In this document: one piece after another, positions 1 through 47,231 of the stretch
Numbering within the stretch: the first letter of the stretch is position 1
How the letters are laid out: each line of letters opens with the position of its first letter
Assembly: GCF_003003775.1 (NCBI RefSeq)
Contig: NZ_PVWJ01000024.1
Span: 1-47,231, forward strand
DNA from: Merismopedia glauca CCAP 1448/3
GTDB taxonomy: Bacteria > Cyanobacteriota > Cyanobacteriia > Cyanobacteriales > CCAP-1448
Direction: 5' to 3'
DNA length: 47,231 bases
The notes under the pieces: model-generated
What the model saw: the letters and a program-made list of their open reading frames with translations, nothing else
Databases searched by the model: none
What the model was told of the DNA's origin: nothing
Position numbers and translations under genes: made by a program

Positions 1-974
1 GGGGGACTTTGAACTATAGTTGCTCTAGGCACGATCGCCAGTTCTACCGCCCGTCGTAAATCTTCGGCATTGACGTTGGTACGCCCTTCCAATGCTGCTG
101 CTGCTCTAGCGACGCGCAGGGCAAAAAGTTCGGCTCGATGTCCCTGAACCCCTCCCCGCAAGGCTTCTTCCACTAAATAACCAATCTGTTCGGTACTGAT
201 TTTGACATCTTTGAGCCATTCTCTTGCTAGCAAGATTTGGGTTTTCAGATTGTCGATATCTTCATCATACTGGGCTAAAAACTCTTGAGGAGAACGAACA
301 TAGGAAATTGCTTGGTCAACTGCTTGTACTCGTTCGTCTAACCCCAAAACTGCATCCGCAGACAGGGTAATAGCAATTCTATCTAGCAAATGCTCTTTTA
401 GAGCGCCTTCTTCGGGGTTATAGGTAGCAATAAATAGAGGTTGACAGGGATGCTCGAAACTAATTCCTTCTCGTTCGATGCGGTTGCGTCCTTCTGTTAA
501 GACGCTGAGCAAAAGGTTAGAAATTTGGTCATCTAGCAGGTTAATCTCATCTACATACAATACGCCCCGATGAGCCTGAGCGAGTAATCCTGGTTGAAAG
601 ACGGGTTCCCCTTGCTGCACCGATTTTTCGACATCCACCGCTCCTAAAAGTCTATCTTCTGTGACTCCCAAGGGAATCTGAACAAAAGGAGCCGGAATAA
701 TTTGGGTAGCTTCAGGATCGTCTAGATTAATCGGCTCGTTGCCTTCTTGCCACCACTGTTCCGGTGAAGCATTCCAAACTGAACCTTTGACTACTTCAAT
801 GGGTGGGAATAAAGCGTGTAAAGCGCGCGCCATTACAGATTTAGCCGTACCGCGCCTTCCTGCTAGAGCTACTCCCCCCAAAGTTGGATCGACTGCGGCT
901 AGCAATAAAGCCATTTTAATCGCTTCTTGACCCACAATAGCCGTCAGGGGAAATGCAGAGATGGTAACAGGCAT
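1..974 (-). CDS. chlD: Magnesium chelatase subunit D, 3'-truncated by the window edge
   Basis: Part of the ATP-dependent Mg-chelatase (ChlI-ChlD-ChlH) that inserts Mg2+ into protoporphyrin IX, the first committed step of chlorophyll synthesis. The 324 visible residues start at an ATG at 974 with [20 protein letters not shown]. The AAA+ module has a degenerate P-loop (AGRRGTAKS, about residues 39-46) and a Walker B segment [10 protein letters not shown] (about 138-147). GRRGTAKS instead of GDRGTGKS, and the stretch [16 protein letters not shown], fit ChlD rather than ChlI. The full protein is about 670 residues, so the acidic/proline linker and the C-terminal von Willebrand A domain lie outside the window. 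It is divergent from the small zinc-finger gene at 1166. ChlI is the only serious alternative. Confidence 0.93.
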
Positions 975-1051
975 AAATAACCAGAAGTTCGGAACAGGAA
1001 AGACTCAAATTGCATTGTAGCTTGAGTTTGCCACATTCTATTAATGTTAAT

Positions 1052-1078
1052 GTTGGGTTTCACTGCGTTCAACCCAAC
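1052..1078. repeat. GTTGGGTT inverted repeat
   Basis: GTTGGGTT (1052-1059) and AACCCAAC (1071-1078) form an 8-bp stem around an 11-nt loop, within the 191-bp divergent spacer between chlD and the 53-residue zinc-finger gene. GTTGGGTTTCAC...CAACCCAAC repeats are, from memory, a common dispersed motif in cyanobacterial intergenic DNA. No T-tract follows, so it is not an obvious terminator. Confidence 0.5.
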
Positions 1079-1165
1079 CTACCGCTACCGCTTCACCACC
1101 TTGACAGAGCTAGCCAAGAACCTTAACTATAATCCCAAATCACAATTTCCGAAAGGCTACAACTA

Positions 1166-1327
1166 ATGAATCATCAGCTTGATGTTAACAATTTACTTTG
1201 CCATCACTGTGAAGGGAAAGGATATATTGAAATCCGAGATTGTAGTGGTGAAATTCAGTGTTCTCAAACCTGTTGGTTTTGTCATGGTACGGGAATCTGC
1301 AACGATTCAAATGATGGCGATGATTAG
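1166..1327 (+). CDS. 53-residue CxxCxGxG (DnaJ-type) zinc-finger protein
   Basis: A short ORF starts at an ATG at 1166 and ends at a TAG at 1325-1327. It has two CxxCxGxG motifs: C12-HH-C15-E-G-K-G and C36-WF-C39-H-G-T-G. These are the four zinc ligands of one DnaJ central-domain module, with additional cysteines at 26, 32 and 45. There is no J domain, signal peptide or membrane segment. In oxygenic phototrophs, stand-alone DnaJ-type zinc fingers (BSD2-like) assist assembly of Rubisco and photosystem proteins; applying that role here is inference. It is divergent from chlD and convergent with the tocopherol genes. The cysteine spacing makes chance unlikely for so short a frame. Confidence 0.7.
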   Translation: MNHQLDVNNLLCHHCEGKGYIEIRDCSGEIQCSQTCWFCHGTGICNDSNDGDD

Positions 1328-1387
1328 CCAAAAAAACGCTTATATTGTTTGACTAATTAAGTATATTGGTAGTTATAGAGTCTAGAT

Positions 1388-2326
1388 TCAGTATTTCAGT
1401 AAACAAGCTAAAGGAAACAACAAGTATTCGATAAAAAAGAGTTTCCAGATGAATTGATAGAACTTAGCAACTGAAGCTGGATGAGATAAATCTACACTCA
1501 TACTTCGCCAATACATTATTCCCAAAACAGATAAGTGAGTGAAGCTAGCAAAGATGGGGTTAATGTGAGGTAACCAGAACCAACTAGCTAAAGCTATGCT
1601 TAGATAGCCAATTGCTAATACCGAAAGCGCTAAATTCAAGACAAAAGGCGCGCCAAGTTGGATGGTAAAAGTGCGAATGTGATATTGTTTATCTCCTGCC
1701 ATATCTGGGATATCTTTAAGTAGGGCGATCACCAAACCAAACAAGATCATAAATCCTGTCAGCATCCACACTTCTGGAGGAATGTCTACCACCAACTGGT
1801 GCGAAAATATCCAGCGAAAGTGTTGAAATATTCCCAGATTGACAATGATTCCCCGCACTACAAAAATGCACAGCGCTGCGTACAAAGGAAAGCGTTTTAA
1901 ACGAATGGGAGGAAGGGAATAAGCTGTACCAATTAATAAACTAGAACTAACTACACCGAGTAAAAATACTCCTTGTAGCCAAGCTATAACTAACGCTAAA
2001 ATTCCCGTTACGCCAACTATCATCCACCCAGTGCGAACAGAAAACTCTCCAGAGGCTAAGGGTAAGTGGGGTTTGTTAATTTTATCAATCGCAATATCCT
2101 CGATTTGATTCAAACCGACAATATAGACATTTCCGCACAGACAAGCGATAGTTGTTGCTAGCCAAGAAATGGGGTGGAAAAATTCGGTAAAAGTCGGAAC
2201 TAGGGCTAAACCCAGAATATATAAGCCCAAAACGCTTAAAGTAGTCCCAATAATTGTATGGGGACGAGAAAATTTCCACAATGAGTAAAAGCGATCGCTA
2301 GTTTTTTGCCCAGAATTAGATATCAT
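1388..2326 (-). CDS. hpt: Homogentisate phytyltransferase (UbiA family)
   Basis: Condenses homogentisate with phytyl diphosphate to give 2-methyl-6-phytylbenzoquinol, the committed step of tocopherol synthesis, in the thylakoid or plasma membrane. The 312-residue protein has both UbiA aspartate motifs: N73-x3-D77-x3-D81 followed by KPHLPLASGEFS, and KDIPDMAGD (about 204-212). About eight or nine hydrophobic helices follow. NKPHLPLASGEFS is typical of VTE2/HPT rather than of chlorophyll synthase or homogentisate solanesyltransferase. It lies 34 bp downstream of the gamma-tocopherol methyltransferase on the same strand, so the two are probably one transcript. The spacer is a purine-rich heptamer array that may also serve as the ribosome binding site. 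Confidence 0.9.
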   Translation of the reverse strand: MISNSGQKTSDRFYSLWKFSRPHTIIGTTLSVLGLYILGLALVPTFTEFFHPISWLATTIACLCGNVYIVGLNQIEDIAIDKINKPHLPLASGEFSVRTGWMIVGVTGILALVIAWLQGVFLLGVVSSSLLIGTAYSLPPIRLKRFPLYAALCIFVVRGIIVNLGIFQHFRWIFSHQLVVDIPPEVWMLTGFMILFGLVIALLKDIPDMAGDKQYHIRTFTIQLGAPFVLNLALSVLAIGYLSIALASWFWLPHINPIFASFTHLSVLGIMYWRSMSVDLSHPASVAKFYQFIWKLFFIEYLLFPLACLLKY

Positions 2327-2332
2327 TAATTA

Positions 2333-2360
2333 TCTTCCCTCTTCCTTCTTCCCTCTTCCT
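2333..2360. repeat. Heptamer tandem repeat TCTTCCY x4
   Basis: Four contiguous 7-bp units (TCTTCCC, TCTTCCT, TCTTCCC, TCTTCCT) fill the short spacer between the two tocopherol genes. The array ends exactly next to the TGA stop of the methyltransferase gene. On the coding (minus) strand it reads AGGAAGA/GGGAAGA, purine-rich enough to act as the hpt ribosome binding site. Confidence 0.85.
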
Positions 2361-3218
2361 TCATTTAACCCCACAAAGCAAGCCAAAACGCACCAATCCA
2401 GTTTGATAACCAGACCGCATCAACCCCATTGATAAAGCTGCGCGAATTGTCGTCCAACCACTGGTCAACAAGCCAAATATAGCTTCAAGAGTGAACGCTG
2501 AGGTAATGACTTCATCCCAAAAGGGAGCCACAGCAGTTGACCAATCGGCGGTTTTGGTAACATTAAATCCGATATTGTGGGCGATCGCTTTATATTCAGG
2601 CAAGGAAATTACATAAGGTAAGCAATAAACCTCATAAATCTGCTCTAAATGCTTAATTTCATTAGTATTTAACGAGCGACTACCTCGATGAGTGGGACGA
2701 TGACACCAAGTCGCAAACAGTAACTTTCCGCCCGGTTTTAAGACTCGGTAACATTCTTGCAGAAATTTGACTTTATCTGGCATATGTTCGCCACTCTCTA
2801 ACGACCACACCAGGTCAAAACTATTATCTGCAAAGGGCATAGCTTGGGCATCAGCCACTTGAAAATGGGTGCGATCGCCCAAACTAGCAGCCTGGGATCT
2901 GGCAGTGGCTCTAGCGGCTTGTACGGGGCTTAAGGTGATACCCGTAACTTGGGCATTAAACTGCTGAGCTAAGTACAAGGAACTACCACCAATCCCACAA
3001 CCGACATCTAAGATAGTCGCGCGATCGGCGATCGCATCCACTTCTCCCCAGTTCAGAAATTGTACAATTAAATCAACTTGAGCTTGTCGTCTATCTTTTT
3101 TTTCCCGTCCATCCCTACCATAAAATCCGTGATGCATATGTTCTCCCCAAATCTGTTCCCACAAACGGGAAGATGCATCATAAAACTGCTGAATTTGTTG
3201 ATTGAGATTAGTAGTCAT
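2361..3218 (-). CDS. Gamma-tocopherol methyltransferase-type SAM methyltransferase
   Basis: A 285-residue class I SAM-dependent methyltransferase. Motif I is ILDVGCGIGGSS (69-80), followed by an acidic loop and motif II DNSFDLVWSLESGEHM. The N-terminal QFYDASSRLWEQIWGEHMHH matches the signature I associate with VTE4, which methylates gamma- to alpha-tocopherol, rather than MPBQ methyltransferase. Position immediately upstream of homogentisate phytyltransferase supports a vitamin E role. No membrane segment is evident apart from moderately hydrophobic C-terminal helices. The substrate is inferred; a related prenylquinol methyltransferase is the main alternative. Confidence 0.85.
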   Translation of the reverse strand: MTTNLNQQIQQFYDASSRLWEQIWGEHMHHGFYGRDGREKKDRRQAQVDLIVQFLNWGEVDAIADRATILDVGCGIGGSSLYLAQQFNAQVTGITLSPVQAARATARSQAASLGDRTHFQVADAQAMPFADNSFDLVWSLESGEHMPDKVKFLQECYRVLKPGGKLLFATWCHRPTHRGSRSLNTNEIKHLEQIYEVYCLPYVISLPEYKAIAHNIGFNVTKTADWSTAVAPFWDEVITSAFTLEAIFGLLTSGWTTIRAALSMGLMRSGYQTGLVRFGLLCGVK

Positions 3219-3397
3219 CCGGCGATCGCTATCCGTAAAAACCGAGTTCAGCCTAGCAAAAGATTAGACCTAATGGCAGTCTTTCTGATTAGTAGGACAA
3301 AATTTTGTCAGTAGTCACAGTTGATAAATTGGGGACACTTTGGAGGAAAATGCGATCTATGACTATTTTCAGAATCGCCTGAACGCACCAATTAGCT

Positions 3398-4738
3398 ATG
3401 ACAGTTTCGCGCACAGTTTGTTTGGGATTTTTGGCTGTGATTTTTGTGGGAGCATTATTATTAATGTTACCCATTTCTACAGCCAACGGTAGTGGGAGCG
3501 ATTTTTTGACAGGTTTATTCATGTCAACTTCTGCCGTTTGTGTAACGGGATTAGCAGTAGTAGATGTGGGGAAATATTACTCTTTTTGGGGGCAATTTTT
3601 CTTAGCTTTACTCGCTCAAATTGGTGGTTTGGGTTACATGACAGCCACCACCTTTTTACTACTACTTTTAGGACGCAAATTCGGCTTAAAAGATAAAATC
3701 GCTATTCAGCAATCACTAGATCAACCAGGGTTAGCTGGCGCAGCCGATCTAATTCGCTCAATTATTGCTACTACCGCAATTTTTGAGCTAACCGGAGCCT
3801 TTTTATTAATGTTAGTTTTTGTCCCAGAACTAGGATGGCAAAATGGAATATGGTTTGCTATTTTTCACAGTGTTAGTGCTTTCAATAATGCTGGGTTTGG
3901 CTTAAAAACTGATAATTTAATGAGCTATGTAAGCTCCCCTATAGTCACATTTACTATCGGATTTCTCATTATTTTTGGTGGAATTGGCTATCAAGTAATT
4001 ATGGAAATGTACCTGTGGGTGAAAGAAAAAGTGAGACGCGATCGCCATCGCAGTTGGTACACTCTTCAATTTAAAATTGCTGTAAGTACAACTGTAATTC
4101 TCTTAGCTTTTGGCACTATAGCTTTCTTCCTCACCGAATTAAATAACCCTAATACTCTAGCACCCCTATCATTAGGAGATAAATGGCTTGCAGCTTGGTT
4201 TCAATCTGTCACTCCTCGTACTGCTGGTTTCAACACCATTGATATTGGCAAAATGACAGAAACAGGCTTATTTATTACAATAGCATTGATGTTTATTGGG
4301 GCTAGTCCTGGTGGTACTGGAGGTGGCATTAAAACTACCACATTTAGAATTCTTTATAGTTGTACTAAGGCAGCACTTTTGGCAGAAGAAGAAGTCGTTT
4401 CATTTAAAAGACAAATATCTATACCTTTGGTGCTAAAAGCAGTTGGAGTATTTTTTGGTTCGTTGCTAGTTGTCATCATCAGTACAATTATCATTGAACT
4501 AAATGAGCCAGAGACAAAATTTCAGTTTCTTCAAATTCTCTTTGAAGTAGTTTCTGCTTTTGGAACTGTGGGATTATCTACTGGCATTACTGCCAGTGTT
4601 TCGGCGGTTTCTAAAACAGTTTTAATCGCTACTATGTACATTGGTAGAGTTGGGGTTCTATTGCTGATGTCATCTTTAATTGGTAATCCTAATCCTAGAG
4701 CAATTAACTATCCAGAAGAAAATTTGTTAGTCGGTTAA
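3398..4738 (+). CDS. ktrB: Potassium/sodium uptake channel subunit KtrB (TrkH family)
   Basis: Membrane subunit of the Ktr system, which takes up K+ with Na+ dependence and matters for osmotic adaptation. The 446-residue protein has four M1-pore-M2 repeats. The four filter glycines are visible in SAVCVTGLAV, FNNAGFGL, TPRTAGFNT and FGTVGLSTG. GGIKTTTFR follows the third repeat, as in other TrkH/KtrB proteins. The regulatory subunit ktrA starts 37 bp downstream on the same strand. No clear Shine-Dalgarno precedes the ATG at 3398. The gene is divergent from the tocopherol pair across a 179-bp spacer, in which I see no other gene. Confidence 0.92.
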   Translation: MTVSRTVCLGFLAVIFVGALLLMLPISTANGSGSDFLTGLFMSTSAVCVTGLAVVDVGKYYSFWGQFFLALLAQIGGLGYMTATTFLLLLLGRKFGLKDKIAIQQSLDQPGLAGAADLIRSIIATTAIFELTGAFLLMLVFVPELGWQNGIWFAIFHSVSAFNNAGFGLKTDNLMSYVSSPIVTFTIGFLIIFGGIGYQVIMEMYLWVKEKVRRDRHRSWYTLQFKIAVSTTVILLAFGTIAFFLTELNNPNTLAPLSLGDKWLAAWFQSVTPRTAGFNTIDIGKMTETGLFITIALMFIGASPGGTGGGIKTTTFRILYSCTKAALLAEEEVVSFKRQISIPLVLKAVGVFFGSLLVVIISTIIIELNEPETKFQFLQILFEVVSAFGTVGLSTGITASVSAVSKTVLIATMYIGRVGVLLLMSSLIGNPNPRAINYPEENLLVG

Positions 4739-4775
4739 TCTCAGTCAAAATTAGGAATAATTTAGGAGTCTAATT

Positions 4776-5471
4776 GTGAACTTATCTAGTTTGAATTTTT
4801 TGCGGAGTTTACACAAAGATAATCGTCAATATGCTGTGATTGGTTTAGGACGTTTTGGTAGAGCCGCTTGCATGACTTTACATCAGTCTGGATATGAAGT
4901 TTTAGGAATTGATTCTAGCGAGAAATTGGTAGATCAAATCCTCAATGATAAAATTGTTTCTCACGCTGTTCAGCTAGATTCTACCGAACCTTTTGCTCTG
5001 AAACAAGCTGGCATTTTTGAAATAGATACTGTAATTGTGGCGATCGGTAACTATTTGGATGCTAGTGTAATTACAACTTTGAATTTAAAGGAAGGTGGTG
5101 TCAATCATGTCGTAGCTAAAGCATCTTCAGAAGTTCATGTGAAGCTGTTAAGAAAAGTGGGTGCAGATCATGTAGTTTTTCCCGAACATGATGCGGGATG
5201 CGAATTAGCTGTATCTTTAACTAAACCTTCGATTTTAGAAAGGTTTGAAATCGATACTGAAAACAGCATTGTTGAACTTATTGTTCCCGCTCAATTTCAT
5301 GGTAAGACTATCGCTGAATTACAGTTACGCAACCGTTATGGATTGAATTTACTGGGTGTCAGTCAAGATGGGAAGTTTCATATTAATGTCGATCCCAATT
5401 CTCGACTGCAAAAAGATGCTTTGATGGTGGTGGTTGGCTCAAATCAAAGTATTGAAAGTTTACCACTTTGA
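4776..5471 (+). CDS. ktrA: Ktr regulatory subunit KtrA (RCK domain protein)
   Basis: A cytosolic ring-forming regulator that gates KtrB in response to nucleotides. The 231-residue protein has an RCK-N Rossmann fold with GLGRFGRAA (GxGxxG, about residue 23 on) and an acidic residue after the next strand (GID). An RCK-C half follows (IVELIVPAQFHGKTIAELQLRNR...). The start is a GTG at 4776, chosen because TTTAGGAG lies 6-13 nt upstream and the RCK fold begins soon after. Length is normal for cyanobacterial KtrA. Order and spacing with ktrB indicate an operon. Confidence 0.93.
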   Translation: MNLSSLNFLRSLHKDNRQYAVIGLGRFGRAACMTLHQSGYEVLGIDSSEKLVDQILNDKIVSHAVQLDSTEPFALKQAGIFEIDTVIVAIGNYLDASVITTLNLKEGGVNHVVAKASSEVHVKLLRKVGADHVVFPEHDAGCELAVSLTKPSILERFEIDTENSIVELIVPAQFHGKTIAELQLRNRYGLNLLGVSQDGKFHINVDPNSRLQKDALMVVVGSNQSIESLPL

Positions 5472-5484
5472 TCGACTACCACCA

Positions 5485-5519
5485 AGTCAAAAGTCAAAAG
5501 TCAAAAGTCAAAAGTTAGA
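5485..5519. repeat. Heptamer tandem repeat AGTCAAA x4 plus a partial unit
   Basis: Four perfect AGTCAAA units (5485-5512) and a diverged fifth (AGTTAGA) follow the ktrA stop by 13 bp. It lies between ktrA and hyuA, just before a second heptamer array of different sequence. Confidence 0.9.
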
Positions 5520-5529
5520 AGGCTGGAAC

Positions 5530-5561
5530 AATCCCCAATCCCCAATCCCCAATGTCCAATG
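5530..5561. repeat. Heptamer tandem repeat AATCCCC x3 running into the hyuA start codon
   Basis: Units AATCCCC, AATCCCC, AATCCCC, AATGTCC occupy 5530-5557, and the next unit, AATGCTC, contains the ATG start of hyuA at 5559-5561. The array therefore occupies the position where a Shine-Dalgarno sequence would be, and none is present. Confidence 0.85.
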
Positions 5562-7667
5562 CTCAAAGTTTTTGCCGATCGCGGTGGTACATTTACCGAT
5601 CTAGTTGCTGTTACCAATAATTCCACAATTATTGATAGACTAGCTAGAGATACTCAGCGCTTTTTAACTGTTCCTCTTGGCGATCGGCAATGGCTTATAG
5701 TCTATAAGTTACTGTCAGAAAATCCCGAACAATATCAAGATGCAGTTATTCAAGGAATTCGGGATATTATCGGTATTAGCAAAAATGAGATAGTAGCTAC
5801 AGAAGCCATAGAAGTTGTCAAAATGGGAACGACTGTAGCAACTAATGCTCTGTTAGAAAGACAAGGAGATAGAGTAGTATTAGTCATTACCAAAGGCTTT
5901 AAAGATGCCCTGCGAATTGGCTATCAAAATCGTCCCGATATCTTTGCTCGTCACATCGTTTTACCAACCATGTTATACGAACAGGTAATTGAAGTTGATG
6001 AGCGATATGATGCTCAAGGTAATGAATTAACGGCTGTAAATATTGGACAAGTAAAGCACGATCTAGAAACAGTTTATGACACCGGAATTCGCAGTTGCGC
6101 CATAGTCTTGATGCACAGCTACCGCTACCCGGAACATGAATTACAAGTAGCAAAAATTGCTCGACAGATTGGCTTTGCTCAAATATCAATCTCTCATCAA
6201 GTTAGTCCATTAATGAAATTAATTAGTCGTGGCGATACGACAGTTGTAGATGCTTATCTAACACCTATATTACGCCGCTATGTTAACCAAGTAGCGAGTC
6301 AGTTACCTGGTGTTAAACTCATGTTTATGAAGTCAGATGGGGGTTTAGTTACAGCATCACAATTTCAAGGAAAAGATAGTATTTTAAGTGGCCCTGCGGG
6401 GGGAATTATTGGAGCAGTTGAAACTAGTAAAAGAGCCGGATTTAACTCGGTAATTACCTTTGATATGGGGGGGACTAGTACCGATGTTGCTCATTTCAAA
6501 GGAGAGTACGAACGACAATTAGAATCAGAAATTGCTGGAGTTAGAATGCGGGTTCCAGTATTAAATATTCATACCATTGCTGCTGGTGGCGGTTCAATTC
6601 TTTTTTTCGATGGTTCTAGTTATCGAGTTGGTCCAGAATCGGCTGGCGCAAATCCTGGTCCTGCTTGTTACCGACGGGGTGAAAAACTAACAGTAACTGA
6701 TGCTAATGTTATGTTAGGAAAAATTCACCCAGAATATTTTCCCCAAGTTTTTGGAAGTGATGGTAATTTGCCTTTAGATAAACAGGTTGTGATTGAGCAA
6801 TTTACTAAGTTAGCTGAAGAGATTAACGCCGTTACAGGTAATTATAATACACCAGAACAAATCGCGGCTGGATTTATAGCGATCGCCGTGGAAAATATGG
6901 CAAATGCCATTAAGAAAATTAGCCTCCAACGAGGTTATGATGTGACTAAATATGCACTGTGTTGTTTCGGTGGTGCAGGCGCACAAGTTGCTTGTTTAGT
7001 TGCCGATACTTTGGGAATGAAACAGATATTTCTCCATCCTTATGCTGGGGTTTTATCTGCTTACGGAATGGGATTGGCTGATGTGCGCGCTATTAGAGAA
7101 ACCGGAGTTGAAAAACCTTTAAATTATCAATTGATTTCAGAATTAGAAGCATCAATTGAGTGTTTAGAAAGTCAGACAATGGCTGAATTAAATAAAGATC
7201 TCAATAACGGGAAAAGGGAAATAGTCAAAAAAGTTAATTTAAAGTATGAAGGAACTAACTCAACATTAACTATTAATTTCACCCTTGATGTAGAAACTAT
7301 GCGAGAAGAGTTTGAGGTAGAACATAAATCTCGCTACGGCTTTATTCAATCACAAAAACTATTAATTGTTGAATCTATTTCAGTAGAAGCGATCGAGAAA
7401 ATGGATACTCCCAATGAACCATTAATAACTCGGACTCGGACTTTAGCACAACTTCCCATAGCAGTAGAAACCGTGCAAATGTTTGCAGGCGATCGCTGGT
7501 ATTCTACACCAGTTTACCTCCGAGAAGACTTACAACCTGAAGATGTAATCCAGGGTGCTAGCATCATAGTTGAAAAAATTAGTACAATTGTCGTAGAACC
7601 AAATTGGCAAGCTAGATTAACCCAACAAAATCACTTAATTTTAGAAAGCTGTTCCCCAGATCCCTGA
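5559..7667 (+). CDS. hyuA: 5-oxoprolinase / hydantoinase A-type subunit
   Basis: ATP-dependent subunit of the hydantoinase/5-oxoprolinase family, which opens 5-oxoproline (from glutathione breakdown) or hydantoin rings. The 702-residue protein begins with the N-terminal signature FADRGGTFTD (5-14), has the ASKHA-like motifs SGPAGGIIGA and FDMGGTSTDVAHF, and ends with the conserved VEKISTIVVEPNWQARL. The A domain is complete. In many cyanobacteria and eukaryotes A and B halves are fused in one protein of about 1200 residues; here they are separate genes (702 + 515 residues) with a GNAT gene between. The stop codon lies inside a perfect inverted repeat and the start codon is part of a heptamer array. 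The substrate (5-oxoproline or another cyclic amide) cannot be told from sequence. Confidence 0.9.
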   Translation: MLKVFADRGGTFTDLVAVTNNSTIIDRLARDTQRFLTVPLGDRQWLIVYKLLSENPEQYQDAVIQGIRDIIGISKNEIVATEAIEVVKMGTTVATNALLERQGDRVVLVITKGFKDALRIGYQNRPDIFARHIVLPTMLYEQVIEVDERYDAQGNELTAVNIGQVKHDLETVYDTGIRSCAIVLMHSYRYPEHELQVAKIARQIGFAQISISHQVSPLMKLISRGDTTVVDAYLTPILRRYVNQVASQLPGVKLMFMKSDGGLVTASQFQGKDSILSGPAGGIIGAVETSKRAGFNSVITFDMGGTSTDVAHFKGEYERQLESEIAGVRMRVPVLNIHTIAAGGGSILFFDGSSYRVGPESAGANPGPACYRRGEKLTVTDANVMLGKIHPEYFPQVFGSDGNLPLDKQVVIEQFTKLAEEINAVTGNYNTPEQIAAGFIAIAVENMANAIKKISLQRGYDVTKYALCCFGGAGAQVACLVADTLGMKQIFLHPYAGVLSAYGMGLADVRAIRETGVEKPLNYQLISELEASIECLESQTMAELNKDLNNGKREIVKKVNLKYEGTNSTLTINFTLDVETMREEFEVEHKSRYGFIQSQKLLIVESISVEAIEKMDTPNEPLITRTRTLAQLPIAVETVQMFAGDRWYSTPVYLREDLQPEDVIQGASIIVEKISTIVVEPNWQARLTQQNHLILESCSPDP

Positions 7668-7694
7668 CTTCTTGAAGAAGTCAGGGATCTGGGG
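7654..7694. repeat. Perfect 20-bp inverted repeat containing the hyuA stop codon
   Basis: Left arm 7654-7673 begins CCCCAGATCCCTGACTTCTT and the right arm 7675-7694 is its exact reverse complement, around a single G. The hyuA TGA stop (7665-7667) lies in the left arm, so the last residues of HyuA (SPDP) are encoded by the repeat. It could act as an intercistronic hairpin. No T-tract follows, so a mobile palindromic repeat is more likely than a classical terminator. Confidence 0.92.
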
Positions 7695-7712
7695 CGAAGC
7701 GAGATTAACAAT

Positions 7713-8174
7713 ATGATTATCCGATTGTTTCAAGAATCTGATGCGGAACAAATAGCACTTTTATTTCACCAAACAGTACGCGAAATTAACATTCGTGACT
7801 ATACTAGTAATCAAGTCAAAGCCTGGGCACCAGATAATATTTACTTCACGAATTGGGCAAAAGTTTGTGCAAATAAATTTACTTATGTAGCAGAAAATGA
7901 AGGTGTCATAGCAGGTTTTGGTCAGTTAGAAGGCAATGGACATATTGATTGTTTCTACTGTCATAAAGATTATCAGAGAATGGGGATTGGCAAACAGATT
8001 TATCAAGCCATTGAAACCAAAGCTAGCCAATTAAAACTCCATCGCTTATACGTTGAAGCCAGTATTACCGCCAAACCATTTTTCTCACATCTCGGCTTCC
8101 AAACTGTTCAACAACAAGAAGTAGAATGTCGAGGAGAAACTTTTATTAATTATGCAATGGAGAAACAGTTATAG
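7713..8174 (+). CDS. GNAT family N-acetyltransferase
   Basis: A 153-residue protein with the GCN5-related acetyltransferase fold. Residues 66-80 (AGFGQLEGNGHIDCF) form the central strands, and the acetyl-CoA pyrophosphate loop is Q-R-M-G-I-G-K (about 89-95). A typical C-terminal half follows (LYVEASITAKPFFSHLGFQ). The acyl acceptor cannot be predicted. It lies 45 bp after hyuA and before hyuB on the same strand, so it is probably co-transcribed with the oxoprolinase subunits. A role in the same amino-acid or amide metabolism is inferred only from position. The stop codon directly abuts an AGTCAGA-type heptamer array. Confidence 0.87.
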   Translation: MIIRLFQESDAEQIALLFHQTVREINIRDYTSNQVKAWAPDNIYFTNWAKVCANKFTYVAENEGVIAGFGQLEGNGHIDCFYCHKDYQRMGIGKQIYQAIETKASQLKLHRLYVEASITAKPFFSHLGFQTVQQQEVECRGETFINYAMEKQL

Positions 8175-8196
8175 CAGAAGTCAGAAGTCAGAAGTT
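8175..8196. repeat. Heptamer tandem repeat CAGAAGT x3
   Basis: Three units of CAGAAGT start immediately after the GNAT stop codon (TAG at 8172-8174). The same phrase (TAGCAGAAGTCAGAAGTCAG) recurs at about 33830, so it is a dispersed array family. The array and the following 114 bp are why hyuB is taken to start at 8311 and not further upstream. Confidence 0.85.
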
Positions 8197-8310
8197 AAAA
8201 CCAGTTGCTTCAATGGTTCCAGTCTTCTAGAGTGTCCTAACCTTGATGCTTACTGCTATAACAGAGTAACCGACTCTGTGAACTTTGTGCCTTTGTGGTT
8301 CCCTCACACT

Positions 8311-9858
8311 ATGAACATAACTCAACCCGATCCAGTTCGCCTAGAAATATTCAAAAACCTATATCAATTCATTGCCGAACAAATGGGAATTGTACTGCAA
8401 AATACAGCAGCTTCAGTAAATATTAAAGAGAGGCTAGATTTCTCTTGTGCTATTTTTGATAGTTCTGGATTATTGGTGGCTAATGCCCCACATATTCCCG
8501 TACATTTAGGCTCAATGAGTGAAAGTGTCCGTTGTTTAATTAAACAGCAAGGTAATAGTATAGAACCAGGAAATATCTATCTATCTAACAACCCTTATAA
8601 TGGCGGAACACACCTACCCGACGTAACTGCGATCGCTCCCGTTTTTGATGCAGATAATCGACACATTATTTTCTACGTTGCTTCTCGCGGACACCAAGCA
8701 GATATTGGCGGAATCACGCCTGGTTCGATGCCTCCCCATAGCACTAATGTAGTAGAAGAAGGAATTTTATTTGATAATTTCCTCTTAGTAGAAAGGGGTT
8801 ATTTTCAAGAAAATCAAGTCAGAGAATTACTGTTAAATCATATCTATCCCGCCCGCAATCCAGATGGAAATATAGCGGATTTTAAAGCCCAAATAGCCGC
8901 TAATGAAAGAGGTATTCAGGAACTGAAACGGATGGTAGATCGATATGGACTTGAGACTGTCCAAGCTTACATGAAGTTTGTACAAAACAATGCTGAAGAA
9001 GCAGTCAGACGAGCAATTGATGTCTTGAAAGATGGTTCCTTCACTTATCAGATGGATAATGGAGCGAAAATTCAAGTAAAAGTTACTATCAATCGAAAAA
9101 GTAGAAGTGCCAAAATTGATTTTACCGGAACTTCTGAGCAATTAAAAAATAACTTTAATGCTCCTCAAGCTGTAACTCAAGCAGCAGTTTTATATGTATT
9201 TAGAACCTTAGTTTCAGATAATATCCCTCTCAATGCAGGATGTCTCAATCCTTTAGAAATTATCGTTCCCCAAGGGTGTATGTTAAATCCAACTTATCCC
9301 GCCGCAGTAGTAGCAGGTAATGTAGAAACTTCTCAAACTATTGTTGATGCTTTATATGGCGCTTTGGGAGTTATGGCGGCTTCTCAAGGAACCATGAACA
9401 ATTTCACTTTTGGCAACGCACAATATCAATATTATGAAACTATTTGTGGGGGTTCAGGTGCTGGAATTGATTTTGATGGAACTGATGCAGTTCAAACCCA
9501 TATGACAAACTCTCGTTTAACCGATCCAGAAGTATTAGAAACCCGTTATCCTATACTTTTAGAAAGCTTTAGTTTGCGGGTTGATAGTGCTGGAAAAGGA
9601 AAGCATTCTGGTGGTAATGGAGTAGTGCGCCGAATCAAGTTTTTGTCACCAATGACTGCTAATATTCTTTCTGGACATCGGGTAATTCCCCCTTTTGGAT
9701 TAAATGGTGGAGAACCAGGAAAAGTAGGAAAAAATTGGATTGAAAGAGGGAACGGAAGTCAAGAGAATCTCTACAGTACCGCTACCGTCGAAATGCAACC
9801 TGGGGATGTGTTTGTCATAGAAACTCCTGGTGGGGGAGGATTTGGTAATAAGGAATAA
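8311..9858 (+). CDS. hyuB: 5-oxoprolinase / hydantoinase B-type subunit
   Basis: Partner subunit of HyuA in ATP-dependent cyclic amide hydrolysis. From the ATG at 8311 the protein is 515 residues, the usual size of the B domain, starting MNITQPDPVRLEIFKN. Family motifs seen are FSCAIFDSSGLLVANAPHIPVHLG, SNNPYNGGTHLPDVTAI, SRGHQADIGGITPGSMPP and the glycine-rich end PGGGGFG. The frame stays open upstream to 8152, but that part overlaps the GNAT gene and reads through a heptamer repeat, so it is unlikely to be translated. The last codons and the TAA stop run into a GGAATAA array. Confidence 0.9.
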   Translation: MNITQPDPVRLEIFKNLYQFIAEQMGIVLQNTAASVNIKERLDFSCAIFDSSGLLVANAPHIPVHLGSMSESVRCLIKQQGNSIEPGNIYLSNNPYNGGTHLPDVTAIAPVFDADNRHIIFYVASRGHQADIGGITPGSMPPHSTNVVEEGILFDNFLLVERGYFQENQVRELLLNHIYPARNPDGNIADFKAQIAANERGIQELKRMVDRYGLETVQAYMKFVQNNAEEAVRRAIDVLKDGSFTYQMDNGAKIQVKVTINRKSRSAKIDFTGTSEQLKNNFNAPQAVTQAAVLYVFRTLVSDNIPLNAGCLNPLEIIVPQGCMLNPTYPAAVVAGNVETSQTIVDALYGALGVMAASQGTMNNFTFGNAQYQYYETICGGSGAGIDFDGTDAVQTHMTNSRLTDPEVLETRYPILLESFSLRVDSAGKGKHSGGNGVVRRIKFLSPMTANILSGHRVIPPFGLNGGEPGKVGKNWIERGNGSQENLYSTATVEMQPGDVFVIETPGGGGFGNKE

Positions 9859-9900
9859 GGAATAAGGAATAAGGAATAAGGAATAAGGAATAAGGAATAA
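9852..9900. repeat. Heptamer tandem repeat GGAATAA x7
   Basis: Seven perfect head-to-tail copies of GGAATAA. The first unit supplies the final Glu codon and the TAA stop of hyuB (9856-9858). This is the longest perfect array in the window. Confidence 0.95.
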
Positions 9901-9923
9901 GGGAAAGCAAATATGTAATTTTG

Positions 9924-10030
9924 GCGTTGCTGAATTAAGGTATGAACTAGGTTAACACCCCAAGCAGGAATACTGAGAGATCGAGGCGAAAGAAAACCCA
10001 ATCAACAATCAATAATCAACAATCAACTTT
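9924..10030. repeat. Dispersed element, family B, copy 1 (right end missing)
   Basis: Begins with GGCGTTGCTGAATTAAGGTATGAACTAG-like sequence and contains GAGAGATCGAGGCGAAAGAAAACCCAATCAAC plus an AATCAAC heptamer run. Related copies are at 14588-14683 and 32387-32527. Together with the tail it accounts for most of the 232-bp space between hyuB and the cupin gene. Confidence 0.75.
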
Positions 10031-10090
10031 TGTTTTTGGTTACAATTCAAGTATGAGCTTTACCATATTGTCTAATTAAGGGCAAAATGT

Positions 10091-10525
10091 ATGCTAGATT
10101 CCCAAAAGAAGACCTCTGCGATCGCTTCTCAAGAAATAGTGACGGTTCGTCCTCAAGTTGAGACTGCAACTCGCCAAAAAATACCATACTTTGTGGGTAT
10201 TTCGGAACAGACCGCCGGAAGCAAAGGAATTTCTATGAATCTCATTGTTATTCCCCCAGGAGGTCGTGCAGAACCACATTTGCACAAAGACTATGAGACA
10301 GCAATTTACCTGTTAAAAGGTAGGGTGGAAACTCACTACGGAGAAGGTTTAAAACAGAGTGTCATCAACGAAGCAGGGGACTTCATTTTCATTCCCCCTG
10401 GCGTTCCCCACCAGCCTTATAACCTCAGCGATACGGAACCCGTACAAGCAATTGTGGCAAGAAATGACCCCAACGAGCAGGAAAATGTGGAATTGTATGA
10501 TTTATCGCATAATTCAGAGCTATAG
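10091..10525 (+). CDS. Cupin-domain protein
   Basis: A 144-residue single-domain cupin. Motif 1 is G-G-R-A-E-P-H-L-H-K-D-Y-E-T-A-I-Y-L-L-K followed by GRVE (two His and one Glu as metal ligands), and motif 2 is GDFIFIPPGVPHQPYN (last ligand His). This fits a metal-binding beta-barrel. The substrate is unknown: similar stand-alone cupins are annotated as dioxygenase-like, isomerase-like or storage/sensor proteins. It is transcribed alone, 51 bp from the convergent monooxygenase gene. The 20 N-terminal residues ahead of the barrel look disordered. Confidence 0.85.
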   Translation: MLDSQKKTSAIASQEIVTVRPQVETATRQKIPYFVGISEQTAGSKGISMNLIVIPPGGRAEPHLHKDYETAIYLLKGRVETHYGEGLKQSVINEAGDFIFIPPGVPHQPYNLSDTEPVQAIVARNDPNEQENVELYDLSHNSEL

Positions 10526-10576
10526 CACTTCTAAGTCTCTAAAGTACCCCAGGTAAGCATTCTTGACCAGAAAAGC

Positions 10577-11815
10577 CTATGTTTCTACGTGAACGCGCCA
10601 AATTCCTAAACCGATAATCCGCGCTGGTAAATCTTTGAGAATCGGTAATTGTAAGAGCGCTGGGGGAGTAAAAGGTGTATCAGGGTTCAAAGCCTGCGAA
10701 ATAATCCGACTTTGAACTAAACCTTGGAAAGCTTGGATAATTCTGGTGGGTAACCAACGCTGACGCTGGATTTTGGCTAGATGATGCAACTCCACTTTAC
10801 CTTGCTTTAATGGTTCAGTCAGGATATTACCAGCCACCACCGCATCTTGAATCGCATAATTAATCCCGACTCCTCCCACTGGTGACATGACATGAGCAGC
10901 GTCTCCAATCAATAGTAACCCTGGACGATACCACTGCTTGAGACAGCTAGATTCAACGGCTAGGAAGGCGATTTGACTCCACTCATGCAATAATTGAACG
11001 CGATCGCTCAACTCTGGTACAGTCTCTACTACTGACTGGCACAAAGCCTCCAATCCAGCACTCCGCAACTCTTGATAACCACCTTTGGGGATTAAATAGG
11101 CAATTTGCCACATCTCTGTGCGATCTAGCATTGCCATCATATGACCTTTACCAATCCTTCCCATCACCCCTGTCGGTTCGTCTGGATGACGGGGTAAGCG
11201 GAACCACAGCACATCCATTGGGGTAGAGGTACTAACGGGGTGTAAATCCGCTAGCTGTCGTAATTTAGAGTTGCGTCCATCGGCGGCAATGGTTAATAAT
11301 GCTCTTACCTCATGCAAACCACCTTGCCCTTTATATCTTACTCCTTGAATCGCTCCATTTTCCTCAATCAGTTCTTGAGCATTCGCTCCCAAAATTAGCT
11401 GAAAGGTTGGATATTTTGCCGCTTCTTGGGTAATAAATTCCAAAAAGCGGGATTGAGGCATCAAGGTTATATAAGGAAACTTGGTTTTCAGACGGTTGAA
11501 GTCAACCCCAAATAAAGCTTGGGTATTAGTCTGAAAAACTCCTTGACGTAGCTTGGTGTGGGGTAATTCCAGCAACTTTTCCGCTAAACCCAACTCATCC
11601 ATAATTTCCATGACTGAAGGATGAAGGGTATCTCCCCGAAAGTCGCGATCGAAGTCCCGATGAGTTTCTAGTAAAGTAACTTTAACCCCTTTCCTTGCCA
11701 ATAATAGAGATAAAACCGCCCCCGCAGGGCCACCTCCCACAATACAGCAAGTCGTCTCTTGGCGATCGAGAATGGTGCTATTGCCTTCTATTTGATTTTC
11801 AGTAGGTGAAGACAT
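10577..11815 (-). CDS. FAD-dependent monooxygenase (PHBH/UbiH-like)
   Basis: A flavoprotein hydroxylase-type oxidoreductase. The dinucleotide-binding motif is CCIVGGGPAGAVLSLLL near the N terminus, followed by RDFRGDTLHP, a DG-type motif (TIAADGRNSKLRQ) and the FAD-ribityl motif LLIGDAAHVMSPVGGVGIN. From the ATG at 11815 the protein is 412 residues. The frame stays open to 11884, but that start would leave only 9 bp to the divergent kinase gene and adds a non-conserved tail, so 11815 is preferred. The aromatic substrate cannot be predicted. Ubiquinone-type hydroxylases and secondary-metabolite hydroxylases share these motifs. Confidence 0.88.
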   Translation of the reverse strand: MSSPTENQIEGNSTILDRQETTCCIVGGGPAGAVLSLLLARKGVKVTLLETHRDFDRDFRGDTLHPSVMEIMDELGLAEKLLELPHTKLRQGVFQTNTQALFGVDFNRLKTKFPYITLMPQSRFLEFITQEAAKYPTFQLILGANAQELIEENGAIQGVRYKGQGGLHEVRALLTIAADGRNSKLRQLADLHPVSTSTPMDVLWFRLPRHPDEPTGVMGRIGKGHMMAMLDRTEMWQIAYLIPKGGYQELRSAGLEALCQSVVETVPELSDRVQLLHEWSQIAFLAVESSCLKQWYRPGLLLIGDAAHVMSPVGGVGINYAIQDAVVAGNILTEPLKQGKVELHHLAKIQRQRWLPTRIIQAFQGLVQSRIISQALNPDTPFTPPALLQLPILKDLPARIIGLGIWRVHVET

Positions 11816-11893
11816 AATTAGGGTATCCGATGAGGTACTAGTAGGGATTTTTCTTATACGATTAATCCTGTCCAAATAAATCACGAATCAATT

Positions 11894-12820
11894 GTGGATG
11901 GTGCAGAAGTTATCGGGATTGATTTAGGGGGAACAGCCATTAAGTTAGGACGTTTTAATCGACAAGGAATCTGTCTAGAGTCATTAACTGTACCCACCCC
12001 TCAGCCAGCTTTACCCTTGGCTGTAGTTGAAGCTATGGTAAAAAGTATAGTTCAGTTAGTTCCCAATAGGTCACAGATAGTGTGTATGGGGGTAGGAACT
12101 CCAGGACCTTCTGATGTGACTCATCGGATTGCCAGATTAGCTCTGAATTTACCTGAATGGCATAATATCCCTTTAGCTGACCTGTTGGAAGCGCAAACAG
12201 GTATTCCCACGGTAGTGGAAAATGATGCTAATTGTGCTGCGATCGCAGAAGCTTGGCTAGGTGCTACTCGTGGGTTTCAAAATTTTATTTTACTGACTTT
12301 AGGTACGGGTGTTGGAGGAGCAATTTTTCTCAATGGTCAGCTATTTACCGGACATCAAGGTGCTGCTGGAGAGTTAGGAGTGATTACTTTCAATCCAGAA
12401 GGACCACCATGTAACAGTGGTAATCGTGGCTCGTTTGAACAGTATGCTTCTATTAGAGCGATTCGTCGCTTAAGTGGCAAAGAACCCGATGAATTGGCAT
12501 TATTAGCCCAAAAGGGAGACAAACAAGCCTTAGCCTGTTGGGAAACTTATGGACGCAATTTGGGAATTGGCTTGTCTAGCTTGATTTATGTGTTGACACC
12601 AGAGGCGATCGCAATTGGTGGAGGTATCAGTGCGAGTGCAGAGTTTTTCTTTCCCAGTGCGATCGCTGAAATTGAACGACGGGTGCTTCCTCCTTCCCGT
12701 GAAGGACTCCAATTAGTTAAAGCTGAATTGGGAAACCAAGCGGGAATAGTGGGTGCGGCGAAATTAGCCTGGGATTTGTCCCAAATATTGGGAATTCAGC
12801 CATCTAAGTGTGACACTTGA
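11894..12820 (+). CDS. ROK family sugar kinase (glucokinase-like)
   Basis: Phosphorylates a hexose, most likely glucose, using ATP. The 308-residue protein starts at a GTG at 11894. It has the phosphate-1 motif GIDLGGTAIKLG, the catalytic VENDANCAAIAEAW, TLGTGVGGAIF, and ROK-type GHQGAAGELG. The zinc motif normally CxCGxxGCxE reads C-N-S-G-N-R-G-S-F-E, so two of three zinc cysteines are serine. From memory this form is common in cyanobacterial ROK kinases. The 3' end overlaps the convergent DOMON-like gene by 25 bp. Another hexose or N-acylhexosamine as substrate remains possible, particularly since a NahK-like kinase is close by. Confidence 0.87.
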   Translation: MDGAEVIGIDLGGTAIKLGRFNRQGICLESLTVPTPQPALPLAVVEAMVKSIVQLVPNRSQIVCMGVGTPGPSDVTHRIARLALNLPEWHNIPLADLLEAQTGIPTVVENDANCAAIAEAWLGATRGFQNFILLTLGTGVGGAIFLNGQLFTGHQGAAGELGVITFNPEGPPCNSGNRGSFEQYASIRAIRRLSGKEPDELALLAQKGDKQALACWETYGRNLGIGLSSLIYVLTPEAIAIGGGISASAEFFFPSAIAEIERRVLPPSREGLQLVKAELGNQAGIVGAAKLAWDLSQILGIQPSKCDT

Positions 12821-13371
12821 GGAAGTGAAACAAGAGTGGACACCACAAAACTATCTCGCAGGTGAAAATCCGGTTGAGTACCACAATGGGTTAATCCCCA
12901 ATAACTAATCTCTCCCTGTTGGGATTGAATAACTGCGGTAATTCCCAAGTCTAATTCTGTGTCTAATTCCATCATTGGCGCTAAATCTAGTTCTAAATCC
13001 AGTTGGAATAGATGAGATTCCTGGTTTACCTGAAATGGAAGAGAAGCGATCGCTTTTTCTTCTTCCATTCCCTGTCGATAATCTGTAAAGCGATAGATGT
13101 TCCAATCTCCACTGGGAGAAAGATTGAATTCCCAGTAGCGGGGAGAGTTTTTGATTCCTAAAAAGAACTCTAAACAGGTGGTTTCCCAAAGTTCTCGCTG
13201 ACGGCTAATCACTGTCTTTGGTGCAGGAACGTAGATTTGGGCGATATTTCCCGAAACCTGATAACAGATAGAAAAAATATTTGACTTTCGCTGTACCTTA
13301 CCAGTAATTTGGATTTCGGGAAGTGGTGCAGATGAAGGGAAGGGTTTGAGGATGAAATTAACTTCATTCAT
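12796..13371 (-). CDS. DOMON-like domain protein
   Basis: A 191-residue protein of a beta-sandwich family (DOMON/CBM9-like) common in cyanobacteria. Seen here: LWETTCLEFFLGIKNSPRYW, then EFNLSPSGDWNIYRFTDYR, the family core. No signal peptide is visible, so it is probably cytoplasmic. DOMON domains bind haem or sugars; no ligand can be assigned here. Its ATG overlaps the stop of the upstream kinase gene as ATGA (13368-13371), so translation is probably coupled. Partnership with a sugar kinase makes carbohydrate binding attractive, but that is inference. Confidence 0.82.
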   Translation of the reverse strand: MNEVNFILKPFPSSAPLPEIQITGKVQRKSNIFSICYQVSGNIAQIYVPAPKTVISRQRELWETTCLEFFLGIKNSPRYWEFNLSPSGDWNIYRFTDYRQGMEEEKAIASLPFQVNQESHLFQLDLELDLAPMMELDTELDLGITAVIQSQQGEISYWGLTHCGTQPDFHLRDSFVVSTLVSLPQVSHLDG

Positions 13372-14459
13372 CTGAATGACTCAATTTTATGCTTAATATC
13401 GGCTTCTTGAGCTTCAATACTTTCTGTAAGTTTAAATTGAACCAGCGCTCTAGCTAAATTGTGTTCTGGATACTTGATTTTAAAATAGACGTTACCAGCT
13501 AAGTAATCGGTAAAAAACCTTAAACCTAACTCAAAGGTAATTAGGCGAATTGCATCATAAATATATTCATAATCTGACGAAGTGAGGAAACTTCTGGCTA
13601 CAGAAAGGTATCCTTGTAAAATATCTTGGCAAAGATCCACCTCAAACCGTACTCCATCTAAATCCTCTGTTTCTTCTCCCAAAACGTTACAGCCAGAACG
13701 GAGACAATCGCCAATATCATAGTGAACTAAACCAGGTTTGACTGTATCCAAATCGATCGCACTGATAGCTTGTTTAGTCTCGTTATCAATCAAGACATTG
13801 TTGATTTTGGGATCGCCATGCATTAACCTTAACTGCAACTTACCTTGGGTTTTTGCATCTTCCAAAATACTACAGAAAGAAGCGCGATCGCTCACAAATT
13901 TCAACCCATAGGCGACTTCTGCCGATTTAGTTACCTGGGTATCTTCTAAAACTTGCTGATATTGCGCTAAATAGCCTGGGGTGACGTGAAAACCAGGCAA
14001 TGTATCAGCCAGCCTATCTGGAGGTAAATCGCCCATCAAGTGGTGAAACATCCCCAATGCATAGCCAATTTCTCGCCCATGATGACTATCTTGGATCGTA
14101 TCAAAAGTTTGCGCGCCTTCAATAAAAGCGATCGCTCGCCAACAACCGCTATTCTCATCTTCCCAGTAATCTTTCCCCTCTGAAGTGCGAATCACATGGG
14201 GAACTTTCCAAACCCGATCTAAACAAGCATTTTGCAACTTAGCATCGATGTGTTCGGTGACAATACACATATTTTGCATCACCAGTTCCGGCTGGCGAAA
14301 AACCTGCGTATTGATCCTTTGCAAGATAAAATGAGGCTGATTAGCAGAATCTAAGGTGACTAAATAAGTCCGATTGATATTACCTTGCCCAAACTCTCTA
14401 ATTTCCCTAATTTCACCATCACACGTAAAGCGATCGGCAATACTTATCAACTCATCCAT
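13368..14459 (-). CDS. Phosphotransferase of the APH/choline kinase fold, NahK-like
   Basis: A kinase-fold enzyme with the Brenner-type catalytic motif LMHGDPKINNVLID and metal-binding AIDLDTVKPG. The N-terminal part, FGQGNINRTYLV then FILQRIN, resembles N-acetylhexosamine 1-kinases (NahK) more than aminoglycoside kinases. Taken from the ATG at 14459 it has 363 residues; the frame extends three codons further to a TTG. It forms a coupled pair with the DOMON-like gene through a 4-bp overlap. A role in salvaging an amino sugar or another hexose is inferred from family and neighbours, and antibiotic resistance is unlikely. Confidence 0.8.
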   Translation of the reverse strand: MDELISIADRFTCDGEIREIREFGQGNINRTYLVTLDSANQPHFILQRINTQVFRQPELVMQNMCIVTEHIDAKLQNACLDRVWKVPHVIRTSEGKDYWEDENSGCWRAIAFIEGAQTFDTIQDSHHGREIGYALGMFHHLMGDLPPDRLADTLPGFHVTPGYLAQYQQVLEDTQVTKSAEVAYGLKFVSDRASFCSILEDAKTQGKLQLRLMHGDPKINNVLIDNETKQAISAIDLDTVKPGLVHYDIGDCLRSGCNVLGEETEDLDGVRFEVDLCQDILQGYLSVARSFLTSSDYEYIYDAIRLITFELGLRFFTDYLAGNVYFKIKYPEHNLARALVQFKLTESIEAQEADIKHKIESFR

Positions 14460-14587
14460 CTTTGGCAACCGTTGCGATCAATCTGCACCAGTCTACACTG
14501 GAAATGATGATGCAATCTTAATCCTTGAGGTGCTTAATAATTTGCTGATGCTTATGGCGATGAAACAATAGTGCAGCAGCTTGCTGC

Positions 14588-14683
14588 ACAAATACCTGAG
14601 AGATCGGGGCGAAAGAAAACCCAATCAACAATCAACAATCAACAATTAACAATCAACAATTCATACTTCAAATCAGCAATGCC
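14588..14683. repeat. Dispersed element, family B, copy 2 (left end missing)
   Basis: Contains CTGAGAGATCGGGGCGAAAG, AAAACCCAATCAAC, a run of AATCAAC-type heptamers and the right end TTCATACTTCAAATCAGCAATGCC (14660-14683). It is preceded by the small hairpin GTGCAGCA/TGCTGCAC (14571-14588). It occupies the spacer upstream of the kinase and downstream of the sulfotransferase gene. Confidence 0.75.
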
Positions 14684-14687
14684 AGAA

Positions 14688-15647
14688 TTACTTGATCAGT
14701 CTAGCGTCAACACTGTTGGACTTTAATATTAAGTTCTTCTGCCACGATTTTACCCCCAGGCGTTTGGCTAAGTATGCTGATAAAACGAGAGGTAAGCCAT
14801 AGACTTTGACTCGAAACTTGAAACGTCCCCACCAATCCTCAAACTTCAGGTTTTGTTCCATTGACGGCGTAACCTCTAATGATGGCAAACCACTGAGATC
14901 GTAGCCCCGCTCTACTAGCATATCTGCCATTCGAGATTCAGTAAGCTGAATCTCATTTTCAGACAATTTGCGTCGCCACTGTTGAGTCAGTTTTGGATTC
15001 GGAGCATCGTAGGTAGTGTCTTCAGGATAGGTTAGCATTTGGCTATCGTAGGGTATGCCGATAAACTCACAAAGACGAGTTAAAGTCTTTTCTGGTTCAG
15101 CAATTAGATCCTCGTAAATCACATCAGTTCGTCGCTCAGGCGGTATAGCTGAAGATAGTTTTTGCCAAAGTTGCTCAGCTTCTATCCAACCAGTAGCACC
15201 TGCCCAAACATTGCCAGCCCAACCCATATCAATATAGGAACGAGCCACATCTCTACCATCTCTGATGATGTGGATAAAACGAGCATCGGGCCAAATATGG
15301 AGTAATCTATCAAAGTGGCGATGAACAGTGGCTCCAACCAATGGCTTACCAGTTCGTTCTAGTTTCTGAAGTAGGAAGCTATTAACTAACTGAGGATAAT
15401 TCAAATCGGGATCGATAGTGAACTTAGTGGCTTGAAAGATCCGGTGGATTTCTAGCCATTCGTAGTATTGCTCAAGTTTAGGCCATTCCCCATCTGAAGC
15501 GACTAAATCTACAACATACTCAAACTCGTTGCACCAAGCTAGCTGGGGATGGTGATCTAACATCAGTCTCAGTAGTGTTGTACCTGAACGTTCAGAACCG
15601 ACTAAAAAGACTGGTTTGGATACGCGGGAGATATCTGGTGTCGTCAC
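14688..15647 (-). CDS. PAPS-dependent sulfotransferase family protein
   Basis: Transfers sulfate from PAPS to a hydroxyl or amine. The 5'-phosphosulfate loop is VGSERSGTTLLRLMLDHHP near the N terminus, and the 3'-phosphate site is FIHIIRDGRDVARSY. The 319-residue protein has no membrane segment at its N terminus, so it is cytoplasmic. Start is a GTG at 15647. The acceptor is unknown; related cyanobacterial enzymes act on glycolipids, polysaccharides or natural products. It is a single gene. Confidence 0.87.
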   Translation of the reverse strand: MTTPDISRVSKPVFLVGSERSGTTLLRLMLDHHPQLAWCNEFEYVVDLVASDGEWPKLEQYYEWLEIHRIFQATKFTIDPDLNYPQLVNSFLLQKLERTGKPLVGATVHRHFDRLLHIWPDARFIHIIRDGRDVARSYIDMGWAGNVWAGATGWIEAEQLWQKLSSAIPPERRTDVIYEDLIAEPEKTLTRLCEFIGIPYDSQMLTYPEDTTYDAPNPKLTQQWRRKLSENEIQLTESRMADMLVERGYDLSGLPSLEVTPSMEQNLKFEDWWGRFKFRVKVYGLPLVLSAYLAKRLGVKSWQKNLILKSNSVDARLIK

Positions 15648-15817
15648 GATTTTTGAGTTGTTTAACTAAAGAATTTACCTAGCAAATGCTAAGTCCATCT
15701 ATATATTTTTAGCAAAACTGTGACGCAGATGCTTGATATCCGATCCCAGATCTGCTCAAACAAAAGGAGGCGATCGCTCTCTAGCTCACCATAGCTAAGC
15801 TAATCATCAACACTGGA

Positions 15818-15841
15818 TAGGATGCGTCTAGACGCATCCTA
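15818..15841. repeat. Perfect 24-bp palindrome
   Basis: TAGGATGCGTCT followed directly by AGACGCATCCTA: two 12-bp arms with no spacer. It lies in the 320-bp space between the sulfotransferase start and the Hlip stop. No T-run follows on either strand, so it is either an operator-like or a mobile palindromic sequence. The rest of this space holds no credible ORF. Confidence 0.85.
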
Positions 15842-15967
15842 ATTGCTCAAATTGGGATCGGTTCACCTAGATATGCGTAGCAGCAGTTGCAACTTTTCTG
15901 ATTCTTGACTATGGGTATCAGTCAATTATTGACTCAGATTTGGGAAGCTAATCTTCGCTAACGGATC

Positions 15968-16138
15968 TCAGTTTAACCCTAACCAAGATAGAACTCCTTG
16001 ACCTGTAAGATATTCAATTAGTAAAGTTAAGGCAAAGCCAGCCATCGCCGCCCGTCCGTTGAGGCGTTCTGCGTAGTCGTTAAAACCAAATTTGGGTGGA
16101 TCGAGTTTGGGAGTGACGCTCGGTTGAGGTTGTGTCAT
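15968..16138 (-). CDS. High-light-inducible protein (one-helix CAB-like)
   Basis: A 56-residue protein starting at the ATG at 16138 and ending in TGA at 15968-15970. It has the chlorophyll-binding signature ERLNGRAAMAGFALTLLIEY (E-x2-N-x2-R motif) in a single membrane helix, preceded by a proline-rich stromal N terminus (PKLDPPKFGFNDYAE). Hlips bind chlorophyll and carotenoid and protect photosystem II assembly and chlorophyll synthesis under high light. The length is typical for HliC/HliD-type proteins; which one it is cannot be told. It is divergent from alanine dehydrogenase. Confidence 0.93.
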   Translation of the reverse strand: MTQPQPSVTPKLDPPKFGFNDYAERLNGRAAMAGFALTLLIEYLTGQGVLSWLGLN

Positions 16139-16167
16139 AGTATAAGTAGACTCTAGTCAAGTAGTTA

Positions 16168-16184
16168 GTTACAATTGTTAACTA
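16168..16184 (-). promoter_or_regulatory. Candidate HLR1-like element upstream of the Hlip gene
   Basis: GTTACAATTGTTAACTA lies 30-46 nt upstream of the Hlip ATG. HLR1, the RpaB site of high-light genes, is an 8+2+8 direct repeat of a (G/T)TTACA core. Here one core (GTTACA) is exact, while the second half is imperfect (TTAACT), and the whole is also nearly palindromic around CAATTG. The assignment is tentative. Confidence 0.3.
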
Positions 16185-16278
16185 TTTTGCCTCATAATGG
16201 GGTAACTTGGCTGGCAATCTGAAAGCTGTGTGTTAGCACAATCGCTCATATATTTCTGGGCAACAAGAGAGGTCGAGC

Positions 16279-17391
16279 ATGGAAATCGGTGTCCCCAAAG
16301 AAACCAAAGACCAAGAATTTCGGGTAGGTTTAAGTCCTAGTAGCGTTAGAGTTTTACAAGAAAACGGTCACTCAGTATTTGTAGAAACTAGGGCAGGAGA
16401 TGGGGCGGGATTTACCGATAGAGATTATATTCAAGTTGGGGCGCAGATAGTTCCTGATGCTGCTGGAGCCTGGAATCGAGAGCTAGTCATCAAAGTTAAA
16501 GAGCCTTTAGCACCAGAGTATGATTTTTTGCAGAAAGGGCAGATTTTATTTACTTATCTGCATCTAGCGGCCGATCGCCCCTTGACTGAAAGCCTGATCG
16601 ATTCTGGAGTGAGCGCGATCGCCTACGAAACCGTTGAACTTCCTGACGGTAAATTGCCCTTACTTACCCCCATGAGCATCATTGCTGGACGGCTATCAAT
16701 TCAGTTTGGCGCTCAGTTTTTAGAGCGTCAGCAAGGGGGTCGAGGTTTATTACTAGGTGGAGTTCCAGGAGTTAGACCAGGTAAAGTCGTGATTTTGGGC
16801 GGTGGAGTAGTCGGAACAGAAGCAGCGCGTATTGCTGTGGGATTTGGCGCTCAAGTCCAGATTTTAGACGTAAACATCGATCGCCTCTCGTATTTAGAAA
16901 CCTTGTTTGGATCGAGGGTAGAACTGCTCTACAGCAACTCTTCGCAAATTGAGACAGTGGTTCCCCAAGCCGATCTCCTAGTTGGTGCAGTCCTAGTTCC
17001 AGGGAAACGCGCTCCGATCTTAGTAAATCGGGAATTAGTCGAACAAATGCGCCCTGGTTCCGTGATTGTCGATGTCGCGGTAGATCAAGGTGGTTGTATT
17101 GCTACCTCTCACCCCACCTCCCACACTCACCCCACCTATATTGATTCAGGAATCGTGCATTATGGAGTGCCAAATATGCCAGGAGCAGTGCCTTGGACAG
17201 CTACCCAAGCCTTAAATAATAGTACTTTGCCATATGTCCTCAAACTGGCTAATCGAGGCATGACAGCCCTAAAAATTGACCCTGCATTAGGTAGAGGGTT
17301 AAACGTGCAACAGCATCATTTAGTTCATCCTGCTGTTAAAGAAGTTTTTCCCGATCTGAAGACTACCCCTGAGTGGGAAGTTAACTTCTAG
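16279..17391 (+). CDS. ald: Alanine dehydrogenase
   Basis: NAD-dependent, reversible deamination of L-alanine to pyruvate and ammonia in the cytosol. The 370-residue protein starts [18 protein letters not shown], the family N terminus with substrate-binding Arg. It also has VIKVKEPL (Lys), [12 protein letters not shown] (catalytic His), the NAD-binding [17 protein letters not shown] and [17 protein letters not shown] lies 7-11 nt before the ATG. The last 11 bp overlap the convergent transporter gene. Length and motifs are standard. Confidence 0.96.
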
Positions 17392-17827
17392 CCAGAGTTA
17401 GGATGCCCAAAAAGATTAATAAACCACCTAGTAGGGTTTTGCCATCTACATTTCCTTCCTGATACAACCAGGTAGAAAAGATGGCAACAAAAAACGGGTA
17501 GCTAATCTCAATGAAACTAGCTTTGGTGGCTGTACCTTGAGCGATCGCCGCAAAAATCAGCAGTGTGCTGCAACAGCCTAAAAATACTACTAAAGCAAAA
17601 AGATACAAGTTTTTGCTGGTGGCATAACTGGCAAACTCGTTTAAATGCAGTTGTTTTTGGAAAAAACTGTAAATAATTAAGTAAGTCAGCGCTTGCGCCA
17701 CTGTGTACGCAACTGTCAACAGAGTAGTTGGAACAGTTTTTAGCAGTTGTTCGCTGGTGGCGTACTGCAACCCCCACATGATGGCTGCGCCTAAAGCATA
17801 GACTAACCAGAGATATTTTTGAAGCAT
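17381..17827 (-). CDS. Half-size EamA/DMT-family membrane protein
   Basis: A 148-residue hydrophobic protein with about five membrane helices and one EamA repeat (GAAIMWGLQYATSEQLLK, ending EGNVDGKTLLGGLLIFLGIL). Typical EamA transporters have two repeats and ten helices. This one is half-size and would have to dimerise, as EmrE-type DMT proteins do. The transported compound cannot be predicted. Its 3' end overlaps ald by 11 bp in convergent orientation. Confidence 0.8.
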   Translation of the reverse strand: MLQKYLWLVYALGAAIMWGLQYATSEQLLKTVPTTLLTVAYTVAQALTYLIIYSFFQKQLHLNEFASYATSKNLYLFALVVFLGCCSTLLIFAAIAQGTATKASFIEISYPFFVAIFSTWLYQEGNVDGKTLLGGLLIFLGILTLARS

Positions 17828-18053
17828 ATTGGCGCAAAAAGTGGCGATGGCTAGATAGATTGTCTAAATCTTATCGCAGCTATCGAGTTAGTTTGCTTTT
17901 TTAGACAAGGTTGAATCCACCTGATTTGCTGTAATTATTGGCAAACAGAATGTGGAAATTACGGAAAAATTTGATTTTTAAGTCATAAGTGTGATTGTTG
18001 GTAGATCTTAGGGAAGTCTTTTTACAAGTTTATTGAAAAAATTTAGAATATAT

Positions 18054-18641
18054 ATGCTTCACCCTGCTACAGAACTACGTTTTATTAATTCAGAAATTGG
18101 ATATGGTGTATTTGCTACCGAATTTATCCCACATGGAACGATTACTTGGGTGCGCGATAGCTTAGATCAAACTTTTTCTCCAGCCGAATTTATTGCCATG
18201 TCAGCTATGTCTGAGGTTTATCACGAACAGCTAACCAAGTATGCTTACCGAGACGAAGTTGGAGACTACGTACTTTGTTGGGATTTAGGTAGATTTATGA
18301 ATCACTCCTGCAATCCCTCTTGCTTGGGGTATAACCTAGATTTGGAAATGGCTGTGCGGGATATTGCACCTGGAGAGGAGTTAACTAGTGATTACTCGAC
18401 ATTTCATCTGACTAATGATGAAGGTTTTGCTTGCAGTTGTAGTTCCCTTAATTGCCGGAATTTCGTGAGTCATCACGATGTGCAGACTCAAAGCGATCGC
18501 TGGTATTATCTCATGCGTCAAGCTTTTTTATTAGCTGATGATGTGGCTCAGCCTTTAGATCGTCTGATGACTCCTCAACAGAGGCAAAAAGCTATCCAGA
18601 AATTGTTGCTATCTCAACCCTTACTCATATCAAATCACTAA
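18054..18641 (+). CDS. SET-domain protein lysine methyltransferase
   Basis: A 195-residue protein from the ATG at 18054; the frame stays open seven codons upstream to a TTG at 18033. It has the SET N-terminal strand (IGYGVFATEFIPHGTI), the SAM-binding pseudoknot motif GRFMNHSCNPSCLGY and the catalytic GEELTSDYSTF. A cysteine-rich post-SET-like segment C-x-C-x4-C (CSCSSLNC) could, with the NHSC cysteine, bind zinc. SET enzymes methylate lysines of histones or other proteins; bacterial targets are mostly unknown. It is a single gene. Confidence 0.85.
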   Translation: MLHPATELRFINSEIGYGVFATEFIPHGTITWVRDSLDQTFSPAEFIAMSAMSEVYHEQLTKYAYRDEVGDYVLCWDLGRFMNHSCNPSCLGYNLDLEMAVRDIAPGEELTSDYSTFHLTNDEGFACSCSSLNCRNFVSHHDVQTQSDRWYYLMRQAFLLADDVAQPLDRLMTPQQRQKAIQKLLLSQPLLISNH

Positions 18642-18682
18642 ATACTTTTTTATATAGAGGCGTAGCAGTGCTTTTAATTATA

Positions 18683-18709
18683 TAGAGACGTAGCACTGCT
18701 ACGTCTCTA
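18683..18709. repeat. Perfect 13-bp inverted repeat TAGAGACGTAGCA
   Basis: TAGAGACGTAGCA (18683-18695), one C, then its reverse complement (18697-18709). A diverged partial copy (TAGAGGCGTAGCAGTGC) precedes it at about 18654. A related phrase (GTGCTACGTCTATACAGAAAT) occurs at about 24663-24683. It is a non-coding dispersed palindrome, between the SET gene and the convergent membrane protein gene. Confidence 0.85.
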
Positions 18710-18751
18710 CAGAAATATCGGACTTATGCAAGAGGTATAATCTCTATTTAA

Positions 18752-19393
18752 TTAAGCGTTAGTGACAATCTCTGTTTTGCGAGGATTGCGAGTGCCAATA
18801 GAAGCTCCAATTAACGAAGCCACTAACCCTAATAATGAACCAAATACGAACGACCAGCCTACCCTAGCTGCATTACCAGCAATGTCGCGAGTTTCTTGAG
18901 CCGTTACGTTAGGAACATCATTAGCATTAGGAGGTCTAACGCCGCTTTGCTGAGCTTGATTAATAATTTCTCCGGCATTAGAAGCAATCAGACCAAAAGC
19001 TCCTGAGACACCATTAGCCAACAACCAAGCACTAATTGCTAAAGTACTTGCCCACAGAATAGCACCATTTAATAAAGCGGTATTACGGTTAATCGGTCCA
19101 CAAGCACGAGCAGTAATCCAACCACCAACTAAAAGAGAGATAAATAAGCTAATAATTGACCAAATACCAACAGCCGAACTAACATTATCTAAGTTACTGC
19201 GAGGCGCTCCCGATCCAGAAATATTAGTAGCTCCTACGGCTGCTCCTAAAGCACTTAAGATTAGTTGAACGCTTAAAGCAACTACTAAGCCTGCAAATAT
19301 TGGTCCCCAACGAACGCGATCGTGATAATCATTAACCGCCACCACGCTAGAGCGTTCAATTACTCTTTCACCAGGTCTATCAACGTAAGCCAT
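18752..19393 (-). CDS. Conserved membrane protein of unknown function, four predicted helices
   Basis: A 213-residue protein with a hydrophilic N terminus and hydrophobic helices at about 29-54, 76-97, 107-131 and 178-204. Small residues (G/A/S) are abundant in all helices. The segment RWGPIFAGLVVALSVQLILS resembles membrane proteins found in both cyanobacteria and alphaproteobacteria, but I cannot name the family. A good ribosome binding site (GGAGAA) precedes the ATG. It is divergent, across 284 bp, from a PRC-barrel/DUF2382 gene, which hints at shared stress regulation. Confidence 0.8.
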   Translation of the reverse strand: MAYVDRPGERVIERSSVVAVNDYHDRVRWGPIFAGLVVALSVQLILSALGAAVGATNISGSGAPRSNLDNVSSAVGIWSIISLFISLLVGGWITARACGPINRNTALLNGAILWASTLAISAWLLANGVSGAFGLIASNAGEIINQAQQSGVRPPNANDVPNVTAQETRDIAGNAARVGWSFVFGSLLGLVASLIGASIGTRNPRKTEIVTNA

Positions 19394-19677
19394 AACTTCT
19401 CCTTCAAGAAAATATTGCCAAGTATAAAATTCATCAGTAATTAAGCCTAATCGTACTTATCTATCGACTTTTTCACATCTATCGTCAGGTAGAAAAGAGG
19501 GTGCAACTTAAGAATAAAAAGTCAACTTTAGACTATTTCTTCTGAATGAAATTTTGGCTAAAGTAGCGACTTTAGTTAACTGCTAAATGATTCATTGGAA
19601 AGATTAAAAATCATAGAGGTAAAACGTAGTATTGGTTCAAAGATAGAACTGGAAATACAAGATACAGGATTAGTCCG

Positions 19678-20607
19678 ATGCAATTACATAGAATCAAAGA
19701 TTACGATCCTAACTATCGCGATTACTTAGGAAATGACGATATTCTCGGCTTTGATGTCTACAGCAGTGATGACAAAGTTGGTTCTGTAGATGACTTAATA
19801 GTTGACGAAGAAGGAAATTTTAGATATCTAGTTCTCAACACCGGTTTGTGGATTTTTGGTAAGAAAGTTCTCTTACCTGTTGGTCGCGCTCGTCTCGCTT
19901 ACGCTGACCATCGTGTTTATGTTGATGGGATGAGCCGCGAACAAGTCGAAAATCTCCCAGAGTATGACGAAAATTTGACTCTGGACTACGATTATGAAGA
20001 GAGAGTTAGAAATGTTTATCGTCCATCTTCCCAAGCTGCTACGCTACCGTTGGATACTGGCATGACAGATACAATGGGACTAGATACAGGTGTTACACCT
20101 GCAAATATGGTGACTGCACCTCCTATGCCTGTAGATAGCGCTCCTTATAGCTACGATCGCGATCGAGATCTGTACGATTTAGATGACGAAAACCGTATGA
20201 ATCTAAAGCTATACCAAGAGCGATTAATTGCTAATAAAACTCGCCACAAAACTGGAGAGGTTAGCGTTGGTAAACGAGTTGAAACCGAAACGGCTAGAGT
20301 CGATGTACCTCTAGAAAAAGAACGGATAGTGATTGAGCGGGTTGGTTCCACAGGGTCTAACGTAGCTGTAGCGCCAGGAGAGGCAGCTTTCCGAGATGGA
20401 GAGGTTAGCCGCATGGAAGTTTATGAAGAAGTGGCTGATATCCATAAGGAAGCCTTTGTCCGCGAACAGGTAAGCGTCCGTAAAGAAGTCGATCGCGAAA
20501 CCGCCACCGCAGAGGAAAAGCTTCGTCGAGAGGAGTTAGACGTTCAAACTGAAGGTACGCCTGTAGTCAGTTCTGAAACTAATCGTCAAAATAACGACCC
20601 ACTTTAA
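19678..20607 (+). CDS. PRC-barrel and DUF2382 (YsnF-type) protein, copy 1
   Basis: A 309-residue soluble acidic protein. Residues 1-105 form a PRC barrel (ILGFDVYSSDDKVGSVDDLI, then FRYLVLNTG). A disordered linker follows, then a DUF2382 domain at about 178-290 (LYQERLIANKTRHKTGEVSV, VETETARVDVPLEKERIVIE, then RKEVDRET). DUF2382/YsnF proteins are associated with general stress responses; the molecular role is unknown. The second half of the domain is rich in alternating acidic and basic residues. A diverged paralogue follows at 20891. Confidence 0.9.
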   Translation: MQLHRIKDYDPNYRDYLGNDDILGFDVYSSDDKVGSVDDLIVDEEGNFRYLVLNTGLWIFGKKVLLPVGRARLAYADHRVYVDGMSREQVENLPEYDENLTLDYDYEERVRNVYRPSSQAATLPLDTGMTDTMGLDTGVTPANMVTAPPMPVDSAPYSYDRDRDLYDLDDENRMNLKLYQERLIANKTRHKTGEVSVGKRVETETARVDVPLEKERIVIERVGSTGSNVAVAPGEAAFRDGEVSRMEVYEEVADIHKEAFVREQVSVRKEVDRETATAEEKLRREELDVQTEGTPVVSSETNRQNNDPL

Positions 20608-20611
20608 CCAA

Positions 20612-20726
20612 TAGACTTCTTGCATGAGTCCGATATTTCTGGCGTATCGGGAATCGGGATATGCGCTGCGCGCAGCCTGCGGCTACGGGAGTGCTTCGAC
20701 ATTGCTTTAGTTTTGCAAGAGGTCTA
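20612..20726. repeat. MITE-like element, family A, copy 1
   Basis: Ends TAGACTTCTTGCA (20612-20624) and TGCAAGAGGTCTA (20714-20726) form imperfect terminal inverted repeats (12 of 13). The interior holds a GC-rich 35-bp core (20656-20690) that recurs perfectly, inverted, at 40572-40606, including the palindrome GCTGCGCGCAGC. There is no coding capacity. It lies between the two PRC-barrel genes. Confidence 0.8.
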
Positions 20727-20890
20727 ATGAAGAGGGAATAGGGCAAAAGACTGGCTTGGTTCCTCAACCTGTCAGATTTTTCCTCCGTTAAGATAGCACT
20801 TTGATGAGTGAGAAAGTCAGTAATGCAGGTGGAGCCGCCACTGGCTCTACCTGCATTTTGCAGAAATTAGTTTTATTAGTGAATTGATTT

Positions 20891-21973
20891 ATGTTAGTTA
20901 GACTTAGCGAATTAAGTGGTAAATATCTGCAAATTTTAGGAAATAAAGATATTCAAAATTATGAGGTTTATAATAACTATAAACAAGTAATTGGTAGAGT
21001 TGTAGATGCTCTATTAGATGAACAAAGAAATGTCCGTTTTCTCATCATCAATCTAGCTCCAGAAATTGCTAATAAACAAGTCCTATTGCCTTGGCAAGTA
21101 GAGCGTATAGACATTAATAATGAGCGTATTTACGTAGACAAAATCAGCCCAGATGAAGCTGCAAATTTACCAAATTATAATCCGGTTGGCAAGGAGCTAG
21201 AAAATCTCAATATTCCGCCAGTAAAGACTAAATTGCCTTTAAACGAGCCACAATTTTATCAGCCAGAAATTATCGGACAACTTGAATCTTGTGCCCCTCT
21301 AGAAGCTTGTGCGTCTCTAGAATCGTCAGTCTTTTTAACTCCATTATGGCAAATAGAGAAGTTGGCGGCGGTTCCCGCTACGTCGATGGAACCAACGGCT
21401 AAAAAGCTAGATCCAGTAGTTAGTTTACCTGTAGATATGAATTCTGAAGAGACGGAAAGTAGCACAAATTTACCAGTGATGGAACCTAATAGAGAGATTG
21501 AAAATGCGATCGCATTTTCAGAACTGACAGATAGTACATTAATAGAACCACCAACCTTAATTGTACCCCCAACAGCACAAAGGCAAATTATTGATGCCCA
21601 AATTATTAATCTTCTCCAAGAACGGCTAGTAATCGATCGCCAACGCCGCAAAATTGGTGAAGTGATTGTGCGGAAAGAGATAGAAACTCGAATAGTTGAA
21701 GTTCCCGTGCGCCGAGAAAAGTTAATTGTTGAGCAGATTAGTCCCGAACGCAAACAACTAGCTTCTATTGACTTAGGATTAACTACAAATGATAGCGTTC
21801 AACTGATAGAAGAAGTTAACCCTAACCAAACTGTGAGCCATGAGTTTTCTTCCCCAGAAGCTGCTACAGAATTTTTGCAAGGTTTAACGAATCAATCTAA
21901 CTTAAATTTGGACAAGATCCGGATAGATTTAACTTTTTATGCCCCTATAAGTACCCGTGCAAAATTAATTTAA
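20891..21973 (+). CDS. PRC-barrel and DUF2382 protein, copy 2
   Basis: A 360-residue paralogue of the gene at 19678. The PRC barrel (residues 1-100) contains YEVYNNYKQVIGRVVDALLD and RFLIINLAP. The DUF2382-like domain (about 236-345) contains LLQERLVIDRQRRKIGEVIV and VPVRREKLIVEQIS. The linker (about 105-235) is long, proline/glutamate-rich and unrelated to that of copy 1. Sequence identity between the copies looks low outside the motifs, so the duplication is old. It follows copy 1 by 283 bp, containing a MITE-like element, so the two are probably transcribed separately. Confidence 0.88.
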   Translation: MLVRLSELSGKYLQILGNKDIQNYEVYNNYKQVIGRVVDALLDEQRNVRFLIINLAPEIANKQVLLPWQVERIDINNERIYVDKISPDEAANLPNYNPVGKELENLNIPPVKTKLPLNEPQFYQPEIIGQLESCAPLEACASLESSVFLTPLWQIEKLAAVPATSMEPTAKKLDPVVSLPVDMNSEETESSTNLPVMEPNREIENAIAFSELTDSTLIEPPTLIVPPTAQRQIIDAQIINLLQERLVIDRQRRKIGEVIVRKEIETRIVEVPVRREKLIVEQISPERKQLASIDLGLTTNDSVQLIEEVNPNQTVSHEFSSPEAATEFLQGLTNQSNLNLDKIRIDLTFYAPISTRAKLI

Positions 21974-21982
21974 GATTTGGCT

Positions 21983-22017
21983 GAGTAACGAGTAACGAGT
22001 AAAGAGTAAAGAGTAAT
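21983..22017. repeat. Heptamer tandem repeat GAGTAAM x5
   Basis: GAGTAAC, GAGTAAC, GAGTAAA, GAGTAAA, GAGTAAT in direct succession, just after the second PRC-barrel gene. The same family recurs at 28393-28420 and 41935-41955. The rest of the 197-bp convergent spacer to nadB shows no gene. Confidence 0.9.
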
Positions 22018-22170
22018 TGAGATAATTGGGAACTAGTGCAGATTTATACCCATAATTTTGCTTAGCTACTTATCATCTTAAACATCTCCGCATCCCCGTG
22101 TCTCCCTTCTCCATGTCTCAACGCCACAAATGTTAAAAACATACTCGTCAAAGATCTCCCTTATCTCCCC

Positions 22171-23877
22171 TTACTTTCCTCTAGAAGAGCGGCTCCACTC
22201 ACCCTTTTCTACTAGGGTGTGAACTTCCCACTCAGATTGTACTTGAGGAAAGTCACTCCGATAGTGCCCGCCACGGCTTTCAATTCTAAATTCAGCACTT
22301 TTGAGAATTAATTGGGCAATAGTTAGTAAATTGTAGGTTTCTGCCCAATTACGTAAAGCTGGTTCATCTTCTAACGCTGTGAGTTTAATATTAGTTCCTG
22401 GGGCGATCGCTTGCAATTTTTGAGTCAGGGGTAATTGCTCAAACTCCGATTGCCAAATTTCGACTTGAGCGATCGCTTGGTCTAAAACCTCTTTTTCTCG
22501 CGAAATTCCCGCACTTTGCCACATTAGTCGGGGAATTTGCTGTCTTAAAACCGATATTTTATCCTGGACTTCTATAGGTATCTCTAAACTCACCGTTTCT
22601 ACCTGCAAATTAGAAACTGGATCGAAATCTGGTAACTCAATTTGAGATAGTCGCGCTCCAAAAACGATACATTCTAATAAAGAATTACTTGCCAAGCGAT
22701 TGGCTCCATGCACCCCGGTACTAGCAGTTTCGCCGATCGCATACAATCTAGAAATAGATGTGTGATTCATCAAATCGGTGACAATTCCCCCCATCCAATA
22801 GTGCGCCGCCGGAGCCACTGGAATCGGCTCGGTGAGAATATCAATTCCCCAATGTTGACAAACGCGAATAATATTGGGAAAGCGCTGGCGAATCTTATCT
22901 GGGGGAATTGGTCGTAAATCTAACCAAACATTAGCTGTAGCTATATCTGTTGCCGTTTTCTGTAAATGACTAAAAATTGCTCGACTCACCACATCTCTAG
23001 GCGCTAATTCTCCGGCGGGATGGTAATCAAACACAAACCTCTTACCTTGGGAATCTACTAAATGAGCGCCTTCACCCCGAACCGCTTCACTAATTAAAAA
23101 CCGAGGCGCGCCGGGATAAGTCAAAGCGGTGGGATGGAACTGGAAAAACTCTAAATCTCGCAATAAAGCACCAGCGCGATAAGCTATAGCCACTCCATCT
23201 CCCGTACTTACCGCCGGATTAGTAGTTTGGGCATAAACTTGTCCCCCACCACCTGTAGCGAGAACTACTACTTTAGCTCGAATCCAGGTAATTTCACCTT
23301 GATACAGAACGCTAGCGCCTTGACACCGATGAGTTTCGGGATGCAACCACAAACTTAAAGCTAAAGCTGGGGCAAAAACCTCAATATTCTCTCTACCTAA
23401 GACTTGTTCAGTCAAGGTACTCACCATCGCCCTACCCGTCGTATCGGCTGCGTGGAGAACCCTAGGGCGAGAATGGGCAGCTTCTAGAGTCAGGGCTAAT
23501 TTATCCCCACTGCGATCGAATCCTACCCCCATATTGACTAAAGATTTGATGCAAGTAGCCGCGTTATCTACCAAAAATTGAACTGCTTCTGGTTCGCATA
23601 AACCTGCTCCCGCCCTTAGAGTATCTGCAAAATGCAGTTCAGGTGAATCATTGGGATCTACAGCCGCCGCAATACCGCCTTGCGCCCAGTCGCTAGCAGA
23701 TACTTGTAGGGTATCTTTGCTCAATAAACCTACTCGCCAAGTATCGGGTATGCACAAAGTTGCATACAATCCCGCCGCACCTGCACCAACTACCAATACA
23801 TCTAACTCAGCAGGGATTTTGCTACTGAATAAAGCTTGAGAATCAGGGTTGATACCAGCCAAAGAATATTTCCTCAA
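22171..23877 (-). CDS. nadB: L-aspartate oxidase
   Basis: FAD enzyme oxidising L-aspartate to iminoaspartate, the first step of de novo NAD synthesis in the cytosol. The 568-residue protein has the FAD motif VLVVGAGAAGLYATL, SASDWAQGGIAAAV, the substrate loop HFADTLRAGAGLCEPEAV, SRPRVLHAADTTGRAM, and GVHGANRLASNSLLECIVFG with the active-site arginine after it. The N-terminal start is uncertain: the frame opens with a TTG at 23877 and no ATG precedes the FAD motif. The next enzyme, NadA, is not in the window. Confidence 0.95.
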   Translation of the reverse strand: MRKYSLAGINPDSQALFSSKIPAELDVLVVGAGAAGLYATLCIPDTWRVGLLSKDTLQVSASDWAQGGIAAAVDPNDSPELHFADTLRAGAGLCEPEAVQFLVDNAATCIKSLVNMGVGFDRSGDKLALTLEAAHSRPRVLHAADTTGRAMVSTLTEQVLGRENIEVFAPALALSLWLHPETHRCQGASVLYQGEITWIRAKVVVLATGGGGQVYAQTTNPAVSTGDGVAIAYRAGALLRDLEFFQFHPTALTYPGAPRFLISEAVRGEGAHLVDSQGKRFVFDYHPAGELAPRDVVSRAIFSHLQKTATDIATANVWLDLRPIPPDKIRQRFPNIIRVCQHWGIDILTEPIPVAPAAHYWMGGIVTDLMNHTSISRLYAIGETASTGVHGANRLASNSLLECIVFGARLSQIELPDFDPVSNLQVETVSLEIPIEVQDKISVLRQQIPRLMWQSAGISREKEVLDQAIAQVEIWQSEFEQLPLTQKLQAIAPGTNIKLTALEDEPALRNWAETYNLLTIAQLILKSAEFRIESRGGHYRSDFPQVQSEWEVHTLVEKGEWSRSSRGK

Positions 23878-23894
23878 GGGCGATGATAGAAATA

Positions 23895-23918
23895 ACCCAC
23901 TCTACAACGAGAGTGGGT
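23895..23918 (-). terminator. Hairpin between psbU and nadB
   Basis: ACCCACTCT and AGAGTGGGT form a 9-bp stem around ACAACG. On the minus strand, downstream of psbU, it is followed by TATTTCT, a weak T-tract. It is a plausible psbU terminator that separates it from nadB. Confidence 0.55.
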
Positions 23919-23997
23919 ATTTAGGACAATTAACAGATCGTCTCTGCCAACAAACAATGTGGATCTGCTTAGTCTCAGAAGCACGAAGAAACAAATG

Positions 23998-24438
23998 TTA
24001 GTAAATTCCGTTGTTGTAGCGATCGTCTCCTTCTACAAAAGTTCCCTCTACATCAGTGATGGTAAAGTGGTCTAAGTTAGAGTGGAGGAGATCTTTTTGA
24101 GCTTCAGTTAATCCAGGTAATTCTAAAATGTCCTGTACGTTTTTGTAAGGAGCATTAGCCACGATTTTCCCGGCTATGGTGGGATATAGTCCTGGATATT
24201 GTCTAAAAGCTCTAACGTTAGTATTATTTACATCGATCTTTTTCCCGAATTCAGTGCCTAGTTTGGCATCAGCCGCATTGCGTAAAGCTTCGCCTGTGGG
24301 GGCGGCACTTGCTATTAGGGCGTTACCAGCGATCGCACTATCAAACTTAGCAGCTACAGCATTCGGCTGCCATCCTAACCATCCCCAGCAGCCCAGCACT
24401 AGAGAGAAAACTGCTAGCAGACGTACTATACCTTTCAT
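23998..24438 (-). CDS. psbU: Photosystem II extrinsic protein PsbU (12 kDa)
   Basis: Lumenal protein that stabilises the oxygen-evolving complex with PsbO and PsbV. The signal peptide is about 30 residues ([17 protein letters not shown]... ending AVAA). The mature part has the helix-hairpin-helix-like core [20 protein letters not shown] and [13 protein letters not shown], ending DDRYNNGIY. The ATG at 24438 is chosen because TTAGGAGG ends 7 nt upstream; a GTG at 24456 or ATG at 24444 would lie at or on the ribosome binding site. From this start the precursor is 146 residues. It is divergent from the peroxiredoxin gene. Confidence 0.96.
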
Positions 24439-24783
24439 GAACATTCCTCCTAACACAGCTTAGTTGAGATCAAACTTGTCTCTATTAGTTTAAGTTTTAT
24501 TTTCTATCCTCTCATTTTATTGCCTTAAAGTACCAGCTACATCAATGGCATGAAACAATCAACTTTGGATTACTAAAATTTAAGTATTTCCTAAAACTTC
24601 ATACTCCGACCGGAAAACCGGAGTATTATGTAGCCAAGATGTAGCACTTCGGCTTAGCTCAGTGCTACGTCTATACAGAAATCAGAAGTCAGAAATCAGA
24701 AGTTTTCACCCATTTGATCGACTGGCGGCTTATTTCCCTGAGACTGTATTCGCTTCTTTTGTTTAGACTGTTTAGGAATTAGT
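24439..24783. other. 345-bp divergent intergenic region, psbU and peroxiredoxin
   Basis: No gene is visible. It holds the psbU ribosome binding site and a hairpin ATACTCCG/CGGAGTAT (24601-24626) enclosing CCGGAAAACCGG. It also holds a dispersed phrase GTGCTACGTCTATACAGAAAT (24663-24683) and CAGAAATC/CAGAAGT heptamers (24676-24704). GGAATT lies 6-11 nt before the peroxiredoxin ATG. Confidence 0.6.
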
Positions 24784-25422
24784 ATGACTCTTAGATTAGG
24801 CGATACCGTACCTAACTTTACCCAAGATTCGACAGACGGAACCATTGACTTTTACAATTGGGCTGGAGATAGCTGGGTAATACTCTTCTCTCACCCAAAA
24901 GACTTTACCCCAGTTTGCACTACCGAATTAGGTGAAGTAGCGCGCTTGAAACCTGAGTTTGACAAACGCAATGTCAAAGCTATAGCTTTGAGTGTTGATG
25001 ATGTCGAGTCTCACAATGGTTGGGTTGGGGATATTGAAGAAACCCAAGGATCGAAACTGAATTACCCTATTTTGGCAGATCCAGACAAGAAAGTATCGGA
25101 TTTGTATGACATGATCCATCCTAATGCCAATGCGATGGTGACAGTGCGATCGGTGTTTGTGATCGATCCCAACAAAAAACTCCGGTTGACGATTACTTAT
25201 CCACCTAGCACTGGACGCAATTTTGATGAGATTATACGGGTGATTGACTCACTACAGTTAACCGATCATCATAGCGTTGCTACCCCAGCTAATTGGCAAG
25301 ATGGAGGTGATTGCGTCATTGTTCCTACTCTTACCGATCCAGAGGAAATGAAGCAAAAATTCCCTAAAGGTTGGAAGGAAGTTAAACCCTACCTACGCAT
25401 GACTCCTCAACCCAATAAGTAA
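24784..25422 (+). CDS. 1-Cys peroxiredoxin (Prx6 family)
   Basis: Reduces hydrogen peroxide and organic hydroperoxides in the cytosol. The 212-residue protein has the peroxidatic motif FTPVCTTELGE (Cys near residue 46) with SHPKDF before it. The long Prx6-type C-terminal arm is PANWQDGGDCVIVPTL then KGWKEVKPYLRMTP. A second Cys (GGDC) sits at the position seen in other Prx6 proteins and is not a classical 2-Cys resolving residue. It is a single gene divergent from psbU and convergent with the RNA-binding protein gene. Confidence 0.95.
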   Translation: MTLRLGDTVPNFTQDSTDGTIDFYNWAGDSWVILFSHPKDFTPVCTTELGEVARLKPEFDKRNVKAIALSVDDVESHNGWVGDIEETQGSKLNYPILADPDKKVSDLYDMIHPNANAMVTVRSVFVIDPNKKLRLTITYPPSTGRNFDEIIRVIDSLQLTDHHSVATPANWQDGGDCVIVPTLTDPEEMKQKFPKGWKEVKPYLRMTPQPNK

Positions 25423-25437
25423 GCTAGATCTGGGCGC

Positions 25438-25462
25438 AAAAAAAGGGGAACCAGCGTTCCCC
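25438..25462 (-). terminator. Rho-independent terminator of the RNA-binding protein gene
   Basis: GGGGAAC and GTTCCCC (25445-25451, 25456-25462) form a 7-bp GC-rich stem with a 4-nt loop. Read on the minus strand it is followed directly by seven T (25438-25444 are A on the plus strand). This is the clearest intrinsic terminator in the window. Confidence 0.8.
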
Positions 25463-25467
25463 AGCTT

Positions 25468-25493
25468 GAGCAATTTTTAGCTAAAAATTGCTC
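25468..25493. repeat. 12-bp inverted repeat overlapping the rbp stop codon
   Basis: GAGCAATTTTTA (25468-25479), GC, TAAAAATTGCTC (25482-25493). The TAG stop of the RNA-binding protein gene lies inside (25481-25483). With its A/T-rich arms it may serve as a terminator for the convergent peroxiredoxin gene as well. Confidence 0.7.
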
Positions 25494-25777
25494 CTTCTTT
25501 CACCACTGTAGCGATCGCTTGCGCTTCTGGCATCCTCGCGGGGTCTAGCTTTGTTAACCTTAAGTTGACGACCCATCCATTGAGCGCCATCTAAGTCCGA
25601 AATGGCTGATTCTTCTTGAGCATCATCTTGCATTTCGATAAAGCCAAATCCTCGCATTTTGCCAGTTTCTCTGTCTATCGGTAAAACAACTCGTTTAACT
25701 TTGCCGTAGTCTTCAAAGACAGATTTTAAGTCATCTTCAGTAGCTTGGTAAGATAGGTTTCCGATGTAAATGGTCAT
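25481..25777 (-). CDS. RRM-type RNA-binding protein
   Basis: A 98-residue cyanobacterial Rbp with a single RNA-recognition motif: RNP2 IYIGNL (3-8) and RNP1 RGFGFIEM. A short basic tail (ARPREDARSASDRYSGERRS) replaces the glycine-rich tail of many Rbp proteins. Rbp proteins bind mRNA, are often cold-induced, and some anchor photosystem mRNAs at thylakoids. The ATG at 25777 gives the canonical MTIYIGNLSYQ start; a TTG three codons upstream is less likely. The 283-bp upstream region has no other gene and may include a long 5' leader. Confidence 0.93.
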   Translation of the reverse strand: MTIYIGNLSYQATEDDLKSVFEDYGKVKRVVLPIDRETGKMRGFGFIEMQDDAQEESAISDLDGAQWMGRQLKVNKARPREDARSASDRYSGERRSNF

Positions 25778-25952
25778 GTGAATCAACGAGACTGAACGAA
25801 ATAGTAAAGCCTAGTTCTTCAGACAGGATTTTAAGCCAACGAAATCCCATCTGCTGTACCAGTAGCAAATTTTTCTTTCCCAGGCACCAAATTGGGTAGC
25901 TCTATAAGTCTGAAACGCAACCGGCAATCAAAACGAACTGATAACTTTGCTT

Positions 25953-25970
25953 TTGATAATATCTTATCAA
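25953..25970. promoter_or_regulatory. Small inverted repeat in the rbp upstream region
   Basis: TTGATAA, TATC, TTATCAA, about 180 nt upstream of the rbp start. It could be an operator or leader hairpin. Nothing else in 25778-26060 is recognisable. Confidence 0.3.
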
Positions 25971-26060
25971 GTTCTGAACAGGCTGTAATCTAGCTTACAC
26001 TAAAGCTTTTTTGAGTCGCTAAAAGACAGATAATCCTGCCCTTTAGCCGCTAATTATAGA

Positions 26061-26276
26061 TTATTCAATGTCAATAGACTGAGGACCCGTGTTTTTCCCA
26101 TTACCACTACTATTATGGGATGAAGACACCTGTGTCACACCTTGTTTCTGCAACCAGCTATTAACTGGTTCATCCTCTAAACTCAGGCGAAATATACCAG
26201 AGAAAAATCCTCCGAAAAAAGCTAGTGGTTGTTGAGCAAGTTCTTGGACAATGGGATTGAGTTCTGTGAGAAACAC
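26061..26276 (-). CDS. Small conserved cyanobacterial protein of unknown function
   Basis: 71 residues starting at a GTG at 26276 with AGGAGA 8 nt upstream. The N-terminal half (VQELAQQPLAFFGGFFSGIFRL) is hydrophobic or amphipathic. It is followed by LEDEPVNSWLQKQG, a phrase I associate with small uncharacterised proteins in many cyanobacteria, and a Ser/Asn/Gly-rich tail. The amphipathic part could bind a membrane surface. There is no operon partner; it is divergent from the TauE/SafE gene. Confidence 0.7.
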   Translation of the reverse strand: MFLTELNPIVQELAQQPLAFFGGFFSGIFRLSLEDEPVNSWLQKQGVTQVSSSHNSSGNGKNTGPQSIDIE

Positions 26277-26427
26277 GATGTTACTCTCCTGAGTATGAGG
26301 TTAGATCCACATTTTATTTAGAATCCTAACTTGTCGGCTACTGGGTTGACTATGTTTAATTTATCTAGTGCTGGTGGCGATCGCACTCTATCAAACTCTA
26401 AACCACTCAAGTAATTATCAGTTAATC

Positions 26428-27210
26428 ATGACAACCAATATCTGGTTACTAATCTCCAGTGGATTTATTTCGGGGATCTTAGCAGGTTTACTAGGCATTG
26501 GAGGCGGAACTGTCATTGTTCCTTTGTTAGTGGCTTTAGGTGTCTCTCCGCTTCAGTCTGTAGCTACTAGTAGTTTAACAATTTTGATTACTTCAATTTC
26601 TGGAACAATTCAAAATTGGCGGTTGGGTTATTTAGATATAAAACGTGTAATTTCTTTAGGATTACCAGCCATAATTACAGCCCAATTAGGTGTCTTATTA
26701 GCTAATTTATTACCATCTTACTTCGTTCTTTTAGGATTTGGAATTCTCTTAATTACTAATATTTATCTACTTAATTTGCGTCGTCAACTAATTTCCTCAG
26801 AAAGTTACGGCAATAAGAAGACTATTTCTCCTAGTATTGCCAGATTAATTACTGGTAGTATCGGCGGAATCTTAGCTGGATTATTTGGGGTTGGTGGTGG
26901 TGTAGTTATGGTTCCACTCCAGCTATTACTATTAGGAGAAAATATTAAATTGGCGATTCAAACTAGTTTAGGAGTAGTAGTTATTACCGCTATTTCTGCT
27001 CTTTTAGGTCATGCTTTAAGCGGTAATGTTGTAGTAAATGTAGGATTAATTTTAGGAGTGGGAGGACTTTTAGGAACGCAAGTTGGAACTAGATTATTAC
27101 CTAAAATTCCAGACGATCAGATAGTTTTAATCTTCCGAGGATTTTTGATGGTTTTATCAGTTTATATATTTTTTCAGGCTTGGCAAAGCTATCAAAACTA
27201 TAAAATATAA
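26428..27210 (+). CDS. TauE/SafE family anion exporter
   Basis: A 260-residue membrane protein with about eight helices and the internal duplication of this family: GLLGIGGGTVIVPLLVALG near the N terminus and GLFGVGGGVVMVPLQLLL in the middle. Members export sulfite, sulfoacetate or other small organic anions; the substrate here is unknown. The frame opens at a GTG at 26368, but the ATG at 26428 (MTTNIWLL) gives a normal N terminus just before the first helix. It is a single gene. Confidence 0.88.
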   Translation: MTTNIWLLISSGFISGILAGLLGIGGGTVIVPLLVALGVSPLQSVATSSLTILITSISGTIQNWRLGYLDIKRVISLGLPAIITAQLGVLLANLLPSYFVLLGFGILLITNIYLLNLRRQLISSESYGNKKTISPSIARLITGSIGGILAGLFGVGGGVVMVPLQLLLLGENIKLAIQTSLGVVVITAISALLGHALSGNVVVNVGLILGVGGLLGTQVGTRLLPKIPDDQIVLIFRGFLMVLSVYIFFQAWQSYQNYKI

Positions 27211-27236
27211 ACACTAGTTTTGTACCGATTGGGTTA

Positions 27237-27383
27237 TACCAATTCACTAAATACTTGCTACATATTAATCCTCTGTAGGGGCGCAATGCATTGCGGAGGT
27301 CGCGGTTTTGTCGTCGCACGGCAAAATTTCAGCGACCGTCCCCTGCCAGGATTTGTCGCATTTTCAAGGTGAATTGGTATTAT
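27237..27383. repeat. Inverted-repeat element with ATACCAATTCAC ends
   Basis: ATACCAATTCAC near 27237 and GTGAATTGGTAT near 27372 form 12-bp terminal inverted repeats about 147 bp apart. The interior has an imperfect hairpin (GGTCGCGGTTTTG ... CAAAATTTCAGCGACC, 27298-27339). It has no ORF and occupies most of the spacer between the TauE/SafE gene and the FkbM gene. Confidence 0.65.
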
Positions 27384-27434
27384 GTCAAAAACAGGCGATC
27401 GCACTGCCCTAAATTACATTATTGGACAAATTAA

Positions 27435-28268
27435 TCAGGCTTCGAGAGCAAAATATACCAATGATTCATCATTCCCGACATTGTAGCTATTTATTTCTCC
27501 CGATTTAATTGAATAAGCACTGTATCCGAACTGTTGCAAGTAAGAACATATTTCTTGGGGAGATGTTCCAGCTTTGCGGAGATTAAGAGCGTTTATTTCC
27601 ACAAATAGGCTTTTTACTTGTTTATTAGATAACATCTGCTGCATACCCTTCAAAACACTCAGTTCATATCCCTCAACATCAATTTTAATTAAGTCAATTG
27701 TGTCAATTTTTTGCTCTTGACAGAAGTAATCTATGCTGACAGCACTGACATCTTCATAATTAGGAGACTCCTCGATCACAGAGGATAATCCAGTGTTCTG
27801 CATGGAAGAAAAATAGATGCGTTCAACTCCATTAGTATCAGACACAATAGATTTGATGGCAGTAATATTATTAACTTGATTAAGAGCAATATTTCTGGTC
27901 AGGGTATTGAATTGATAAGACATCGGCTCGAAGGAATATACGCAACCATTAATGACCCTGGCAAATTGTATGGTATAATAACCGATATTTGCACCAATAT
28001 CGAAAATAGTTTGGCATCCTTTGGCCCTATTTATCATAAATAACTCATAGCTAGTTTCGACTTGATAATTTCCATAAATAAACACATTCCAAGGAATCCA
28101 ATCGTCGAGGTTACATATGAGTTTTCCGCCACCAGGATTTCTCATCTCAACCACAGACTCAAGATTTTTCCCTCTAACTAATGGAGCTATAATCTTTCTG
28201 GCTAAAAACCCTTTTCCTTTCACTGAAGGAAGTAATCTATATATTTTGCCAACACTATCTATAAGCAT
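27435..28268 (-). CDS. FkbM family SAM-dependent methyltransferase
   Basis: A 277-residue O-methyltransferase-like protein. SAM motif I is TIFDIGANIGYYTIQFA, and the FkbM core IDLIKIDVEGYELSVLKG is followed by SLFVEINALNLRKAG. About 95 residues precede motif I. FkbM enzymes methylate sugars of polysaccharides, glycolipids or polyketides; the target here is unknown. No glycosyltransferases or natural-product genes are adjacent, so context does not help. Confidence 0.9.
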   Translation of the reverse strand: MLIDSVGKIYRLLPSVKGKGFLARKIIAPLVRGKNLESVVEMRNPGGGKLICNLDDWIPWNVFIYGNYQVETSYELFMINRAKGCQTIFDIGANIGYYTIQFARVINGCVYSFEPMSYQFNTLTRNIALNQVNNITAIKSIVSDTNGVERIYFSSMQNTGLSSVIEESPNYEDVSAVSIDYFCQEQKIDTIDLIKIDVEGYELSVLKGMQQMLSNKQVKSLFVEINALNLRKAGTSPQEICSYLQQFGYSAYSIKSGEINSYNVGNDESLVYFALEA

Positions 28269-28358
28269 TTATCATAATCCCTATTTTTGATGATTAGCTA
28301 TCACAAATTGAAGCACATCAAATTCGATCTGAAGAGGGCAGGTTTTGTTTGAGATCAA

Positions 28359-28544
28359 TAGACCTCTTGCAAAACTTAAGACGTATCGATTGGAGTAAAG
28401 AGTAAAGAGTAACGAGTAATAAAATTAGTTCCCATCTTTTAGAAATTAAACCGTTGCTTAACGACTTTTATCCAGTTTTATGCAGTTAATTAGCGAAAAA
28501 TGAGGGCGAAATCTCTTCAATTTCTGACTTATGCAAGAGGTCTA
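28359..28544. repeat. MITE-like element, family A, copy 2
   Basis: Exact 13-bp terminal inverted repeats: TAGACCTCTTGCA (28359-28371) and TGCAAGAGGTCTA (28532-28544). The interior carries a GAGTAAA heptamer run (28393-28420) and no ORF. It accounts for about half of the 382-bp space between the FkbM gene and the NB-ARC/WD40 gene; nothing else is recognisable there. Confidence 0.82.
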
Positions 28545-28650
28545 ATCTGTCAGAGAGAAAATCAATCTGCTAAACCCGCACGGTTACTAAAAGTCTGCCG
28601 TGCAACGCCAGACTCGCAACCTCCCCTACATTACCTATTACCTCTATCTC

Positions 28651-31600
28651 CTAATGTGCGATCGCCCCTAGACTCTTGAGCGCCTCTAATTGTGCCTCAG
28701 TTAAACCCTTTGCGCCATAAAGATTTAAGCCTTCGTACAAGCGTTGGGGTTGAATTTTGTGCAGGCATTGACCAGATTTTACCTCCCATAGCCTTAAAGT
28801 ACCATCTTGAGCGCCACTGGCGATGTATTTACTATCAAGACTAAAGGCTACTGACCAAATCCAACCTTTATGCCCTAATAGCTCATGTTTCCAACACTTA
28901 TCTGGAAAATTCCACAGCCTAACTCGATGATCGTCGCTCCCTATAGCCAAAGTCTGACCGTCAGGACTAATCGCCACTGACCAGAGCATATTGGCTGCTA
29001 CTGTCAGGGATTCAATACAAGTATATGTGGTCAAATCCCAGATTTTACAGCAGCCATCGCCGCCACTTGAAACTAATAAAGGTTGCTGGGGATGGAAAGC
29101 GACAGATAATACCCCATTTATATGACCTTTTAAAGTGGCAATACACTCTCCATCAGAGATTTGCCAGATTTTGATAGTGCGATCGCCACTACCACTAGCT
29201 ACATATTTTCCATCAGGACTAAAAGCTACTGTCCAAACTCGACTTTTGTGTTCAGATAAGGTGTAAAGACATTTTCTGGTCTTTAAGTGCCAAATTTTGA
29301 CGGTAGAATCGCCGCTACCACTAGCGATATATTCACCCGATGGACTAAAAGCTACAGTCCAAACCCGACTTTTATGACCTTCTAAACTAGCAAAACTCTT
29401 ACCAGAAGTCAGATTCCAAAGCTGGATCGTCCCGTCTTCACTGCAACTGATTAAAGTGTTATCTAAGGGATGGGCGGCGATCGACCAAACTTGGCGCTGA
29501 TGCCCTAGTAGAGTATGTTTTAAAGTTCCATCTAAGGGGTTCCAGACGCGAATCTTGCCATCTTCGTGGGCACTGATGAGTTCTGATGTGGTTCGACTGA
29601 AAGCCACCTCACAGACCCAATTACTATAACTCTGGAAGGTAGTCAAACCCTGACCCCGATTTACATCCCAGATCCGGATGGCTCGGTCATCGCTAGCACT
29701 GACAATGTAATTGCCATCGGGACTGTATTTAACGCACCAAATTCGCCCAGAATATCCCTGAAAACTCTGTTGATGCTGACCTGTTTCCAAATCCCAGATA
29801 TCTAGTTGATAGCTATCACCACCACTAACTAGATAGCGATCGCCAAAACTGACATCTAAAGACCAAATTCGTGCCGGAATTTGTTGCCAAGATTGTACTG
29901 GTGCTGTTTGACCAGATTGCCACAATTCTATGATGCCGCGATCGCCACCACTCAAAATAGTATTGTTACTAGCTCGATAAGCAACTGACCAGATCCACCC
30001 TTGCTCTGAAGTCCAACTTTCTAGAAGAGTTCCAGAATCAAGATCCCACAGCCGAATCGTCCGATCTTCTCCCCCAGTAATGATTTGTGCCTCATCATCT
30101 CCGATTGCGAGTGCGGTGACATTTCCCTGATGTCCGCTTAAGGTTTGGAGACACTCTCCCGAAACCAAATCCCAGATCTTCAAAGTCCCATCGCCGCTAG
30201 CACTGACAATGCGATTCCCACAGCCAGCTACTCGCCAAACGCGATCGCTATGACCAGTAAGCACCTGAATGCATTCTCCTGTAGCTACCTCCCAAACCCG
30301 CACTGTCCGATCTTCGCTAGCGCTAATCAAATACTCTCCATCTGAAGTCCAAACCACATCCCAGACCCAGCTAGAATGCCCTGGAAACAGTCTTAATTGC
30401 CGATTTTGTTCCAGATCCCAAATCCGTAAATGACCATCTTCATGACCCGTTACGACCAATTCACCTGTAGGACTAAAAGCTGTACTCAGCACCCCTCCAA
30501 AGGCATCGGCGAAAATCACCCGCGATAAATCGCAATGAGCTAAATTAACGTTATGTAATGGCACCGATTGGACGTTTAAATCCCACAGAGGTAAGTAAGA
30601 TAGGTCATAGTCTGCTAGAGATTGTCCGCCTTCAATCAATAAATTGAGAATATTGCTCACAGCATAGCTATTTGGAGAAGCACCTTCATAGACTCGGAGA
30701 TGCTCAAGCAAGGTTTTTAGATGAGTTTCTTGACCCTCAACTGAGAGAAAATGGGATTGTAACCCTTCTAAAATGGGCTGAAGGATGAATTGCTGCTGTG
30801 CTTGACGGATATAGTCTTTACTGTGACCTTTGAGGAGGGGACACTGATGTAATAAGGAAATCCGACTCAGGGTAATTTCAGTTTTGACCTGTTCAATTAG
30901 CTTCAAGGTGGTGTACTCTAACACCGCAGGTTGTAGGTAAAAAGTCGGTGTCGAAGAGCGGGTTTTTTTCTCTACGAGCGATCGCCTACTCAAAGCATTC
31001 ATTGTCTCTACTAAATGCCGTTTAACGCTTGGATCTAGTAAATCTTGCTGTAAACCATTTAAAGAGGCTTCATCTCGACAAATAGCTAGGTGAAATAGAA
31101 CTAATTGCTCGGCTGGACTCAGACGGCTGCATTGTTCTGATAAAAATGTCAATAAACTATCAAATAAAATCTGTCCTTGACTAAAAAAGTCAGCCAAATT
31201 ACCAGCAAAGAAATCTAGGATAGTCGTGGCAATGATTTGCAGAGCTAGGGGATTACCGCCATATTGAGCGATTAAGTGTTCCCAATCTGCTCTATCTCCC
31301 TGAAAATCTCCTTTAGCAGCTAACAAAGCTTGCGTATCTTCCAGATTTAGTCCCTCTAGCCGCCAAGAACGAACTAAACGCTGAGGTCCTTCTAGGGGAA
31401 TCCATTCTTTCAGTTTTTCGCGACTAATCACCAACCAGCAACTCTGATGGCGGGTAGCTCCAATTTGCTGAAATAAATCCGCCCAATCTTCATATCCTGG
31501 TCGATATTCCCCAGCCGCACTACCTGATGCTAGCAGCATTTCGGTATGATCTAGGATAATTAAACAACGGGACGATCGCAGGTATTCTAGCAAAGACTCC

Positions 31601-32232
31601 ATCAGAGCATCTGTAGAGTATTCTCCCTCAAGATTCCCGCTCAAAACCCCTAACCGCTTCAATAACTCCTTCAAAAAGGCATTTAAAGGGGGAACCCGTT
31701 TGAGCGATCGCCAAATCAAAACCTCAAAATCCGACTCTACTTTTTCAGCTAATCGAGTTGAGAGCATAGTTTTACCTATTCCTCCCATCCCCAACATAGC
31801 CACCAAACGGCATTTATCTGTCGTTAGCCACTGTGATAATTCCTCTAACTCTCTTTCTCTACCGACAAAGGTAGAAGTATCAACAGCATCTCCCCAATCT
31901 TGAATTTTCTTTGGGGTACTAACTTGAGTAATTAGATTGACTGGTGCTGATTCAGTTAACCCAGGTGTAGTAATGATTTGTCGATCCGCGCATCGACGCA
32001 ACACCGCCTGAAAGTTAGATTTAGTAACCTTTTCTCCCAAAGATTGAGAGAGTTGCTTCCATGTTTTTGCCCCTAAATCTTTGATATAATTGGCATCATA
32101 GCCCAATTCTTCGGCAATATCTGGATATTTTTGTCCTTGCCAGGTACGGCGAAAAATTTGCTCTTGTAAGTCATTCAATGTGTCTGGGTGCAAGATTGAA
32201 TCTACGACTTTGAGAGCATCTTCAAGATCCAT
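28651..32232 (-). CDS. HTH/NB-ARC/WD40 STAND ATPase (1193 residues)
   Basis: A large signal-transduction NTPase. Residues 1-85 form a helical module resembling the N-terminal HTH-like domain of vWA-MoxR-associated cyanobacterial proteins (family call from memory). The NB-ARC ATPase spans about 120-440: P-loop GMGGIGKT (148-155), Walker B RCLIILDHTE (222-231), arginine-sensor segment CWLVISREK and GLPL-type YGGNPLALQI. A helical region and a pentapeptide-like bridge (PLHNVNLAHCDLSRV) lead to 14 WD40 repeats (about 575-1160), enough for two seven-bladed propellers. The C-terminal tail (GLTEAQLEALKSLGAIAH) is typical of this architecture. No catalytic effector domain is fused. A conflict or regulatory sensor is the likely role, by family. 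Confidence 0.93.
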   Translation of the reverse strand: MDLEDALKVVDSILHPDTLNDLQEQIFRRTWQGQKYPDIAEELGYDANYIKDLGAKTWKQLSQSLGEKVTKSNFQAVLRRCADRQIITTPGLTESAPVNLITQVSTPKKIQDWGDAVDTSTFVGRERELEELSQWLTTDKCRLVAMLGMGGIGKTMLSTRLAEKVESDFEVLIWRSLKRVPPLNAFLKELLKRLGVLSGNLEGEYSTDALMESLLEYLRSSRCLIILDHTEMLLASGSAAGEYRPGYEDWADLFQQIGATRHQSCWLVISREKLKEWIPLEGPQRLVRSWRLEGLNLEDTQALLAAKGDFQGDRADWEHLIAQYGGNPLALQIIATTILDFFAGNLADFFSQGQILFDSLLTFLSEQCSRLSPAEQLVLFHLAICRDEASLNGLQQDLLDPSVKRHLVETMNALSRRSLVEKKTRSSTPTFYLQPAVLEYTTLKLIEQVKTEITLSRISLLHQCPLLKGHSKDYIRQAQQQFILQPILEGLQSHFLSVEGQETHLKTLLEHLRVYEGASPNSYAVSNILNLLIEGGQSLADYDLSYLPLWDLNVQSVPLHNVNLAHCDLSRVIFADAFGGVLSTAFSPTGELVVTGHEDGHLRIWDLEQNRQLRLFPGHSSWVWDVVWTSDGEYLISASEDRTVRVWEVATGECIQVLTGHSDRVWRVAGCGNRIVSASGDGTLKIWDLVSGECLQTLSGHQGNVTALAIGDDEAQIITGGEDRTIRLWDLDSGTLLESWTSEQGWIWSVAYRASNNTILSGGDRGIIELWQSGQTAPVQSWQQIPARIWSLDVSFGDRYLVSGGDSYQLDIWDLETGQHQQSFQGYSGRIWCVKYSPDGNYIVSASDDRAIRIWDVNRGQGLTTFQSYSNWVCEVAFSRTTSELISAHEDGKIRVWNPLDGTLKHTLLGHQRQVWSIAAHPLDNTLISCSEDGTIQLWNLTSGKSFASLEGHKSRVWTVAFSPSGEYIASGSGDSTVKIWHLKTRKCLYTLSEHKSRVWTVAFSPDGKYVASGSGDRTIKIWQISDGECIATLKGHINGVLSVAFHPQQPLLVSSGGDGCCKIWDLTTYTCIESLTVAANMLWSVAISPDGQTLAIGSDDHRVRLWNFPDKCWKHELLGHKGWIWSVAFSLDSKYIASGAQDGTLRLWEVKSGQCLHKIQPQRLYEGLNLYGAKGLTEAQLEALKSLGAIAH

Positions 32233-32386
32233 AGTTTTATGCAGTCAACTTGTGCGTGAGATTCTCTATCCGGCTGGAAAGATAGTGGTTTATCGATCCA
32301 GAAGGCTACGATTTTCAGTATGACATTAATGCTGAAGGAGAAAATGAACTGGCTTTGCTAGCTATAACTAACTGGAAACCATTTTA

Positions 32387-32527
32387 GGTGTTGCTGAATC
32401 AAGGTATGAACTAGTGCATGAAGTCAGAAGTCAGAAGTCAGAAGTCAAAATAGTGAGAGATCAAGGCGAAAGAAAACCCAATCAACAATCAACAATCAAT
32501 AATTCATACTTCAAATCAGCAATGCCC
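32387..32527. repeat. Dispersed element, family B, copy 3 (both ends present)
   Basis: A 141-bp element. The left end GGTGTTGCTGAATCAAGGTA (TGAACTAG follows) and the right end ATTCATACTTCAAATCAGCA (ATGCCC follows) are imperfect terminal inverted repeats. The interior has CAGAAGT heptamers (32421-32446), GAGAGATCAAGGCGAAAGAA and AATCAAC heptamers. It lies between the Uma2 gene and the NB-ARC gene. Confidence 0.78.
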
Positions 32528-32531
32528 TATT

Positions 32532-33119
32532 TTATTCCTCACTTTCAGCAAAATTTACTTGCTCGTAAAGTTCCCTCAAAGGGATTTGAAATTCTACGGA
32601 ACTTAAAGATAATATGGCTGATTCTGATGTCAATTCGGTAAATAGCCATTTATCCTCAGCAGTTTTAACATACTGCATCACATGATGTTGCTTTTGATCG
32701 ATTAAGATATACTCCCGAAATTCAGGAATTGACCTATAGTAGAGAAATTTATCTCCTTGGTCGTAATTTTGAGTAGATTTCGATAATACTTCGGCGATTA
32801 ATGATGGATTGGTGATGGTAGTTGTATTGCTTCCCGTATAGATTGGTTCTCCCTGAATTACCATGACATCAGGATAGGTGTACTGGCGATAGCGAGGTAT
32901 CCACAACCGCACATCACCAATATATACCCGATAATTCTGTCCTTTCAGCCCAAATTTTAGGTTGGCATAAAAGTTACCAGCAATTTGATTGTGATTAGTC
33001 GTTCTACCAGTCATTGGGATAATTTCTCCATCGTGGTATTCACTTTTGGATTCTGCTTTTTCCTCAAGTTTTAAATACTCTTCAGGGGTGTATAAATGTT
33101 TGAGTGTTTGTACTTGCAT
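32532..33119 (-). CDS. Uma2 family endonuclease (PD-(D/E)XK fold)
   Basis: A 195-residue protein of a nuclease-like family greatly expanded in cyanobacteria. Characteristic parts are LYTPEEYLKLEEKAESKSEYHDGEII, the catalytic-type YPDVMVIQGEP, LIAEVLSKST and DKFLYYRSIPEFREYILID. PDVMV...EVLS is the PD-(D/E)XK-like core. Activity and biological role are largely unproven for the family. It lies about 300 bp upstream of the NB-ARC/WD40 gene on the same strand, separated by a family B repeat, so an operon is unlikely. Confidence 0.9.
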   Translation of the reverse strand: MQVQTLKHLYTPEEYLKLEEKAESKSEYHDGEIIPMTGRTTNHNQIAGNFYANLKFGLKGQNYRVYIGDVRLWIPRYRQYTYPDVMVIQGEPIYTGSNTTTITNPSLIAEVLSKSTQNYDQGDKFLYYRSIPEFREYILIDQKQHHVMQYVKTAEDKWLFTELTSESAILSLSSVEFQIPLRELYEQVNFAESEE

Positions 33120-33435
33120 AAAAAATGTAGTTTATAGTTCTACTGGTAATATTTTAGAGGCTGAAACATCGTTGAAGGCGATGAGCGATCGCACAGCTAA
33201 AGTCATTTAAATTGAAAATAGGAAATTTAATGGCTTGAAAACCCAATTTATTGATGTTTTTGCGGTTCAATATCGTGTTTTTTGGCCTAACTACCGCTAT
33301 AGGTCTAACGCGAGACAAATTAACACAAACCTCAAAAGTCTTTATTAACTGCCTAAAGTTGAGTATGTGGAAGGCTGTGCTTAAACAGCAGTTTCTATCT
33401 ATGTGAGAAGGTGGATTGGAACCTCTATTATCCGA
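33120..33435. other. 316-bp intergenic region without a convincing gene
   Basis: Lies between the Uma2 start and the DUF1818 stop. It has one GCGATCGC site and AT-rich stretches. A 50-codon plus-strand ORF (33254-33406) has no recognisable motif and no ribosome binding site, so it is not called. Confidence 0.5.
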
Positions 33436-33807
33436 TTACCTCAAAAAAACCTGTAAACTTTGAACTGCTTGCCATAAATCTGGAACTACCGATTCTGACC
33501 AATAGGCTTCACTACGACGACCGCTATGAAGAATGAGTCGTAAGGTATAAGCATGAGGATACCCTGCAACTTCCATCCACAACAAGTTGGTTTCAGCCTC
33601 ACAGGTAATTTTTTCTTGATCCATTAACTCATGAGCGATCGCTTCCATACTTGTTGATAACTGGGATAATAACTGACAAAAATCCTCTAATTCCGCCTGA
33701 GTCAGTTCTATTGCCCAATCATCAGAACCTACCAATCCCGTAAATTCACCAGCTTCAGGATTCCACCCAATCCGCCAACCCAAACCACTTTTAACCACTC
33801 GTTCCAT
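33436..33807 (-). CDS. DUF1818 family protein
   Basis: A 123-residue protein of a family found in cyanobacteria and plastid-bearing eukaryotes. Recognised from GWRIGWNPEAGEFTGLVGSD, DDWAIELTQAELEDF, ITCEAETNLLWMEVAGYPHA and GRRSEAYW. No membrane or signal segment; function unknown. It has a good start: AGGT lies 6-9 nt before the ATG. The upstream neighbour on the same strand is a TPR protein, with an AGTCAGA repeat array between. Confidence 0.88.
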   Translation of the reverse strand: MERVVKSGLGWRIGWNPEAGEFTGLVGSDDWAIELTQAELEDFCQLLSQLSTSMEAIAHELMDQEKITCEAETNLLWMEVAGYPHAYTLRLILHSGRRSEAYWSESVVPDLWQAVQSLQVFLR

Positions 33808-33832
33808 TTTTACCTGACAAGGTGAGATATAG

Positions 33833-33868
33833 CAGAAGTCAGAAGTCAGGAGTCAGGAGTCAGGAGTT
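33833..33868. repeat. Heptamer tandem repeat CAGAAGT / CAGGAGT x5
   Basis: Two CAGAAGT units grade into CAGGAGT units between the DUF1818 and TPR genes. The first 20 bases match the array after the GNAT gene at 8172. Confidence 0.85.
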
Positions 33869-33893
33869 CAACATTCCCCTCAGCCCCTCAGCC

Positions 33894-34721
33894 CTATTTC
33901 CCCGTCGGTGTAGGAGTTGGAGTCAGGCTTTGCTGATCGGGAGAAGCCGCCATTTTCTTCACTTGGTCTTTGTACTCAGGCGGAGCCAAGGCTATAGCCT
34001 TAGTAAATAGAGGTTTGGCTTCTACAGGTCTACCTATGTTTTCTAATACCAACGCCTTAGCTAAAACAGGGCGAAAATCTTTGCTATTTACGGTAATTGC
34101 GGCATCATAAACAGCTACTGCCTCTGGATAACGCTCTTGATTAGCATAAATTTGAGCTAAGAGTAACTGGACTGAAGTTACCTGATTCAGATCTGTTTGA
34201 GGCGCTTGGTTAATTTTCTTTAAGGAATCTTGTAAAACTCCGATCGCGGCTTCTGGTCCTTTTTCCTGGAGTAAAAGATTCACTAAACCTTGTAAAGCAT
34301 TGATTTGAGCAGGTTGAGTAGCTAATACGGTGCGATAAACTTGAACTGCTCCTTCGCGATCGCCGAGTTTTTGTTTAGCTTGGGCTAAAAGTACGGCATA
34401 ATCGGGTCTATCTGGGCTAAGAGTCACCAATCTTTCTAAGAAAGCGACACTACCTCTTAAATCTCCCTGTTGTAGCTTAATTTCGACTAAACCCCGCAGA
34501 GCTTCGCGGCTGCTTGGCTCGCGCTGCAAGATTTGCTCGTAAGCTTTACCCAAATCTGCCAAAGCAGTCGTTTCAGAGGTGGAGTCCGATCTATTGCTGT
34601 CTTGATTTTGTCCCCAAGCAGCAGCGATCGTGGGAATTGTATAAAATCCCAGTAAGCCTAGGGCAATTAGCCCCAATATCAAAGTAATTATTGAGCGATT
34701 GCGATTAAGTGACACGTCCAA
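33894..34721 (-). CDS. TPR protein with an N-terminal membrane anchor
   Basis: A 275-residue protein with a hydrophobic segment at about 11-35 (TLILGLIALGLLGFYTIPTIAAAW) that acts as an anchor or signal. About five tetratricopeptide repeats follow (for example LGKAYEQILQREPSSREALR and YPEAVAVYDAAITVNSKDFR), then a TPTPTPTGK tail. TPR domains mediate protein-protein contacts; the partner is unknown. The first codons are TTG (34721) and GTG (34715), and no ATG lies near, so the start is uncertain by two residues. Confidence 0.85.
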   Translation of the reverse strand: MDVSLNRNRSIITLILGLIALGLLGFYTIPTIAAAWGQNQDSNRSDSTSETTALADLGKAYEQILQREPSSREALRGLVEIKLQQGDLRGSVAFLERLVTLSPDRPDYAVLLAQAKQKLGDREGAVQVYRTVLATQPAQINALQGLVNLLLQEKGPEAAIGVLQDSLKKINQAPQTDLNQVTSVQLLLAQIYANQERYPEAVAVYDAAITVNSKDFRPVLAKALVLENIGRPVEAKPLFTKAIALAPPEYKDQVKKMAASPDQQSLTPTPTPTGK

Positions 34722-34891
34722 AATCTGAACTCAGCTAGCTGCTATCAAAAGTTAAGTTTACTCTAAAACTTATCGACATGGCTCCTGATTAATTTAACTC
34801 TTAGGGCTAGAGCGAATCTATCTCAAGGGGTTTTAAGTTTCCGTTAAAACACCATTAGATTGAACAGACATAGCAAATTAAAAAGAAAACG

Positions 34892-36148
34892 ATGGCAGTT
34901 GACATCTATATCCTCGATCTACTGGTGATTGGTCTACTACTGCTATTGGTTACTTTAGGATCGGGCTGGATTAGCCGTTTACCTCTTTCCTACGCCTTGA
35001 TTTACCTAGTAGTTGGCATTATCCTCAGTCCTTACGGCTTCAATTTAATCCAAATCCGTCCAGGATCGGAATTCCTAGAGCGTCTAACTGAATTTGTGGT
35101 AATTATCTCTCTGTTTAGTTGCGGATTGAAGATGAATCGCCCGATCAAAGCTTGGGCTTGGAATTCCACAATTCGCCTGATCGGTTTTCTGATGCCCATT
35201 TCAATCTTTGCAGTAGCCGCTCTAGCCCATTGGCTGCTTAAATTGGACTGGGGAGCCGCAATTCTGTTGGGGGCTATTTTGGCTCCAACCGATCCCGTAT
35301 TAGCTTCAGAAGTTCAACTTTCTCACGCTGACGATCGCGATGAGTTGCGGTTTGGTTTGACTTCAGAAGGTGGATTAAATGATGCTTTAGCTTTTCCATT
35401 TGTCTACTTTGGGCTGCATTGGATTGAAGATGACAACTGGCAAAACTGGTTCAAACAGTGGGTAGCGGTTGATTTGATTTGGGCGATAGCGGCTGGTTTG
35501 GTAGTGGGTATTTTAGTCGCCAAGTCAGTTGTTTGGATTGACAAGCGGATTCAAAAAGCCCGCCAAGTAGATGCATTAATGGAAGATTTTGTGGCTTTGA
35601 GCATTATCTTGATTACTTATTCGCTCGCCGAAATTGTGAATGGATACGGGTTTTTGGCGGTTTTTGTGGCTGGAATAGTAACTCGTCAGAGCTATCGCAA
35701 CGCGGAAAAAAACTCATCTCAGCTTGAATTTATTGAGACACTAGAAAAGCTGTTAGAGGTAGGTACAATCTTATTACTAGGAGCATTGCTGCGAATTGAG
35801 CCAATTTGGCGCTTTTTGCCACAAGCTCTGATGGTGGCTGGACTACTATTTTTTGTCGTCCGTCCCTTGGGAGCTTGGCTCAGCACTATAGGAGAACCAT
35901 ACCATCCCATACATCGCTGGCTGTTCGGCTGGTTCGGTATTCGTGGTGTTGGTTCGCTTTATTATCTTTTCTATGCTTTAGGTGAAGGTTTAAAAGACGA
36001 CCTCGGCGAACAAATTGCCTGGATTACCTTCATTACTATAGTCTTGTCCGTCATTATTCACGGAATCAGTTCCACACCCATTATGAACTGGTACGAACGG
36101 CAAATCGAACGGAGGAAGAATGCGATCGCTAACAGGCCTCTTGCCTAA
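34892..36148 (+). CDS. Cation:proton antiporter (CPA1/NhaP type)
   Basis: A 418-residue membrane protein with 12 or so helices exchanging Na+ or K+ for H+. The transport-site motifs are LGAILAPTDPVLASEV (TDP) and SEGGLNDALAFPFVYFG (the ND of CPA1), with LNDALAF as in NhaP. The C terminus is short and cytosolic. A family A repeat end appears to have supplied the last codons and the stop (AGGCCTCTTGCCTAA). It is a single gene, divergent from the TPR gene. Confidence 0.92.
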   Translation: MAVDIYILDLLVIGLLLLLVTLGSGWISRLPLSYALIYLVVGIILSPYGFNLIQIRPGSEFLERLTEFVVIISLFSCGLKMNRPIKAWAWNSTIRLIGFLMPISIFAVAALAHWLLKLDWGAAILLGAILAPTDPVLASEVQLSHADDRDELRFGLTSEGGLNDALAFPFVYFGLHWIEDDNWQNWFKQWVAVDLIWAIAAGLVVGILVAKSVVWIDKRIQKARQVDALMEDFVALSIILITYSLAEIVNGYGFLAVFVAGIVTRQSYRNAEKNSSQLEFIETLEKLLEVGTILLLGALLRIEPIWRFLPQALMVAGLLFFVVRPLGAWLSTIGEPYHPIHRWLFGWFGIRGVGSLYYLFYALGEGLKDDLGEQIAWITFITIVLSVIIHGISSTPIMNWYERQIERRKNAIANRPLA

Positions 36149-36199
36149 ATACTAGAATTGTTAGATGAGTCAAGGAAGAAGGAAGAGGGAAGAAGGGGA

Positions 36200-36239
36200 G
36201 GTCGCAATTTCGGAGGTTTACTCCGAAATTGCAGTGACC
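36200..36239. terminator. Strong hairpin between convergent antiporter and aldo/keto reductase genes
   Basis: GCAATTTCGGAG (36204-36215), GTTTA, CTCCGAAATTGC (36221-36232) is a perfect 12-bp stem, extended by GGTC/GACC across a bulge. It sits between convergent genes and could end transcription from either side. A fragment of a family A repeat end (TGCAAGATATCTA, 36264-36276) follows. Confidence 0.55.
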
Positions 36240-36298
36240 GTAATCGATTTCTACAAATACTTTTGCAAGATATCTAACGTAATCGATTGAGTTTCTGC

Positions 36299-37171
36299 TC
36301 ATGCCGAGCTTACGCTGTAGGCAGCTTTGTCAAGCTGCTGAAACTCTTCGTCAGATAGCTCGATCTGTGCCGCCGCGACATTTTCTTCTAGGTGAGAAAC
36401 TTGACTCGTTCCGGGGATCGGTAGCATATTGGGGCTACGTTTTAGCACCCAAGCTAGTGCCACTTGACCCGCCGATGCACCGTGTGCCTTGGCGATCGCG
36501 TCCACCATTTGACCTGGTTTAGCGAGATCGCCGGAGGCTAGGGGAAACCAGGGGATAAAGCCAATTCCCTGGCGATCGCAGTAGTCTAGCACCGCTTCAT
36601 CAGCCTGATCGATTAGATTGTAGCGGTTCTGTACTGTGGTCACGGGGAATACCTTGCGGGCTGCTTCGATCTCCTGCACCGAGACTTGGCTCAGTCCAGC
36701 ACGGGCGATCAGCCCCTCTTTGAGGAAGTCAGCGATCGCGCCAAATTGCTCATCTTGAGGCACCTTGGGGTCGATGCGGTGCAGTTGCCATAGGTCTAGC
36801 TGCTCTACTTTGAGGCGGCGCAAACTCATCAGCACGCACTGGCGCAGATATTCGGGTCGACCTACTGGCAGCCATTCTTCTGGCCCGGTGCGCGTCAGTC
36901 CGCCCTTCGTGGCGACGAATATGTCGTTGTATGGGTGCAGTGCCTCAGCAATCAGATCCTCAGCGACGTAAGGCCCGTAGCTGTCTGCCGTGTCGATGAA
37001 ATTGACACCGAGTTCAGGCAAACGTTTCAAGACGCGTAGTGCCTCTTCTCGGTCTTTTGGTTCGCCCCACACTCCTTTGCCTGTGAGTTGCATGGCACCG
37101 AAGCCCAGCCGCGTCACTGGACGATCGGAAAGTGTAAATTGACCGGAAGCAGTTGCATTAGGTGAATTCAT
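36299..37171 (-). CDS. Aldo/keto reductase, GC-rich and probably transferred
   Basis: A 290-residue NADPH-dependent oxidoreductase with a (beta/alpha)8 barrel. The catalytic set is visible: [18 protein letters not shown] (Asp, Tyr), FVATKGGL (Lys) and LWQLHRIDP (His), with coenzyme-binding [16 protein letters not shown] at the end. It reduces aldehydes or ketones; the substrate is unknown. Two sampled 60-bp lines in the gene are 60-63% GC, against 38% in a sampled line of the neighbouring antiporter gene. That suggests recent acquisition or different codon use. Confidence 0.93.
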
Positions 37172-37215
37172 CGGATAAATTGCCCTGAAACAGTGGTATG
37201 AGGTGAGACTTCGGC

Positions 37216-37250
37216 AGGAAGTCAGAAGTCAGAAGTCAGGAGTCGGGAGT
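37216..37250. repeat. Heptamer repeat AGTCAGA/AGTCAGG x4-5
   Basis: GAAGTCA GAAGTCA GAAGTCA GGAGTCG GGAGT lies upstream of the aldo/keto reductase gene, followed by a 9-bp repeat (ACAAGGAGG, ACAAGGAGG, ACGGGGAGG). The 166-bp spacer otherwise holds no gene. Confidence 0.8.
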
Positions 37251-37337
37251 TACAAGGAGGACAAGGAGGACGGGGAGGAATAAACTTAGATTTCCCATGC
37301 CCAATGCCCAATCAACAATTCTTAAGTTAATTGGCAA

Positions 37338-38291
37338 TTAAGTAGAGGGTACTGCGGCTGTTTCCATCAATTGCTTGAAGCGGTTTAAATCTTCTTCAAG
37401 CTGCTGTTCGGGATTTTCGCCGAAAATTGCGGCAACTGTGGCACCAACCGCACCACCTGGGGGATTGTACTCCATTGTCACCTTAACTTCTGTCCCGCTA
37501 CCGTTTGCTTCCGTAAAGGCGACGGAACCGACACTATCAACATCTGCACCTGGAAGCGATCGCCAAACGATTGTCTTGGGTTGTTCCTCGTTGAGAATCT
37601 CCGCATCCCACTCAACGTGAGTACCCAGTGGAGCTTTTGCTACCCAATGAGAACGCTTTTCGTCTAAAGACTTGACGGATTCAATGTGATGCATAAAGTG
37701 CGGCAAATTTTCAAAGTCGCGCCAAAAACGGTACAAATCTTCAGGTGACTGATGAATCATTACACTCTTTTGCACAGTCATGCCTGTTGTACTTTCAGGC
37801 TGAGAGTCGTCAGCAGAAGTTTTCGCACTTGGTAGTAGCGGTTGGCTTCCCCAAAATTGCTCTTTATAGCTGTGGAACTCTTGGGCGAGTTGTTCGCGGC
37901 TTGAGGCTCGAAGTAGATAGCGATTGGCGAACCAGATGAAGTAACCGAGTCCAAATGATTTGAGCAATAGCGATGCTAAGGGGATTTCATCCAGGGTGCC
38001 CAGAATAGCCAATACGATCTTCAGCGCGATCGAGGCAAGTATGATGAGTGCGATCGCAGTTAGTAGTGGTTTATTATCGCGGATAAATTGGTTGATTCCC
38101 GTCAAAAATTGTCTCAACAAGGTCAAAGATTCAGAGATGGTAGCTTGCCCTTCCTGCCATGAATCAGAGGTTTTAGATCCTGGTTGTGGTTGTGACATCA
38201 GCATCGGATCGGGCGATTCAACCACCTCGACAGTGGGAGTCTCAACAGGTTCCGTTTGTGTTGGGGATTCTAGAGTTTCGTTGGTTTCCAT
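37338..38291 (-). CDS. CAAD-domain / SRPBCC-domain fusion membrane protein
   Basis: A 317-residue two-part protein. Residues 1-45 are disordered and acidic. Residues about 45-148 look like a CAAD domain (the cyanobacterial aminoacyl-tRNA synthetase appended domain, related to thylakoid CURT1). It has two helices, at about 74-97 and 104-125, an IPLASLLLKSFGLGYFIWF signature and an amphipathic helix SREQLAQEFHSYKEQF. Residues about 172-310 form an SRPBCC/START-like fold (HQSPEDLYRFWRDFENLPHF, TIVWRSLPGADVDSVGSVAF), a ligand-binding cavity domain. The fusion suggests a thylakoid-anchored lipid- or pigment-binding protein; that is inference. Confidence 0.85.
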   Translation of the reverse strand: METNETLESPTQTEPVETPTVEVVESPDPMLMSQPQPGSKTSDSWQEGQATISESLTLLRQFLTGINQFIRDNKPLLTAIALIILASIALKIVLAILGTLDEIPLASLLLKSFGLGYFIWFANRYLLRASSREQLAQEFHSYKEQFWGSQPLLPSAKTSADDSQPESTTGMTVQKSVMIHQSPEDLYRFWRDFENLPHFMHHIESVKSLDEKRSHWVAKAPLGTHVEWDAEILNEEQPKTIVWRSLPGADVDSVGSVAFTEANGSGTEVKVTMEYNPPGGAVGATVAAIFGENPEQQLEEDLNRFKQLMETAAVPST

Positions 38292-38421
38292 GATGGTAAG
38301 GTTTTAAATTTTAGAGGTTGACAAGATGGCTAGGACATAGCTGAAGCAGCGAAAGTTCTGAAAAGCGATCGCTACTGATGGGCGAACAGTTTAGTTAGCT
38401 CAAAATCCCAGCCACATATTT

Positions 38422-38967
38422 TCAAATTCCCAGATCTTCAACAACGCTTTGGATGCGCCTTAGGGGATCGCTAATTTGACGGTATACTCGCGCTAAGCCT
38501 TTACCTTCAACTACAATTTCAGAAGTGGGATAGTTTTGCATCACCTCAATCAACGAAACTCGATTATCCGAGCTAGCTGATTCAACTAAAGCAGCGCGGA
38601 GAGCTTGGCGATTTGCTCGATCGTCCGGCGTGCGAACAACTTCACCTATGCGATCTAGGATTAATTCACCCATAGGGTTATTTAACGCCCTAGACAAGGT
38701 GACAACATTCACGTCTACAGGTTCAGTTAAAACTTCCCGTACCCTTTCTGGATTTTGTTTTGTAGCCTTGAAGAGAAAATTCAGCCCAGAAGACATTTCT
38801 CCAGTTTCGGCAAATGTGGTTAGATCCTCTACTGGAACAGATTGGCGGAGAATTCCGTAGGTTAAAACTACTTTTTCCGCAGCGATCGCGCTAGAACTGT
38901 ACAAACAAACGTTTGCAGCCGCAAATAACAAGCACAGACGACGAAGCAACGGAACTGAAAACTCCAT
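38422..38967 (-). CDS. Secreted DUF1400 protein without the hydrolase domain
   Basis: From the ATG at 38967 a 181-residue protein with a signal peptide (MEFSVPLLRRLCLLFAAANV ... ending SSAIAA). The DUF1400 domain follows (KVVLTYGILRQSVPVEDLTT ... VIEVMQNYPTSEIVVEG-like end). DUF1400 often precedes an alpha/beta hydrolase domain in cyanobacteria; here it stands alone. The frame extends nine codons upstream to another ATG (38994), but the nearer one gives a better signal peptide. It is probably periplasmic or lumenal; the function is unknown. Confidence 0.82.
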   Translation of the reverse strand: MEFSVPLLRRLCLLFAAANVCLYSSSAIAAEKVVLTYGILRQSVPVEDLTTFAETGEMSSGLNFLFKATKQNPERVREVLTEPVDVNVVTLSRALNNPMGELILDRIGEVVRTPDDRANRQALRAALVESASSDNRVSLIEVMQNYPTSEIVVEGKGLARVYRQISDPLRRIQSVVEDLGI

Positions 38968-39390
38968 AGTCTTAATGTCATAAACAAATGGCATAACTCC
39001 GACGATAAGCCAGTCGAATGGGTGCTACCTCTGACTTAAGAAGCAATGCTAGTTTTCTAAAGAGTGATTTACCCTCATGCCAGATTCTCAGTTCCCAAAA
39101 TTTTCGGAAAAAACGATAGATAATAGTTGGGTTGGTTAACGCCATTGGCGATCTAAATTTCTATATGACGGAAGTTTTTTACCTTTTAACTAAAATATTG
39201 CTATTGTGAAAAAACAGTTTTTTCTAGACTCGCCAAGCTGACCTCATTAAAACTAAACTTAATTTCACTTATCTAGCGATAATCCAAAAACTCTAAAAGC
39301 AAAGGATAGACACCCAAGGAGACTATTGAGTGCCCAATCGTGACTGTAAATCTAGCCAAAACCCAATAGTCTTCCTTTTCAGGAGTTATT
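38968..39390. promoter_or_regulatory. Divergent intergenic region with a possible leader hairpin
   Basis: No gene is seen. Near the downstream gene GACTATTG (39321-39328) and CAATAGTC (39364-39371) could pair around a 35-nt loop. The pairing ends 10 nt before the Shine-Dalgarno CAGGAG (39381-39386) of the gene at 39391. A structural role in its leader is possible but unproven. Poly-T/poly-A stretches lie near 39175-39225. Confidence 0.35.
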
Positions 39391-40329
39391 ATGAATTTTT
39401 CTAAGAATCACTCTGCCAAATCCTCCAAATCTTCCGAACCGCTTCCACCCGCACCAGCTAAGGAAGAAACTTCAGACGTTACCACTACGAATTTATCGAG
39501 TGATGCCGAGCAATCAACTGTAACAGAACCATTGACGAGCGATCGCCCTACAGATTCGACTAGAGGGTTACCTATCCCTCCAGCAGGAGAAATAATGCAG
39601 TACCGAGCCATTGGCTTGGTTAAAGGTCGATATATTCCATCATTAGAACAATTTACCCAAGGAACTTTAATTTCTGAGGATAATACCTTAATTGATACGG
39701 TTTTGCTGGGACGAGTGATGAGTTTGATTAAAAAACATATTGATTTGTCTCAAAATCACCTTTGGGTAGTCTATCCCCGCGTAGGGAAAGAAGATAATAA
39801 GCTCCATCTCCAAATAGTGGGAATTTGGGAACCGAAAACCTTAAAACCCAAAGATAACGAAACAGAGGAACCTGAAGCTGAAACTGAAGCTGAAAGCCCG
39901 AAAGATGGCTATTTTTCGATTCGTGGCGATGTTATCTATCAATCCACAGAAGATCCGCATTTAATCGTCAAAATTAAACAAGCTGCCCGTAAACAGGGCG
40001 AAAAACCAAAGTTTTTCAAATTAAAACTTCAAGGCTCTTTAGCTGATAGAATGGTGGGTCATTTTTGGGAGTTAAATGTTCAACGTCAAGGGGAAACTTT
40101 AGTTATTGAAAGCGGTACAGATATTGGCGAACTTCCCAAAGGTAAGCCAATTCGGAAAAAATTCCCACCCAGGAAAGGTGCGCGCCCTGAAACTTCTCGC
40201 CCTGTCGGTCAAAAGCCGATTATTTCCAAACCAGTGAAGGATAATAAGGCTAATACCGAAACTCATCCTCCAAATCTGTTTCGCAAGCCAATTCCTAAGC
40301 CCAGCAAGCGTCAACCGCCTTCTAGTTAG
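39391..40329 (+). CDS. Conserved protein of unknown function with disordered charged tails
   Basis: A 312-residue protein that I do not recognise beyond a general cyanobacterial look. Residues 1-65 are Ser/Thr/Pro/Glu-rich and disordered. A folded core (about 68-245) starts MQYRAIGLVKGRYIPSLEQF and is interrupted by a Glu-rich loop (about 153-170); it ends FWELNVQRQGETLVIES. The tail (about 250-312) is Lys/Arg/Pro-rich with many basic clusters, suggesting nucleic acid or ribosome contact. A strong ribosome binding site (AGGAG) supports the start. It has no operon partner. Confidence 0.8.
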   Translation: MNFSKNHSAKSSKSSEPLPPAPAKEETSDVTTTNLSSDAEQSTVTEPLTSDRPTDSTRGLPIPPAGEIMQYRAIGLVKGRYIPSLEQFTQGTLISEDNTLIDTVLLGRVMSLIKKHIDLSQNHLWVVYPRVGKEDNKLHLQIVGIWEPKTLKPKDNETEEPEAETEAESPKDGYFSIRGDVIYQSTEDPHLIVKIKQAARKQGEKPKFFKLKLQGSLADRMVGHFWELNVQRQGETLVIESGTDIGELPKGKPIRKKFPPRKGARPETSRPVGQKPIISKPVKDNKANTETHPPNLFRKPIPKPSKRQPPSS

Positions 40330-40374
40330 GGCATTGGGCATTGAGGGGCAAAAGCCTATTGCCTTATAAACTAT

Positions 40375-40464
40375 AGGACTTACGCAGATTGCCAAATATT
40401 ACGCTATCTGTGGAGTAGGGTAGGCAATGCCTACCCTACCTATGGTGCTTGTGCGTAAGTTCTG
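40375..40464. repeat. Inverted-repeat element with ACTTACGCA ends
   Basis: GGACTTACGCA (40376-40386) and TGCGTAAGTTC (40452-40462) are inverted ends of an about 90-bp element. Its core is a palindrome GTAGGGTAGGCA, A, TGCCTACCCTAC (40415-40439). There is no ORF. It is adjacent to another hairpin at 40470. Confidence 0.75.
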
Positions 40465-40469
40465 AAGCT

Positions 40470-40498
40470 AGTAAAGCGGGCAAGATGCCCGCTTTACT
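40470..40498. repeat. Perfect 13-bp inverted repeat AGTAAAGCGGGCA
   Basis: AGTAAAGCGGGCA (40470-40482), AGA, TGCCCGCTTTACT (40486-40498). It is a strong hairpin downstream of the unknown-function gene. No T-run follows; it is a dispersed palindrome or weak terminator. Confidence 0.8.
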
Positions 40499-40510
40499 GA
40501 TACAAAAGAA

Positions 40511-40640
40511 CTCTTGCAAAAGGGAAAAAATAATGGTTTATAGACATGAAAGCGTCAAAAGTAGTACCGATTCCCGTAGCCGCAGGCTGCGCGCAGCGCA
40601 TATCCCAACTCCCGATTCCCCGACTTCTGCAAGAAGTCTA
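40511..40640. repeat. MITE-like element, family A, copy 3 (inverted relative to copy 1)
   Basis: Ends CTCTTGCA (40511-40518) and TGCAAGAAGTCTA (40628-40640). The core 40572-40606 is a perfect reverse complement of 20656-20690 (35 bp). It contains no ORF worth calling. Together with the two preceding palindromes it fills the 328-bp spacer before folB. Confidence 0.78.
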
Positions 40641-40657
40641 AATTAAATGACGATCGA

Positions 40658-41017
40658 TTAGATTTGAGTTCTCACAATTTCAATGGAAATTTTCCCCGTG
40701 AAATCAGGAATTGGAGGAGCCACCTTAGTGAGTCTGACTTGGACTTGTTTTACTTGAGGAAATTCTAGAACAGATTCGGCGATCGCACTTGCCAGTCTTT
40801 CGATTAAAGAAAACTTAGAGGTAGTAATCAACTGTTTGATGGCGGCGATCGCACCTCTGTAGTCAAAAGTATCTTCTATCGCATCACTTTGCCCTGCTGT
40901 AGCCAAATCTAGCCAGATAGTTAAATCTACTTCAAACCACTGTCCTAACACTCGTTCTTCGGGTAGATAGCCTGTATATCCGTAATACCGGATTCCAGTT
41001 AATTGAATACTGTCCAT
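40658..41017 (-). CDS. folB: Dihydroneopterin aldolase
   Basis: Cleaves 7,8-dihydroneopterin to 6-hydroxymethyl-dihydropterin and glycolaldehyde in folate synthesis. The 119-residue protein has the family N terminus (IQLTGIRYYGYTGYLPEERV with the pterin-binding Tyr), FDYRGAIAAI, the active-site FSLIERLASAIAESVL (Glu) and the C-terminal catalytic Lys in VRLTKVAPPIPDF. Normal length. It is a single gene divergent from cobA. Confidence 0.94.
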   Translation of the reverse strand: MDSIQLTGIRYYGYTGYLPEERVLGQWFEVDLTIWLDLATAGQSDAIEDTFDYRGAIAAIKQLITTSKFSLIERLASAIAESVLEFPQVKQVQVRLTKVAPPIPDFTGKISIEIVRTQI

Positions 41018-41164
41018 AAATTAAATTATTCAGCGATCGCAATATCATTGCCAGTAAAGTCTTGACGCTGCCAATGTCAGTCGATGAAGTACTGTATCAC
41101 GTCATGAGGCAAACGCTAAGTGAATTCATGAGAAAATTCTACTGGGAATCAGACATTCAAGGAC

Positions 41165-41902
41165 ATGGAAACCACGGCAGGAGTCACTAATTCAGGTAAG
41201 GTTTACATCGTCGGTGCGGGATTGGGAGATGTGGACTATTTGACGGTGAAGGCTCAACAGGTACTATCTCAAGCTGAGGTTTTAGTTTACGATGCTTTAG
41301 TAGGCGATCGCCTTTTAGAATTAATCCCTGTGGGGTGCGAACGGATTTGTGTCGGAAAACGAGGTGGTAAACCTAGCACTCCCCAAGCTGAGATAGATCG
41401 CCTGTTGGTAGATTTATGTTTGGCAGGAAAGCTAGTAGTTAGGCTGAAAAGTGGTGATCCATTCATTTTTGGACGGACAACTTCCGAAATAGCAGCTTTA
41501 AAAACTAATGACTGTGATTTTGAAGTGATACCTGGAATTTCTTCGGCTTTAACTGCCCCTTTATTAGTCGGAATTCCCCTGACAGATCCAGTATTAAGTC
41601 GCGGATTTGCGGTAGTTACCGCCCATGAACCAGATGCTTTGGATTGGGAAGCTTTAGCCAGAATGGATACTTTGGTAGTCCTGATGGGAGGAAGGAACTT
41701 AGAGGAAATTGTGCATCAACTGCATAAACACGGGCGATCGCTTCACACTCCTGTTGCTATTATCCGTTGGGCAGGCACTCCTCAGCAACAGTTGTGGGTA
41801 GGAAATTTGGGTAATATTGTGGCTCAAACCAGCGATCGCCCTTTATCTCCCTGTATCATCGTGGTGGGGGAAGTTGTCAAACTGCGGGAATATTTACAGT
41901 AA
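41165..41902 (+). CDS. cobA: Uroporphyrinogen-III C-methyltransferase
   Basis: SAM-dependent methylation of uroporphyrinogen III at C2 and C7 to precorrin-2, feeding sirohaem and cobalamin. A 245-residue stand-alone SUMT with VYIVGAGLGDVDYLTVKA, a VRLKSGDPFIFGRT motif, VIPGISSALTAPLLVGIPLT and the C-terminal VAIIRWAGTPQQ. No fused CysG dehydrogenase/ferrochelatase domain. hemD, which makes its substrate, lies about 3 kb downstream on the same strand, with the mnt operon inserted between on the other strand. Confidence 0.95.
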   Translation: METTAGVTNSGKVYIVGAGLGDVDYLTVKAQQVLSQAEVLVYDALVGDRLLELIPVGCERICVGKRGGKPSTPQAEIDRLLVDLCLAGKLVVRLKSGDPFIFGRTTSEIAALKTNDCDFEVIPGISSALTAPLLVGIPLTDPVLSRGFAVVTAHEPDALDWEALARMDTLVVLMGGRNLEEIVHQLHKHGRSLHTPVAIIRWAGTPQQQLWVGNLGNIVAQTSDRPLSPCIIVVGEVVKLREYLQ

Positions 41903-42049
41903 GTACCTGTGCCAAATTAATTTAACAGTTGGCTAAGTAAAGAGTAAAGAGTAAATGCTACCCTTGGTAATCGGGAGGCAGGGCAGTATATATACAATAA
42001 AATGTCAATATACCAATAATTTTGCCTACCCTAGCTACTTGCAAAACCC

Positions 42050-42910
42050 TCATTCGCTTAAGGTTTGGGAATCCCTAGCTTTAACTAATAACCCGTGTTT
42101 GGGTGCAAAAATCATCGCCAGTAGAAATAATACTGTTTGCAAGACGACGATACAGCCACCAGTGGAACCGTCGATGTGATAGCTAATATAAGTACCCATG
42201 ACGCTAGAAAATACCCCAGAGGCGATCGCCAGCAGCATCATCATATCAAAGCGATCGCTCAATAAGTACGCGGTTGCTCCTGGAGTGACTAACATAGCTA
42301 CAACTAAAATAATACCTACTGTTTGCAGTCCAGCTACGGCAGTTAGAGATAGTAAACATAACAGAACGTAGTAGAGAAAAGTAATGTTTAAGCCGATAGA
42401 ACGAGCGTGAGTTGAGTCAAAGCAGAATAAAATTAAGTCTTTCCGTAAAATCGCGATAGTAACTATAGTAATCAGGCTAATAATGACAGTTTGAATGATA
42501 TCGGCATCAGAAATCCCCAACACGTTACCAAACAAGATATGGGTTAAATCGATTTCGCTTTTAACTTTAGAAACCAAGACCAAACCAAAGGCAAAAAATC
42601 CAGTAAATACTAAACCAATGACCGTATCTTCTCTAACGCGGGTATTTGCCTTAATAAAACCTATAGCTGTTACCGCACCTACCCCAAACGCAAACGCGCC
42701 GATCGCCAACGGAATATTTAGCACGTAAGCAATAACTACTCCTGGCATCACCGCATGGGAAACCGCATCCCCCATCAGCGCCCATCCTTTCAAGATTGTA
42801 TAGCAAGACAGGGTAGAACAAACTAATCCCACTAACGCACTGACGAAAATCGCCCGTACCATAAACGGTTCTTGCAACGGTACTGTGAACCACTCAATTA
42901 AACTCATCAT
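42050..42910 (-). CDS. mntB: Manganese ABC transporter permease MntB
   Basis: Membrane subunit (286 residues, about eight or nine helices) of a cluster 9 metal ABC importer. Typical motifs are FVSALVGLVCSTLSCYTILK, then GWALMGDAVSHAVMPGVVIAY. It overlaps the ATPase gene upstream by 17 bp (GGAG lies 4-7 nt before the ATG at 42910; a second ATG follows directly). Gene order mntC-mntA-mntB equals that of the Synechocystis manganese transporter. Zinc specificity cannot be formally excluded for the permease alone; the binding protein decides it. Confidence 0.93.
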   Translation of the reverse strand: MMSLIEWFTVPLQEPFMVRAIFVSALVGLVCSTLSCYTILKGWALMGDAVSHAVMPGVVIAYVLNIPLAIGAFAFGVGAVTAIGFIKANTRVREDTVIGLVFTGFFAFGLVLVSKVKSEIDLTHILFGNVLGISDADIIQTVIISLITIVTIAILRKDLILFCFDSTHARSIGLNITFLYYVLLCLLSLTAVAGLQTVGIILVVAMLVTPGATAYLLSDRFDMMMLLAIASGVFSSVMGTYISYHIDGSTGGCIVVLQTVLFLLAMIFAPKHGLLVKARDSQTLSE

Positions 42911-43676
42911 AAACTCCGCGATCGCTCTGATTTAACCTACTTTTAGCTAAAGAGAAATCACCCACCGCACCCCCAAAAGTCCGAGATAGATTTTCTTCAG
43001 TAAACACTTCAGAAGTTTCTCCATAAGCCAGAATGCTGCGGTTAATCAAGACTACTTGGTCGCAAAAAGTCGTAATAGAAGCTAGATCGTGGGTAGAGAT
43101 TAAAATCGTGTAACCTGCAAGGCGTAGTTCCAGTAACAGATCGATTATGGTTTTTTCAGTTTTAATATCAACTCCAGCAAAGGGTTCATCTAGCAACAAA
43201 ACCGTTGCTTGTTGCGCCAAAGCCCGTGCGAAAAAGGCGCGTTTCTTTTGTCCCCCCGATAATTCCCCAATTTGGCGATCGCGCATTTGCCACATTTCTA
43301 CTCGTTCTAAACTTTCCCTAACTACCTGCTTATCTAGCGATCGCGGTATTCTGAGTAAATTCATGTACCCATAGCGCCCCATCATCACCACATCCTCGAC
43401 GCTGACGGGAAAATTCCAATCTACGTCTTCAGATTGGGGTACATAGGCTACTAGATTGCTTTTCTGGGCACGGCGAATGGGTAAACCATTAATTAACACT
43501 CTACCGGTAGCGGGCTTGACAAAACCCATAATCGCTTTAAATAAGGTCGATTTCCCCGCCCCATTCATTCCCACCAAACCGCAAATGCTTCCGGCTTCCA
43601 GTTGCAAGGATGCCTTATGTAAAGCTACCTTGCCGTGATAAGCCACCGTTACATTATCAATCTCAATGCCAGTCAT
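42894..43676 (-). CDS. mntA: Manganese ABC transporter ATPase MntA
   Basis: A 260-residue ABC ATPase that powers the permease. Walker A is GLVGMNGAGKSTLF, the Q-loop region is VPQSEDVDW, the signature is GELSGGQKKRAFFARALA and Walker B is VLLLDEPFAGVD. The H-loop is ISTHDLAS. Its start is 3 nt after the mntC stop and is preceded by AAGGAGAA, so it is translated from the same mRNA. Length normal. Confidence 0.95.
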   Translation of the reverse strand: MTGIEIDNVTVAYHGKVALHKASLQLEAGSICGLVGMNGAGKSTLFKAIMGFVKPATGRVLINGLPIRRAQKSNLVAYVPQSEDVDWNFPVSVEDVVMMGRYGYMNLLRIPRSLDKQVVRESLERVEMWQMRDRQIGELSGGQKKRAFFARALAQQATVLLLDEPFAGVDIKTEKTIIDLLLELRLAGYTILISTHDLASITTFCDQVVLINRSILAYGETSEVFTEENLSRTFGGAVGDFSLAKSRLNQSDRGVYDEFN

Positions 43677-43679
43677 GTC

Positions 43680-44663
43680 TTATTCTCCTTTTAAGCCTGT
43701 AATTAAAGTATTAACGTTATATTCCAGTAATTTGAGATAAGTTGATGCCTGTCCATCTGGTGGTGAAAGGGAATCGACGTAGAAGACTCCACCAAATTTT
43801 GCCCCTGTTTCCTGGGCTACCTGGAGTTGTACTTTGTTGCTGATGGTACTTTCACAAAATACTGCCGGAATCTGGTTTGCCTTCACTGTTGCAATCACCT
43901 TTTGCACTTGTTTCGGCGTGGCTTGTTGTTCGGCGTTGACTGACCACAGATAAACTTCTTTTAAGCCGTAATCGCGGGCAATATAGGAAAATGCCCCTTC
44001 ACAACTGACTATGTAGCGTTTATTAGGAGGGATAACCGCGATCGCTTGTTTCAATTTGGTATCAATGGCACGAATCTGCTGGCTGTAGCGGGCAGCATTG
44101 GTTTTGTAAGTGACAGCATTAGCCGGATCTAGCTTTTCTAAGGCTATACGAATGTTTTCGACGTAGATTAAGGCGTTTTTGGGCGACATCCAAGCGTGGG
44201 GATTCGGTTTGCCTCGATAAGCATCTTCGGCAATGTCTATCGGTTGCACCCCTTCACTGAGGGTAATATGAGGCACTTTGGGGAAATTATTGTAATATCG
44301 AACTGCCCAACGTTCTAAGTTGAAACCATTATCCAAAATGAGATCTGCACCCCTTCCCCGTTTTAAGTCGCTGGGGGTGGGTTCATAGCCGTGGATTTCT
44401 GCACCTGGTTTAATCAGAGATTCGACAATCGCGCGATCGCCCGCTACGTTTTGCGTCATATCTGCCAAAACTGTAAATGTGGTCAGAATCACTTTTTTGT
44501 CTTTTCTAGCGCTTGCTGTCGTACCGTTAGAGGTTCCATTTGACTGGCTTCGATCTCCATCATGAGGAGGGGTACAGCCGTTCAGCCATACCCCCATCAA
44601 CAGCACCGATAAAGCCAACTGGTAAAGTTTTAAACCTGGAAAACCTCTACTCTTTCCCACCAT
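43680..44663 (-). CDS. mntC: Manganese ABC transporter substrate-binding lipoprotein MntC
   Basis: A 327-residue cluster A-I solute-binding protein. A lipoprotein signal ends in WLNGC (lipobox Cys near 30). Metal ligands at the expected places are His in GAEIHGYEP, His in NPHAWMSP, Glu in VSCEGAFSY and Asp in YVDSLSP. The two cysteines (VSCEG and VFCEST) match the disulfide pair described for Synechocystis MntC, which supports Mn2+ over Zn2+. No His-rich loop (typical of ZnuA) is present. It is the first gene of mntC-mntA-mntB; repeats in its upstream region may bind a regulator such as ManR. Confidence 0.94.
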   Translation of the reverse strand: MVGKSRGFPGLKLYQLALSVLLMGVWLNGCTPPHDGDRSQSNGTSNGTTASARKDKKVILTTFTVLADMTQNVAGDRAIVESLIKPGAEIHGYEPTPSDLKRGRGADLILDNGFNLERWAVRYYNNFPKVPHITLSEGVQPIDIAEDAYRGKPNPHAWMSPKNALIYVENIRIALEKLDPANAVTYKTNAARYSQQIRAIDTKLKQAIAVIPPNKRYIVSCEGAFSYIARDYGLKEVYLWSVNAEQQATPKQVQKVIATVKANQIPAVFCESTISNKVQLQVAQETGAKFGGVFYVDSLSPPDGQASTYLKLLEYNVNTLITGLKGE

Positions 44664-44667
44664 GAGC

Positions 44668-44723
44668 TTTTCATAATCGTTTCATATTTTCCAATCTATC
44701 ACAAAATGAAAGAATTATGAAAA
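44668..44723 (-). promoter_or_regulatory. TTTCATA repeats directly upstream of mntC
   Basis: TTTCATAAT (44669-44677) and TTTCATATT (44680-44688) are direct repeats 11 bp apart. TTTTCATAAT (44668-44677) also has an exact inverted copy ATTATGAAAA (44714-44723), and AATGAAA lies at 44705-44711. The cluster starts 5 nt upstream of the mntC ATG, where a bound repressor would block transcription or translation. Confidence 0.45.
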
Positions 44724-44853
44724 AGTGAATTTTTTTATGTGATGGCTGAAGTGTTTGAGTTTTTGTGCAAGAGATCTAATGTAAATTAAGCGGTTTTTCT
44801 GTTCGTACTGTTGAGATAATGAAAAGTTGCACAGCTTAGAAGTGAAACTCATT

Positions 44854-45648
44854 GTGAACCCAACCGATCGCTCTTCTTTATCTGGTAAAACTATTATTGT
44901 TACCCGCGCTGCTGGACAATCTGGCGAATTTTCTCTCAAACTGAGAGAAGCTGGGGCTAAAGTTTTAGAAATGCCGACTATAGAGATTGTACCCCCTTCG
45001 AGTTGGGATGAGTTAGATCGGGCGATCGCTCAAATCTCTCAATTTGATTGGTTAATTCTCACCTCCACCAATGCAGTTAGTTACTTTTGGCAAAGGCTAT
45101 CTCATAACGGCAAAAATAATTCAGATTTAGCCAATCTTCAAATAGCAGTTGTCGGGCAAAAAACAGCCCAAAGTTTGCATAAAAAAGAGATTGAACCTAA
45201 CTTTATCCCCCCTAATTTTGTTGCGGATTCTCTAGTAGAAAATTTTCCAGAAAATCCGGCTCATAAAAAGATTCTTTTCCCCAGAGTTGAAACCGGAGGG
45301 AGAGAGGTTTTAGTGAAAGAATTAACAGCTAAAGGTGCAAAAGTTATTGAAGTTCCTACTTATGAATCTCGTTGTCCTCAAACTATAGATAATTCAGTTT
45401 TAAATGCTCTTCAACAAAATCAAGTAGATGCCATTACCTTTGCTAGTTCTAAAACCGTAAAAAACTTTGATACTTTAATTTCTCAAGTTAATGGAATTAA
45501 TCTCAAGGGTATTTGTATAGCTTCCATTGGTCCTCAAACTTCAGAAACTTGTCAAAGGGTTTTTGGTAGAGTAGATTTAGAAGCTCAAGAATATACCTTG
45601 GATGGTTTACTTGAAGCTTTACGAGAATTTTTTAGTAATTTTAATTGA
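44854..45648 (+). CDS. hemD: Uroporphyrinogen-III synthase
   Basis: Cyclises hydroxymethylbilane to uroporphyrinogen III in haem, chlorophyll and cobalamin synthesis. Two-domain fold: LSGKTIIVTRAAGQSGEFS at the N terminus, then DWLILTSTNAVSYFWQRL, FPRVETGGREVLVKEL and VDAITFASSKTVKNF in the conserved order, ending SIGPQTSETCQRVFG. GTG at 44854 is taken as start (264 residues); a GTG at 44842 and a TTG at 44827 are in frame, and none has a strong Shine-Dalgarno. The start could therefore differ by a few codons. Confidence 0.9.
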   Translation: MNPTDRSSLSGKTIIVTRAAGQSGEFSLKLREAGAKVLEMPTIEIVPPSSWDELDRAIAQISQFDWLILTSTNAVSYFWQRLSHNGKNNSDLANLQIAVVGQKTAQSLHKKEIEPNFIPPNFVADSLVENFPENPAHKKILFPRVETGGREVLVKELTAKGAKVIEVPTYESRCPQTIDNSVLNALQQNQVDAITFASSKTVKNFDTLISQVNGINLKGICIASIGPQTSETCQRVFGRVDLEAQEYTLDGLLEALREFFSNFN

Positions 45649-45707
45649 GACTAAAACCGAAAAACTTGTTAACTCAAAATACTTCTATTTACTCAAGGAA
45701 ATTTAAA

Positions 45708-45748
45708 AACTTACAGCAATCTAGCTTTAAACTAGATTGCTGTAAGTT
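45708..45748. terminator. 17-bp perfect hairpin downstream of hemD
   Basis: AACTTACAGCAATCTAG (45708-45724), CTTTAAA, CTAGATTGCTGTAAGTT (45732-45748). It lies between the convergent hemD and small secreted peptide genes and may end both transcripts. The following bases are not T-rich on either strand, so it may instead be a dispersed palindrome. Confidence 0.6.
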
Positions 45749-45814
45749 AATCCAGATGAATTTAAAGTTTCAAATAGCAGTTATTTTCATAAAAACTAAT
45801 GACCTAATTTCATC

Positions 45815-46063
45815 TTAGTGGCGACGGAAACGACAAACTTTTCTGACGACATAAAAATATCTACCGTGTTTAAAAACTCGAACTCTCTTAAAGAAGCAAC
45901 GGCGCTTACCATGAGCTTTATCTAAGTTTTGTTCGTGATATCCTTGGGTAGAATATTGGTCATCAAACTTGGGAGAATCGCCAGCCAAAGCGGGAATAGT
46001 AGCTACTGAAGCTAAAGTTGTTGCCGCTAATGTCATACCTAAAACAAGTTGTTTGATTTTCAT
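45815..46063 (-). CDS. Small secreted cationic protein with two cysteines
   Basis: An 82-residue precursor. The signal peptide (MKIKQLVLGMTLAATTLASV, ending IPALA) predicts cleavage after residue 27. The mature 55 residues have a hydrophilic part (28-50) and a very basic C-terminal segment. Residues 53-82 contain 13 Lys/Arg and no acidic residue, with Cys56 and Cys77 bracketing alternating aromatic and basic residues (CFFKRVRVFKHGRYFYVVRK, then VCRFRRH). This pattern suggests a disulfide-closed beta-hairpin. AGGAG before the ATG supports expression. I do not recognise the family; it could be an antimicrobial-like peptide, a polyanion-binding protein or an outer-layer component. Confidence 0.75.
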   Translation of the reverse strand: MKIKQLVLGMTLAATTLASVATIPALAGDSPKFDDQYSTQGYHEQNLDKAHGKRRCFFKRVRVFKHGRYFYVVRKVCRFRRH

Positions 46064-46280
46064 GAGATAGTCTCCTAAATAGTAAATTGATTTACACTCG
46101 GTGATTTTTTTCGATTGAATCTAATCTAACTTATGATTTTTCAAATGTCACTAGTAAATTGGTAAAGAAAAGATAAAATTTTAAAATAGATCTGCTTAAA
46201 ATTGTTTTCCAAAATATATCTATCAACCCAGTTTAATGCCGAAAAATCAGTGAAATTAGTTAAATGAGGTTAATGTACGA
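46064..46280. other. 217-bp divergent intergenic region, AT-rich
   Basis: Between the cationic peptide gene and coaE. It holds the AGGAG ribosome binding site of the peptide gene (46071-46075) and long AT-rich runs. No ORF or repeat is recognisable. Confidence 0.4.
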
Positions 46281-46889
46281 ATGAGCGATCGCCCCTCTAG
46301 AGTAATTGGTTTGACAGGTGGCATTGCTACTGGCAAAAGTACTGTAGCAAAATATATAGCTGATACTCATAAAATTCCTATTTTAGATGCAGATATATAT
46401 GCTAGAGATGCAGTAGAAATTGGTTCGCCAATCTTAGTCAAAATTGTCGAACGATATGGAAAATCGATCTTATTAACTGATGGTAATTTAGATCGCAAAC
46501 AACTAGGAGAAATCATTTTTCAAGACAGCTCGATGCGTCAATGGATAGAAGAATTAATTCACCCATACGTGCGCGATCGCTTTGTCACCGAGTCAGCTAA
46601 ACTAAATCAACCAACCGGAGTTTTCGTAATTCCCCTGCTATTTGAAGCCAAAATGACCGATTTAGTGACAGAAACTTGGGTGGTTTACTGTACTAAAGAA
46701 CAACAGCTACAAAGATTAATACAACGCAATTCCCTGACTTTACGGGAAGCTGAAAGTAGAATTTCTGCTCAAATGCCTTTAGAGGAAAAATGTCAGCTAG
46801 CTGATGTCATTTTAGATAACTCTGGGACACCAGCCGCATTGGAAGCTCAAATCTTACAAGCACTCAACCGATCTATTGCACTTCATTAA
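46281..46889 (+). CDS. coaE: Dephospho-CoA kinase
   Basis: Last step of coenzyme A synthesis: ATP-dependent phosphorylation of the 3'-hydroxyl of dephospho-CoA in the cytosol. The 202-residue protein has the P-loop GLTGGIATGKSTVAKYI, the CoA-binding DADIYARDAVE, FVIPLLFEAKMTDLV and a lid region with LIQRNSLTLREAESRI. Family length and motif order are standard. It is a single gene. Confidence 0.96.
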   Translation: MSDRPSRVIGLTGGIATGKSTVAKYIADTHKIPILDADIYARDAVEIGSPILVKIVERYGKSILLTDGNLDRKQLGEIIFQDSSMRQWIEELIHPYVRDRFVTESAKLNQPTGVFVIPLLFEAKMTDLVTETWVVYCTKEQQLQRLIQRNSLTLREAESRISAQMPLEEKCQLADVILDNSGTPAALEAQILQALNRSIALH

Positions 46890-46992
46890 CTTCAGTTCGG
46901 GTTAAGGCTATTTTGGCACTCATTCTACGAAAGAATAGAGGTTTCAGCCAACGAGAGAATCAGAGTTTTAGCTTATCCCGAACTCAGGTTCA

Positions 46993-47231
46993 TTAATAAG
47001 TTAACTTAATCCCACTTCTGACTTCTGACTTCTGACTTCTGACTTCTTCTAAATGTTGAACTACTTCTAATAATTGACTGGGGCGATCGATTAAAAAATC
47101 GGGCTTGTATTTAGCTAAAATTTCCCGAAAATTAAACCCCCAACAGACTGCGATCGCTTTAATCTTACTTTTTCTCGCAGCTTCTATATCCCTAGTTTCA
47201 TCTCCCACGTAGATGACTTTGGCTGGGTTGA
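46993..47231 (-). CDS. HAD family hydrolase, 5'-truncated by the window edge
   Basis: Only the C-terminal 78 residues are visible. IYVGDETRDIEAARKSKIKA is HAD motif IV with its two Asp residues, followed by AVCWGFNFREILAKYKPDFL and a closing helix, typical of phosphoglycolate phosphatase-like or PpaX-like enzymes. The substrate cannot be assigned. The last about 17 residues ([16 protein letters not shown]) are encoded by an AGAAGTC-type heptamer array, so the native C terminus seems to have been extended by repeat invasion. The gene begins beyond the window. Confidence 0.85.
   Translation of the reverse strand, partial: NPAKVIYVGDETRDIEAARKSKIKAIAVCWGFNFREILAKYKPDFLIDRPSQLLEVVQHLEEVRSQKSEVRSGIKLTY
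47013..47047. repeat. Heptamer tandem repeat CTGACTT x4-5 inside the HAD gene 3' end
   Basis: CTGACTT units (AAGTCAG on the coding strand) lie within the reading frame. They encode the alternation [11 protein letters not shown] near the C terminus and so form a translated member of the array family seen between genes elsewhere in the window. Confidence 0.88.

Follow-up and report, generated by a model that had tools for sequence, protein, structure and literature searches.

A putative family of small exported, cysteine-clasped basic proteins in cyanobacteria

What could be the task of a very small gene that is squeezed between the genes for HemD and CoaE in the cyanobacterium Merismopedia glauca CCAP 1448/3, and whose product appears to be exported, strongly basic and equipped with just two cysteines? 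The gene is located in a stretch of 47,231 nucleotides (positions 1 to 47,231 of contig NZ_PVWJ01000024.1, called the window in the following) and occupies positions 45815..46063 of the minus strand. An uninterrupted frame of 82 residues runs there from the ATG at 46063-46061 to the stop codon at 45817-45815, and the plus strand contains stops in that frame. A Shine-Dalgarno-like AGGAG, read from the sequence, is present 8 nt upstream of the ATG (46072..46076, minus strand), and a terminator-like hairpin of 19 pairs with a run of T follows 67 nt past the stop codon (45708..45748, minus strand). On the strand of the gene, the region 45705-45760 folds with -26.4 kcal/mol compared to a mean of -7.7 for shuffled sequences (z -8.4), and a strong hairpin is also formed on the opposite strand, toward the end of hemD. 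The HemD gene (PF02602) ends 167 nt past the stop codon and faces the precursor gene, and the CoaE gene (PF01121) starts 217 nt beyond its start in the opposite direction. These orientations, together with the hairpin between the precursor gene and HemD, show the gene to be a one-gene unit. The original prediction had noted that no transporter or immunity gene is adjacent, and this agrees with our view of the region: the neighbors are HemD and CoaE, followed beyond HemD by a ZnuA-type metal-uptake gene at a distance of 1.2 kb, and no immunity, modification, peptidase-transporter or dedicated export gene was seen in the flanks.

The precursor is composed of MKIKQLVLGMTLAATTLASVATIPALA, followed by a spacer of 24 residues and a basic core of 31 residues carrying C56 and C77. 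The N-terminal part represents a putative Sec signal peptide (residues 1-27; 45983..46063, minus strand), as judged by inspection from a hydrophobic segment and the sequence A25-L26-A27 ahead of G28, which is compatible with signal peptidase I; cleavage would be expected after A27. This region is also conserved among the relatives in an alignment of eight proteins, in line with the signal peptide proposed before. The spacer (residues 28-51; 45911..45982, minus strand) contains 2 Lys/Arg, 5 Asp/Glu and 2 His residues. The core (residues 52-82; 45818..45910, minus strand) contains the codons for C56 at 45896..45898 and for C77 at 45833..45835 (both minus strand), which are 21 positions apart with 20 residues between them, and the last 30 residues of the protein comprise 13 Lys/Arg, no Asp/Glu and 2 His. 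The cationic C-terminus with two cysteines described in the original prediction is therefore correct.

As judged from sequence similarity, the gene belongs to a small cyanobacterial protein family with distant relatives in other cyanobacteria. A protein search in 100 related genomes yielded matches in only two, namely the genome of M. glauca itself and that of Cyanosarcina radialis HA8281-LM2, which belongs to the same taxonomic family (G001, contig JAHHHA010000027.1; E 4.3e-10) and whose protein is related over its full length and shows signal, spacer and core in matching order. Identity between the two proteins amounts to 40% in a BLASTP alignment containing 6 gaps, to 50% in a MAFFT alignment and to 51% in the genome protein search. 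A profile built from these two rows matched 15 of the 388 genomes of the order at E 0.1 and revealed two further copies of the gene in the M. glauca genome (G000, contigs C43 and C148), as well as a tandem trio of relatives in Cyanosarcina. Later profiles, one of which matched 21 of the 388 genomes at E 0.05, added family members from G003 and G360, and then from G671. A widened core profile matched nine of the 217 genomes from the family of G360 at E 0.001; cysteine-bearing members were read there from G360, G671, G685 (two), G690, G722 and G804, the hits L096 and L098 lie outside the members read, and two hits (G757, G773) come from genomes in which the one hit read (L097) is devoid of cysteines. 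Across the phylum, four of 386 genomes were matched at E 0.02, with accepted members only in the M. glauca genome, and a further profile search gave matches in 8 of 388 genomes. Hits in G209, G332, G425, G271 and G380, three of which hold a stop, were left out of the reading. The hits at E 0.1 or E 0.05 outside of G000, G001, G003 and G360 mostly covered the signal region only or contained stops and were dropped. Among the weak hits, L003, L024, L026 and L032 were opened, and no credible family gene was found in L003, L024 and L032; L004, L005, L007-L015, L025, L027-L031, L033-L040 and L042 were left aside. A scan of genome contigs with the single protein gave no relative, and plasmid and phage records showed no similarity at E 1, both approaches reaching close relatives only.

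The two cysteines are the most consistent feature of the family. Only M1, P24, A27, C56 and C77 are invariant in the alignment of eight proteins, and the two cysteines represent the sole invariant columns in an alignment of eight core segments. The conservation of both residues, which had been suggested as a check of the original prediction, is thus confirmed in the relatives. Each of the 15 complete cysteine-bearing members read contains two cysteines and no more, with a distance of 16 to 36 residues between them. This count partly reflects selection, because the profiles already included the cysteines and the script picking the members required them. The cores of all 15 members are net basic, with 8-14 Lys/Arg, 0-2 Asp/Glu (two acidic residues being present in L017) and 6-10 aromatic residues. 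They also contain 2-6 His residues, whose positions vary across the alignment of eight proteins; a C-terminal His is present in all seven members from M. glauca and Cyanosarcina. The spacer of the window protein has a charge balance of -3, compared to +3 for the trio from Cyanosarcina and +2 for one paralogue, and the core is basic throughout. The acidic spacer recognized earlier is therefore a property of the window protein and not of the family, and the idea that it masks the charge of the core does not agree with this range of values. Pairwise dN/dS values within the tandem trio are 0.134, 0.14 and 0.096; they apply to these relatives of the window gene only, and the range of 0.10-0.14 indicates that the protein sequence has been kept by purifying selection. 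With its putative signal peptide, spacer, basic core and terminal cysteines, the window protein itself appears to carry all of the features by which the family is defined.

The likeness of the core to a beta-hairpin, as proposed originally, is supported by structure prediction. AlphaFold2 models based on two sequences, those of the window and the Cyanosarcina protein, predict strands at residues 54-65 and 68-79 of the window protein, connected by a turn at H66-G67 and placing C56 opposite C77. If residues i and 133-i are taken as partners, the pairs would be C56-C77, F57-V76, V61-V72, V63-F70, K59-R74 and K65-R68. The mean pLDDT of the window model is 87 in residues 61-70, with 24 residues between 70 and 90 and none reaching 90, and it falls below 50 in residues 25-49, rendering signal and spacer unreliable. 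The Cyanosarcina protein is predicted with strands at 47-57, 60-62, 65-67 and 70-80, and 25 of its residues have a pLDDT of at least 90. Mean values over the whole models are low (58.1 and 63.7 for the window and Cyanosarcina proteins, with pTM values of 0.28 and 0.31). A further argument comes from the arms of the putative hairpin, i.e., the distances from the first cysteine to the turn glycine and from there to the second cysteine, which are 12+10 in the window protein, 15+13 in the Cyanosarcina protein, 20+18 in L017 and 10+8 in L019. The difference is constant at 2 in these four members, and since both arms lengthen in step, a hairpin with paired cysteines gains support. The rule holds strictly in four of the ten proteins measured, the exceptions being the trio (16+13, difference 3), L006 and L055 (17+18, difference -1) and L023 (15+18, difference -3), and the glycine closest to the center of the ring was taken as turn glycine, a choice that favors symmetry. 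Taken as a prediction, a beta-hairpin between C56 and C77 is supported. A fold search against the PDB returned 97 matches at E 10, the best at E 1.5 and none at 0.001, a lone hairpin being uninformative in such a search.

A separate group of members is formed by the Nostoc-type proteins, whose core reads C-x-x-R-R-V-Y-H-K-G-Y-Y-S-R-R-F-G-x-V-G-R-R-Q-Y-H-P-G-Y-Y-T-T-K-R-V-C or nearly so and contains one Y-H-x-G-Y-Y motif per strand. All eight of them (L006, L055, L023, L091, L093, L094, L095 and L099) show the residues L-I-A a few positions before the first cysteine, which would possibly represent a second cleavage site or the start of a strand. The core profile also matches the cysteine-less L097 (RVWVAGHYQ...RRWVPGHW) at E 3.5e-5, and L026, a weak match in the profile search at E 0.05, contains long repeats resembling those of L097. 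Both L026 (1483-1866) and L097 (1315-1608) appear as exported repeat proteins of the type R-R-x-W-V-x-G-H-Y without cysteine. L026 also scores 22.1 bits against NCBIfam model TIGR04260 (GrrA/OscA1 RiPP), below the cut-off of 31. On the basis of these motifs, a common origin of the Nostoc-type members and the cysteine-less repeat proteins appears plausible.

None of the reference collections contained the family. No Pfam model scored above its cut-off for the window protein and its relatives, the best one for the window protein being PF21020 with 15.1 bits against a required 24.2, and no NCBIfam model, including those for bacteriocins, reached its cut-off for the family proteins scanned. Searches of P0001 and P0002 with PADLOC and PHROGs gave nothing convincing, apart from two weak PHROGs matches of P0002 (E 0.17 and 0.38), and sequence searches of the PDB yielded one weak unrelated match (E 0.6) and none to solved hairpin peptides at E 10. 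PF12779 was not reported for the window protein (E 10), nine relatives (E 1), L026 or L097; it matched none of six genomes in a search at genome level, in which the control genomes were equally empty. The cysteine-clasped hairpin family is thus absent from Pfam, NCBIfam, PHROGs, PADLOC and the PDB as searched, and no publication on it was found in literature searches. This is in accord with the unknown family stated in the original prediction: as no curated family was matched, there was also no sign of homology to an established structural family that would assign another function to the protein. Since the family is missing from these libraries, its members are likely to be labelled as hypothetical proteins.

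Inspection by eye of ten regions around family members, in which a small number of genes was tested, together with the window and L002, revealed no gene common across the subfamilies; the neighbors common to L102 and L103, and to L100 and L107, are explained by the close relationship of these members. An ABC-type transporter is encoded within about 3 kb of the member in both G671 (L100) and G360 (L107), as seen by eye. Frames resembling a sulfatase and a formylglycine-generating enzyme adjoin the member of G671 (L100 5229-7623), and another formylglycine-generating-enzyme-like frame lies alongside the Cyanosarcina trio (L106 3257-3895), all recognized by eye; such frames were unseen in the other regions inspected in the same way. 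One paralogue from M. glauca (L019, contig 148) has a plasmid replication gene of the RepL type (PF05732, E 3.3e-44) at a distance of 411 nt, and this contig may represent a plasmid. A weak phage-integrase-like frame (E 0.025) is also present near L019.

A potential promoter element, AANTTTKCGGAA-N17-GTA, occurs in three family promoters (L002 1430-1462, L017 and L018; with one mismatch in the trio) at -65 to -71 relative to the start codon, as counted from CGGAA, and is not present in the promoter of the window gene. Its counts against those of the reversed control are 18/0 in G000, 10/10 in G001, 11/3 in G003, 15/17 in G360, 24/16 in G671, 9/8 in G005 and 10/8 in G017, and it is regarded as a lead only. 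The element was also observed upstream of two frames for membrane proteins of 38 and 31 amino acids in G001 (exact in L068, with one mismatch in L082). Its assignment to the hormogonium J-Box of SigJ promoters was rejected, as the J-Box is given as GGGaAtacT (PMC6495340). The promoters of the window gene (at about -65) and of L019 (at about -47) have TTAGATTAGATTCA in common, the best match covering 16 of 20 bases compared to 14-15 in shuffled sequences.

Our proposal for the function is a tentative one, to which we assign slightly less than an even chance: the gene may code for a small Sec-exported protein, a cationic hairpin clasped by a disulfide, which would serve a structural or protective function at the anionic envelope or sheath. 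Export via Sec and signal cleavage would yield a mature protein of about 55 residues, whose basic C-terminal 31 residues are predicted to form one antiparallel beta-hairpin. A putative disulfide between C56 and C77, formed in the oxidising periplasm, would close the base of the hairpin, and the spacer upstream of it is probably flexible. Lys/Arg, Tyr and Phe residues on both faces may then hold anionic surface polymers, with LPS, sheath or exopolysaccharide and peptidoglycan as candidate ligands. A stand-alone surface protein would fit the observations, because no neighbor is common across the subfamilies, and the apparent one-gene units, the purifying selection, the lack of immunity or transporter genes by the window gene and the variable ring size make us lean toward a surface-binding or structural role.

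The main rival of this envelope-binding role is an antimicrobial one, which we regard as possible, yet on the unlikely side. The protein would then be the precursor of a secreted peptide, and its hairpin, possibly after release from the spacer, would perturb the membranes of competing bacteria in the manner of the single-disulfide hairpin peptides of animals. The predicted basic, aromatic and disulfide-capable hairpin of 31 residues agrees with such a function, as do the ring of 16-36 residues and the presence of several copies per genome, including a tandem trio. Plasmid linkage is common for bacteriocins, and the copy 411 nt from a RepL-type gene, the multiple copies and the possible second cleavage site at L-I-A ahead of the Nostoc-type core keep this explanation alive. 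However, no immunity, modification or peptidase-transporter gene was seen next to the window gene, no neighbor common across the subfamilies was seen by eye, and the dN/dS values of the trio indicate constraint rather than diversification. Moreover, neither a sequence match to solved hairpin peptides nor an NCBIfam bacteriocin model at its cut-off was obtained. A more far-reaching version, in which cyanobacteria produce Sec-exported single-disulfide hairpins that act like the animal antimicrobial ones, enlarge or shrink their ring through insertions that match between the two strands, and are partly plasmid-borne, is considered quite improbable. An origin of the family as a cysteine-closed offshoot of exported R-x-W-V-x-G-H-Y/W repeat proteins, forming periplasmic hairpins of possibly structural or stress-related function, is likewise judged unlikely: the two near-copies of R-x-Y-H-x-G-Y-Y in the Nostoc-type members, one per strand, and the match of the core profile to L097, with the similar L026, speak for it, but PF12779 was reported neither for the family proteins scanned nor for L026 and L097, the match to L097 could result from low-complexity basic composition, and the G-H-Y parts are lost in the window protein.

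Two further explanations receive far less credit. The cysteines, the 2-6 His residues of the core and the ZnuA-type gene 1.2 kb away might indicate a periplasmic protein with a metal- or redox-related role, but HemD intervenes, the other family loci lack such a neighbor as judged by eye, and the His positions are not invariant. Cysteines facing each other across a predicted hairpin in an oxidising compartment would rather point to a disulfide, and we consider a metal- or redox-related role very improbable. A chance open reading frame, for which the short length and the missing family match might be quoted, has a practically negligible probability in view of the full-length relative at E 4.3e-10, the ribosome-binding site, the terminator and the purifying selection in the relatives. 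It was rejected, since the relatives keep both cysteines and the order of signal, spacer and core, and since the trio is under purifying selection.

If the hairpin and the disulfide of the proposed envelope protein are real, they would represent a very small and genetically simple exported fold, the length of which is varied in step on both strands, and would offer a tractable case of how basic proteins are loaded by cyanobacteria onto an envelope or sheath of negative charge. If the antimicrobial alternative is right, the family would be a bacterial counterpart of the animal hairpin peptides.

A comparison with known systems reveals partial resemblances. The bacteriocins of Gram-negative bacteria and cyanobacteria include a class with double-glycine leaders, whose members are small, exported and multicopy like those of the family described here; in contrast, the window protein has a putative Sec-type signal, no peptidase-transporter or immunity gene was seen adjoining it, and it shows neither the leader nor the adjacent modification, transporter and immunity genes that characterize double-glycine or RiPP bacteriocins. 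The WXXGXW or YXWxxGHW proteins (PF12779) are also short and exported and contain strands of the V-x-G-H-Y/W type, two of which are found in the Nostoc-type members, whereas the hairpin of the family appears to be clamped by two cysteines and the window protein is devoid of a G-H-Y motif. Single-disulfide beta-hairpin antimicrobial peptides are known from animals, as represented by the arenicin, tachyplesin and protegrin groups. The family differs from these in its bacterial origin, in the lack of sequence similarity to solved examples and in a ring varying from 16 to 36 residues, while the window protein has the charge and the cysteines of such peptides and is predicted to share with them an exported, basic and aromatic hairpin closed by a Cys-Cys bond.
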